Both the position numbers and the translations under genes were made by a program. From a virus, in IMG/VR virus record IMGVR_UViG_3300009034_000171, positions 1 through 29,278 of that record: 29,278 nucleotides of DNA; one strand, 5' to 3'. Below the pieces are notes generated by a model, which saw nothing but the letters and a program-made list of their open reading frames with translations, was not told where the DNA came from and made no database searches. Positions 1-29,278 of this stretch are shown here, piece by piece (position 1 is the first letter of the stretch; the number at the start of each line of letters is the position of its first letter).

Positions 1-35
1 TATCGACAATTTTCTTGGCTGTGTGAAGATTCATG

Positions 36-641
36 TCAATTCCCCGATAGGTCTATTAACTCAACAGCGAGACGCCGCCGACCAAATGCTAACGCCTTAT
101 CGACGGTCGGAACGAGGAGGTCAATATTTCGCCCGTCGCCCTTCTTCATCGCCGCGCCTGTATCGCAAGCGAAGAAGTATCGCCCAAGCTCTGGGAGATA
201 TAAGACCGAACCATATGGGATAACTCCGGCATTCACAGCAACAACGCCCATCCCAACGGGAATAGATTTTGCGGTCAATCCATCATCAAATGGCTTACAG
301 CTTTCGACTGGATCATAGGCCGTCACTGTAAATTTGCCAAGAGCCTTCCGGCGTCCATCTTTACAGAATGCTGTGATCACTCTCTTATAGGCTTCAATCT
401 TCCCTTGCAGAAATGCCGCTTCCGCTGATTCGTTGCACACATCCATCAGCAATCTGGCTGCCATCTTCTCCATATCCAGTTCGCTCTTGTGAGCCATATA
501 CATAAACGTGAAAAGACACGTCAAGCCCATCATAGCAAAGGTAATGATGGATGATATGCCAACGTAGACAAAAGCTCTAATCCTGTGCTTCTGGAAAGCC
601 TCAGACAATATCGCAAAGGCTCTCACTGCTAATGTGTCCAT
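36..641 (-). CDS. 3D-domain cell-wall hydrolase-like protein, membrane anchored
   Basis: 201 residues. Residues about 20-50 form a hydrophobic membrane segment after a short basic N-terminus. The C-terminal half (from about residue 100) matches the 3D domain named for three conserved Asp residues: FTVTAYDP, a DG-T stretch, IPVGMGVVAV, IPYGSVLYLP, then CDTGAAMKKGDGRNIDLL. In characterised relatives this double-psi beta-barrel fold is shared with MltA-type lytic transglycosylases and acts on peptidoglycan. Family and fold are read from motifs; the role in lysis or wall remodelling is inferred. GAGGAGG lies 5-6 bases before the ATG. It is the most distal gene seen in the packaging operon, 10 bases after its neighbour. 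No key Asp appears lost. Confidence 0.78.
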   Translation of the reverse strand: MDTLAVRAFAILSEAFQKHRIRAFVYVGISSIITFAMMGLTCLFTFMYMAHKSELDMEKMAARLLMDVCNESAEAAFLQGKIEAYKRVITAFCKDGRRKALGKFTVTAYDPVESCKPFDDGLTAKSIPVGMGVVAVNAGVIPYGSVLYLPELGRYFFACDTGAAMKKGDGRNIDLLVPTVDKALAFGRRRLAVELIDLSGN

Positions 642-651
642 GAAATCCTCC

Positions 652-1047
652 TCAGTCTGTGATCTCCCACTCTGGAGTCACGTTGTAGACCACCTTCACA
701 AATGTTCCCCATCCCCATTTGAGATCATCGTGATGTATCCTGATGAAGATGTGATCCCCGGATCGGTTTTTGTCTATCCACGCCCGCGCCTCGTCGCACG
801 AAAGAAATCCAACAGGAGCACAGTGGCCGTCTTCATCATAGCTCAGGATTTGATTGGTCTCTTTGTTGACAGGAAACCAAGCGAAGTCAAACGAATCCCA
901 CTCAGCATACTGCCTCTCCTTCTCAACGCACTCAACGTCTCTCATATACTCCACCTCCTCTCTACTCACATGATACTCGATCCATGCCGCTCCAAGCAAG
1001 ATGCTAACTACTAAAGCCATTGGCATCAAAGCTCGTAGCATCGTCAC
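652..1047 (-). CDS. small membrane-anchored hypothetical protein
   Basis: 131 residues, no family recognised. The first 25 residues form one hydrophobic segment (ALMPMALVVSILLGAAWIEY) that could be a signal anchor. The rest is soluble, acidic and rich in Trp and aromatic residues. The likely start is GTG, 8 bases after GGGAG; an in-frame ATG two codons later is the alternative. It lies between terL and the 3D-domain gene. The 103 bases between it and terL (1048-1150) hold no gene; I see only a short TAAGGCCTTA palindrome and no convincing terminator. Lysis-related function is possible from position only. Confidence 0.6.
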   Translation of the reverse strand: MTMLRALMPMALVVSILLGAAWIEYHVSREEVEYMRDVECVEKERQYAEWDSFDFAWFPVNKETNQILSYDEDGHCAPVGFLSCDEARAWIDKNRSGDHIFIRIHHDDLKWGWGTFVKVVYNVTPEWEITD

Positions 1048-1150
1048 TCAATCATCTCCCTTCATTAAGATTCTCAATCCAACATTAACAGAATGAAGTT
1101 TCTCTTCGATGTGGCACTTAACTTTCTTAATAAGGCCTTAATATTCTCAA

Positions 1151-2488
1151 CTATCGTATGCCCAAAGATTCATGACTCCTACTCTGTGAACTACTAACAA
1201 CTCTGATTCTCAATTTGAATAGAGTATAAACCCCATATCGCATCGCATCCATCCCATCATCTTTGTCTTTGACCATATCCTCTTTCGTCTTCAGATTCGC
1301 CCACAAGTATGTCGGGAACTCCTCAACTGTGGATGTCGGCCTGCGATTCATCAGAAGCCGCTGATCCAACTCTACCAAAGAGCCGACCAGAAAGAACATC
1401 CGATCCTCTTCTATCAGCTTATAAACCTGCTCCTGGCCACCCAAACGGGACTTTTTGGCGTTGACTGTCTTCACGCCTTCGGAGCGCAAGACAGCCGCTC
1501 CATGTGCATCATGATCGCAGATTACTTTGGCTTCAATTCCATCATGGAGGCAAAACTGGACGATCTCTTTCGCATGGTCAGATACTAACCTGTTACTCAT
1601 ATAGATTTCGCGATACATATACCAGAAATCGCCAGGAGAAATAGCCCACCATTGACACACAAATGGATGGTCAAACCCGAAATCTACAGTGATAACACGC
1701 CGCCAATCGTCCGGGATTTTCAAGAGACTAGTCCGCGCGGTGAACTGCTCCATAGTTATCAGATGCTTAGTTGGATCAAACGGATAAACCATCCCTTCCG
1801 CAGCAACCCACATACCATCTCTATATCTCAGCCTGAAGACGCCAGTAAGTTGGTCAAGCCGCTGATAGTATATTGGCGGCAAATCTGGAAGGATTTGGCC
1901 CTGAATCTCTCTATAGCCATCGAGCTTATTGGTGAAAAAGCGACTGTAGAGCCAATGGGCAGGAGCGTCTGGATTGGAAAGCAGAAACGCTTGATGGAAG
2001 CCAACACCCGGAAGCCGCAAACACCGGAGAATTTGAGTCTCAAAATCTTCTTCAGTAATCTCCTTAGCCTCTTCTACTACAATAAGACCATATTCGCGGG
2101 AGGCTAACTTCGTGACTTCCTTTGTGGAGTCCAGACCACATCCCCAGAACTCTGTGCCATTGTTAATCTTTCGATATAATAGACTATCATTCGACCTGAC
2201 AACTAAACTCGGTGGCAGAACTTCGTCAATAAATTTCTTCCAAAGAGTCGGCACTAAGTCAACGCGCTTCTTCCGAACCAAAGCGATGCAATTGTTAGGA
2301 AACAATATGCCCACGCCAAAGGCCTTCGCCGCGCCTACATGCGTCTTTCCACTTCCCCAAGGCCCATGAAATAGTAGCGTTGGACTATTATCATCAAGTG
2401 CCTCCGCTTGTGGCTGATTCTTTGCCACAAACTCACGCTCTCCCTCTTCCTCAGATATGCCTTCATAATCTATAAGGACTGTGCTCAT
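1151..2488 (-). CDS. terL: terminase large subunit (ATPase-nuclease)
   Basis: 445 residues, normal length for the PBSX/Terminase_3 type. It is the packaging motor that translocates and cuts phage DNA at the portal. The ATPase half shows Walker A GPWGSGKT (residues 42-49), Walker B with the catalytic Glu in YGLIVVEEAKE (about 133-143) and the coupling motif LLSNP (169-173). The nuclease half shows the RNase H-like acidic residues: Asp269 in ITVDFGFD, Asp325 in VICDHDAHG, and Asp411/Asp414 in KDKDDGMDAMRYG. The ATG overlaps the terS stop by four bases (ATGA), with AGGA before it. All expected motifs are present, so it should be functional. Confidence 0.95.
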   Translation of the reverse strand: MSTVLIDYEGISEEEGEREFVAKNQPQAEALDDNSPTLLFHGPWGSGKTHVGAAKAFGVGILFPNNCIALVRKKRVDLVPTLWKKFIDEVLPPSLVVRSNDSLLYRKINNGTEFWGCGLDSTKEVTKLASREYGLIVVEEAKEITEEDFETQILRCLRLPGVGFHQAFLLSNPDAPAHWLYSRFFTNKLDGYREIQGQILPDLPPIYYQRLDQLTGVFRLRYRDGMWVAAEGMVYPFDPTKHLITMEQFTARTSLLKIPDDWRRVITVDFGFDHPFVCQWWAISPGDFWYMYREIYMSNRLVSDHAKEIVQFCLHDGIEAKVICDHDAHGAAVLRSEGVKTVNAKKSRLGGQEQVYKLIEEDRMFFLVGSLVELDQRLLMNRRPTSTVEEFPTYLWANLKTKEDMVKDKDDGMDAMRYGVYTLFKLRIRVVSSSQSRSHESLGIR

Positions 2489-2916
2489 TTGTCCTTCCTC
2501 ATTGCGAGGATCTTCTCCATAGTGACACCAACGAACTTGAAGGCAACTGGGCGGGATTCTGTGCCACCATGCTCAACCTTTTCAATAGGCTTCAATCCAA
2601 CACGATCAAGAGCGTCTTTCACCGCTGATAATTTTATGCCATCTATCTCCGGCTTATCGACCATATTGTATAGCTCTTCAACTGCTCTCTGGCCAATTCT
2701 GCCTAAACGTATTCTATTAGCCCTTTCTATCACCTCCAAGCGGCGCGCAATTTCCTCCTGAACTCCAATATTTTCCAATAATTGATAAGCACCGGCAGAA
2801 GCGACATGATCGTCTTTTGGACTGTAGCCAGCGTCTTTGTACGCATTTATCTGTGTCTTGCCCTCGAATAAGCCATCCACAAACTTGCGCTGTTTTAGAT
2901 TCAATTTCTTACTCAT
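2485..2916 (-). CDS. terS: terminase small subunit
   Basis: 143 residues, typical of the Terminase_2/XtmA small subunit, which binds the packaging start site and recruits TerL. The N-terminus LNLKQRKFVDGLFEGKTQINAYKDAGY is the family's helix-turn-helix DNA-binding segment (quoted here only as its landmark KQRKFV...AYKDAGY), followed by a helical oligomerisation core and a C-terminal tail. The assignment also rests on the four-base overlap with terL. Upstream are 65 bases that separate it from the last mom gene and hold the 3' half of a tRNA-like element. The ribosome site is weak (AGGAACGACGCTC then ATG), so its start is less certain than most here. Confidence 0.9.
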   Translation of the reverse strand: MSKKLNLKQRKFVDGLFEGKTQINAYKDAGYSPKDDHVASAGAYQLLENIGVQEEIARRLEVIERANRIRLGRIGQRAVEELYNMVDKPEIDGIKLSAVKDALDRVGLKPIEKVEHGGTESRPVAFKFVGVTMEKILAMRKDK

Positions 2917-2948
2917 GAGCGTCGTTCCTAGCGCGATCCATTGAGATC

Positions 2949-3018
2949 TGGAGCGGACGAACGGAGTTGAACCGCCACTCTCTAGCTGGTCGCCAGAGCA
3001 CTGCCCTCAGGCGTCCGC
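2949..3018 (-). ncRNA. tRNA-like element with encoded CCA at the mom-terS junction
   Basis: On the minus strand, 70 bases carry the outer half of a tRNA. A perfect 7-bp acceptor stem (GCGGACG with CGTCCGC) is followed by discriminator T and an encoded CCA. A 5-bp T stem (GGCGG/CCGTT, two G-T pairs) encloses the loop TTCAACT. The inner 35 bases are not canonical: they can form a 3-bp D-like stem (GAG/CTC) or a 6-bp stem (CTCTGG/CTAGAG) with loop CGACCAG, which lacks the usual U33. The element overlaps the last 12 codons of the upstream mom gene. Possible roles, all inferred: RNase P processing between mom and terS, a packaging or regulatory signal, or a decayed tRNA. Confidence 0.6.
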
Positions 3019-3626
3019 TTCGGATATGGAATCGCAAGGGGGAGAATCTTTCTCCGCATCCCCCTATCCAGGGGATACAGATACTTATACTTTACACCAG
3101 TCTCAACCCTACACACATGCGGATCTATCTTTCTAAGAATTTCCATCCTGGTCGTGCCATACTTCCCCTGTAATGTGCGAGGATGCTCTACTTTCCCAAA
3201 TATTCTAATATGTTTCGCGCTCCTAGTTCCAACGAAAATCCAATTCGATGCCTGATAGATGATACCAAGATGCCCTTGACCATCATCTGCATATGACACA
3301 CAAAGCCGCAATCCCGGATTAGCCCCTTTCAATAATCTAATTGCAGCCGCTAGCACTTGACTAACAGGTGTCTCATGCCGCCGCATCGCTACCCTCAAAC
3401 ATTCACATACTTCCTGTTGCTTCAAGGCATATGGCTTTCCAATATTAGGAGTCGCACCCAATCCAAAGACGATAGCACCAATAAATTGACCATTCTCCCA
3501 AACGCCGATCTTAGCCAATTTGCTAGCTGGCATAGCTCTACTATAATGCCAGTGTTTAACAGCATACTTCGCCGCTTCGTGACTACACCAATCAACTACA
3601 AGACCATTCTTTTGAGCAAAATTCAC
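2982..3626 (-). CDS. mom: Mom-type adenine modification protein, copy 1
   Basis: 214 residues, resembling the phage Mu Mom family (GNAT-like fold). In Mu, Mom converts adenine in DNA to N6-(methylcarbamoyl)adenine and so blocks host restriction. Visible signatures are VDWCSHEAAKYAVKHWHYS near the N-terminus, KIGVWENGQFIGAIVFG, VCECLRVAM, GLRLCVSYADDGQGHLGIIY, a KYGTT segment and YPLDRGMRRKILPLA near the end. The GTG start lies one base after the previous stop (TGATGTG), implying translational coupling; it aligns with the starts of both sister genes. The C-terminus runs about ten residues beyond copy 2, into the tRNA-like element. Family assignment is by motif memory; enzymatic chemistry in this phage is inferred. 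Confidence 0.85.
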   Translation of the reverse strand: MNFAQKNGLVVDWCSHEAAKYAVKHWHYSRAMPASKLAKIGVWENGQFIGAIVFGLGATPNIGKPYALKQQEVCECLRVAMRRHETPVSQVLAAAIRLLKGANPGLRLCVSYADDGQGHLGIIYQASNWIFVGTRSAKHIRIFGKVEHPRTLQGKYGTTRMEILRKIDPHVCRVETGVKYKYLYPLDRGMRRKILPLAIPYPKRTPEGSALATS

Positions 3627-3627
3627 A

Positions 3628-4251
3628 TCAATTCCCATCACGCTTCGGATATGGCATCGCCAGTGGCATAATCCGCCTTCGCATCCCTCTATCAAGTGGA
3701 TACAGATATTTGTACTTCACAGCCATTTTAACCCAACAAGCATCCGCATCAAAAGTTCTGAGCACATCTATCGCTGTCGTGCCATATTCAGCGGAGATAG
3801 ATCGCTTATGTCTGATTTGCCCGAATATCCTAATCTCGTCTTGCTCCGCAGTTCCAACGAAGACCCAATTAGATGCCTGATAAATAATCCCCAGATGCCC
3901 CTGCCCATCGTCCGCATAAGATATGCAAAGTCGTAAGCCGGGATTACCTTTTTTCAATAATGCTATTGCTAAACTCAGTATCCTGCTAACAGGTGTATGA
4001 TGGCTACGCATCGCTACCCGGATACATTCACAAACCTGGTCTTGACTTAACCCATAAGGACTCCCTATCCTGTAGTTTGCCCCACGCCCGAATATGATCG
4101 CTCCGATAAACCCTCCGTGCTCCCAAACTCCAATCTTGACCAACTTCCCAAATGGCATAGTCTCCTTATAATGCCAACGTTGACAAGCATACTCCGCAGC
4201 CTCGTGGCTACACCAATCAACTTTCAGGTCAACCTTCTGAGATACACTCAC
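3628..4251 (-). CDS. mom: Mom-type adenine modification protein, copy 2
   Basis: 207 residues, the closest paralogue of copy 1. The two share long identical stretches, including ADDGQGHLGIIYQASNW and YKYLYPLDRGMRR, so a recent duplication is likely. The motif order is the same: VDWCSHEAAEYAC, KIGVWEHGGFIGAIIFGRG, VCECIRVAM, RLCISYADD and a C-terminal LAMPYPKR. I choose the GTG at 4251, six bases after GAGG, because it aligns with copies 1 and 3; a TTG at 4263 in the same frame is possible. It overlaps the end of copy 3 by 23 bases. Keeping two near-identical copies suggests distinct sequence targets or dosage, but neither is shown. Confidence 0.85.
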   Translation of the reverse strand: MSVSQKVDLKVDWCSHEAAEYACQRWHYKETMPFGKLVKIGVWEHGGFIGAIIFGRGANYRIGSPYGLSQDQVCECIRVAMRSHHTPVSRILSLAIALLKKGNPGLRLCISYADDGQGHLGIIYQASNWVFVGTAEQDEIRIFGQIRHKRSISAEYGTTAIDVLRTFDADACWVKMAVKYKYLYPLDRGMRRRIMPLAMPYPKRDGN

Positions 4252-4894
4252 TTTGATCCTCAACTCTCCGTTTGGGATATGGCTTGGCTAATGATTGGAT
4301 CTTGCGCCGCATCGCCCTATCCAATGGGAAGAAGTATCGATGCTTTCTGCTACTTCTAACTAAAACCACTTCATCTGGTTTAGCGCACCTATAATGCCGA
4401 CCAAACTTGGTAGTCCAACCTGATGCTGTGACATTTTTCTGATGATAGATTTTTCCAGTTTTTTTGTGCCTGTATAGTCCGGTAGGATCTGTGAGACCTG
4501 TGTAAATCCAATTAGTTGCTTGATAAATGCCGCCATGATGATTCATATACAAATCCGCGAACGACACCAATAGCCGCAAGTTAGGAGAGAGTTCCCGGAG
4601 TTTACGAATAGCTATGGAGAGGATTTTGGAGACGGGCGTTATGTGCGTATCTAAGGCGATTCTCACACATTCAGCAACCTGCATCTTATCAATACCGCAA
4701 TAGAGTTTGGTGCGTCCTAACAGGCCATCACCAAAGATAACGCATCCAATAAATGCCCCATTCTCCCAGACTCCGATCTTGACGAGTCTACCAATAGGAA
4801 TTGATCGACTATAATGCCAACGTTCACAAGCATATTTAGCGGCTTGGTGACTACACCAATCTACAACAAGATCAGCTTTTTGGGATGAATTCAT
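4229..4894 (-). CDS. mom: Mom-type adenine modification protein, divergent copy 3
   Basis: 221 residues and the first mom gene of the triplet in transcription order. The N-terminal core is conserved (VDWCSHQAAKYACERWHYS, KIGVWENGAFIGCVIFGDG, VAECVRIAL, LRLLVSFADLYMNHHGGIY). The C-terminal part carries a longer basic insert (TGLYRHKKTGKIYHQKNVT) before FPLDRAMRRKIQSLAKPYPKR. The ATG at 4894 has CGGAG eight bases upstream. It begins inside the last 23 bases of the ParB-like gene, so the two are translationally coupled. The insert falls where target or cofactor specificity could differ from the other two copies; that is inference. Confidence 0.85.
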   Translation of the reverse strand: MNSSQKADLVVDWCSHQAAKYACERWHYSRSIPIGRLVKIGVWENGAFIGCVIFGDGLLGRTKLYCGIDKMQVAECVRIALDTHITPVSKILSIAIRKLRELSPNLRLLVSFADLYMNHHGGIYQATNWIYTGLTDPTGLYRHKKTGKIYHQKNVTASGWTTKFGRHYRCAKPDEVVLVRSSRKHRYFFPLDRAMRRKIQSLAKPYPKRRVEDQSECISEG

Positions 4895-5381
4895 GTCCAC
4901 ACTCCGGGCAAACAATGGGAGATTTCTGGTCAAGTCTTGGTTGCTGACCTTGAGTCGTCGGCTCGAATGCAGGAATCTCAATCTCCTCTTGCGTGAATCC
5001 AGTTCGTTCGATCTCAACGCCCATGTCTTGTAACTCACGAATCAGCACATCACGTTCTTCGATATTCCACGATGATCGCTCCTGGAGTTTGTTATCAGCA
5101 ATCATCCACGCTTCTGCCTTGCCCTCTGGGAAATCCAGTTCCATCATCCAAGATCCAGTCTTGCCCTCTTTCTTCTTTGCCTCGATCAAGCCATGCCCGG
5201 TCAACACATAGCCCGTAGACTTCTGGAAAGAGATTGCTATTTTGCCATCTCCATACTCTTGTATGCTCCTTTGAAGCCACTGGATTTGGTCTTCTGTGTG
5301 AATGCGGGGATTCCTGGGATGAGGTTCCACCTCCGAAAATTCCTTCCAGACGATTTTCGGCTTAATTCGCTTTTCGTCCAT
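4872..5381 (-). CDS. ParB-like domain protein with C-terminal zinc ribbon
   Basis: 169 residues. The start resembles ParB/Srx-type domains (ParBc): VWKEFSEVEPHPRNPRIHTEDQ, a helix QIQWLQRSIQEYG, then GYVLTGHGLIEAKKKEG, where the family usually has GHGR; here the Arg is Leu. A SAM-methylase partner domain, common in phage ParB-methylase fusions, is absent. The last 20 residues hold CPECGH, a half zinc knuckle. ATG at 5381 has GGAGG six bases upstream, and the QueD-like stop lies four bases before it. Its link to three mom genes suggests DNA targeting or a cofactor role in modification; this is inferred from position only. Nuclease activity, reported for some relatives, cannot be judged. Confidence 0.72.
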   Translation of the reverse strand: MDEKRIKPKIVWKEFSEVEPHPRNPRIHTEDQIQWLQRSIQEYGDGKIAISFQKSTGYVLTGHGLIEAKKKEGKTGSWMMELDFPEGKAEAWMIADNKLQERSSWNIEERDVLIRELQDMGVEIERTGFTQEEIEIPAFEPTTQGQQPRLDQKSPIVCPECGHEFIPKS

Positions 5382-5384
5382 CAA

Positions 5385-5843
5385 CTACCTCCCGATATTT
5401 GAGCACCTAACTTGTCCTACAAGTTCTCCAGTCTCCAGATCCGCCACAGTTTGTAAACGAGGATCGCATATCACTGGCTCTGGAAAGTATAGAACCGATC
5501 CATGCTTTGGAGTGGATACTCTCACAGACTCATGCGGCGACTCTATAAGCTCAGAAAGCCATTTGGCGATATTTGCCGATGTGGGATTAAAGTCAAATAC
5601 ATCATTAAGAACTTCATGATGCGGCAATAATGTATGTAGACCATCTCTTAACGTTGAAACGTTAGGCAATAGTCCCTCTATTGGTCTCCCATCAAGCCCA
5701 AGCGTATTCTTGCCAAGATCGCTATCCTCATAGATATAGACGACCTCAACCGTCCATGTATGCCCATGCAGTCTGGAGTGAGAGCCACAGCCCTCAATCA
5801 AATGCGCAGCATCAAACGTTCCATCAATTGGTACTCTGAACAT
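5385..5843 (-). CDS. QueD/6-pyruvoyl-tetrahydropterin synthase-like protein, altered active site
   Basis: 152 residues. The fold signature of the PTPS/QueD family is clear: FDAAHLIEG (zinc His14), RLHGHTWTVEV (zinc His26 and His28) and NPTSANIAKWL. In QueD this zinc enzyme turns dihydroneopterin triphosphate into carboxytetrahydropterin, on the path to preQ0 and deazaguanines. Several catalytic positions differ: His22 stands where the catalytic Cys is expected, His75 replaces Asp in the LDH triad motif, Ala90 replaces Glu in PT-EN, and the late Glu is missing. It may use another pterin-like substrate or be a binding protein. It is first in the mom-ter operon, with ATG five bases after GGAG and a promoter just upstream. 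No QueC or QueE gene is in view. Confidence 0.75.
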   Translation of the reverse strand: MFRVPIDGTFDAAHLIEGCGSHSRLHGHTWTVEVVYIYEDSDLGKNTLGLDGRPIEGLLPNVSTLRDGLHTLLPHHEVLNDVFDFNPTSANIAKWLSELIESPHESVRVSTPKHGSVLYFPEPVICDPRLQTVADLETGELVGQVRCSNIGR

Positions 5844-5864
5844 AATAGCTCCTCTCAATCTTGT

Positions 5865-5893
5865 ATTATATCATATCTTCAATAATTCGTCAA
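5865..5893 (-). promoter_or_regulatory. sigma-A promoter of the modification/packaging operon
   Basis: Minus strand: -35 TTGACG (5888-5893), 17-bp spacer ending in TGA, -10 TATAAT (5865-5870). Expected start near 5858, giving a very short leader before the QueD-like gene. The -35 lies directly beyond the end of the hairpin RNA, so termination of the upstream RNA and initiation of this operon are only bases apart. The near-consensus sequence suggests host RNA polymerase can read it without a phage factor. Confidence 0.85.
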
Positions 5894-6003
5894 ATAGAAA
5901 AGCTGCGATAATGACTTAAGTTCAATGGAGGTGAACAGCAGAGTATTATCGCAGCTTCTCTTTCGCTTCTCTATTTCCTTCCTAGCAGATCGATTTGGAA
6001 GGT
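5890..6003 (-). ncRNA. candidate small RNA with anti-Shine-Dalgarno apical loop
   Basis: A minus-strand promoter at 6010-6038 points into a strong stem-loop. The outer stem is 17 bp (5945-5961 with 5896-5912), with one pair that is G-U on the minus-strand RNA but A-C on the other, favouring minus-strand transcription. Inside, a 5-bp stem GTTCA/TGAAC presents the apical loop CCTCCAT, containing CCUCC, the complement of GGAGG. The 3' arm is T-rich (TTTTCTATTT), so the hairpin may also terminate the RNA. Length would be about 110 bases. It could pair with ribosome sites or act as terminator and insulator; function is inferred. Confidence 0.6.
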
Positions 6004-6009
6004 ATCTTT

Positions 6010-6038
6010 AGTATATCATAGACTGGTGAATCTGTCAA
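6010..6038 (-). promoter_or_regulatory. sigma-A promoter for the hairpin RNA
   Basis: Minus strand: -35 TTGACA (6033-6038), exact 17-bp spacer ending TATGA, -10 TATACT (6010-6015); start expected near 6003. The -35 overlaps the stop codon of the upstream 33-residue membrane peptide. No open frame with a ribosome site follows before the hairpin, so the transcript is probably non-coding or reads through into the QueD-like operon as a second promoter. Confidence 0.75.
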
Positions 6039-6136
6039 CTCCGCTTGATCGCATTGTGGATTTTTCCAAGCGACCAAATAATTATGAGAAGACATCCTAC
6101 AATAACACCAAGAGCACCCGCAAGAAAATAATTCAT
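6035..6136 (-). CDS. 33-residue single-pass membrane peptide
   Basis: A short gene with GGGAGGG eight bases before its ATG. The peptide begins MNYFLAGALGVIVGC, continues with LLIIIWSLGK and ends IHNAIKRS. It has one hydrophobic helix of about 20 residues and a basic tail, so a positive-inside topology with the C-terminus in the cytoplasm is expected. It could be a small holin-like, superinfection or regulatory membrane peptide; nothing in the sequence decides. It ends exactly at the -35 of the next promoter, at the end of the small-gene operon. Confidence 0.6.
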   Translation of the reverse strand: MNYFLAGALGVIVGCLLIIIWSLGKIHNAIKRS

Positions 6137-6177
6137 TGATATTGCCCTCCCAACCTTATGATATAATCTCCACTTTG

Positions 6178-6420
6178 TCAATCGCCCGCGACATCACCCT
6201 CGCCCACGATAGACCGCAGCAAAGGCTCTATCTGATCCAGATCGCTCTGCTCCGCCAGAGGACTGAAATAAACGCATAACTGCGTTTTTCTGAAGACGAT
6301 AACCTCATCCACAAAAACCAATGCTTCCAGTTGCTCCATGACAGAAGATCGATCCTCCTCCGCCACAGAGATATATGCTGCTTTCACTTTGTCAAGAAAT
6401 CTCACGTTATATTTTTTCAT
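6178..6420 (-). CDS. hypothetical protein, 80 residues
   Basis: No family recognised. The pattern KYNVRFLDKVKAAYISVAEEDRS, then two alternating helix and strand segments, resembles a small alpha/beta domain of ferredoxin-like type. The C-terminus is acidic. GGAGGAGGAG precedes the ATG, which overlaps the stop of the 48-residue gene upstream by ATGA, so both belong to one operon. Good ribosome site and coding context make the gene credible; its role is unknown. Confidence 0.65.
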   Translation of the reverse strand: MKKYNVRFLDKVKAAYISVAEEDRSSVMEQLEALVFVDEVIVFRKTQLCVYFSPLAEQSDLDQIEPLLRSIVGEGDVAGD

Positions 6421-6563
6421 TGCTCCTCCTCCATATTAGTTGTAAGCTCAAATTTCATCTCTTTGATCTCTCTTGGGCAAAGTCTGACTAGAACCGTAAA
6501 TAGCCAAATCCAAAGCCTAACGTGCCAAGAGCATTCGTCTGTTTCATATCCGAAGTATTGCAT
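6417..6563 (-). CDS. 48-residue hypothetical peptide
   Basis: A short gene between two better-supported ones. GAGGAGG lies four bases before the ATG, and the stop overlaps the next ATG (ATGA). The peptide starts MQYFGYETDECSWHVRLW, has a short hydrophobic run IWLFTVLVRLC that may touch the membrane, and ends in an acidic MEEEQ that encodes the next gene's ribosome site. Support comes from spacing and coupling rather than homology. Confidence 0.5.
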   Translation of the reverse strand: MQYFGYETDECSWHVRLWIWLFTVLVRLCPREIKEMKFELTTNMEEEQ

Positions 6564-6575
6564 CTGCCCTCCTCA

Positions 6576-6914
6576 TTAGTATTCCAGAATATAATCCCAG
6601 ACTGGACTATCTGTGCTGATAGATAAGTTGTGCTTTTTGCTTGTGTGCCAGATTTCAGGGCAACCACCAACTTGCCTGCAATGGTCTGGAAATGTCCAGC
6701 CTGTTTCTCTTTCCCGAAAGGCTTGCGCTCCATCATTCCCAAACGGAAACTGCTTGTAATTGGAGAGCGGGACGATTTGTATATAGTCATAGTCTGACAT
6801 CTTTATGGAAGGGGCTTGATCTAAGTAGGCTTCTATGCTGGCTTCAAACCATCCAGCTTTGCCCCATGAGCAATCGTCCCACTCCTCATTGATCTGAAAT
6901 GTTCTAACTTCCAT
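6576..6914 (-). CDS. hypothetical protein, 112 residues
   Basis: Not recognised. The chosen start, MEVRTFQINEEWDD, has GAGAGG a few bases upstream and overlaps the previous gene's stop by 11 bases; longer in-frame starts would run far into that gene. The protein is soluble, rich in Trp, Tyr and Asp, with a central DYDYIQIVPLSNYKQFPFG segment and a Cys/His pair near the end (DHCRQVGGCPEIWH) that could bind metal. It sits in the small-gene run downstream of the ArdC gene. Confidence 0.62.
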   Translation of the reverse strand: MEVRTFQINEEWDDCSWGKAGWFEASIEAYLDQAPSIKMSDYDYIQIVPLSNYKQFPFGNDGAQAFRERETGWTFPDHCRQVGGCPEIWHTSKKHNLSISTDSPVWDYILEY

Positions 6915-7314
6915 CTTCCTCTCCAGACTCCTCATGCTCTCTGACAAACTCATAATGAGTACCCTCGATCTCCAGACCCCATCCTGCGTGATCTTCGCTC
7001 CGCACAAAAAGCTCCTGCTTGCCGCTTCTGAGATTCTTGACTATGGCGTTCTCTCCGCCAGTCCATATTACCTCATATCCAGCGTCCTGCAAGCTCTCTG
7101 TCGTTTGACCAGAAACATCACCAGTCAACTGGTCAAACTGTCCCTGTGTAATCTTGCCCTCCGCCAGTAGCTCTGCCAGCAGTTCCCTGTTTTGAGCCGC
7201 TTCCTCTTTCAAAGCAGCAGTGAGAGCCTTAGCAAAGACTAAATCATCTGTCCCTTCCAGCATCACTGTCTCTTCGCCATCTTCGCCAATATGTGCAAAT
7301 TTGTAGATATTCAT
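6904..7314 (-). CDS. hypothetical acidic protein, 136 residues
   Basis: Not recognised. The start MNIYKFAHIGEDGEE has GGAGG five bases upstream; the sequence GGAGGCTAATATG also contains the stop of the preceding gene, so the two are coupled. Residues about 30-80 look helical (ALTAALKEEAAQNRELLAE, then GKITQGQFDQLTGD), followed by a beta-rich half with WGLEIEGTHYEFVRE and a strongly acidic tail. The acidity is of the kind found in phage DNA-mimic and inhibitor proteins, but this is not enough to assign function. Confidence 0.65.
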   Translation of the reverse strand: MNIYKFAHIGEDGEETVMLEGTDDLVFAKALTAALKEEAAQNRELLAELLAEGKITQGQFDQLTGDVSGQTTESLQDAGYEVIWTGGENAIVKNLRSGKQELFVRSEDHAGWGLEIEGTHYEFVREHEESGEEDGS

Positions 7315-7315
7315 A

Positions 7316-7558
7316 TTAGCCTCCATGTTTCTCTTTATCATCCACCAGAGTCATAATATCCACACCAGCCGGGCTATACCATTCCTCCCACATTCCAGAT
7401 TCATCACTCTCCATCCCAAACGCATTAGATTCAATGGAGTCATCCAGAAGATCGGATTCAATCAAAGCTGAAATAAGACGCACACCATGATCTGGATCAC
7501 ATACCGGATACCGATATGGAAAATTAGGAAGGTTCTTAATGTGCCAGACTCTTAACAT
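7316..7558 (-). CDS. small phage protein, superinfection-exclusion-like
   Basis: 80 residues, starting MLRVWHIKNLPNFPYRYPV eight bases after GGAGG. The order VWHI-N-P, a helix LISALIESDLLDDS, SNAFGME and a W-EWYSPAGVDIM ending resembles a family of short phage proteins often labelled superinfection exclusion. I recall the pattern but cannot confirm it, and the name itself rests on little experimental work. It is preceded by a leader hairpin and followed by a coupled gene. Confidence 0.6.
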   Translation of the reverse strand: MLRVWHIKNLPNFPYRYPVCDPDHGVRLISALIESDLLDDSIESNAFGMESDESGMWEEWYSPAGVDIMTLVDDKEKHGG

Positions 7559-7581
7559 GAACGATTCCTCCTGTAAGTAGC

Positions 7582-7611
7582 GTGGCTGCCCCAATGGAGA
7601 AGGACAGCCAC
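7582..7611 (-). repeat. leader stem-loop before the 80-residue gene
   Basis: On the minus strand GTGGCTGTCC (7602-7611) pairs with GGGCAGCCAC (7582-7591) as a 10-bp stem with one G-U pair and a 10-base loop. No T-run follows, so it is not an intrinsic terminator. It lies in the 128-base non-coding interval 7559-7686, just upstream of the ribosome site of the next gene, and may control translation or mRNA stability. Confidence 0.5.
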
Positions 7612-7686
7612 TGATCAGTTATATACCGGAAATTTCATCGTAGGCGTTAAGGACTCAATCACGAGCATCAAGCCCCGCCCATAAGA

Positions 7687-7929
7687 TCACCCTCTTTCAT
7701 TACCAGAGCTTTCATTCCATCCTGCTATCTGGATAATAACAAGTGCAGCAATAAGGATGTCTTTGGCGTTAGTAAACTCTCTCCTTCTGACCGACGTTTT
7801 GACCATTTTCCCTGAGCGATGCTTCGCACAAACTTGATAGACTGGCGAAGCATCATGCTCAAGGCGCAATTTCCATCTAATGTCCTCCGATATTGTATTC
7901 AAGATTTTCTCAATCTGATATACTGTCAT
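7687..7929 (-). CDS. hypothetical protein, 80 residues
   Basis: Starts MTVYQIEKILNTISEDIRWK two bases after the stop of the ArdC gene (TAG-TT-ATG), so it is probably coupled to it. It is a basic, mixed alpha/beta protein (YQVCAKHRSGKMVKTSVRRRE) with a hydrophobic stretch DILIAALVIIQIAGW near the C-terminus. There is no good ribosome site, which fits re-initiation after the ArdC gene. Function unknown; an accessory role beside ArdC is possible only by position. Confidence 0.55.
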   Translation of the reverse strand: MTVYQIEKILNTISEDIRWKLRLEHDASPVYQVCAKHRSGKMVKTSVRRREFTNAKDILIAALVIIQIAGWNESSGNERG

Positions 7930-7931
7930 AA

Positions 7932-8762
7932 CTATGCCGCCGCTTTTTGCTCCGTCTCCAGCGACTCTACTAATGATCCGACAATTTCTTTGACAGCTTT
8001 GCTGATGCTTTGCATGGAAGCCATCATTTTCTCGTGGTCGCCATTCCATGATGCTATGTATACAGCACTCTTGCTCTCCAGACCGAAGTGGGTCAAAACC
8101 ACATGCGTTACTGATTCTGCCTCGATCTCACGCTGCTCGCTGCTGATTTCTCGATTCTGTCTATGGAGAATTTCATGAGCTATTTCGTGGATTGTTGTCC
8201 CAACCTGCTCATTGACGGTATTGTCACCATTGATCTCAATCTTGCCGCCAGAAGATACACCGCCAACTCCCCATCCCAATTTGGTGAAGTCAACAGCAAT
8301 GCCCTTGTCTTTGCAAAGACTTAGAAGACCATCCAGAAATGGTCTCCACGAGTCGTCACTCACGCGATGATCTGGGATTGGAAGTGGATCGCCGTCAGTC
8401 TGAGAGATGTCGAATACGGAGACTGAGAAGAAATACCTGACCATTTTCTCAGTTTCATCTCCATTGTCGTCAGTCTCTATTCGCTTCGATTGACCTGGAG
8501 CAAGTATCCTAATCGACTTCTCGCCCTTCTGGACTTGCCTGCCCATCTTCTGCCATGCTTTGTAACCAGCAACGAGTGTTGCATCTGGATTCTGAATCAT
8601 AATAAGCATCTGATTATGAAAGCTGTATTTGTGAAATTTGCTCATCACTTCCACAAACTTAGTGAACTCCTCTGACTGCTTAACCTCGTCCGTTTCGGCT
8701 GCCAGTTCCTTCAAACGATTCTCAACGTCTATAACCAATTTCCTTGCTTTTTCGCCCATCAT
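7932..8762 (-). CDS. ArdC-type antirestriction protein with zincin domain
   Basis: 276 residues. The N-terminal part matches the ArdC N-terminal domain: FHKYSFHNQMLIMIQNPDAT, then AGYKAWQKMGRQVQKGEKSI and IRILAP. In relatives it binds single-stranded DNA and helps incoming DNA escape restriction. The C-terminal part is a zinc metallopeptidase: HEIAH (residues 192-196) and a downstream Glu in EIEAESVTH as probable third ligand. GGAGG precedes tandem ATGs at 8762 and 8759; either may be used. A regulatory inverted repeat lies directly upstream. With mom and methylase genes in the same window it fits a layered defence against restriction; target cleavage has not been shown here. Confidence 0.85.
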   Translation of the reverse strand: MMGEKARKLVIDVENRLKELAAETDEVKQSEEFTKFVEVMSKFHKYSFHNQMLIMIQNPDATLVAGYKAWQKMGRQVQKGEKSIRILAPGQSKRIETDDNGDETEKMVRYFFSVSVFDISQTDGDPLPIPDHRVSDDSWRPFLDGLLSLCKDKGIAVDFTKLGWGVGGVSSGGKIEINGDNTVNEQVGTTIHEIAHEILHRQNREISSEQREIEAESVTHVVLTHFGLESKSAVYIASWNGDHEKMMASMQSISKAVKEIVGSLVESLETEQKAAA

Positions 8763-8777
8763 GTTACCTCCATTCTC

Positions 8778-8811
8778 TGGTCAATTCACTGAATAATTTA
8801 TGAATTGACCA
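8778..8811. promoter_or_regulatory. inverted-repeat operator or mRNA hairpin upstream of ardC-like gene
   Basis: TGGTCAATTCA (8778-8788) and TGAATTGACCA (8801-8811) form perfect 11-bp arms around a 12-base AT-rich centre. A third half-site, TTGACCA, follows at 8819-8825. The element lies between the ribosome site of the ArdC-like gene and its presumed promoter. It could be a dimeric repressor site or a hairpin in the leader RNA. A related pair of arms occurs at 10349-10393. Confidence 0.7.
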
Positions 8812-8818
8812 GCATTAC

Positions 8819-8884
8819 TTGACCATATCTTAACTGTGTTGTCTAATATAATAGTCGTCTCAGAATGGCGAAACCGGTCAAAAA
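8819..8884 (-). promoter_or_regulatory. weak promoter with shared upstream box
   Basis: Minus strand: the upstream box (8845-8884), with GACCGGTTTCGC and ACGACTAT, precedes TAGACA (a 5/6 match to -35). Seventeen bases later, at the -10 position, is TCAAGT instead of TATAAT. The alignment with the promoters at 12.4 and 20.3 kb is clear, but the -10 has been replaced by a TGGTCAA operator half-site. This promoter is therefore probably weak, or depends on a phage regulator. Confidence 0.5.
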
Positions 8885-8911
8885 AAGCAAGCAATTTCGT
8901 CTCCGCAGCCG

Positions 8912-9478
8912 CTATTTATCTAACTCTCTCGTCTTTATGTAATACCTCATCGTATCATAACCAACGCTATGAGACCGGGCTAATTGCGCCTTAGTGACTC
9001 CAGCTTTCAATGCCTCCCTGATGGTCTCCGATTCACCAGTGAGCTTGGCTTTCGATGCTCCAAGCCCCTCGCCCAAACCGTGCTTGATCACATACTCTTT
9101 CACTCCAGTATAACTAAGACCATACATCCTCGCTATCTCTGCTCTGGAGACACCATCTTTTAACAGCGTCCGTATAACTCCCTCCTTCCCATCCAGTATC
9201 GAGATCGGACGATATGTCTTATATGCTTCTCTGACTGGTGCTTTTGGTGCTTTCTCCGCTATCTTTAGACGTTCACCTGCTGAAAGTGGATTCTTAACTT
9301 TCTTGACCGCCACAATCTCTCCCCACTTCACCACAGCATATTCGCCACAAGAATAGCGGGATGGAGTGTATCTTGTAAAGACAACCTCTCCATCCTCAAT
9401 GTATGCAAACATTCTGGAAGCGTCCAGCTTGAAATAGTCAGCCTCGGCAAGAATCCGCTGCTTCTGCTTCTTCGTCAC
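8912..9478 (-). CDS. tandem helix-turn-helix DNA-binding protein
   Basis: 188 residues. Two copies of a resolvase/Hin-like HTH unit follow a basic N-terminal region: GVIRTLLKDGVSRAEIARMYG with LSYTGVKEYVIKHGL (about 104-138), and TIREALKAGVTKAQLARSHS with VGYDTMRYYIKTREL (about 153-187). The duplicated fold suits recognition of a long or repeated site, such as the inverted repeats nearby. The N-terminal 90 residues are unassigned. Its start overlaps the curlin-repeat gene by ATGA. The family is seen; its role as regulator of the TGGTCAATT operators is a guess. The 28 bases after it and the box upstream of ardC fill the remaining gap. Confidence 0.72.
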   Translation of the reverse strand: MTKKQKQRILAEADYFKLDASRMFAYIEDGEVVFTRYTPSRYSCGEYAVVKWGEIVAVKKVKNPLSAGERLKIAEKAPKAPVREAYKTYRPISILDGKEGVIRTLLKDGVSRAEIARMYGLSYTGVKEYVIKHGLGEGLGASKAKLTGESETIREALKAGVTKAQLARSHSVGYDTMRYYIKTRELDK

Positions 9479-9825
9479 TTATAATCACTCATCCTTTGGA
9501 CTATAATTGCTATTCCACCATTTCCAATTTGTGTAATTGATGCCTTGAAGTGATCCCCATACTGGAAGATTGCAGCATAGTTAGAATCTCCCTCCTGGAC
9601 TATAGTTGCTTTATTATGGCTTCCCCGTTGGAATATCTCTGCAATATTGAAGTCTCCCTTCTGGTCTATTGTTGCCGCATTGAAATCTCCAATCTGCTGG
9701 ATCGTGATCTCATTAAAAGCGCCATCAGACTCAAATGAGTATTCATTGTCTATCCCAACTTGCTCGATATATGCTACACTATCGGCAAGACTAATCAGAG
9801 TCAATAATATTGATAGAGCTTCCAT
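9475..9825 (-). CDS. curlin-repeat (amyloid-type) protein
   Basis: 116 residues. After a hydrophobic N-terminus (LSILLTLISLADSVA, possible signal peptide, but without a basic n-region) an 11-residue repeat runs to the end. Gln recurs at 44, 55, 66, 77, 88, 99 and 110, Gly two residues after each of the first six, Ile two before, and Asn at 38, 49, 60, 71 and 82. Units read like NAATIDQKGDF and NIAEIFQRGSH. This is the Q-x-G-x-x-N-x-A pattern of curlin repeats (CsgA/CsgB), which stack as beta-solenoid amyloid. No csgG-like exporter is in view. It sits between a zinc protein and an HTH protein in an intracellular-looking operon. The ribosome site is weak. Confidence 0.72.
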   Translation of the reverse strand: MEALSILLTLISLADSVAYIEQVGIDNEYSFESDGAFNEITIQQIGDFNAATIDQKGDFNIAEIFQRGSHNKATIVQEGDSNYAAIFQYGDHFKASITQIGNGGIAIIVQRMSDYK

Positions 9826-9828
9826 GTC

Positions 9829-10329
9829 TCAATCGCTCTTTCTGAGAGGCACATTTGGATGATAATAGAATACCCACCGGATATTACTCCCCGGCTCTCT
9901 GCTCTGACGTTTGGCTACCAACGGAATACTACACTTTGGGCATCTTTTGTTGTAAATCCTGCCTCCCCGCTGTTTATGCACTAAAGAGCCATGACTAGGA
10001 CAACGTGGAGCGACTTCCTCAATTTCATCCTTCAGAGTGCTCTTGATCTGCCTCTCCATACTTGCCGTAAAACGTGCCAGCACTTTGAATAGATCATCCT
10101 CCTCCAAGTCGATCCCCATCCTCTTGGCGGTCTCCTCAATCTCCACTTTTTGCAATGGGCAGAAACTAGCCACTCCGTTCCTCACATTCCACCATCCTCG
10201 CTCCGGCTCTGGCTCTCCCTCAAATGTGGCATTGGTCTTATGGCATTTATACGGGCCGCCCTCGCTCAAAAATGGACAGTCAATGCACCGATAGACTGTA
10301 GTGATCACAAATCTCCGCACTTTCATCAT
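9829..10329 (-). CDS. zinc-binding hypothetical protein, 166 residues
   Basis: Two cysteine clusters are visible: YRCIDCPFLSEGG with a later Cys (KCHKT) near the N-terminus, and CPSHG...KRCPKCSIPL in the second half. The latter is arranged like a zinc ribbon, between helical segments. This suggests a DNA- or RNA-binding or adaptor protein, but no family is recognised. GGGAGG lies nine bases before the first of two adjacent ATGs. Upstream is the second TGGTCAATTC inverted repeat, suggesting shared control with the ArdC-like gene. The stop is followed after three bases by the curlin-repeat gene. Confidence 0.68.
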   Translation of the reverse strand: MMKVRRFVITTVYRCIDCPFLSEGGPYKCHKTNATFEGEPEPERGWWNVRNGVASFCPLQKVEIEETAKRMGIDLEEDDLFKVLARFTASMERQIKSTLKDEIEEVAPRCPSHGSLVHKQRGGRIYNKRCPKCSIPLVAKRQSREPGSNIRWVFYYHPNVPLRKSD

Positions 10330-10348
10330 AGCTGTGTTCCTCCCAATG

Positions 10349-10393
10349 TGGTCAATTCTCCGGCCAATTTAGCGTTAATCTATGAATTGACCA
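10349..10393. promoter_or_regulatory. second TGGTCAATTC inverted repeat
   Basis: TGGTCAATTC (10349-10358) and GAATTGACCA (10384-10393) are perfect 10-bp arms spaced by 25 bases; a related GGCCAATTT lies between them at 10362-10370. The element occupies the 50-base gap upstream of the zinc protein gene and reaches into the last codons of the gene before it. No clear promoter is visible, so control may act on RNA or on a distant promoter. Confidence 0.6.
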
Positions 10394-10979
10394 GATGCCT
10401 CACATACTCTGGATAGGAGTCTATTGCGGCATGATAGTCTGATTTCGGGATTGTGTTGGCGATCTTCTGAGCCAACGCGAAGAGCCACTGCGCTGCTTCT
10501 TTATCAAACTCTCCACATAAGAGATGGATGTATGGATCAAAGTCTACCACATCCCAAGTTGTTGGCGTGATTTTGTATGTCTGAAATAGAACCTTTGCCG
10601 TCCTATATCCAGCCATGCCTTCTCCGCCATGTGTCCTGCTGAAGCCATCTCCAGTGAAGATAGCCTCATGTGCATTGGAGTCCAGAATCAGAAATCCACA
10701 TCCCTTATCTGCGGTCGGGATCTCTACTACTGCAATCTTGCGTCGAATCCGCTCCGCCAGTGTGTTGCGAAGAGCTTTGATGCTCTCTCTGGTGACTCCC
10801 ATAGCTTCTGGATTCTGAATCACACTTATCAAATGAATCCCCATCGTTGTAACCTCCCTCTCTCTGCATCTCACAGTGTTGTTAGTAAAATTGATAGCAA
10901 ATAATCTGCTACAAGTGGCACAATCTGCTATCGTGACATCTCTATTAACAATAGTGCAATGAAACTGCTTGTCAATCAT
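10380..10979 (-). CDS. hypothetical protein with N-terminal zinc motif
   Basis: 199 residues, not recognised. The N-terminus has Cys at FHCTIV, CATC and a later RCRE that could form a small zinc knuckle; the main body is mixed alpha/beta with a conserved-looking GCGFLILDSNAHEAIF and HGGEGMAGYRTAKVLF. The full-length ATG overlaps the DUF3560 stop (ATGATTGA). A second in-frame ATG at 10844 has GGGAGG eight bases upstream, a much better ribosome site, so a 154-residue product without the zinc motif may be made as well or instead. Confidence 0.62.
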   Translation of the reverse strand: MIDKQFHCTIVNRDVTIADCATCSRLFAINFTNNTVRCREREVTTMGIHLISVIQNPEAMGVTRESIKALRNTLAERIRRKIAVVEIPTADKGCGFLILDSNAHEAIFTGDGFSRTHGGEGMAGYRTAKVLFQTYKITPTTWDVVDFDPYIHLLCGEFDKEAAQWLFALAQKIANTIPKSDYHAAIDSYPEYVRHLVNS

Positions 10980-11697
10980 TCCCTATGTCACCTATTTTCT
11001 CAAGTACCTGATCGGCTGCATAAATACCCGCGCTGTTTAGATGTCTCTGCCAAGCATTATTGGATGGAGACCAGCGGAAGCCTCGCGACTTCAATAGTTT
11101 CCTGATCTCAAGTGATGGCTTACCTGGAAAGATCAGCCTAATTCTGTTGTCGTCTTTGTCTTTTGAAACAGTGATACCATTCACAATCATATCGCTATCA
11201 TCAATCTCTTCGCGCCGCTCTAAGTTTGCAATCCGCTTCTTTACGCTACGGATATTGCCTGCAAGGTTTTTCAAGAGATATGCTGGAGCAGGATCTGTGT
11301 CTTCAGCCCGCGCTTTCTTGTTGAAATCCTTTATCCGCGTCCGTTGGTCTTCCAGATTGATGATCTTAGCCGTCAACTTCTCAATAGCATCTGGATCGTC
11401 GGATGATATAACCCTGTTGGTTTCAAGATTGCCTCGAATTCTTGTGGCCTTCTCGTCATAGTGCGCTGCTTTGTCTGACTCTTCCCAGCCCCGCTCTTCT
11501 CTCTGGTTAAGCCTGTTGAGATGATTCCTGTGTCGCTTCTCAGAATGATGCCCCACAAGAATAGGCTGCCCTAATGGTATCGCGCCACGTTCTGCGCGTA
11601 CCTGCTTGAGTGTTGCATCGCTCTGAGCCTTCACTCTCTTTGCTCTTTCTTCATACTTCTCTGCTTTCTCCAGTTGCCGCTCTTCATATTCATTCAT
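10972..11697 (-). CDS. DUF3560 family protein
   Basis: 241 residues. A charged coiled-coil start (YEERQLEKAEKYEERAKRVK) leads into the hallmark IPLGQPILVGHHSEKRHRNH (about 40-60), then ISSDDPDAIEKL, a second coiled coil and the C-terminal RKLLKSRGFRWSPSNNAWQR module. This domain order is that of DUF3560 proteins, common on phages and plasmids and of unknown biochemical function; the HHSEKRHR cluster suggests metal or nucleic-acid binding. GGGAGG lies upstream of the ATG at suitable spacing. Nothing appears truncated. Confidence 0.85.
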   Translation of the reverse strand: MNEYEERQLEKAEKYEERAKRVKAQSDATLKQVRAERGAIPLGQPILVGHHSEKRHRNHLNRLNQREERGWEESDKAAHYDEKATRIRGNLETNRVISSDDPDAIEKLTAKIINLEDQRTRIKDFNKKARAEDTDPAPAYLLKNLAGNIRSVKKRIANLERREEIDDSDMIVNGITVSKDKDDNRIRLIFPGKPSLEIRKLLKSRGFRWSPSNNAWQRHLNSAGIYAADQVLEKIGDIGND

Positions 11698-11721
11698 CTT
11701 GTGTGTCGCCTCCCTATCTGT

Positions 11722-12045
11722 TTATTCAGCATTCCCACAATGAATGCAAATGTAACCCTGATTGTTGTATCTCTCACATTCTTTGCATCGCGTGAGAGTT
11801 AGATATGTTTCAGCACAGGTCACTATATCCCGTATATCCTGAGTCAACTGATTGATTTCAAACTCAATTGCCTTGAACGTCGCCCCCTCTTTCTCGATTG
11901 TCTTAATACCAGCAATCTCTAGCTGTTTGATCGCGAATATGACTTTCGCCTTGTCTGAGTCGGAGGGAGTAATCCCCCTGCTCTCGCTCTCATGTACTCT
12001 CATAATCAAAGCCATCTTGCCAACTGTACTTGAATCGAATATCAT
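11722..12045 (-). CDS. hypothetical protein with C-terminal zinc ribbon
   Basis: 107 residues from the ATG at 12045, which has TGGAG eight bases upstream; a TTG start at 12108 would add 21 residues and overlap the previous gene. The N-terminal part is helical (GKMALIMRVHESESRG, then DSDKAKVIFAIKQLEIAG). The end reads CKECERYNNQGYICIHCG, a complete four-Cys zinc ribbon. No family recognised. Such ribbons recur in about ten short proteins of this window. Confidence 0.62.
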   Translation of the reverse strand: MIFDSSTVGKMALIMRVHESESRGITPSDSDKAKVIFAIKQLEIAGIKTIEKEGATFKAIEFEINQLTQDIRDIVTCAETYLTLTRCKECERYNNQGYICIHCGNAE

Positions 12046-12085
12046 TTGTATCGCTCCAGATGTGTTATGGTATCTCCACAGGATG

Positions 12086-12352
12086 TCAATTAACCTCTGA
12101 TCTATCAAGCCCGAACTCTACACAATCCAGATAGAAGGCATCCCAGAGCCGCCGATCCTTTGGCAAATGCTCACCAGAAAACTGGTAGTAATCCCACCGC
12201 ACGTAGTCGGTCTGGTCTCCGAGCAGCCGATGTGCCGTCTGAAGTTTGCTATTGATATACTTGGCAAAATCATAAATCAGATGATATTGCTCAGGAGTGT
12301 GATCATATATTGGAAGCATTACCATTCGCTGCTTGTGATGTACTGTTACCAT
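12086..12352 (-). CDS. hypothetical protein, 88 residues
   Basis: First gene after the promoter at 12.4 kb, with GAGGAG a few bases before ATG 12352 and a leader of only about 14 bases. The sequence starts MVTVHHKQRMVMLPIYDHTP and is rich in Tyr, His and Asp (HLIYDFAKYINSKLQTAHR, WDYYQFSGE). It is probably a small globular alpha/beta protein. Function unknown; first position under a strong promoter hints at early, abundant expression. Confidence 0.65.
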   Translation of the reverse strand: MVTVHHKQRMVMLPIYDHTPEQYHLIYDFAKYINSKLQTAHRLLGDQTDYVRWDYYQFSGEHLPKDRRLWDAFYLDCVEFGLDRSEVN

Positions 12353-12373
12353 TTTCTCTCCTCTCAATATTGT

Positions 12374-12440
12374 GTTATACACCATGTTAATTGTTTCGTC
12401 AAGTATATAGTCGTTTTTCAATAGCAAAAGCGGTCGAAAA
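12374..12440 (-). promoter_or_regulatory. sigma-A promoter with shared upstream box
   Basis: Minus strand: -35 TTGACG (12397-12402), 17-bp spacer, -10 TATAAC (12374-12379), start near 12366. Upstream, 12403-12440 carries the box TTCGACCGCTTTTGC, a TGAAAAACGACTATA segment and then the -35. The box matches the promoter at 20.3 kb almost base for base over 35 bases and the one at 8.85 kb more loosely. It probably binds a shared activator or repressor. Confidence 0.8.
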
Positions 12441-12469
12441 TCATTCATCAGACCAGATTGGTCGAACGG

Positions 12470-13003
12470 TTAGGTCAGTAAGTCCTTGACATACCCGATG
12501 GAAGACCCTTCAAGCCAACGACGAGCGCATCTCAATCCCCGCCGCTTGCGGCTTCGCATGGCTGCATATGTCACATCATAAAGCTCCGCCGCTTCCCCGA
12601 TTGAGTGCTTCCCCAAATAAATATAACGGAGCACATCACTGTACTTCTTTGGAATGTGCTCAAGAGCTTGATGGACTATGCAGATATTGATTACCTCCTC
12701 CTCAGTAAGAGGCTCAATCCCCCATCTCTCCATAAGACTATTAGGAATCTCTTTGCCCCATCCAAACCATGAGCCATTCCGCCGCCTGTGATATGTGGCA
12801 ATCGCCCTGATTGTGATCTTCCTAATCCATTGAACGGGATGACAGTGCCTTCTATAAATGGGCAATGTCTCTATAAGCCTCATACAAGCATTCTGGATAA
12901 CATCATCTTTGTCACGCTCTGGCACACTCAAGCCGACTAAGTATGCCACAAGTGGCCGATATGATTCCCAATCTATTTCAGATGTTTCAGGCTTTTCTAC
13001 CAT
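12470..13003 (-). CDS. sigma-70/ECF-like transcription factor
   Basis: 177 residues. Residues about 28-75 resemble sigma region 2 (RDKDDVIQNACMRLIETLPI, then a basic YHRRRNG). Residues about 115-165 resemble region 4 (ALEHIPKKYSDVLRYIYLGK, then SIGEAAELYDVTYAAMRSRK). The layout of two helical domains without region 1 or 3 is that of ECF sigma factors and phage late regulators such as the ArpU type. It could direct host polymerase to late promoters, although the visible promoters are ordinary sigma-A ones. It starts 12 bases after the HD-domain gene and ends before the promoter at 12.4 kb. Confidence 0.72.
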   Translation of the reverse strand: MVEKPETSEIDWESYRPLVAYLVGLSVPERDKDDVIQNACMRLIETLPIYRRHCHPVQWIRKITIRAIATYHRRRNGSWFGWGKEIPNSLMERWGIEPLTEEEVINICIVHQALEHIPKKYSDVLRYIYLGKHSIGEAAELYDVTYAAMRSRKRRGLRCARRWLEGSSIGYVKDLLT

Positions 13004-13015
13004 GAATTCAAATTC

Positions 13016-13834
13016 CTAACCAAATGGCAAATTGCCACTTCTAAGCTGACTTTCTATCCTTATCTTGTCTCCATACTCTTTTCGGAGCGCCTTCAATTGC
13101 TCTAAAACGTCTGCTGGAAAGCCAGCCTTCCGCATCCAATCGAAGTATCCGGGATCTGTCTTCATCACGTCAAATACCTTCTTGCGATAATGTTTCTTCC
13201 CGAAATTGATAATCCATTCGCCATCGCGCTGGATCAGATGCTTGCCAGCATCCATAATATCTGGCAATGGCGGCAAATCACTTGTATAGAATGCTAGACC
13301 GACTAGAAGCCGGAAACTAGCTGCCACATCAGCACAGTGGAAAAGCTGTTGAGCAAGCCCCACCGGAGCAGATCGGCCTTCATATCTGCCCATGTGACTA
13401 TGAATACAATCACAAACCCGCGCCCACTTTCCAGCAAGCTCTTCTGTGTATGGAAGATATGAGAATTCCTCATATCCCCATTTTCGCAAGTAAGCTGCTG
13501 TATCCGCCGCGTGCGTTGGATATGCCTCATCATCAATTTCACCATCCTTGTCGCCACGATGATGGATGTCATGAAGCAATGCCGCTGAAATGGCAATATC
13601 CGTGTCCTCGAAGAAGGCGTCAAATAGCCTGTAAGCAATCCAGGCCACTTTCTTTTCATGGATGCAAAGACCACCATCTTGCAAGTCATCCGGCGGATGG
13701 TGTTTCCCTGTGAGAGATGCTGGTATGCTCCAGAAATACTCAGGTGCTCTGGATAAAGCTACTTCTGTCATGTCTCTTAGTGTGTCCAGCTTGATCAATC
13801 CAAGCTCTTCTGCGAAAAACTCTACGTTATACAC
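13016..13834 (-). CDS. HD-domain phosphohydrolase
   Basis: 272 residues. The metal-binding HD signature is present: His59 in GGLCIHEKKVAWIA, His88-Asp89 in AALLHDIHHRGD, a later His in CDCIHSHMG, and an Asp in LFHCADVAAS. HD enzymes hydrolyse phosphates on nucleotides, (p)ppGpp or nucleic acids; phage versions often adjust the dNTP pool. The motif SLTGKHHPPDD just before the first His is typical of a phage/bacterial subfamily of unknown substrate. The GTG start has AAGGAG six bases upstream. Substrate cannot be read from sequence; a role in modified-nucleotide metabolism is only an idea. Confidence 0.8.
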   Translation of the reverse strand: MYNVEFFAEELGLIKLDTLRDMTEVALSRAPEYFWSIPASLTGKHHPPDDLQDGGLCIHEKKVAWIAYRLFDAFFEDTDIAISAALLHDIHHRGDKDGEIDDEAYPTHAADTAAYLRKWGYEEFSYLPYTEELAGKWARVCDCIHSHMGRYEGRSAPVGLAQQLFHCADVAASFRLLVGLAFYTSDLPPLPDIMDAGKHLIQRDGEWIINFGKKHYRKKVFDVMKTDPGYFDWMRKAGFPADVLEQLKALRKEYGDKIRIESQLRSGNLPFG

Positions 13835-13846
13835 CCTATGCTCCTT

Positions 13847-14176
13847 TCAATCTGGCTCAAATGCCTGATCCAATTCATCACAAGATGCCAGTCCATCAGA
13901 CCAATCATACCTTTTCATCTCGATAATGTTCCTGTAGCAAACACTTTTTAGCTTTGGAGTAGTTCTCCGCTCCATCCCCTCGCCAGTTTCTATCCATGTC
14001 TCATCTACGTCCATATAATCAAGTAACTGTAATCTACATGGGAAATCATTGGTTACACCAGCGAAATCTCCACACATAGATCGCTCCCCCGCTCCGGCAC
14101 GATATAAGATAGAAATAGCATCTCCCTCTCTCAAGTCCAGAAACTTCAATTCCTCATAGAATTTTTCGATCATCAT
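13847..14176 (-). CDS. hypothetical protein, 109 residues
   Basis: Not recognised. ATG at 14176 has GGAGG eight bases upstream (an earlier GTG would overlap the previous stop). The sequence is acidic and beta-rich, with paired Cys (ERSMCGDFAGVTNDFPCRL), and ends in an acidic tail. A segment DAISILYRAGAGERSMCGD may form a small SH3-like barrel. It precedes the HD gene by 12 bases in the same operon. Confidence 0.6.
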   Translation of the reverse strand: MMIEKFYEELKFLDLREGDAISILYRAGAGERSMCGDFAGVTNDFPCRLQLLDYMDVDETWIETGEGMERRTTPKLKSVCYRNIIEMKRYDWSDGLASCDELDQAFEPD

Positions 14177-14181
14177 TATGA

Positions 14182-14589
14182 TCACCTCCGCCCTTGATCG
14201 ATATAATTAAAACAACGAGGGTTTGAGCATCCAGTAGCGTCACTTCTGGTGATAATAGACGAGCCACATTCCATACAAGTCTCTCCAAGTGGCTTGCCAA
14301 AATCAGCAAAACATCCTTTTTCCCCGCCAGAGTCAACAGCCGCCACGATTCGCTTACATAATTCTACAGCGTCCCTATTCTGTGCTGTTATACGATCCGC
14401 GTCCACCTGAGCCATTCTCCTAATACAAATGATGAATAGCTCGATCACATAGGTCTGTAATAGCTTGTGATCGCATATCAAACACTCCGCTATCAAGTCG
14501 CCATCCATCCTATACGAGTTGACAAAATCACTGATAGCCTTATATGCTGCAATTGCCGTGTCCTGTGCTTTCTCGCTCATATTCGGCAT
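14182..14589 (-). CDS. hypothetical protein with C-terminal zinc finger
   Basis: 135 residues starting MPNMSEKAQDTAIAAYK. The first 90 residues are helical; the end, CMECGSS...GCSNPRCFNY, is a four-Cys zinc finger of the kind seen in topoisomerase and recombination-mediator tails. GGAG is nine bases upstream of the ATG, and the stop of the 53-residue gene lies one base before it, showing coupling. No family recognised. Position downstream of the Rad52-like gene makes a DNA-transaction role plausible. Confidence 0.65.
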   Translation of the reverse strand: MPNMSEKAQDTAIAAYKAISDFVNSYRMDGDLIAECLICDHKLLQTYVIELFIICIRRMAQVDADRITAQNRDAVELCKRIVAAVDSGGEKGCFADFGKPLGETCMECGSSIITRSDATGCSNPRCFNYIDQGRR

Positions 14590-14590
14590 T

Positions 14591-14752
14591 CTATACATCT
14601 CCAATCTTTAGTATACTAAGATATGGGAAAGCAAAATCGCCCACAACACTCAGCCGATAGAATATATCCATCACCGACTGGAGCAGGCGATCTGTCTCCT
14701 CCCCGTTTAGAGTCGAGGTTTTCACTTCATAATTCATCCCCCCTTTCACCAT
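14591..14752 (-). CDS. 53-residue hypothetical peptide
   Basis: Short gene with GGAGG six bases before its ATG. The peptide begins MVKGGMNYEVKTSTLNGEE, continues TDRLLQSVMDIFYRLSVVGD and ends FAFPYLSILKIGDV. Its stop codon is one base from the next start. The strong ribosome site and exact junction with the following gene support it; no function can be read. Confidence 0.55.
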   Translation of the reverse strand: MVKGGMNYEVKTSTLNGEETDRLLQSVMDIFYRLSVVGDFAFPYLSILKIGDV

Positions 14753-14805
14753 TTCAGTCCTCCTCTTAACGTCTCCAGCATCTTCTCATATAAGTCGTCA
14801 GAGGT

Positions 14806-15483
14806 TCAAGATTTCCCATTCTGACTACCATTTTTCTTAGCTTCTCTGTATTCCTTCAGCAGAAAGTCCAGATACTCCTGGAGTTTCGGCTTTGGATGAT
14901 TAAGCGACTGGCTTCCCAGATGCTCACCACGTAGGTCAGCAACAGTCTGCTCTGACAGTTCATTGATCTTCTTCTCACCAGCGAGAATTCGATTCTTTAT
15001 GTCTCCTACCGTACCAGGCTTGTCGCCATTAGGTGCGCCGTTTCCAGATCCACCAGAAGCCGTGTCACTTCCACCAGCAGAGCCACCACCATCAGAATAT
15101 AGATCCAGACCAATCCCGAATAGCGTAGCGCACTTTTTCAGACAATCACTGGTTGCCGCTTTGATATTGTCTGATAGAGATATGACCTCGCCTGCCCGAT
15201 CTCCCCTGCTATAAACCTCGATCTCTTTGCCGCCAAATTGCATTTTAGAAACTTCGCTACCATCTTGCCAGACTGTCAAGCGACCTAAGACTATGAACTC
15301 CGATCCCGCCTTCTCATGACTAACCACCTCGAAAGACCAATTACCAGAGAAGGCTTCATTAAGCCGCTCAATCACAGTATGTGCCTCAACGTAGGAAAAC
15401 TTCGCATTGCTCCGTCCCTTACGCTGCTTGATTTGACCTTTCTCAAATGGTCTCTGCAAAACCTCCAAAATCTCTTTATCCAT
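14806..15483 (-). CDS. Rad52/Rad22-family single-strand annealing protein
   Basis: 225 residues. The core matches the Rad52/Rad22 annealing domain: ILEVLQRPFEKGQIKQRKG, YVEAHTVIERLNEAFSGNWS, a beta-sheet block, then SLSDNIKAATSDCLKKCATL and FGIGLDLY. These proteins coat and anneal complementary single strands during phage recombination and often work with a 5' exonuclease, which is not seen here. After the core comes a Gly/Ser-rich linker (GGGSAGGSDTASGGSGNG) and a charged tail that may contact SSB or other partners. The ATG at 15483 has GGAGG six bases upstream. Full length for phage versions. The 53 bases after it hold nothing notable. Confidence 0.85.
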   Translation of the reverse strand: MDKEILEVLQRPFEKGQIKQRKGRSNAKFSYVEAHTVIERLNEAFSGNWSFEVVSHEKAGSEFIVLGRLTVWQDGSEVSKMQFGGKEIEVYSRGDRAGEVISLSDNIKAATSDCLKKCATLFGIGLDLYSDGGGSAGGSDTASGGSGNGAPNGDKPGTVGDIKNRILAGEKKINELSEQTVADLRGEHLGSQSLNHPKPKLQEYLDFLLKEYREAKKNGSQNGKS

Positions 15484-15518
15484 AATACTCCTCCTGTTCA
15501 AGATCCTCAATAATCATC

Positions 15519-15821
15519 CTACTCAAGATCCGCTAATATGCCCTTCAACTTCTCAGTGTATGGACGCAACCTCTTAGCAGCAGAGTCAACCCTCCCCTCC
15601 TCTTTGGCTTTTACCACCGCTATGTATTTCTCCAGTGATGGGACATAAATCAAATACCTCTTCTTTCCCCTGCTCCCTCGCGGGATTGTCTTAGACTGGA
15701 TGTTTCCAACGCGGGCATGACTATAGATCGTGGTCTGTGCTCGACTAATTCCCCTTTCCGCCAGGATCTTAACCGCCTCCTGGATTGTCACCCAATCGGT
15801 CTTAATTGGCAACTTTGGCAT
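15519..15821 (-). CDS. MerR/excisionase-type helix-turn-helix protein
   Basis: 100 residues from the ATG at 15821, with a GGAGGGAGG ribosome site. WVTIQEAVKILAERGISRAQ, then TTIYSHARVGNIQSKTIP and a YVPSLEKYIAV strand, form the winged HTH of the MerR/Xis-like DNA-binding fold, followed by a charged helix. It probably binds DNA as a regulator or accessory factor. It overlaps the preceding gene by 20 bases. The absence of a visible integrase argues against calling it an excisionase. Confidence 0.7.
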   Translation of the reverse strand: MPKLPIKTDWVTIQEAVKILAERGISRAQTTIYSHARVGNIQSKTIPRGSRGKKRYLIYVPSLEKYIAVVKAKEEGRVDSAAKRLRPYTEKLKGILADLE

Positions 15822-16095
15822 CGCTATTCCTCCCTCCAAATAATTCCGTGCTGTCCAATAAGTCATTGATGAATTGGAACTTCCTTCTGCGCGAATTCAA
15901 CAGGCGTTTCCGAAGCCGCCTGCGCTTCCACAAAGATACCTTCCAAACATGAGCTATCAAGTCCTCCAATTGCTGGATACCTTCGCGAAGTACCTCTTGC
16001 TCAGTCAAGATATGAGCGATAAATAATGCCCTTCTGACATCCTTCTCAGAGTCTAGCTCTCCAATATGCTCCAATGCTTTCGATAATCCCGACAT
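15802..16095 (-). CDS. hypothetical helical protein with basic C-terminus
   Basis: 97 residues, the first gene behind the promoter at 16.13-16.16 kb, with GGAGG nine bases before its ATG. It is predicted helical throughout (SKALEHIGELDSEKDVRRAL, TEQEVLREGIQQLEDLIAHV), ending in a strongly basic segment (SLWKRRRLRKRLLNSRRRK) that could bind nucleic acid. No family recognised. Confidence 0.65.
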   Translation of the reverse strand: MSGLSKALEHIGELDSEKDVRRALFIAHILTEQEVLREGIQQLEDLIAHVWKVSLWKRRRLRKRLLNSRRRKFQFINDLLDSTELFGGRNSDAKVAN

Positions 16096-16128
16096 TCTGT
16101 CAATCCTCCTTCATTGTGGTCTACCTAT

Positions 16129-16157
16129 ATTATACACCATCTTTAATGCAATGTCAA
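16129..16157 (-). promoter_or_regulatory. sigma-A promoter of the recombination/regulation operon
   Basis: Minus strand: -35 TTGACA (16152-16157, perfect), 17-bp spacer, -10 TATAAT (16129-16134, perfect), start near 16122, 26 bases before the first ATG. Unlike the promoters at 8.85, 12.4 and 20.3 kb it lacks the shared upstream box, so it may be constitutive and serve early expression of the Rad52-like, HD and sigma-like genes. Confidence 0.88.
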
Positions 16158-16161
16158 GGAC

Positions 16162-16734
16162 TTATTCTCTCAATAACTGGACTATCTGCCACGCTTGATC
16201 CACTGTCAAACCCCTCAGCTTCATCTCCAGTCTATCAGCACCGTCAGATGTAATGTCTCCAGTATACTTATCACCATAGTCGAAATAACAGAAGCCATCT
16301 CCCATATCTCTCTGACGCATAAATTTTGCCTCTACTCCTGCCAGAGATGCAATTGATCTGATAGTTTTCTGACGCGTTCTGATAAACTTATTCTGGCTCT
16401 GCACAAACGCAACTGCTTTCTTGTAATTCTCCAAATACTTGGGCATGAAGCGTCTTTTGATTTCCTTAGCCATCTGCTCTGCTGACTTCTTTTCGTTCAT
16501 CGAAATCTCTACGCTCTCCAAATGATACTCCCTTGATCCATCCATCGCTGTTGGATACATGCTGGAGATATAGAATCTACCAAGACTACGATGATCCCGC
16601 TCATTGTTGATGAAGAACTGACAGCCAGCCTTATTGAGTCTGGCACAATTAAACGAATCGTGCCAATACTGAATCTCATATTCCATAATCTCTGCCAGTT
16701 GCTCCACCTTTGCTACAAATGCTCCTCTGTCCAT
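16162..16734 (-). CDS. hypothetical protein, 190 residues
   Basis: Not recognised. ATG at 16734 has GGAGG seven bases upstream. The sequence begins MDRGAFVAKVEQLAEIMEYE; the first half is beta-rich (GCQFFINNERDHRSLGRFYI) and the middle is a long charged helix (SAEQMAKEIKRRFMPKYLEN). A C-terminal segment LRGLTVDQAWQIVQLLRE closes the protein. It ends just before the -35 of the next promoter and is the last gene of its operon. No terminator is evident between them. Confidence 0.65.
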   Translation of the reverse strand: MDRGAFVAKVEQLAEIMEYEIQYWHDSFNCARLNKAGCQFFINNERDHRSLGRFYISSMYPTAMDGSREYHLESVEISMNEKKSAEQMAKEIKRRFMPKYLENYKKAVAFVQSQNKFIRTRQKTIRSIASLAGVEAKFMRQRDMGDGFCYFDYGDKYTGDITSDGADRLEMKLRGLTVDQAWQIVQLLRE

Positions 16735-16763
16735 TTCCAATCCTCCATTCCAGATAATGGCAA

Positions 16764-16967
16764 CTATCTGCCCTGCTCCCTGATATGTTCCCAATACATA
16801 TCATCTAACTCATCCTCAGTCAATCCAACTAGCCTACAAAGCATTTTCTCAATCTTATCGAGATTTACCGCTCTCCTTTCTAATCCCAATCTGTGCGCTG
16901 ATGTCTGCTCATTATCATAAACCAAGATCAAAGCATCTATGATTACTTTCCGCTCTGCATCATTCAT
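16764..16967 (-). CDS. hypothetical helical protein, 67 residues
   Basis: Helical, charged, no family recognised (begins MNDAERKVIIDALILVYDNE; ends WEHIREQGR). Its ATG overlaps the upstream stop by four bases (ATGA) and is preceded by GAGGAGG, so translation is coupled. Coding status is supported by junctions on both sides. Confidence 0.6.
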   Translation of the reverse strand: MNDAERKVIIDALILVYDNEQTSAHRLGLERRAVNLDKIEKMLCRLVGLTEDELDDMYWEHIREQGR

Positions 16968-17212
16968 TCGTCAATATCCTCCTCCAAATGTCCAAGCTCC
17001 ACATCTGGTAATTCCCAAGAGCCTGTCTTAATGTATTGCTCCTCCTTCCCCCGGAAGTGAGTCCAGTGTGTATTCTCATATGTCTTGCAAAACTCGATCC
17101 ACATCCGAAATTCCACCAAAGTAAGCTCTGCCAAAGCGTCTATGGCTGTGCTGAGGTTAGCGTTGATCTTCTCATTTGGGAAATATTGGTCAATCTGCTC
17201 TTTTGTAATCAT
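16964..17212 (-). CDS. hypothetical acidic protein, 82 residues
   Basis: Starts MITKEQIDQYFPNEKINANL nine bases after GGAGG. Mostly helical with an acidic C-terminus (LPDVELGHLEEDIDE), coupled by ATGA overlap to the 67-residue gene. The 66 bases before it can encode a 14-residue leader-like frame ending on its ATG, which I do not call. Function unknown. Confidence 0.6.
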   Translation of the reverse strand: MITKEQIDQYFPNEKINANLSTAIDALAELTLVEFRMWIEFCKTYENTHWTHFRGKEEQYIKTGSWELPDVELGHLEEDIDE

Positions 17213-17278
17213 GTCTCAGTTCCTCCAAATAATATGGGGATAAAAGAATTCATCACCTCCCCTCTATCCCGGATGCTG

Positions 17279-17932
17279 CTATTTCTTTTGATAATCTGTG
17301 ACGACTTGAAATACTCCTTCCCGATCTGTGCCCATTTGAGCGTCTGTATAGAACTGCTGACCCTTGATGATTGGTCTCTTGCCCGGCCGCTGTTGCCGCA
17401 TATCGGCAACCATCGTATGGAACAGCATATCATTAAACGGTCGGAATCCAGGGCGAAATGGAACGCCATTCAGAGTCGCCCAGGGCTTCTCCAGAATGTC
17501 GAATCCTTCACGACCGCAACCGATCATTGGCTGTCCAATATCACCGCCAGCAGCGTTCATCGCTACAAGCAACTGACCAATCTCTGAAAGCGCCGCTCCT
17601 GAGATTGTATATGTCGCTCCAGTGACATAATCGCCACACTCACGACTAACCTCATCTCCGCCAGGATCAACCATCTGGACATCATAAAGCTCTGCCAGCT
17701 TCTCCTGAGCCTCTATCGAAAGACCGCTCAATCTGGTGATCCTATATCGCAAATAGACAGATCCCCACTTCTTGCCGCTCTCTTTCTGGATACAATAAAC
17801 TGGCTCATCCCAATTCATCTTTGCCAGCACTTTCGGAGCAACGCGTCTGGTAATGCCCTGCAGCTGAGATTCTTTGATGAACTTCAGCGGCGTCTTATAG
17901 TAACTCTTCCCTATCCAATGTATCCATGCCAT
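17279..17932 (-). CDS. hypothetical phage protein, 217 residues
   Basis: Starts MAWIHWIGKSYYKTPLKFIK seven bases after GGAGG. The opening (HWIGK-YY...FI-E...ITRRVAPKVLAKM-W) recalls a family of phage proteins of unknown function that start in the same way, but I cannot name it. A central YVTGATYTISGAAL and a later IGCGREGFDILEKPW are notable. It is the largest gene in the 16-20 kb run and looks intact. The 130-base interval upstream (17933-18062) holds no convincing gene, only two very short frames with TTG or GTG starts. Confidence 0.65.
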   Translation of the reverse strand: MAWIHWIGKSYYKTPLKFIKESQLQGITRRVAPKVLAKMNWDEPVYCIQKESGKKWGSVYLRYRITRLSGLSIEAQEKLAELYDVQMVDPGGDEVSRECGDYVTGATYTISGAALSEIGQLLVAMNAAGGDIGQPMIGCGREGFDILEKPWATLNGVPFRPGFRPFNDMLFHTMVADMRQQRPGKRPIIKGQQFYTDAQMGTDREGVFQVVTDYQKK

Positions 17933-18062
17933 AACTTTACCTCCATTATTGATCAATTATGTTAATGCCACTATGCTGCCAACGCCAATCCCGGTCAATC
18001 CACCTCCAATTTCTTGAATGTTCTGTTCACTTCTTCTATCAGACACTCTATGAATAAAATGA

Positions 18063-18392
18063 TCAAGCTCCTAATATAGCCCACTGATTTTCCCCCCATA
18101 AAGACCTAATCGCTTCACCAAGTTTAATGCACATTCCGACCGTCCTATGCGCTCTTTCATCAGAAGCCATGTCAACCATCTGCTCCTCAATCCGATATAA
18201 TAGATCGGCAATTGCATTCTCATTACAACGCGATATGTCTAATATCCTTCCTTCCAGTATAGGCACATGATCTGCCCCATATCCAAAGTCTTGGACTTGC
18301 TCAGGATCATCAGCAATGTCTTTCATTGGATCAATCGCCCAACTAATGACATCCGCCTGAGCCTTTGTAAGCTGTAGTTTGAGTTCAATCAT
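18063..18392 (-). CDS. hypothetical protein, 109 residues
   Basis: The start MIELKLQLTKAQADVISWAI overlaps the previous stop (ATGATTGA) and has GGGGAAG seven bases upstream. Mostly helical, with an acidic central part (DDPEQVQDFGYGADHV) and helices ADLLYRIEEQMVDMASDERA. No family recognised. It is part of a tightly coupled trio with the two genes before it. Confidence 0.6.
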   Translation of the reverse strand: MIELKLQLTKAQADVISWAIDPMKDIADDPEQVQDFGYGADHVPILEGRILDISRCNENAIADLLYRIEEQMVDMASDERAHRTVGMCIKLGEAIRSLWGENQWAILGA

Positions 18393-18570
18393 TTTTTTTC
18401 TTCCCCAGGACTTTCGCAACCTCAATAGCCTCTGAATTCGTGTCACATAGCGGAGTAGTCGCTATATCCTTTCCTTTCTCGTCAAATATCTCAACATACC
18501 ACTTGCCCTGGCTTTCATCATAATCGAGAGTCCCGTAAATCCCCTTCTTTATGGTGAATATCTTTGGCAT
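18385..18570 (-). CDS. hypothetical beta-rich protein, 61 residues
   Basis: MPKIFTIKKGIYGTLDYDES begins immediately after the previous stop; GAGGAGA is nine bases before the ATG. The short strands (KWYVEIFDEKGKDIATTPL) suggest a small beta domain with one C-terminal helix. Its end runs through an A8 stretch (LGKKKND) overlapping the next start. Unknown function. Confidence 0.6.
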   Translation of the reverse strand: MPKIFTIKKGIYGTLDYDESQGKWYVEIFDEKGKDIATTPLCDTNSEAIEVAKVLGKKKND

Positions 18571-19044
18571 CTATGATGTCTCCTCTTGCCGCTTAGTGGC
18601 CTTCTCCTCTAGCGTTGTCATCCTGAAGAGTTTACCAACTTCCTGATGCACACGAGCCTCAAGTTCGAGCACACATAGGCAAGCGGAGACTTCAGCCAAT
18701 GATAATCCTGACTGCTTCCAGATTGTGTTTATGTGAACTGGATTAACACCAATTCGATTCATTACCAGTCGCTTCTTTTCTTCAAAAGTCAAAGCATCTG
18801 GCTTAGGTTCTTCTGGCACTATGCGATCCACAATGTATCGCGCTATCTCTGCCAGATGAGGATTGATCTCCGATCTCGTTTTGCCCTCACCGACCATAAC
18901 ATCCACCAGATTGACTACATCATATTTCATGTGTGCTATGAGAACGTGATCTGCCACGTCTGGTGGTATACTCTCAGCGTGTAGCATCTTTGCTATTGCG
19001 TTTACTTCATCGGCTGTCACTTCTATGCAACTCCTTTCCATCAT
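18571..19044 (-). CDS. hypothetical protein with DprA-like winged helix
   Basis: 157 residues. The N-terminal half is helical; residues about 105-150 (NRIGVNPVHINTIWKQSGLS, then LAEVSACLCVLELEARVHQE) resemble the small winged helix at the end of DprA-type proteins. That suggests DNA or protein binding, at low certainty. The two ATGs at 19044/19041 have no ribosome site. A GTG at 19020 has AAGGAG ten bases upstream and may be the real start, giving 149 residues. Confidence 0.58.
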   Translation of the reverse strand: MMERSCIEVTADEVNAIAKMLHAESIPPDVADHVLIAHMKYDVVNLVDVMVGEGKTRSEINPHLAEIARYIVDRIVPEEPKPDALTFEEKKRLVMNRIGVNPVHINTIWKQSGLSLAEVSACLCVLELEARVHQEVGKLFRMTTLEEKATKRQEETS

Positions 19045-19071
19045 CGTCTGAGGATCTAATCGTTTGCCACA

Positions 19072-19311
19072 TTATACCAACGGCATCTGCCACCACTGGT
19101 CAGAGCCGTATCCTAGATTCTTTCCTTCCAATATCAGAAGTGCCTCTTTAGCACCTCCAAGATATTCGTTATAGTCTCCATCCTCTTCCCATTCAAGCCT
19201 TACCACTCCTTTAACAGAATCAACTAAAGGATAATTAGGCTGTTCAGCGATGAGAACTTGACTATCATCATCAAACTCCTCAAGAATTTCTTTCAAGTCT
19301 GCCACCGTCAT
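19072..19311 (-). CDS. hypothetical protein, 79 residues
   Basis: MTVADLKEILEEFDDDSQVL, then VRLEWEEDGDYNEYLGG, follows GGAGG by nine bases. The opening (VADLKEILEEFDDDSQVLI) is common to many short phage proteins of unknown function with an alpha/beta fold. Longer upstream starts give an unlikely basic extension through a hairpin and lack a ribosome site. Confidence 0.65.
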   Translation of the reverse strand: MTVADLKEILEEFDDDSQVLIAEQPNYPLVDSVKGVVRLEWEEDGDYNEYLGGAKEALLILEGKNLGYGSDQWWQMPLV

Positions 19312-19375
19312 TACTCCATACCTCCTCTTTTGCCTCGCTCTGAAGGACTTTAATCGGTCTGCTTCCCACAGCCAC

Positions 19376-19396
19376 AGGGAGAGACTAGCTCTCCCT
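19376..19396. repeat. perfect 8-bp stem-loop in a 100-base gap
   Basis: AGGGAGAG (19376-19383) and CTCTCCCT (19389-19396) flank the loop ACTAG. No T-run follows on either strand, so it is not a terminator. It lies in the only larger gap of this run (19312-19411) and may be an mRNA-processing or stability element, or may expose a GGGAG-like decoy. Confidence 0.5.
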
Positions 19397-19411
19397 TCGA
19401 GCTTATTCCCC

Positions 19412-19723
19412 CTAATCGTTAATAGCATGTATTTCAGCCCCACAGGAACATCTTATGCGATAATACCATGAATCCTCGGTTGCATGGACTTTTTCAGCAG
19501 GGCGATAACGCAAATCTTGATCACAATCGGAAGCAGGACAACGCCATCCAGTATGCTCCAACATAGATTGCTCTGCAACAATTGTCCTAGATTCCAAATC
19601 GCTTACTCTCTCCTTTCGTCTTATAGACGCCAGTTTCGCGTGATCAATCAGTTCCCTCTTGCCCTTCGCCACAAATCCTATATCTCCAATCTGCCTGAAA
19701 TCTACCGGTGCGTTTCTAATCAT
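19412..19723 (-). CDS. zinc-binding hypothetical protein, 103 residues
   Basis: Starts MIRNAPVDFRQIGDIGFVAK nine bases after GGAGG, one base beyond the upstream stop. The end holds a zinc knuckle: CPASDCDQDLRYR and CSCGAEIHA. A basic segment KLASIRRKERVSDLE lies in the middle. No family recognised; the Cys arrangement is typical of small phage nucleic-acid-binding proteins. Confidence 0.63.
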   Translation of the reverse strand: MIRNAPVDFRQIGDIGFVAKGKRELIDHAKLASIRRKERVSDLESRTIVAEQSMLEHTGWRCPASDCDQDLRYRPAEKVHATEDSWYYRIRCSCGAEIHAIND

Positions 19724-19724
19724 T

Positions 19725-20009
19725 TCAACTTGCCTCCTCAATATTTCTGCATTGAATCCTTTGACCAATCATCTCTTCCAGATTGGCGATGAAATTATCT
19801 ACCTCAACAGCATCCGTGCCACCCTTCTCTGAAGGAAAACTAAACACAGCAAAGCCTTTTCTCCAAAGAAGATCACCAGAATTATCTTCCGCAATTTCGA
19901 TAATATCTTGCAGCTTTAGTCCTTCCTTGCGGAATCCAAAAACCTCAACGAGATTTTGGAAGGGGCAATCATCCATGCCAGTTTCTTTTATTCTTATTTC
20001 TACTCTCAT
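19725..20009 (-). CDS. hypothetical protein, 94 residues
   Basis: Starts MRVEIRIKETGMDDCPFQNL eight bases after GGAGG. Mixed alpha/beta with LQDIIEIAEDNSGDLLWRKG and a C-terminal helix FIANLEEMIGQRIQCRN. No family recognised. Its stop supplies the spacing to the zinc protein that follows, indicating an operon. Confidence 0.62.
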   Translation of the reverse strand: MRVEIRIKETGMDDCPFQNLVEVFGFRKEGLKLQDIIEIAEDNSGDLLWRKGFAVFSFPSEKGGTDAVEVDNFIANLEEMIGQRIQCRNIEEAS

Positions 20010-20022
20010 TTCTCCATCCTCC

Positions 20023-20271
20023 TCAATCAGCCGCCACTGAAGCATCCCATTCAAGACCATGAGACCATGTACCTATTGTCAGATGCGTTTTGATATGACA
20101 CCTGCGACAAAGAATCTCGATGTTGCTTATCACATTATTATAAAGGTTGCTGTCCTTATGATGCCTATGGAGATTCTTTTTTCTGCCACATTCTACACAA
20201 CGGGAATCCTTATCGAATGGTATCAATCTTTGTATTTTCTTTCGGATTCTCCAAAGTTCTTTCTGTCCCAT
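20023..20271 (-). CDS. HNH endonuclease
   Basis: 82 residues, compact. CVECGRKKNLHRHHKDSNL, then NVISNIEILCRRCHIKTH, is the HNH nuclease core: two CxxC zinc pairs, the HH pair, the catalytic-site Asn and the final His. It is preceded by a basic helix. Small free-standing HNH proteins act as homing or packaging-associated nucleases. ATG 20271 is nine bases from GGAG; ATG 20277, three bases from it, is an alternative. It is the first gene of the large minus-strand operon, directly behind the promoter at 20.3 kb. Confidence 0.85.
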   Translation of the reverse strand: MGQKELWRIRKKIQRLIPFDKDSRCVECGRKKNLHRHHKDSNLYNNVISNIEILCRRCHIKTHLTIGTWSHGLEWDASVAAD

Positions 20272-20293
20272 TTCCATCGTCTCCAGTCTATTT

Positions 20294-20360
20294 ATTATAC
20301 CATATGTTTAATGTGTTGTCAAGTATAATAGTCGTTTTTCAGGAGCGAAAACGGTCGAAA
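20294..20360 (-). promoter_or_regulatory. leftward sigma-A promoter with shared upstream box
   Basis: Minus strand: -35 TTGACA (20317-20322), 17-bp spacer, TGG then -10 TATAAT (20294-20299), all consensus; start near 20287. Immediately upstream (20323-20360) is the box with TTCGACCGTTTTCGC and TGAAAAACGACTATTATA, shared with the promoters at 12.4 and 8.85 kb. It is predicted to be the strongest promoter of the window and drives the long minus-strand operon. Confidence 0.9.
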
Positions 20361-20397
20361 AAAAGACAGTTTTTTCAACTTTTTTCGCATTTTTTTT
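20358..20397. other. phased A-tracts (bent DNA)
   Basis: Four runs of A or T (7, 6, 6 and 8 bases) begin at 20358, 20370, 20380 and 20390, spaced 10-12 bases, close to one helical turn. Such phasing bends DNA intrinsically. It is directly upstream of the leftward promoter, where it can act as an UP element, and inside the 400-base non-coding divergent region, where it could also mark a replication start. Confidence 0.6.
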
Positions 20398-20440
20398 GCT
20401 ACTGCTGTCATCCAGACTTGTGTGGAGTAACCCAGAGATA

Positions 20441-20558
20441 ATGGGCGTTTAGACACATCACACTATGCACATATGACCAGCCGTATTTGCCATCTGAGAC
20501 ACATTCTCCCCTGCTTGTGTGTAATTACATGGCGATTTTGGCATCCATAGACGCCCAT
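20441..20558. repeat. distant inverted repeat ATGGGCGT in the divergent region
   Basis: ATGGGCGT (20441-20448) recurs inverted as ACGCCCAT (20551-20558); one mismatch beyond, TA also matches. The arms are about 100 bases apart, a spacing suited to DNA looping or paired initiator binding. The interval between holds no gene with a ribosome site. The match is short, so chance is possible. Confidence 0.35.
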
Positions 20559-20572
20559 GAATAAACAGTTTC

Positions 20573-20596
20573 TATTTTCACATTTGTCTGAAAATA
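20573..20596. promoter_or_regulatory. operator-like dyad before the rightward promoter
   Basis: TATTTTCA (20573-20580) and TGAAAATA (20589-20596) are perfect 8-bp arms with an 8-base centre, ending 13 bases before the -35 of the plus-strand promoter. Position and symmetry are those of a repressor or activator site. The HTH protein encoded first in this operon is the obvious candidate ligand, by inference. Confidence 0.55.
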
Positions 20597-20609
20597 AACC
20601 CAGAAATCC

Positions 20610-20638
20610 TTGACATCTCCATAACTCTATGGTATAAT
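20610..20638 (+). promoter_or_regulatory. rightward sigma-A promoter
   Basis: -35 TTGACA (20610-20615), 17-bp spacer ending in TGG, -10 TATAAT (20633-20638), fully consensus with an extended -10; start near 20645. It drives the short plus-strand operon and stands back to back with the leftward promoter about 290 bases away. Confidence 0.9.
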
Positions 20639-20671
20639 GTAGTATAAGACCACATAGAAAGGAGTGAGAAT

Positions 20672-20953
20672 ATGGAAATAGGGGGAGCTTGCATGGATGA
20701 ACTCACGGAGGATATTAGCAATCAATTCATCACAAGGGCAGAGGCAGCAACCCTCTGGAATTGTACGCGGGGAAACATCCATTACCACATTAACAAGGGA
20801 CATCTGCGCGAATATGATGTTGGCGGGATTGATATGGTGCTGCGCTCTGAAGTGGAGCAGTTAATAACACGCATGGCTCAGGAATACCCGGAAAAGTATT
20901 TGCCTGTATCTGAGGAAAGCGATGTCACTTCATGCCTCAAAAAAAGACCTTAG
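20672..20953 (+). CDS. helix-turn-helix DNA-binding protein
   Basis: 93 residues. FITRAEAATLWNCTRGNIHY with HINKGHLREYDVGGIDMVL and SEVEQLI is the short winged HTH of MerR/excisionase-like proteins. AAGGAG lies eight bases before the ATG. First gene of the rightward operon, next to an operator-like dyad, so it is a good candidate for the regulator of the divergent region. The C-terminus (VSEESDVTSCLKKRP) overlaps the next gene by 32 bases. Confidence 0.72.
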   Translation: MEIGGACMDELTEDISNQFITRAEAATLWNCTRGNIHYHINKGHLREYDVGGIDMVLRSEVEQLITRMAQEYPEKYLPVSEESDVTSCLKKRP

Positions 20954-21221
20954 ACAATTGACCAAAGGTCGCAATCCAGATATGAGCCAGAAGGATCTGC
21001 AAAAGATCAAAGGCGACCACTCTGATGTCACTCAGCGGAAAGACCTTCCAACTGCAACAGAAGAAATCCATAAACTGAGGAGAGAATTGGATGCGATGAA
21101 ACAAGAGCTATCCTACATCAAACATCAATCCGAAAACGCCTATGCTATCGCTGTGGATGTCAGACACCGGCTCAATGCCCATGTATCACCAGACGAGGAC
21201 ACAGATGAATCTGAGAGATGA
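20922..21221 (+). CDS. coiled-coil hypothetical protein
   Basis: 99 residues. The N-terminal 45 are basic and polar; residues about 46-85 (EEIHKLRRELDAMKQELSYI and onward) form a heptad coiled coil, and the tail is acidic. GAGGAAA precedes the ATG, which lies inside the end of the HTH gene, so coupling is likely. It could oligomerise with or modulate the HTH protein; this is from position only. Confidence 0.6.
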   Translation: MSLHASKKDLRQLTKGRNPDMSQKDLQKIKGDHSDVTQRKDLPTATEEIHKLRRELDAMKQELSYIKHQSENAYAIAVDVRHRLNAHVSPDEDTDESER

Positions 21222-21870
21222 AATCAAAGGACGTGCGGTTGCCGCACTGACGCAAGCCGAAGCAGACCTCGCAGCAGGCTATACAATCCGTGCTAGAAAC
21301 ACCGCCAGACAATGGAACTGGCAGAAGACAGTCCCCCGGCACATCCTCCAGAAATTTCGTGCCATAGACCGTCAAGCATCCCTCCTGGAGCGCAATGAAA
21401 CAAAATCCCCTAAAGCCATTGGCATGGATCAATATGGCTTCTATTTCGACTTCACAGGTCATGAAGCAGAAGGATATTGCTTTTGGTGCGGCATCGAGAC
21501 CAAAGGACGCTATTGCTGTGAAGGCCATCGTCGAATCTATCTGGATCAATTCCATTGGATGGATGCAAAGTGGGCTTGCTGGCATCGCTCACGCCTGCTA
21601 GATGGAGCATATTCTTGTGCTGATTGTAGAACCCAAATCGCTGGCAGATATGAGAGTTTTGTCGTTCATCATGTCTTCCCGATAGATGGAGAGGATCGGA
21701 ATTGGCACTGGCTCAATAGACCACAGAATCTCGTCCTACTTTGCAAATCCTGTCATGGAAAGAGACATGCACAATGGAACTACCTAATGCGGAGAGCCTC
21801 AGAACCATATCAGAATCGCCCACCAGATCCTCAACTTGAATTCCGTTTCATGGACACACAGGGAGAATAA
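21205..21870 (+). CDS. HNH nuclease with additional zinc motif
   Basis: 221 residues from MNLRDEIKGRAVAALTQAEA; the start overlaps the previous stop by 17 bases. The N-terminal 90 residues are helical. Two metal sites follow: CFWCGIETKGRYCCEGH (about 112-128) and the HNH core CADCRTQIAGRY, FVVHHVFPIDGEDRN, NLVLLCKSCHGKRHA (about 160-205). It is larger than the HNH gene on the other strand and not closely related to it. Likely a DNA endonuclease; recombination, homing or packaging roles are all possible. Confidence 0.82.
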   Translation: MNLRDEIKGRAVAALTQAEADLAAGYTIRARNTARQWNWQKTVPRHILQKFRAIDRQASLLERNETKSPKAIGMDQYGFYFDFTGHEAEGYCFWCGIETKGRYCCEGHRRIYLDQFHWMDAKWACWHRSRLLDGAYSCADCRTQIAGRYESFVVHHVFPIDGEDRNWHWLNRPQNLVLLCKSCHGKRHAQWNYLMRRASEPYQNRPPDPQLEFRFMDTQGE

Positions 21871-21873
21871 TCA

Positions 21874-21981
21874 ATGCTAAAAGTGCTTGGTGTTATCGCA
21901 ATGTATTTGATAACGGGATGGATCGCCTTTTGTGGCATCTGTAATATCTGGGAGAAAAATGATGATAATGCGAATCGGTAA
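21874..21981 (+). CDS. 35-residue single-pass membrane peptide
   Basis: Short gene with GGGAG eight bases before its ATG, three bases after the HNH stop. The peptide MLKVLGVIAMYLITGWIAFC, followed by GICNIWEKNDDNANR, has one hydrophobic helix and a polar tail. Its end overlaps the macro-domain gene start by 23 bases. It resembles the 33-residue membrane peptide at 6.0-6.1 kb in design, but not in sequence. Function unknown. Confidence 0.6.
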   Translation: MLKVLGVIAMYLITGWIAFCGICNIWEKNDDNANR

Positions 21982-22441
21982 TATGTGGGATGTATTTGGA
22001 GATGGAAATGCTCTATGGATATTCACAGGGAATGGATGTACTAACAAACAGGGCTCATTAGTCATGGGCAGAGGTTTGGCTCTTGATGTCAAGCGAAGGA
22101 TACCTCAGATTGCCAAATTCTTTGGCCTAGAATTGATCCGAAGATTTGCCGCCTCCAACCATTATGGAATTCCGGCCGTCTATGGTCTTCTCACTTGTGG
22201 CACAATTCCAACCCAGAGAATTGGTCTCCTTCAAGTGAAAAGACACTTCAAAGAGAGAGCCGATCTCTGCTTAGTCGGATACTCACTCACAATGTTAAAA
22301 GGATGGATGCTCCCAACTGACAAGATTCACGTCAACTTTCCAGCCATAGGATATGGTCAACGCACCGAAGCAGAAGTCCTACCGCTGCTTCAGGAGTTTG
22401 ATGATAGGCTCACTGTTTGGAAGTTCCCTCCATCTGCCTAA
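21959..22441 (+). CDS. macro-domain-like protein
   Basis: 160 residues, start chosen at an ATG four bases after GGGAG (a second ATG follows directly). Features of a macro domain are: ALWIFTGNGCTNKQGSLVMG, then RGLALDVKRRIPQIAKFFG, a central YGLLTCG strand, and VNFPAIGYGQRTEAEVLPLL. These correspond to the nucleotide-binding N-G and G-x-G regions. Macro domains bind or hydrolyse ADP-ribose and derivatives; phage examples may reverse ADP-ribosylation or NAD-linked defence, which is inference. The last 32 bases overlap the convergent gene on the other strand. Confidence 0.68.
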   Translation: MMIMRIGNMWDVFGDGNALWIFTGNGCTNKQGSLVMGRGLALDVKRRIPQIAKFFGLELIRRFAASNHYGIPAVYGLLTCGTIPTQRIGLLQVKRHFKERADLCLVGYSLTMLKGWMLPTDKIHVNFPAIGYGQRTEAEVLPLLQEFDDRLTVWKFPPSA

Positions 22442-22622
22442 GATAGTCGGTCTTGCCAACGAACTTGACGGGATGCCTTTGAAGGTGTCCACGCTTATAA
22501 ATCACCTTTCCGTATACCTCCCACCCATTCCCTTTCATTTTTTCCTCAATGGCTTGCTTGTCATCCTCCGATCTCGCGTGATATTCAAACCATGTGCCGT
22601 CCTTCTGGAATTGAAAAAACAT
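22410..22622 (-). CDS. hypothetical protein, possible 3' part of a frameshifted gene
   Basis: 70 residues (MFFQFQKDGTWFEYHARSED, then KMKGNGWEVYGKVIYKRGH). The ATG has no ribosome site and lies inside the preceding 47-residue frame, at a T6 run. Removing one T would join the two frames into one 105-residue protein. Overlaps the macro-domain gene end by 32 bases on the opposite strand. Either a coupled separate gene or one half of a broken or wrongly assembled gene. Confidence 0.5.
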   Translation of the reverse strand: MFFQFQKDGTWFEYHARSEDDKQAIEEKMKGNGWEVYGKVIYKRGHLQRHPVKFVGKTDYLRQMEGTSKQ

Positions 22623-22728
22623 TATTAGACTTCGTGGTCAACTTCCAGCAAATATCAAAATCGAGCCTTGCGGTCTCAATCCCCAAGTCCGCTGCTACCT
22701 TCTTGATTCTCTCTGTTTGGTCTTCCAT
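22585..22728 (-). CDS. 47-residue frame, possible 5' part of a frameshifted gene
   Basis: Starts four bases after AAGGAGGGG, an excellent ribosome site. The product MEDQTERIKKVAADLGIETA, then RLDFDICWKLTTKSNN, is a plausible folded start, but after the T6 run it continues only as VFSIPEGRHMV to a stop. The downstream frame (22410-22622) lacks its own ribosome site, which suggests they were one gene. Confidence 0.5.
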   Translation of the reverse strand: MEDQTERIKKVAADLGIETARLDFDICWKLTTKSNNVFSIPEGRHMV

Positions 22729-22742
22729 AACCCCTCCTTATA

Positions 22743-23228
22743 TCAAAACGGTGGCGAGTCTGGCTCTTCCCAGTAGTCCATTAGTGTATAAGCATCATCA
22801 GAAAAATCCGCCAGATTATAATATCCACAGCAGGAGCATGTATCCGTGAAACCACCATCATAATAGCTGGCTGCCCCACAATGAGGACAGTCAATGATGA
22901 GGATTTCATCAGCCGGTTTATCTTGTGAAAGCAAGCCAAGTTTTTCCAGATGCTTCTCCAAATCATAATCTGGATCGGCTTTGCATTGGCTATTATCTAC
23001 CATCTTCTCAAACTCTCGCTTCGCCAATGCCAATGTGATTGGCAGATTTGGTTCTGGCTCCTCGATCTGCTCGTTGATCTCACAGATCTCCTGATCATAA
23101 GCGTGAGTCTCCCGATCTATGTAACAGCAATTTCGGATGTCGTCAATACCATCAGCACATCCTGTGGAAGAGCAAAACTGTGGGCAATAGCCACAGGATT
23201 CTGGGTTTGGGGCAAAATCATTTGTCAT
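22743..23228 (-). CDS. Cys-rich zinc-binding hypothetical protein
   Basis: 161 residues with 15 Cys. The N-terminal cluster (CGYCPQFCSSTGCADGIDD, later NCCY) and a C-terminal zinc ribbon (CPHCGAASYYDGGFTDTCSC-CGYY) are separated by an acidic helical part. The ATG overlaps the upstream stop; the ribosome site is weak (GGGAG 13 bases away), suggesting coupling. No family recognised. The C-terminal ribbon may bind DNA or RNA. Confidence 0.65.
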   Translation of the reverse strand: MTNDFAPNPESCGYCPQFCSSTGCADGIDDIRNCCYIDRETHAYDQEICEINEQIEEPEPNLPITLALAKREFEKMVDNSQCKADPDYDLEKHLEKLGLLSQDKPADEILIIDCPHCGAASYYDGGFTDTCSCCGYYNLADFSDDAYTLMDYWEEPDSPPF

Positions 23229-23472
23229 CTCTTTTTGGCTCTCCCTTCTCCAGTATTAGATTGTCCGACCATGAATGGGAACATCCACAATCGCCGTTGG
23301 TGCATCTCCATCTATACTCACAGCAAAGCCTACCTACATCGCTCGCCACATTGCTGATTGTAGGTTCTCCAATAATGAGCACATAAATTTGGCGATGGCA
23401 ATTATAGCAGCGATAATGTTGCTCCATATACTTCGTCAAATTAAGCTCCGCAAATACCTCATATGTCGTCAC
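23218..23472 (-). CDS. zinc-ribbon hypothetical protein, 84 residues
   Basis: Contains YRCYNCHRQIYV and RCTNGDCGCSHSW: two Cys pairs around a beta segment, an Ogr/Delta-like arrangement (that family gives small zinc-finger transcription activators of phage late genes). The likeness is only in spacing. GTG start after GGGGGGAAG, overlapping the previous stop by GTGA. A regulator is possible, not shown. Confidence 0.6.
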   Translation of the reverse strand: MTTYEVFAELNLTKYMEQHYRCYNCHRQIYVLIIGEPTISNVASDVGRLCCEYRWRCTNGDCGCSHSWSDNLILEKGEPKRDDK

Positions 23473-23789
23473 GCGTCTTCCCCCCTTTCCAACTCTCTTG
23501 TCTTCTCACTGGCTCTTTCCTGTGCCAGTTTTTTCGCCTCCTGGATGCCGAGGTTTCCATCTTCCTCCATCTTGTCAATTATCCATTGGAGGCTCAGCTT
23601 TTCTTTATTGATTACTCTGATCTCCTCTGCGCGCTCTCTTTGTGCTTCTCTGAGCATCAATGACATCTCCAGTTTGGCTTCGGATAGCTCATAATAAGCC
23701 TTCTTGAAATGTCTCAACTTGCGTTGTAGCCGCAAGACTTTTCTGGTCTCCTCATAGAGCATTCTAGTCATCATTTCTAGTGGTTTCAT
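23469..23789 (-). CDS. coiled-coil hypothetical protein
   Basis: 106 residues from MKPLEMMTRMLYEETRKVLR, ten bases after GGGAG. Almost entirely helical and charged, with heptads across about 20-95 (LSEAKLEMSLMLREAQRERA, QEAKKLAQERASEKTREL). No family recognised. Overlaps the upstream gene by 26 bases and the next by GTGA. Confidence 0.6.
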   Translation of the reverse strand: MKPLEMMTRMLYEETRKVLRLQRKLRHFKKAYYELSEAKLEMSLMLREAQRERAEEIRVINKEKLSLQWIIDKMEEDGNLGIQEAKKLAQERASEKTRELERGEDA

Positions 23790-23988
23790 TTTGTGCAAGC
23801 TCCCTTTGTTGTTTTTCATATTGCGCTGTTGTGATGAATTTCGGGCAATCGGGATCTTTGGGATTACCAGGACACGAATCCATCCCCGCCAGTCCAGTTC
23901 CCCATGTGCATTTTAGCCATTTACAATTCCATTCATTGGCTGGAATGTCCCGCCAATCAGAATCAAAGTCAATGTTAGTCTTCCTCAT
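23764..23988 (-). CDS. Cys-containing hypothetical protein, 74 residues
   Basis: Start MRKTNIDFDSDWRDIPANEW with GGAG six bases before it. It has Cys pairs in WNCKWLKCTWGTG and SCPGNPKDPDCPKF, perhaps one zinc site, and a polar tail (KQQRELAQNETTRNDD). Longer starts upstream lack a ribosome site. Unknown function. Confidence 0.55.
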   Translation of the reverse strand: MRKTNIDFDSDWRDIPANEWNCKWLKCTWGTGLAGMDSCPGNPKDPDCPKFITTAQYEKQQRELAQNETTRNDD

Positions 23989-24241
23989 GTCTCTCTCCAT
24001 GTAACCTCTGGAAACATCTAATCGCTCGGATACGAGCATAATATCGCTGGATGCTTTGACGCTCTTCTTTGATGCGTTGCCTTCTAATTTTGCGACTATA
24101 ATTTCCCCAAACTCCTTTGCGCCCGCGATAGCTCTTCAGCGTAGAACTGGCTATAGTAAGCCCATCGCACATATCAGACAAATGCTTATCTAGCGTCCCT
24201 CTATCCGGCACAGAGACTCTATAACCCATCTGGATAATCAC
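23975..24241 (-). CDS. basic hypothetical protein, 88 residues
   Basis: Strongly basic (SYRGRKGVWGNYSRKIRRQR, then IKEERQSIQRYYARIRAIR), so probably nucleic-acid binding. The start is uncertain: GTG at 24241, or ATG at 24229 just before the upstream stop (CAG-ATG-GGT-TAT). Its coding status rests on position and on overlaps with both neighbours. Confidence 0.5.
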   Translation of the reverse strand: MIIQMGYRVSVPDRGTLDKHLSDMCDGLTIASSTLKSYRGRKGVWGNYSRKIRRQRIKEERQSIQRYYARIRAIRCFQRLHGERHEED

Positions 24242-24419
24242 CAGCCCTTTCCCTGATCCTATTGACCATTCTCTGTAATTGTGGATAATAAATGCTCAAT
24301 TGCCCGTTAAGCCACCGGACAAATGATTCGCGCTCTTGCTGCGCTGCTTCATCTGCTGGCGGCCCTTTCCAATGTCCCTCAAACCGTAGCGTCAATTCTG
24401 CCTCAAATTTCTTCTCCAT
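24219..24419 (-). CDS. hypothetical protein, 66 residues
   Basis: MEKKFEAELTLRFEGHWKGP, then FVRWLNGQLSIYYPQLQRMV, follows GAAGGA by suitable spacing and overlaps the previous gene by 17 bases. One strand pair and two helices are predicted. No family recognised. Confidence 0.55.
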   Translation of the reverse strand: MEKKFEAELTLRFEGHWKGPPADEAAQQERESFVRWLNGQLSIYYPQLQRMVNRIRERAGDYPDGL

Positions 24420-24642
24420 TTGTATCCTTCTTCCGTATACCACACCAGGGAACGAGCAACACTCCGCAATCACATCGTTTCCCTGATCCAAAAAAACTCC
24501 AAACGTATACCAAAATCCAAGACTGGCAAAAAGAACATTTCACCATCCTACTTGATCTGCCATATTCTGGATACACAGGGCCAACCCCATCTATTTCTCT
24601 TGCCTCGACACCTTCGATTTTGCATGTCTCTTTTGTCATCAT
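24403..24642 (-). CDS. zinc-ribbon hypothetical protein, 79 residues
   Basis: Tandem ATGs eight bases after GAGAGGG, 14 bases after the methylase stop. CSFCQSWILVYVWSFFGSGK, then RCDCGVLLVPWCG, forms a zinc ribbon around a hydrophobic centre. Longer starts would run inside the methylase gene in another frame. Function unknown. Confidence 0.55.
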   Translation of the reverse strand: MMTKETCKIEGVEAREIDGVGPVYPEYGRSSRMVKCSFCQSWILVYVWSFFGSGKRCDCGVLLVPWCGIRKKDTNGEEI

Positions 24643-24656
24643 ATCGAAAGCCCTCT

Positions 24657-25427
24657 CTAATATGTCAACGCCATCTCTCCCTGCGCTGTCAGCTTCTCCA
24701 TTCTCACCTTGCCCTCTGTGATGTACTCCTCGCTTAACTCCATGCCAATATAATGCCTCTTCATCTGGCGACAAGCGATTGCTGTCGTCAAACATCCCAT
24801 GAATGGATCAAGGACGACATGACATGGATTCGTGAACGCCCTCAAAACCTCCCGCGTCAATGCCAGCGATGTCTGCCCCGGATTAGTCGTGCGCCCCTCT
24901 TTGTAGTAGAATCCCTCTCCTGGAAGTCGGATGTTTTTCCACAAGTCTTTTATTGATTGTCCCTTTGGCTGATCTACTGCCCACGATGTTGTCAAGAGAC
25001 CATGCCATTGCATAGCAATTCGCGTGCTCCCAAACTTGTTGCCGGCGGCTCGCTTCTCTACAATGATCAACTTGGCTTCTGGCATCATGCTCCAGAAGGT
25101 ACGGACTCGCTCTTGGCATAGAAAGATAGCCACGCCATTTCGGGAGATCCTGTGCGCTTGATATAGGACATCCGAATGGAATCGCCAATACTGACGCGGC
25201 TCAAGGTTATCCCTAAAGACTCCATAATTTTTCTTTTTGTTGTATGGTGGATCATAAAATACGAGCTGGACACTGTTGGCAGGCATTCCTTTCATCATAT
25301 CCAGACAGTTAGCGCAATATACCTTGTCTATCTCTGGCATCTCACCAGTTGAATGAAGAAAATCTCTCCTCTCAGTGGATGGATATTGTGATGCCGTTTC
25401 TTGTAACTTATTCTTTCTCTGGCTCAT
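24657..25427 (-). CDS. DPPY-type DNA methyltransferase (N6-adenine or N4-cytosine)
   Basis: 256 residues. Motif IV DPPY is at about residue 60 (VQLVFYDPPYNKKKN), and the SAM-binding motif I lies near the C-terminus (VVLDPFMGCLTTAIACRQMK, then YIGMELSEEY): the beta-class order. In motif I the usual GSGTT reads GCLTT, a notable change near the SAM pocket. The enzyme would methylate amino groups in DNA, giving protection from restriction. ATG 25427 follows GGAGG by nine bases and overlaps the upstream gene by 20. Target sequence cannot be deduced. No endonuclease gene lies beside it, so it is an orphan methylase. Confidence 0.85.
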   Translation of the reverse strand: MSQRKNKLQETASQYPSTERRDFLHSTGEMPEIDKVYCANCLDMMKGMPANSVQLVFYDPPYNKKKNYGVFRDNLEPRQYWRFHSDVLYQAHRISRNGVAIFLCQERVRTFWSMMPEAKLIIVEKRAAGNKFGSTRIAMQWHGLLTTSWAVDQPKGQSIKDLWKNIRLPGEGFYYKEGRTTNPGQTSLALTREVLRAFTNPCHVVLDPFMGCLTTAIACRQMKRHYIGMELSEEYITEGKVRMEKLTAQGEMALTY

Positions 25428-25611
25428 CAGAAACCCCCTCCAACTCATTTTCATGATACCAGGTTATATTTTCCTCCAATCGCCTATCCAAGCGATAATG
25501 ATTTTCGATTGTCGTTTCCCACACTTGCACGACTTTGGCATGACAAACAGGCCCAGACTGCAATCTGACTGACACCAAATCGCCAACATTAAACTTCGGA
25601 CTCTCGCTCAT
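25408..25611 (-). CDS. small SH3/KOW-like hypothetical protein
   Basis: 67 residues. FNVGDLVSVRLQSGPVCHAK, then VVQVWETTIENHYRLDRR and TWYHENEL, has the strand pattern and VGD turn of a small SH3-like barrel. ATG seven bases after GGGAGG. It immediately precedes and overlaps the methylase, so an accessory DNA-binding role is possible but unproven. Confidence 0.58.
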   Translation of the reverse strand: MSESPKFNVGDLVSVRLQSGPVCHAKVVQVWETTIENHYRLDRRLEENITWYHENELEGVSDEPEKE

Positions 25612-26044
25612 CACAAACCTCCCTCCATGCAGCGATCCGATTGTGCGTTGGGATAAAATCACCGATAAATAATTCCTTAAATAATTCCTTACCTGTTGCT
25701 CCATCCACAATCTGCGCCCACACAAGACCGCTGGTCTTCTCCGCTGCTTCTTTGGCCTGATCGATATAATTGAAACTACCTATAAAATCACTCCATCCAC
25801 CAGAAGCGGCAAAGCGATTAGAGCCAAAGAGAATAAACCTCCGCAGCCATTTAGCTTCTCCACACTCCTGACGAGCGACTTTGTATGCCCTCACAGCACG
25901 ATGATGTGCCTTCTCGATGTCACTTGACCAAAGCCTACCAATCGGATCAATGCCCTGAATCATGCGGTGAAGTTTATCATTTAGCTTATGGACATCATCT
26001 ATATCATCTATTGCAAAAGCAAGAGTCGTTCTGACAAAGTACAT
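25589..26044 (-). CDS. hypothetical protein, 151 residues
   Basis: MYFVRTTLAFAIDDIDDVHK, then long helices (RLWSSDIEKAHHRAVRAYKV, FNYIDQAKEAAEKT) and a strand-rich end (LVWAQIVDGATGKELFKEL). No family recognised. AGAGG lies nine bases before the ATG. It overlaps the previous gene by 37 bases and the next by 23, typical of coupled phage genes. Confidence 0.6.
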   Translation of the reverse strand: MYFVRTTLAFAIDDIDDVHKLNDKLHRMIQGIDPIGRLWSSDIEKAHHRAVRAYKVARQECGEAKWLRRFILFGSNRFAASGGWSDFIGSFNYIDQAKEAAEKTSGLVWAQIVDGATGKELFKELFIGDFIPTHNRIAAWREVCDERESEV

Positions 26045-26274
26045 TTTTCAATAACCTCTTGGATAAACAACTGCCTGGGATAGCCTTGCCCGTTCTTGCC
26101 ACTACATTCGACAATGCCAACGTGGAAATCTGTTGCACATTTGGTGCATAAGGCATTATACCCCTCCCGCTGTGGCGGTCTACTCCAGCAGCATGTGGCG
26201 CACGGCTCTCTCATAACATCACTACACACATAGTTAGCAAGTCTGATCGCGATCATATACATTCCCTTTTTCAT
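26008..26274 (-). CDS. zinc-binding hypothetical protein, 88 residues
   Basis: Eight Cys: YVCSD, EPCATCCWSRPP, ALCTKCAT, VECSG, EKCT. The arrangement CATCCW...CTKC suggests one or two zinc knuckles. GGGAGG is upstream of the ATG. No family recognised; coupled to the following gene by a 37-base overlap. Confidence 0.58.
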   Translation of the reverse strand: MKKGMYMIAIRLANYVCSDVMREPCATCCWSRPPQREGYNALCTKCATDFHVGIVECSGKNGQGYPRQLFIQEVIEKCTLSERLLLLQ

Positions 26275-26307
26275 AGAAATAGTCCCTCCCTCCTCCCCTG
26301 ATCACCG

Positions 26308-26574
26308 TTACTCCTTTACAGGCAGCAGACGCAATATGAACAGAGGATATTCGTTCTCCTCGTTCTCGCGGCGGAGAATATCATACAATTCGGATTTCTC
26401 TAGGTCAACGTTGCCCGTCAACAGAAATCCGCTATGAAGTTCCCCATCGGTGGACGCCAACTCTAATGGTCTCTTCTCCGCAGAGTCGGGCTTCTTCTTG
26501 CTGGGATCTACAAATCCCCATAATTCAAGCTCGACTTTGTGCTTGCTGGTTATTGGCTTGTCCTCTTTTGCCAT
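26308..26574 (-). CDS. hypothetical protein, 88 residues
   Basis: MAKEDKPITSKHKVELELWG, a lysine-rich linker (DPSKKKPDSAEKRP) and a helix-strand end (SELYDILRRENEENEYPLFI). AAGGAGG lies seven bases before the ATG. Not recognised. The 39 bases before it hold no gene. Confidence 0.6.
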   Translation of the reverse strand: MAKEDKPITSKHKVELELWGFVDPSKKKPDSAEKRPLELASTDGELHSGFLLTGNVDLEKSELYDILRRENEENEYPLFILRLLPVKE

Positions 26575-26613
26575 TCAATTCACCTCCTTCCAATGAAATA
26601 TCATACACTGACT

Positions 26614-27183
26614 CTATAGATGCTCGATCTTGACCTGAACTGGCTTCGCGAAGAGCTTAACACATCGCTCCGCCAGTATTCGCCTGTGCGCTTTCACTGG
26701 CGACGCTTCTGGTGATAGAAGAGCGACCTTGAAATTGTAATGAATTCTCTGCTCTATATAGATTGCCAATGTGTGAACATTCATAGCAGCAGAGTGATCG
26801 CTATCCAGCCACTCCTCGTATTCACTCAATGTGCCTTGAGTCTTGCCAAGAGTCCACCACCATAGGTAGCCAATAGCGCAATCCTCGTCAAGTTTCCGTG
26901 CCAGACCTTCTGTCTTGAATTTCTGAGAGTCCAGTTGCGGCATGAAACACTTTGACCGCGATGTGCTCTCTTTGTGCCTCACGTCTATCACAAGATCAAT
27001 ACCAGCATCTTGAAGCTCCTGAGCGAAAACCTCCCATTTCTTGTTGCCGAATCCAATAGTGCAGAGAATCCGCTCCATCTCTGGCTTTGGTGGCTCATAG
27101 TCCGTTGTGTGCGACTCTGTCTGTATCACTCTTGGTTCCTGCTCTCCTGCTTCAACCTTTACTGTGTCAAATAGCTTCCTCAT
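26614..27183 (-). CDS. DUF488-like protein with changed conserved Cys
   Basis: 189 residues: a 35-residue polar N-terminal extension, then the DUF488 pattern: ILCTIGFGNKKWEVFAQELQ, DAGIDLVIDVRHKESTSRSK, a GLARKL...IGYLWWWTLGK block and ALLSPEASPVKAHRRILAE. Family members usually have a Cys-Glu and a CHR in the last block; here the Cys positions read Ser and Ala while HR remains. DUF488 function is not established. GGAGG lies nine bases before the ATG. Confidence 0.72.
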   Translation of the reverse strand: MRKLFDTVKVEAGEQEPRVIQTESHTTDYEPPKPEMERILCTIGFGNKKWEVFAQELQDAGIDLVIDVRHKESTSRSKCFMPQLDSQKFKTEGLARKLDEDCAIGYLWWWTLGKTQGTLSEYEEWLDSDHSAAMNVHTLAIYIEQRIHYNFKVALLSPEASPVKAHRRILAERCVKLFAKPVQVKIEHL

Positions 27184-27213
27184 AATCAGATGCCTCCTTG
27201 CTGATTAGGATAC

Positions 27214-27540
27214 TCAGAATGGTATATCGTCCTCTTTCTCTTCCTCCGTTTCCTCCTTCCTATATTCTATTTGCGCTGCTATCTTCTGACGCCAATAGTC
27301 CAAAATCTGATCATAGAAGTCCAGTGGCTCTCCAATCTGCTCCTCAAGCTCAGATACAGCCTTGTCACGCGCAGCCTCCTTTTCGTCTGGACTTCTATAA
27401 TCTCCCTCATATATCTTATCAATCATCGCCTGTCTGCTGATGTACTGAGATCGCAGCTTCTCAACTTGATCCATCAGCAAACAATGACCTATCAATGAAA
27501 GGGCCTCGTTAATATCTGCCAAAATCGCATCAGACGCCAT
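27214..27540 (-). CDS. helical protein with SSB-like C-terminal tail
   Basis: 108 residues. The body is helical (DAILADINEALSLIGHCLLM, AARDKAVSELEEQIGEPLDF, DQILDYWRQKIAAQIEYRKE), not the OB-fold of SSB. The tail is acidic and ends KEDDIPF exactly at the C-terminus, the same tip that bacterial SSB proteins use to bind RecO, RecQ, PriA, ExoI and others. GAGGAGG precedes the ATG. It may compete with or replace the SSB tail for host repair proteins; this is inferred from the tail alone. Confidence 0.62.
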   Translation of the reverse strand: MASDAILADINEALSLIGHCLLMDQVEKLRSQYISRQAMIDKIYEGDYRSPDEKEAARDKAVSELEEQIGEPLDFYDQILDYWRQKIAAQIEYRKEETEEEKEDDIPF

Positions 27541-27561
27541 GTTTATGCCTCCTCTCGATTA

Positions 27562-28338
27562 TCAGATTCCTCCTTCTATTTCCCCTCTAGTCTTAGACAG
27601 AATTCTCAGTATCTCTTGCCCTCTGCTGGAACTAAGCCAATAAAATCCCTCCTTCTCATATGCTGGATATTGATTCCAGTTTGTGCCAAGTAGGAACGTC
27701 CATTGCTGCTGTGTTTCTGGTTCGCGAATGAGCCAGAATCTCTTGCCAACAATCTGCTCAATCCCTGCTTTCAAATCGAACTCCACAGGAATATGTGTTG
27801 TAGGACTCCTACGCGCTCGCTTCAATGCCGTAGCTGAAAGGCTGATTAGAAAGTCCACCTTTGCATACTGTGGATACTCGCTGATTGTCCGCAACAAAAA
27901 GAATGGTGGAAGCGATCCAGATGGATCGGTGTAAAGGAGACCAAACTTAGCCTTCGCGCCGCGTAGGTCTATCGGCATAACCTTTCTATGGTCTCCCTGC
28001 ATTACAGAGATGTCTCCCTGATTGAGATATGGTTTGACTTGCTCAAGCAACTTCACAGTATTCTTTCTATTCCTCTCCATTAGATATGCTTTGTATTGAA
28101 TCCGAAAACTAAGGCACTCTTGCAGAAAGATAATCGGACTACCTGTGATTATCTCCCCATTCTGCCCAGCATAGATCCCAGGCCCTGCATTGAGATCGAA
28201 GTAATAGAAAGACGGATCTGCCCACTTTTTTCTACGTAGAATACTCTGGACAATCCCTAACTGCATATGAATCAGTTTCCTGAAAAAATCTTGCTTCCCT
28301 ATTGTGTAATCTGAAATTCCAACTCCTCTAGCCTTCAT
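27562..28338 (-). CDS. tcmP: three-Cys-motif partner protein TcmP
   Basis: 258 residues. FYYFDLNAGPGIYAGQNGEI and TGSPIIFLQECL (about 44-76), then LLYTDPSGSLPPFF, are hallmarks of TcmP proteins. They have a methyltransferase-like Rossmann start (D-x-x-A-G-x-G) and occur next to three-Cys-motif Gp37/Gp68 proteins. The biochemical reaction is not known. Its ATG overlaps the stop of the methylase-like gene, and the Gp37/Gp68 gene lies one gene further upstream, so the known pair is present with a methylase half between. The length is somewhat short for the family; the C-terminal helical half may be reduced. Confidence 0.8.
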   Translation of the reverse strand: MKARGVGISDYTIGKQDFFRKLIHMQLGIVQSILRRKKWADPSFYYFDLNAGPGIYAGQNGEIITGSPIIFLQECLSFRIQYKAYLMERNRKNTVKLLEQVKPYLNQGDISVMQGDHRKVMPIDLRGAKAKFGLLYTDPSGSLPPFFLLRTISEYPQYAKVDFLISLSATALKRARRSPTTHIPVEFDLKAGIEQIVGKRFWLIREPETQQQWTFLLGTNWNQYPAYEKEGFYWLSSSRGQEILRILSKTRGEIEGGI

Positions 28339-28907
28339 AGTTTCTCTGCCTCCTTTGTAAAAGCAAACTCCATCTGTTGCCTATGTTGCTCTCCACTTTC
28401 TGTCAAGATGTGATCGCCCGTCTTGGAGCAATCCAATGGCAATATTTCTTGATGGTAAAACAGGATGTATTCTGCCATCTGTTGATAGTTTCTGAGTCCA
28501 TTTAGTTCAACATATCCGTCCAAATAGCCTTCGTTCCCTACGCCATTGTATGGTTTATTCCATACCAAAAACTGCTTGAAGATGAATAAAGTATTTTCCT
28601 CTATCCATTTATCAAGCCTACTCATGAGCGGCCAATCGTTGTGAAAGAAGTAATAACTCCCATTATTTTCTAATACCCGTTCCGCTTCCTTTATCCAAAA
28701 ACCTGACCATTCAAGGTAGTTGTCTATCTTGTCCCATTCTGCCTTGCCAATGTTATATGGAGGATCGTTGACAAGTAGATTTATATTCTTGTCGGGCATA
28801 GCCTGCATAACCTCCAAGCAATCCCCACAAAATAGCAGACCGTCCTGCTCCTCGTAGTAGAGGTATTTCTCCAATCCTTGCTTATAATCGGCAGGCCATT
28901 CCATCAC
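28335..28907 (-). CDS. DPPY-type DNA methylase lacking the C-terminal SAM motif
   Basis: 190 residues. LLFCGDCLEVMQAMPDKNIN, LLVNDPPYNIGKAEWDKI and RVLENNGSYYFFHNDW are the N-terminal half of a beta-class adenine/cytosine-N4 methylase (catalytic DPPY near residue 49). The expected C-terminal DPF-G-GTT motif for SAM binding is missing; the protein ends after QQMEFAFTKEAEKL. It may be a degenerate fragment, or borrow a SAM pocket from the adjacent TcmP, whose N-terminus looks methyltransferase-like. GTG start overlaps the Gp37/Gp68 stop (GTGA), with GGAGG upstream. Confidence 0.75.
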   Translation of the reverse strand: MMEWPADYKQGLEKYLYYEEQDGLLFCGDCLEVMQAMPDKNINLLVNDPPYNIGKAEWDKIDNYLEWSGFWIKEAERVLENNGSYYFFHNDWPLMSRLDKWIEENTLFIFKQFLVWNKPYNGVGNEGYLDGYVELNGLRNYQQMAEYILFYHQEILPLDCSKTGDHILTESGEQHRQQMEFAFTKEAEKL

Positions 28908-29278
28908 TCTGGATATTCCTCCGGGACTGATTTCAAGTTCGGTTTGAAATATAGAGCACAGTTAGCTTTTCTGGCTTCCATCTGTATCTCCTCAACCCAA
29001 TCAAATGGCGGATGGAATTCTGGCATGTTACTATTTCTGCTCCGACCGCCAACAACCACCCACCTGACCCAATGCAACGCTGGAAGCGGTTTCCCGTTAA
29101 GACCGATCAAATGCAGTTGCTTTACCTTCGCGCTACTGAGCTTGAATGAAATCCGCGATTGAAGCGGCTCAAAAGAGATGAAGGTTATGTTCCCTGATCC
29201 TCTCAATTCTCCAAAGGCTTTGAGAGCAGGAATGAGAGCCGCCTGCTCATGCACAGTGACACCAATCCAAAGGTTTGG
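28904..29278 (-). CDS. Gp37/Gp68 (DUF5131) three-Cys-motif protein, cut by window end
   Basis: Only the C-terminal 124 residues are inside the window; the frame stays open to the last base (PNLWIGVTVHEQ). Recognisable DUF5131 features: LWIGVTVHEQ, NITFISFEPLQSRI, a WVRWVVVGGRSRN strand-loop and the end WVEEIQMEARKANCALYFKP. The N-terminal three-Cys cluster, radical-SAM-like in this family, would lie beyond the edge. Known partner of TcmP, seen just downstream. In other members SF-EP and VGG-S are highly conserved and they persist here. Function of the pair is unknown. Confidence 0.8.
   Translation of the reverse strand, partial: PNLWIGVTVHEQAALIPALKAFGELRGSGNITFISFEPLQSRISFKLSSAKVKQLHLIGLNGKPLPALHWVRWVVVGGRSRNSNMPEFHPPFDWVEEIQMEARKANCALYFKPNLKSVPEEYPE

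Follow-up and report, generated by a model that had tools for sequence, protein, structure and literature searches.

The window analysed here, a stretch of 29,278 nucleotides, is essentially the entire 29,279-base IMG/VR record IMGVR_UViG_3300009034_000171, a viral fragment of ~29 kb. On its minus strand, a ParB-like gene, three mom genes and the two terminase genes lie in the order ParB-like, mom1, mom2, mom3, terS, terL. The ParB-like gene (4872..5381, with a likely ATG start at 5381 and a possible TTG start at 5384) encodes a phage ParB/Srx-type domain (PHROG 620, ParB-like, E 2.5e-27) and a C-terminal CxxC tail (...IVCPECGHEFIPKS). It is followed by mom1 (4229..4894; PF25680, E 5.3e-44), the mom gene that is transcribed first, by mom2 (3628..4251; E 1.1e-41; start GTG 4251 or, alternatively, TTG 4263) and by mom3 (2982..3638; E 4.2e-45), which correspond to copies 3, 2 and 1, respectively, of an original prediction that was made from the DNA letters. 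The small terminase subunit (TerS; 2485..2916; PF03592, E 1.3e-9; PHROG 51) and the large subunit (TerL; 1151..2488; PF04466, E 2.1e-9; PHROG 2, E 4.7e-35) complete the array.

The original prediction described three adjacent paralogues, joined by overlapping or one-base junctions and fused into the packaging operon. All three mom frames were intact on the minus strand, the motifs that it had quoted (e.g., VDWCSHEAA and YPLDRGMRR) occurred in the order given, and the array indeed lay ahead of terS-terL, with a gap of 65 nt between mom3 and terS and an overlap of 4 nt between terS and terL. The junctions overlapped by 23 nt (ParB/mom1), 23 nt (mom1/mom2, counted from GTG 4251) and 11 nt (mom2/mom3), and one-base junctions were not found among them. 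'Fused' was too strong a term, as the mom genes overlap but stay separate; they are probably translationally coupled.

In phage Mu, mom is preceded by com, which encodes a zinc-finger protein that activates mom translation through an mRNA hairpin. In the window, the place directly upstream of the mom genes was occupied not by a com zinc-finger gene but by the ParB-like gene, with its single CxxC. Com-like RNA hairpins were sought at eight junctions of the ParB/Mom and Mom/Mom types; z values of -0.8 to +2.1 made them no better than shuffled controls, and the window junctions were without a stable hairpin, unlike the Mu com-mom operon. A translational switch of the Mu com type was therefore unsupported.

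Several other genes were detected in the window. A QueD/6-pyruvoyl-tetrahydropterin synthase-like gene (5385-5858, minus strand; PF01242, E 1.8e-9) lies directly upstream of parB and could hint at a deazaguanine pathway, for which no partner genes were seen. Further minus-strand genes encode a protein with an ArdC N-terminal anti-restriction domain and a weak metallopeptidase match (7932-8762), a phage-encoded Curlin-associated repeat protein (9475-9825; PF07012, E 3.5e-21) and two further N6/N4 DNA methylases (24657-25454 and 28335-28907), the latter with a match confined to the first half of its model. A DUF5131-like gene was located at 28904-29254.

Family membership and conserved residues

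The three proteins matched PF25680 over model positions 2-202 of 202 with 143-154 bits, as compared to a curated cut-off of 27.1 (E-values from 4e-45 to 1e-41), and all three matched PHROG 1384 (Mom-like DNA modification protein). When PDB sequences were searched with a profile of the three window Moms, Mu Mom (8bv8) was the sole match (E 5e-17). An AlphaFold2 model of mom1 (pLDDT 89.6) likewise retrieved 8bv8 as the first-ranked structure (E 6.6e-12, TM 0.64-0.70), followed by other GNAT acetyltransferases; mom1 was the copy for which a structure was modelled, and the GNAT fold is assigned to mom2 and mom3 by homology. A search of NCBIfam yielded nothing useful. All available tests assigned the three window genes to the Mom family, as had been predicted, and profile searches placed none of them in an unrelated acetyltransferase family.

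Residues needed for activity were also retained. The title of PDB entry 8bv8 describes an inactive S124A mutant, and S89 of mom1 aligns with Mu S124 in a register that was set by eye from the profile alignment, ungapped between S-[RK] and SFAD; a Ser occupies this position in all three copies. Equivalents of the essential residues of Mu Mom, which we take to be H48, Y49, D139, and Y149 (in a shorter numbering), are H27, Y28, D114, and Y124 of mom1. None of these residues varied among the aligned relatives (37/37), and all were kept in the three window copies. The window proteins and Mu Mom thus have the family profile, the predicted fold and the S124 and H/Y/D/Y equivalents in common, while Mu has one mom gene and the window three coupled copies, which, unlike Mu mom, adjoin the terminase genes. 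Mu Mom is the enzyme that makes N6-(methylcarbamoyl)adenine, by which viral DNA is disguised from bacterial defences. To our knowledge, Mom chemistry is known essentially from this one enzyme.

Relationships among the three copies

Copies 1 and 2 had been described as close, and the protein identity of mom2 and mom3 (64-65%) was indeed higher than that of mom1 with mom2 (48%) or with mom3 (46%). Nucleotide identity among the copies was only 53-68%, which ruled out an assembly echo. For mom2 and mom3, dN (0.27) was far below dS (1.57), indicating purifying selection that has kept the proteins functional. The basic insert that had been noted in mom1 was present as ~5 residues (3+1+1, including RHK) but is not a special feature, since the length of this region varies across the whole family.

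In trees of the paralogues, mom2 and mom3 were sisters (SH-aLRT 97-98) and mom1 was placed apart from them when the topology was free. An approximately unbiased (AU) test did not reject monophyly of the three window Moms (p 0.59 and 0.135), which is thus compatible with the data yet unproven. A signature of common ancestry was found at the residue level. Next to an invariant Glu, at a position that is Leu in every other Mom read (185/185; E-L, as in Mu Mom), all three window Moms carry a Cys, giving E-C. This Cys is residue 76 of mom1, residue 80 of mom2 (counted from TTG 4263) and residue 79 of mom3 (numbered from the residue that follows Met), and in the mom1 model it is part of a core strand of the GNAT fold. 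In addition, the three window copies had rare residues in common at four alignment columns; for other thirds, the mean was 0.41. Because of the unique Cys and the four rare residues that they share, the triple is best read as the probable product of a local amplification of one ancestral Mom. Independent acquisition of mom1, as suggested by the free trees, is not required by the AU test and is less likely given the shared Cys.

Mom copy number in other phages

The original prediction assumed that phages usually carry a single Mom. This was correct for isolate phages, in which tblastn located Mom in 190 records and at one place in each (190/190), while some other viral contigs carry tandem pairs. 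A search of IMG/VR with a Mom alignment gave 561 stretches that encode relatives, and copy number was read in 180 Mom-holding loci. Six other IMG/VR lineages have two intact Mom genes in tandem, namely L015, L049 (identical to L107), L129/L130, L170, L171 with L172/L173, and L193, in which two Moms of a divergent group (3542-5037) follow a ParB with a different tail (NGNA..ICQ). Loci L064/L066, L088, and L105 were rejected as tandem pairs, because in each of them a frame break or stop divides what is one Mom gene; in L105 (Salinibacter phage B2_17, an isolate phage record), the frame break interrupts the Mom gene at 4990-5617.

A second triple was found neither in the 190 isolate records, nor in the 180 IMG/VR loci, nor among matches to the DNA pattern of the Mom/Mom junction. 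Two scans with this pattern retrieved seven contigs only, including the L015 and L170-L173 pairs; L169 and L174 matched the pattern, but two Mom genes were not shown in them. Relatives retrieved by terL, mom1 or mom3 alone were at loci at most 47% identical, none of which held a triple. Among 398 genomes of Bacillota, the phylum of L084, Mom scored above the cut-off in five and two Moms occurred in none. For the jumbo phage PA5oct, five momylating enzymes have been listed in a review (PMC7824862). In its genome, PF25680 gave one sub-threshold match, inside a gene annotated as a Hef-like homing endonuclease. On the review's count, PA5oct resembles the window in having several Mom-superfamily proteins in one phage, while the matches to PF25680 in the window are three, full-length and coupled. 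Multiplicity of Mom is thus rare but not unprecedented, and the window adds a triple of coupled genes to the known cases.

Adjacent, co-directional Moms in the same genomic slot are common to the window and to the IMG/VR pairs, which have two copies, mostly of different subfamilies, where the window has three with a signature of common ancestry. For four other pairs, the AU test indicated that the members are not sisters (p 0.005, 0.005, 6e-8, and 3e-4), with p 0.07 for the pair in L170, and most pairs join different Mom subfamilies. In the related phages L171 and L173, the second Moms are 93.5% identical at the protein level and the first Moms come from different subfamilies. Similarly, a phage with two Moms (L049:3987-10237) is 91% identical to one with a single Mom (L108), in which the first copy is missing and the Mom genes are joined in their conserved 5' part. 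On this comparative evidence, the arrays of other phages are assembled by exchange.

A ParB-like gene and an exchangeable cassette ahead of the terminase genes

A ParB-like gene was located directly upstream of Mom in 89 of 92 loci (not dereplicated), and a CxxC motif close to the C-terminus of this ParB was present in 88 of the 92. In 91 loci, the largest gene downstream of Mom was most often that of a terminase large subunit, of many types, or of a portal protein. A Mom gene that adjoins the terminase genes directly after a CxxC-tailed ParB-like gene is thus the usual arrangement. The window conforms to it, with the ParB-like gene directly upstream, the terminase genes downstream, all on the same strand, and a ParB tail (CPECGHEF) of the Mom-linked type. 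Among isolate phages, phiEf11 and Microbacterium phage Appa also have a CxxC-tailed ParB-like gene directly upstream of Mom, and in Arthrobacter phage Martha one small gene separates the two; each of these phages has one Mom, as opposed to three in the window.

The contents of this slot were surveyed by a scan for ParB-like domains from which the tails had been removed. Among 80 loci, the commonest class was that of a ParB fused to N6/N4-methylase motifs. Genes that followed ParB encoded Mom, the divergent Mom, m5C methylase (PF00145), TET/JBP (PF12851) together with FkbM, TAGT (PF20691), an ABC-ATPase, an ABC-GNAT fusion and a formyltransferase. The CxxC tail did not qualify as a mark of Mom only, as it also occurs in ParBs ahead of m5C methylases and in a few others, and as ParBs of the divergent Mom group have another tail.

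Comparison of closely related phages indicated that the cassette and the ParB tail are exchanged together. Five loci (L178, L185, L198, L199, and L202) were 87-92% identical at both ends, with cassettes between ParB and terS that are unrelated to one another, so that Mom, m5C methylase, TET/JBP, and ABC-ATPase cassettes replace one another between near-identical flanks. The left breakpoint of these loci falls within parB, at about codon 127, and the ParB tail consequently changes with the cassette. Between L015 (two Moms) and L175 (ABC-ATPase), for example, the ParB N-domains are 94% identical and the tails 16%. Across 43 loci that are related to one another, pairs whose N-domains were at least 80% identical had a median tail identity of 82% where the cassette was the same and of 35% where it differed. 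The 10th percentile of same-cassette pairs (0.745) exceeded the maximum of different-cassette pairs (0.64), and none of 2000 label shuffles was as extreme, in an analysis in which the divergent Mom group was treated as a class of its own after the first result; with this group unsplit, the closest pairs were equivocal.

Since its tail is exchanged with the cassette, the ParB-like protein and the modifying enzyme are probably matched partners. The simplest reading would be that the tail contacts the enzyme encoded by the next gene. It is genetic linkage and co-exchange that point to such a partnership. A more general interpretation, which we put forward tentatively and do not favour over a more limited one, is that of an exchangeable phage module, in which the ParB N-domain would act as a constant loading platform. 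The ParB tail would be swapped beside the terminase genes as a matched unit with the enzyme encoded downstream, be it Mom, tandem Moms, m5C methylase, TET/JBP plus FkbM, TAGT or ABC-GNAT. In the window, a single ParB would then work with three Moms that have diverged in site preference or in adduct.

Proposed role of the three Mom proteins

The explanation that best accounts for these results, with a probability that we estimate at about 0.6, is that the three operon-borne Moms modify the phage's own DNA, and that they were amplified and diverged in a slot where ParB is their partner. The three GNAT-fold enzymes, produced from one operon, would place an acyl- or carbamoyl-type group on the N6 of adenines in phage DNA. 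The ParB-like protein would serve as partner or loader, binding phage DNA with its N-domain and bringing in the Mom enzymes with its tail. Adenines of replicated DNA would be acylated before or during packaging, and the modified progeny would resist restriction by the host. Local amplification of one ancestral Mom, followed by divergence under purifying selection, would most likely have served to widen modification to more sequence contexts or to more than one adduct and secondarily to raise the dose.

The chief alternative to such a division of labour is that the three enzymes differ neither in their reaction nor in their target sites and that amplification only raises the level of enzyme late in infection. 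Tight coupling within one operon and a local amplification marked by the unique Cys of all three copies would also fit a demand for more enzyme, and the absence of the first copy in L108 relative to the 91% identical L049 illustrates how easily copy number changes. A protein identity of 46-65%, in contrast, indicates copies that are too diverged for a recent amplification, and the joining of different subfamilies in pairs elsewhere (AU p 0.005 to 6e-8) is not predicted by dose as such. While a dose effect alone is a serious contender, we consider it unlikely; the divergence of the copies and the mixed pairs elsewhere lean toward three specificities, and each copy may plausibly have a specificity of its own.

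The slot is a hot spot of recombination, and the copies could in principle be leftovers of exchange, whose multiplicity brings no selected benefit. Retention of three intact frames with their essential residues and a dN well below dS make such an origin improbable. More doubtful still is the proposal that these proteins are GNAT acyltransferases acting on a protein, tRNA or small molecule rather than on DNA. It draws on the generality of the GNAT fold and on the many acetyltransferases that match the mom1 model. Against it, Mu Mom was the best match by both sequence and fold, with generic acetyltransferases at least five orders of magnitude weaker, and the other occupants of the slot are DNA-modifying enzymes (m5C methylase, TET/JBP, TAGT).

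With three diverged Moms in one natural operon, the determinants of site choice and of adduct in this family become directly accessible. The exchange of ParB tails is the part of these results that is most worth following. Co-exchange of tail and enzyme would provide the orphan 'ParB-like' genes of many phages with a concrete, proposed job, the targeting of DNA-modifying enzymes, and new modification enzymes could be sought by reading the genes that lie between such a ParB and terS.

Follow-up and report, generated by a model that had tools for sequence, protein, structure and literature searches.

The product of Mom is a glycinamide on adenine N6 (N6-glycinamide). To our knowledge, the source of this modification has been an open question since the work on phage Mu in the 1970s and 1980s, and published work on Mom chemistry is said to propose acetyl-CoA plus iron. 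One account, in the part available to us, has Mom transferring an acyl group, for which glycyl is given as an example, from a CoA donor to adenine N6 (PMC7824862). A glycine tRNA used outside translation has been described in Staphylococcus aureus, whose non-proteinogenic tRNA-Gly (pentaglycine bridges, FemXAB) is, according to the accessible portions of two papers, kept off translation by T-stem changes that make for weak EF-Tu binding and by the loss of G18G19 (PMC4052509, PMC8007984). A tRNA-like sequence has also been reported in a mom gene. In the available part of that study, ssrA genomic islands of Dehalococcoides contain a 76-bp tRNA-Gly–like "pseudo-tRNA" within the first 150 bp of a Mom homologue, in 16 copies, and one fosmid has a tRNA embedded in mom (PMC3146451, 2011). 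This was the only tRNA-like locus in mom that we met in a full-text search of mainly open-access journal papers, and the same search found no paper linking a tRNA to Mom function. The locus described here has a tRNA-like element at the other end of the gene, and mom-adjacent look-alikes of glycine tRNA are a widespread, previously unnamed family.

A tRNA-like element at the end of a mom gene

The window (the whole 29,278-nucleotide stretch of viral DNA analysed, IMG/VR record IMGVR_UViG_3300009034_000171) carries, in the direction of mom transcription, QueD-like and ParB-like genes, three tandem mom genes, the element, terS, and terL (Table 1). The three mom genes score 154.3, 143.2, and 150.7 bits against PF25680, for which the cut-off is 27.1, and modelling of copy 1 predicts a GNAT fold whose nearest neighbor is Mu Mom (8bv8; 191 residues aligned with an rmsd of 3.8, Z 20.5). 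A ParB gene upstream of mom is also found in Arthrobacter, Microbacterium, and Enterococcus records. The three copies have diverged, copy 3 branching away from the other two on the Mom tree, and the RNA is found only with the one that is transcribed last. The QueD/PTPS-like gene (5385-5858) adjoins the ParB-mom cassette and possibly ties it to another base modification. The same contig encodes an anti-restriction–like protein (phrog_7245, 7932-8762) and a DNA methyltransferase (phrog_67, 24657-25454), and hence several anti-restriction layers.

Table 1. Genes around the tRNA-like element of the window, and the parts of the element
Feature	Position	Strand	Evidence or remark
mom copy 1 (PF25680)	2982..3638	minus	Pfam Mom 4.2e-45; phrog_1384 Mom-like 6.4e-54
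mom copy 2	3628..4263	minus	Pfam Mom 1.1e-41
mom copy 3	4229..4894	minus	Pfam Mom 5.3e-44
ParB-like gene, upstream of the mom copies	4872..5384	minus	phrog_620 2.4e-27
terS, next gene downstream of the element	2485..2916	minus	Terminase_2 1.3e-9
terL	1151..2488	minus	Terminase_3 2.1e-9; phrog_2 4.7e-35
mom-associated tRNA-Gly–like RNA, whole element	2949..3018	minus	70 nt, CCA encoded
Acceptor stem, 5' strand GCGGACG	3012..3018	minus	Pairs 7/7 with 2953-2959; G1, C2, G3 are in the GlyRS identity pairs
Acceptor stem, 3' strand CGTCCGC	2953..2959	minus	Acceptor helix covaries in 55 aligned relatives
Anticodon-like hairpin CTCTGG-(CGACCAG)-CTAGAG	2980..2998	minus	Stem 2998-2993/2985-2980
Anticodon-like loop CGACCAG	2992-2986	minus	G33, A34, C35 (2989), C36 (2988)
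T arm GGCGG-TTCAACT-CCGTT	2960..2976	minus	
Discriminator U73 (2952) and encoded CCA (2951-2949)	2949..2952	minus	

A preliminary description, made from the letters of the DNA, had placed the element at these 70 bases, with a 7-bp acceptor stem, a T arm with the loop TTCAACT, a discriminator, and an encoded CCA, all of which proved exact. It had also claimed an overlap with the last codons of mom copy 1, correctly, since the TAG stop codon of that gene (2984-2982) lies inside the element, within the anticodon-like stem. Its denial of a normal D and anticodon domain and of U33 was half right: there is no standard D arm, and position 33 is G, which sets the window element apart from canonical tRNAs, but an anticodon-like hairpin is present. 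This hairpin recurs, with an extra closing pair, in the predicted fold of the element, and its loop is also found in unrelated loci (e.g., L003 and L096). The T stem has two G:U pairs and no extra A, and one further A:U pair could lengthen the acceptor stem by one base.

The element is real, beyond what chance would give. Its pattern matches once in the window (both strands) versus not at all in 150 dinucleotide shuffles, which yield a mean of 0.013 matches when the T-loop rule is dropped. A covariance model built without it (R2) scores the window element at 42.7 bits (E 1.5e-5, 140,909 bases). Its folding energy is unremarkable (z -1.31, equalled by 22 of 200 shuffles). ARAGORN called no tRNA in the window, and no Rfam family reached its gathering score there, the canonical tRNA (RF00005) included; the best sub-threshold match, to tRNA-Sec (RF01852), had 17.7 bits (E 0.64) against a gathering score of 47.

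Linkage to mom and distribution

We collected 151 mom loci: those of the window and L003–L005, together with 15 from phage records, 80 from viral contigs, and 52 from bacterial contigs. A permissive scan, which left acceptor sequence, discriminator, and anticodon unconstrained, gave 80 matches at the mom 3' end, spread over 79 of the 151 loci (~6 expected), a proportion that is not a population frequency because the loci are the closest matches to a Mom alignment built partly from element-bearing loci. The background, flank and opposite strand amounting to 1.53 Mb, gave 415 matches. Two of the 80 matches are not proper elements, one (L084) having arisen by chance and one being the window element again, one base out of register. 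A stricter pattern finds the element in 77 of the 151 loci versus ~1.5 expected, and 12 further elements recognised by eye bring the total to 89. Model R1 added seven more, two of them after a second tandem mom (L028 and L089), four before mom (L145–L148), and one in L035; it also re-found the tRNA-Gly of phage Appa on the opposite strand. The L035 element (3638-3708) is strong (59.8 bits, R2) and lies 514 nt beyond mom; no further mom was detected in the interval. ARAGORN called 15 tRNAs on the 132 mom contigs (80 viral and 52 bacterial). Ten of these, seven tRNA-Gly and three unassigned, lie at -16 to +4 nt from the end of the mom match; the calls for other amino acids (three Trp, one Met, and one Leu) are more than 1.4 kb from mom.

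The linkage can also be approached from the RNA. A pattern made of the T arm and 3' end alone, run over viral contigs, matched at least 120 stretches. Among the 120 matches listed, 115 have a matching 5' acceptor strand, in 45 different sequences, and 113 have Mom on the same strand no more than 150 nt away, the order being mom then RNA in 68 and RNA then mom in 45. The other seven of the matches listed comprise two with Mom farther off and five with none, of which one starts within a mom C-terminus; RNA-first and mom-first sets are nearly separate, sharing their element in 5 of the 120. Six genes were sampled from the RNA-before-mom form, and all six are Pfam Mom. This form often precedes short, divergent Mom proteins (~190 aa, motif SYQD; L163, L169, L237, and L240), some of which match Pfam Mom more weakly (L163, 47.6 bits) and possibly have another target or product.

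The family is tied to mom, not to terS. A tie to the terminase boundary, where the window element was first placed, is not borne out by this comparison: the partner is mom, which the element follows in Arthrobacter phages where no terS comes after it, and which it precedes in 45 of the 120 matches listed.

On the Mom tree, loci with the element group together (14 changes versus 36.8 when shuffled), yet they are not confined to one clade. Element-bearing contigs are labelled Acidobacteriota, Planctomycetota, Pseudomonadota, Bacillota, Bacteroidota, Calditrichota, Myxococcota, Thermodesulfobacteriota, and Chloroflexota, and the element is also present in Arthrobacter and Salinibacter phages. No element was found near mom in the Mu, Enterococcus/Paenibacillus, Yersinia/Serratia, and Pseudonocardiaceae-labelled groups. 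Across 19 whole records, R1 found no match in 14, Mu and phiEf11 among them; in the other five it matched the element in B2_17 and Shade, the tRNA-Gly of Appa, an ordinary tRNA-Gly within a tRNA array of Listeria phage A511, and a stretch of Stickynote (30.8 bits). The sole annotated tRNA of Salinibacter phage B2_17, and likewise of Microbacterium phage Appa, is a tRNA-Gly adjoining mom. That of Appa (L012, 3127-3201, minus strand) is a complete tRNA-Gly(CCC), 33 nt past mom on the opposite strand.

Several narrower searches came back empty. The window's own T arm and acceptor, as an exact pattern, had no match in viral contigs, nor did Blastn with the elements of three relatives find any in isolate phages; plasmids yielded one Mom (Lactobacillus), without the element. 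A search seeded on TerS gave just two distant loci, and the element was found in neither. The element-less mom loci of Enterococcus, Paenibacillus, and Lysinibacillus (L008 2010-2035, L051, L085, L086, L106, and L123) have in common a hairpin with the loop GCGCTAAC (or GCGGTAAC) directly after mom, possibly a terminator or a second kind of mom-linked RNA.

Covariation and glycine identity

RNAalifold, applied to a MAFFT alignment of 66 non-redundant elements, recovered the acceptor stem only, one pair of which has changed on both sides in as many as 40 of the 66. It misses the inner arms because two length forms blur them, and the T arm and hairpin were therefore checked by segmentation and named pairs. 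In the acceptor and T stems of 55 elements (the window's left out), 97.7% of cells pair, and the covariation score is 0.500 versus 0.128 when shuffled and at most 0.070 when slid. The compensatory acceptor changes that the preliminary description had proposed to look for in relatives are thus clearly there. Paired changes separate even close Arthrobacter isolates, in the acceptor (GCGGTTC/GAACCGC versus GCGGTTG/CAACCGC) and in the T stem (CGAGG/CCTCG versus CGTGG/CCACG). Relative to the mom frame, 72 of the 89 elements lie wholly inside, 15 contain the stop codon (the window's among them), and two come after it. Those wholly inside start in all three mom frames (35/31/6), and therefore no single peptide is being conserved.

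The bacterial GlyRS identity set consists of N73 (U in bacteria), the pairs 1:72, 2:71, and 3:70, and C35 and C36, according to the accessible parts of two papers (PMC3990555, PMC9908026). The window element has all of it (G1:C72, C2:G71, G3:C70, U73, C35, and C36). Permissive-scan matches at the mom 3' end begin their acceptor with GCG in 78 of 80 cases (22 of 415 in the background), have U73 in 77 of 80 (106 of 415), and encode CCA in 56 of 80 (12 of 415); C35C36 is present in 56 of the 66 that have a hairpin with a 7-nt loop, versus 9 of 128 in the background. The three identity pairs are invariant in the 55-element alignment, partly because the search behind it demanded GCG/CGC, a demand that the permissive scan did not make. 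A hairpin of at least 4 bp with a 7-nt loop is found in 54 of the 66 non-redundant elements (28% in shuffles), the other 12 having none under the rule used. C35C36 occupies 45 of the 54 parsed loops, versus 5.8% in shuffles, and this is a low estimate because the longest-stem rule mis-picks some loci (the L009 loop CGTCCAG also has C35C36). One element, L097 1425-1501, has A73 in place of U73 (22.9 bits, R2), and perhaps suits a host GlyRS preferring A73.

Features of decoding fare poorly. U33 is present in 16 of the 54 parsed anticodon-like loops, and short-form members have no D arm. Of the 59 T arms that could be parsed, 49 contain an additional A on the 3' side of the stem, adjoining the pairs that EF-Tu reads, and 36 have G in place of U55. 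Among 20 relatives, four have an element that reaches the Rfam tRNA cut-off (L046 at 40.3 bits), and that of L009 is annotated as tRNA-Gly. The tRNA mimicry first suggested for the window element is strongly supported, and more specifically it is mimicry of tRNA-Gly: the family is a conserved, structured RNA, linked to mom in both directions, with the GlyRS identity set and poor decoding features.

A candidate glycyl donor for Mom

We think it probable, on the strength of sequence comparison, that the element is a dedicated, non-decoding mimic of tRNA-Gly which is charged with glycine and serves as the glycyl donor for Mom. The mimic would come from the 3'-terminal part of the mom transcript, where RNase P would cut at the start of the acceptor stem and the 3' end would be trimmed (or given a CCA if none is encoded), releasing an RNA of ~70–76 nt; where the element overlaps the mom frame, a transcript could yield either full-length mom mRNA or the RNA. 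Charging by the host glycyl-tRNA synthetase is inferred because the identity elements of that enzyme are conserved, and the loss of U33 and the D arm in many members, with the extra T-stem A in most relatives, may keep the mimic off EF-Tu and the ribosome. Mom, with its GNAT fold, would then move glycyl from the mimic onto adenine N6 in phage DNA, and rearrangement via a five-membered ring, an N-to-N shift of the Smiles type, would turn this into exactly N6-glycinamide from a single donor. Mom enzymes lacking a mimic would use host Gly-tRNA. We lean, if slightly, toward a broader proposal, in which Mom enzymes generally, that of Mu too, use glycyl-tRNA and not acyl-CoA, and many phages bring a pared-down glycyl-tRNA of their own, concealed within the mom frame, to supply the enzyme during the burst; transfer to N6 followed by the N-to-N shift would involve no radical chemistry.

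Against glycyl donation by the element, several Mom lineages, that of Mu included, are without it, the tRNA-Gly of Appa is on the opposite strand, and 12 of the 66 aligned elements gave no hairpin with a 7-nt loop under the rule used; the acetyl-CoA plus iron proposal likewise counts against it. After 8bv8, the other fold neighbors of the modelled window Mom are acetyl-CoA enzymes, a predicted resemblance that neither helps nor excludes such a mechanism, and the absence of an aminoacyl-tRNA transferase from the neighbors listed is not evidence that none exists.

RNase P cleavage, also raised in the preliminary description, is plausible as processing at the 5' end, an acceptor stem stacked on a T arm being a minimal RNase P substrate. 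As the sole function, with the element as a cleavage signal that separates mom from the genes after it in the polycistronic mRNA and so sets the mom level, it is unlikely. It would suit the overlap of most elements with the mom frame, and also the toxicity of Mom expressed out of context, as described in the accessible part of one report (PMC12707154), but it does not require the conserved C35C36, U73, and CCA, leaving the first two unexplained, and it accounts neither for the before-mom elements (45 of the 120 matches listed) nor for the opposite-strand Appa tRNA. Retention of GlyRS identity with loss of decoding elements would equally be expected of a GlyRS-binding decoy or a glycine-charging sensor, coupling mom to the state of the cell or starving the host without feeding Mom; we regard this as improbable, since neither device needs to be tied to mom, a gene for a glycine-type DNA modification, as the RNA is in 113 of 120 contigs among the matches listed.

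An ordinary phage tRNA-Gly, or the decaying remnant of one, retained for translation, is brought to mind by the few near-canonical members (L046 and L009), but four of the seven ARAGORN tRNA-Gly calls beside mom have the anticodon ACC, which the available text of one source calls universally missing (PMC8007984). With U33 mostly missing, short forms devoid of a D arm, and covariation strong enough to exclude decay, we give this explanation very little credence. Attachment sites are common at tRNA 3' ends, and terS follows the element in the window, so that a site for attachment or packaging with a tRNA gene as its origin might be considered, much as the preliminary description had imagined a mark for packaging or integration. 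Because the element follows mom where terS does not come next, and also precedes mom, such a mark is unlikely, and preservation of a whole structured element with compensatory changes makes a site of this kind the least credible explanation of all.

That diverse phages conserve a glycine-tRNA mimic next to mom is a direct pointer to glycyl-tRNA as the donor for Mom, and phages with the mom-linked mimic may decorate their DNA with glycine from a dedicated tRNA mimic. If so, aminoacyl-tRNA–dependent chemistry reaches DNA, beyond the cell wall, lipids, and peptides, with the RNA and the protein of one pathway encoded on overlapping bases. Were it true of Mom in general, this would be the first aminoacyl-tRNA–dependent modification of a DNA base. 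The elements would also give a new RNA family, absent from Rfam.

The systems known before differ from this one in several ways. The S. aureus tRNA-Gly is a nearly complete tRNA serving the cell wall, whereas the mom-linked RNA is reduced, overlaps mom, and would serve DNA. The three window genes are Mom by sequence, like that of phage Mu (8bv8, PF25680), and copy 1 also by its modelled fold; unlike the window, Mu has no such RNA near mom, and R1 finds none in the whole Mu record. The Dehalococcoides report, in the part available, treats its pseudo-tRNA as characteristic of one island type, where it belongs to an integration module and serves as a primer target, with no tie to Mom chemistry, no generalisation to phages, and no element after mom (PMC3146451); its main text uses neither the word glycine nor the word glycyl. 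Likened by its published description only, that locus is very likely the RNA-before-mom form of the family. Unlike bacterial tRNA-Gly, many mom-linked RNAs have lost U33 and the D arm, and 49 of 59 parsed relatives, though not the window element, have the extra T-stem A. They nevertheless share with bacterial tRNA-Gly the pairs G1:C72, C2:G71, and G3:C70, the discriminator U73, and C35 and C36.

Follow-up and report, generated by a model that had tools for sequence, protein, structure and literature searches.

A promoter-flanked nested hairpin, probably an intrinsic terminator, ahead of a Mom-type modification operon in a viral genome

What purpose does a near-consensus promoter serve when the RNA it starts runs almost at once into a strong hairpin? 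The question is raised by a virus record of IMG/VR (29,279 bases, GC 45.5%), of which we analyzed a stretch of 29,278 nt, hereafter the window. According to the preliminary description of this DNA, the hairpin exposes CCUCC, which is complementary to Shine-Dalgarno (SD) sites, and might either block translation or act as a terminator or insulator before a modification operon. To weigh these possibilities, we compared the structure of the hairpin, its gene context, and its candidate relatives in other phages and prophages.

Two promoters and a nested hairpin

Promoter P1 (6010–6038, minus) agrees with the consensus at 11 of 12 positions, TTGACA-17-TATACT, with a TG before the −10 element, and its start site is expected near 6003. 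The −35 element overlaps the stop codon of the last upstream gene, a 33-aa minus-strand ORF (6035–6136) with an apparent single membrane span (MNYFLAGALGV...) and no NCBIfam match. A second minus-strand promoter, P2 (5865–5893, TTGACG-17-TATAAT with a TG extension), was missed in the preliminary description; it adjoins the 3′ end of the hairpin and starts inside the hairpin's U-tract. P1 and P2 are two of the five sites in the window with at least 11 of 12 matches, and the remaining three match at all 12 positions. On the minus strand, three sites of at least 11/12 with the TG were observed, compared with a mean of 0.03 in 100 shuffles. A near-consensus promoter does point into the hairpin, as first described. 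Elsewhere in the window, two divergent 12/12 promoters with TG (20322–20294, minus, and 20610–20638, plus) delimit a region (20294–20638) that is probably a regulatory switch.

Between P1 and P2 lies the main hairpin (5891–5965, minus), whose core arms (5896–5912 and 5945–5961) are 17 nt long, 94% complementary, and separated by 32 nt. The stem exceeds chance: its arms are the longest in the window at no more than one mismatch, and the best arms in dinucleotide shuffles reached 15 nt or less in 60 of 60 cases. The minus-strand RNA folds at −39.3 kcal/mol (z −5.29) and the plus-strand RNA at −34.8 kcal/mol (z −2.89). As had been stated, the sole non-Watson-Crick pair is G-U in the minus-strand RNA only; in the plus-strand RNA it is A-C. 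The base of the hairpin is GC-rich (GCUGC/GCAGC) and is followed, on the strand of the promoter, by the U-tract UUUUCUAUUU (5892–5901), which overlaps the P2 start. Inside the outer stem, folding gives an inner hairpin, GUUCA-CCUCCAU-UGAAC (5920–5936), whose 7-nt apical loop CCUCCAU (5925–5931) has an unpaired probability of 1.0; the arms and loop are thus as first described. Additionally, the P1 transcript is predicted to fold into a 5′ hairpin, CCUUCC-N14-GGAAGG (5977–6002). The main hairpin occurs once in the record.

A search for tRNA and tmRNA found none. A riboswitch was rejected because no Rfam family, preQ1 included, matched at the gathering threshold despite the QueD-like gene downstream; at E values up to 10, the Rfam matches were implausible (microRNA, lncRNA, mycobacterial sRNA, and Fst antitoxin). 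A coding reading was also set aside, as the plus-strand GGAGGUGA at 5927 has no start codon at a useful distance.

The modification operon and a candidate terminator ahead of it

Behind P2, the minus strand encodes a QueD/PTPS-like protein of 152 aa (5385–5843, with its ATG at 5843 behind GAGAGGAG; below the NCBIfam cut-off, Pfam PTPS 1.8e-9), a ParB-like protein (4872–5384), three tandem Mom-like proteins (2982–5038; ORFs 4229–5038, 3628–4263, and 2982–3695), and the small (2485–2916) and large (1151–2488) terminase subunits, which together span 1151–2916. The first Mom-like gene, in ORF 4229–5038, probably starts near 4871. The C-terminus of the ParB-like protein, CPECGHEF, contains a zinc-knuckle-like CPECG, and its zinc-ribbon matches are sub-threshold only; a single CPxCG knuckle likewise ends the ParB of loci L017 and L021. 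Identity to the middle Mom-like gene is 65% and 47% for the outer two. In the other Mom loci, one Mom match per locus is found in 110 of 118, and L133 has four.

Two further features were seen elsewhere in the window. Inverted repeats at 8777–8812 and 10348–10394 (arms CTGGTCAATTCA / TGAATTGACCAG) lie just upstream of an ArdC-like gene and of the gene at 9829–10329, respectively, and are a possible operator pair. A curlin-type repeat ORF at 9475–9825 (minus; best NCBIfam match CsgB, 1e-21, below the cut-off) is odd in a phage.

A distant DNA search found no relatives of the region in 50,697 phage records, and the same records held no relatives of the QueD protein. In IMG/VR, terminase relatives show 24–35% identity and Mom relatives 38–60% (best segment, in the 80 IMG/VR loci kept). 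The stem pattern matched a single IMG/VR locus, L009, where it falls inside a coding gene, and this match was rejected. Among 132 loci, Mom is present in 118 and ParB in 93, and in 62 of them ParB precedes Mom on the same strand by no more than 1.5 kb; because 62 of 132 loci share this arrangement, ParB-Mom(-terminase) is a recurring module. QueD relatives L003–L008 have no Mom; among the window and the 132 loci, a QueD-like gene was seen alongside Mom in the window only.

The hairpin structure with its tail, the matches of P1 and P2 to the promoter consensus, and the order of the genes are plain features of the sequence. From them, we infer that P1 and P2 are active and that the hairpin is probably an intrinsic (Rho-independent) terminator of the minus strand, stopping transcripts from P1 and from further upstream ahead of the modification operon that P2 drives; its purpose would be to insulate this operon. 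RNAs begun at P1, or in the upstream operon whose last gene is the 33-aa ORF, would enter the hairpin; the GC-rich base and the UUUUCUAUUU tail would then release RNA polymerase near 5893, leaving a P1 RNA of ~110 nt. Upstream transcription would be kept out of the QueD-ParB-Mom-terminase operon, and this operon would be served by P2, starting in the terminator tail.

In a d'Aubenton-type terminator score, the hairpin reaches +6.2 on the minus strand versus −8.5 on the plus strand. A score of at least 6.2 was reached somewhere in 4 of 40 shuffled windows, and two minus-strand sites of the window score higher (14690–14637, +16.5; 20970–20946, +7.3), so the score alone is weak. The terminator reading gains weight because ~70 nt separate the stem from the stop codon at 6035 and the tail contains the start of P2. 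At lambda tR2 (PMC4824070), ribosomes repress the terminator when it lies less than ~30 bp from the stop codon, and termination is maximal beyond this distance. Moreover, no antiterminator fold appeared among the 12 best suboptimal structures. The gene context also counts in favor of termination: of the 53 ParB-Mom loci in which 300 nt or more of upstream sequence is present, 27 carry a terminator with a positive score no more than 1.5 kb before ParB, and in enteric prophages a covarying T-tailed hairpin lies upstream of ParB.

Similar to intrinsic terminators such as lambda tR2, the hairpin has a GC-rich base and a U-tract and stands between a stop codon and the promoter that follows. In contrast to them, it has a long AU-rich upper stem, a nested hairpin, a 32-nt interior, and a modest score. 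The AU-rich upper stem counts against a terminator, as do the interior, which is long for one, and the ability of the tail to pair in part with AAAUAG upstream. Furthermore, a plain terminator does not explain why a near-consensus promoter should yield only ~110 nt. Collectively, the GC-rich base, the UUUUCUAUUU tail, the score of +6.2, and the position of P2 directly behind support the terminator or insulator that the preliminary description had offered as its second option.

A nested-hairpin element upstream of ParB in enteric prophages

Enteric prophages (Yersinia, Serratia) share one element upstream of ParB. It consists of a T-tailed outer stem around an inner hairpin, GNNCA-CC[CU]-UGNNC, with a covarying stem and a 3-nt loop (CCC or CCU in most). 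Sites of the element include L021 at 5292–5355, L078 at 5175–5241, L032 at 4637–4703, L174 at 2410–2472, and L146 at 1501–1565 (minus). Two models were used, R1 with 8 rows (alignment A2, window excluded) and R2 with 20 rows from 19 loci. In the alignment of 20 members (A4), changes on both sides occur in 14 of 20 pairs, and 93.5% of cells pair, compared with 28–53% for slid structures; A4 was fitted to the R1 structure, so the pair counts lean towards that structure, and the slide control is still clear. The element has no Rfam match, and no name for it was found in the titles and abstract openings of the open-licence papers that our searches listed.

In further loci fetched by ParB, R1 finds the element directly upstream of ParB. 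Out of 71 R1 matches, several weak ones that look like plain hairpins (e.g., L147, L148, L150, L151, L153, L178, and the second ones of L090, L186, and L211) were left out of A4; L135, L149, L198, L211, and L216 went unused as well, together with many that were near-identical. On 295 Enterobacterales genomes, R1 gave seven matches, namely the training genome G001 and six others. Of these six, L146 (38.3 bits) is a new site directly upstream of ParB; the other five (L147–L151) are weaker, and L149 is not at ParB. One form of the element from the loci fetched by ParB has near matches in 163 of 5426 E. coli genomes, and the 8 among the matches listed carry no annotated feature there. Around 19 enteric elements, no promoter of at least 10/12 was found in the 180 nt upstream or the ~110 nt downstream, and within the same distances L146 has none of at least 9/12.

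Two tandem copies of the element, ~230 nt apart, precede one ParB gene in L085 (5062–5128 and 5296–5361). Another intergenic hairpin, GCATTACAG...GATAATGC, recurs in L182, L174, L135, L152, and L164; it lies upstream of the enteric element or of an HNH gene, and in L152 alone between two genes. An 11-mer, GCTGCGATAAT, is common to the window stem arm and the E. coli form of the GCATTACAG...GATAATGC 5′ hairpin; it was noticed post hoc and left unused.

When the window was searched with R1, the hairpin ranked first at 27.4 bits (E 9.9e-6, filters off), and the next match had 9.4 bits. The R1 rows had been picked after the likeness of their inner hairpin to that of the window was seen, with the terminators of 27 loci in view beforehand; therefore, this match is not a blind test. 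With R2, the hairpin was again the top match, at 25.1 bits (E 2.4e-4, filters off), lower than with R1. Ordinary sites in ten genomes of ~59 Mb reached 26.4–27.2 bits with R1 at least three times and 25.5–30.1 bits with R2 at least five times; these counts are lower bounds, from scoring 150 or 17 first-look candidates per genome. Such sites at 26–30 bits thus occur at least once per 12–20 Mb, which gives a probability of no less than 0.0015 to 0.0025 that a score of this size arises somewhere in 29 kb, with no correction made for the 27 loci in view. At an E value of 1, R1 matched 0 of 92 Mom loci outside the training set (95 were searched, and the matches fell in three training loci only). 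Similarly, no intermediates were found in other Mom loci, where the best score was 17.0 bits (100 loci).

The window hairpin resembles the enteric element in its T-tailed outer stem, its strand, and its module, and the inner GUUCACC...UGAAC fits the pattern GNNCACC..UGNNC. In contrast, its apical loop has 7 nt (3 in most enteric members), promoters flank it, and the next gene downstream is the QueD-like gene, which intervenes before ParB; the 5′ hairpin of the window shows no likeness to the element. Kinship is suggestive, and only so, because ordinary sites reach 26–30 bits and R2 lowers the score of the window; convergence of terminators is a possible alternative. If the kinship is true, CACC is the conserved core of the loop, and CCUCC is peculiar to this phage. 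A free-standing P1 RNA would likewise be a feature of this phage, since the enteric elements lack such promoters.

Alternative roles of the hairpin and its loop

Apart from termination as such, the hairpin could be a conditional leader or attenuator, in which the regulated promoter P1 serves the modification operon and the hairpin is passed late in infection, with the help of a phage factor or by an antiterminated polymerase. The tandem P1-hairpin-P2 is one of two such trios in the window and the 132 loci, and two direct repeats (AGAGAAGC) are both able to pair with GCUUUUCU. Moreover, the enteric elements lack a promoter of at least 10/12 in the ~110 nt downstream, so ParB may need read-through there. 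However, the 12 best structures of the window hairpin hold no competing antiterminator fold, Rfam reports no riboswitch even though a QueD-like gene follows, and the operon has its own promoter P2. An attenuator is therefore unlikely here.

The translation block put forward in the preliminary description would make the ~110-nt P1 RNA a small regulatory RNA, whose CCUCC loop pairs with the SD sites of phage or host messages in the manner of Gram-positive small RNAs with C-rich loops. By sequence, this RNA is intergenic and comes with a promoter and a terminator; the near-consensus promoter and the terminator-like hairpin enclose it alone, and the P1 RNA is the strongest reason to consider an independent RNA function. 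With all its bases exposed, the loop is able to pair with SD sites, as any CCUCC is. The claim that nearly every gene uses GGAGG was too strong, since GGAGG precedes 32 of the 56 minus-strand ORFs that have a credible SD and 60 aa or more; GGAG or GAGG precedes 51 of the 56. The loop falls within UCACCUCC, which is identical to the 3′ tail of 16S rRNA, but the UCA part of UCACCUCC is paired in the inner stem.

Against 44 start regions of the window, the best duplex of the loop has −16.4 kcal/mol and the mean is −11.8 kcal/mol. No target stands out among the window genes: when the same CCUCC was kept and its flanks were shuffled (200 trials, window genes only), 140 of 200 loops were equal or better in their best duplex and 121 of 200 in their mean, which argues against tuning of the flanks to any window target. 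The presence of CCUCC in the loop is itself hardly beyond chance. CCTCC occurs at 8 minus-strand sites of the window, so its expectation within the 32 nt between the arms is ~0.8%, and, of the 122 strong hairpins from the 132 fetched loci, 4 contain it on one or the other strand (244 strand readings); the coincidence is mildly unusual and was noticed post hoc. In IMG/VR, the loop pattern was found in 7 loci, in none of them within such a hairpin. An 18-nt stem with CCTCC in L055 was judged a coincidence, as the motif lies opposite the strand of its T-tail.

As in the Gram-positive C-rich-loop RNAs (RNAIII, RsaE, SprD, FsrA, and LhrC) and the anti-SD icaR 3′-UTR, an exposed C-rich loop could pair with SD sites in the window, and, like those small RNAs, the window RNA has its own promoter and a terminator-like end. 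LhrC offers a precedent, with a UCCC motif at work in the loop of its terminator (PMC4132741). Unlike these RNAs, the window RNA has no specific target among the window genes and no UCCC in a loop or single strand; the loop CCUCCAU, within ACCUCCAUU, carries CUCC instead. Furthermore, CCUCC is not kept in the candidate enteric relatives, and their CACC core, if the kinship is real, counts against the anti-SD role by the test of conservation that the preliminary description itself had set. Collectively, these results make a small regulatory RNA rather improbable. They also clear up the original observation: the structure is real, and the anti-SD match of its loop is no evidence of translation control. 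Most likely, CCUCC is in the loop by chance or for structural reasons.

Since Mom-like genes lie downstream, a protein could also bind the hairpin RNA and control Mom expression, as Com does in phage Mu; here a Com-like or ParB-linked RNA-binding protein would be involved. In Mu, Com switches on translation of mom through binding to a hairpin loop with the motif CC(N)2-3GAG (PMC6483171). The CPECG end of the ParB-like protein is half a zinc ribbon, and the Yersinia-type loop CACCCUGAGC holds the Com motif. In other members of the family, however, the motif is broken and the inner stems covary (GACC, GGGC, GCGC), and the window has CC-AUU-GAA with the GA in the stem, so the Com motif is absent. 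We do not propose a Com site, because neither the window nor the members outside the Yersinia type carry this motif. Thus, the likeness to com-mom control lies in an RNA hairpin near Mom genes, and the differences extend to position and gene content: Mu Com acts next to the mom start, whereas the window hairpin is ~1 kb away from the Mom start here; no separate com gene was seen; and the ParB-like protein has only one CxxC. Such control is very unlikely. Equally remote is an element acting as DNA (a cruciform or protein site, a mobile hairpin, or a packaging or replication signal), since the near-perfect 17-nt inverted arms that suggest it occur as a single copy in the record, hold an imperfect pair that is rescued only in the RNA of the promoter strand, and enclose a 32-nt spacer, while the tail and promoters fit a role in transcription.

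Termination ahead of the modification operon remains the preferred reading, and its extension to other phages is tentative. In this extension, an undescribed element, a nested-hairpin terminator with a conserved inner CACC loop, might guard ParB-Mom modification and packaging modules in very distant phages and keep them silent until a loop-binding factor or an antiterminated polymerase passes; in the present phage, it might also be freed as a ~110-nt RNA by a dedicated promoter. In Mu, Mom-type DNA modification is tightly held back until late. If a conserved terminator does head ParB-Mom modules, the question of how other phages delay modification could be addressed at a definite site.
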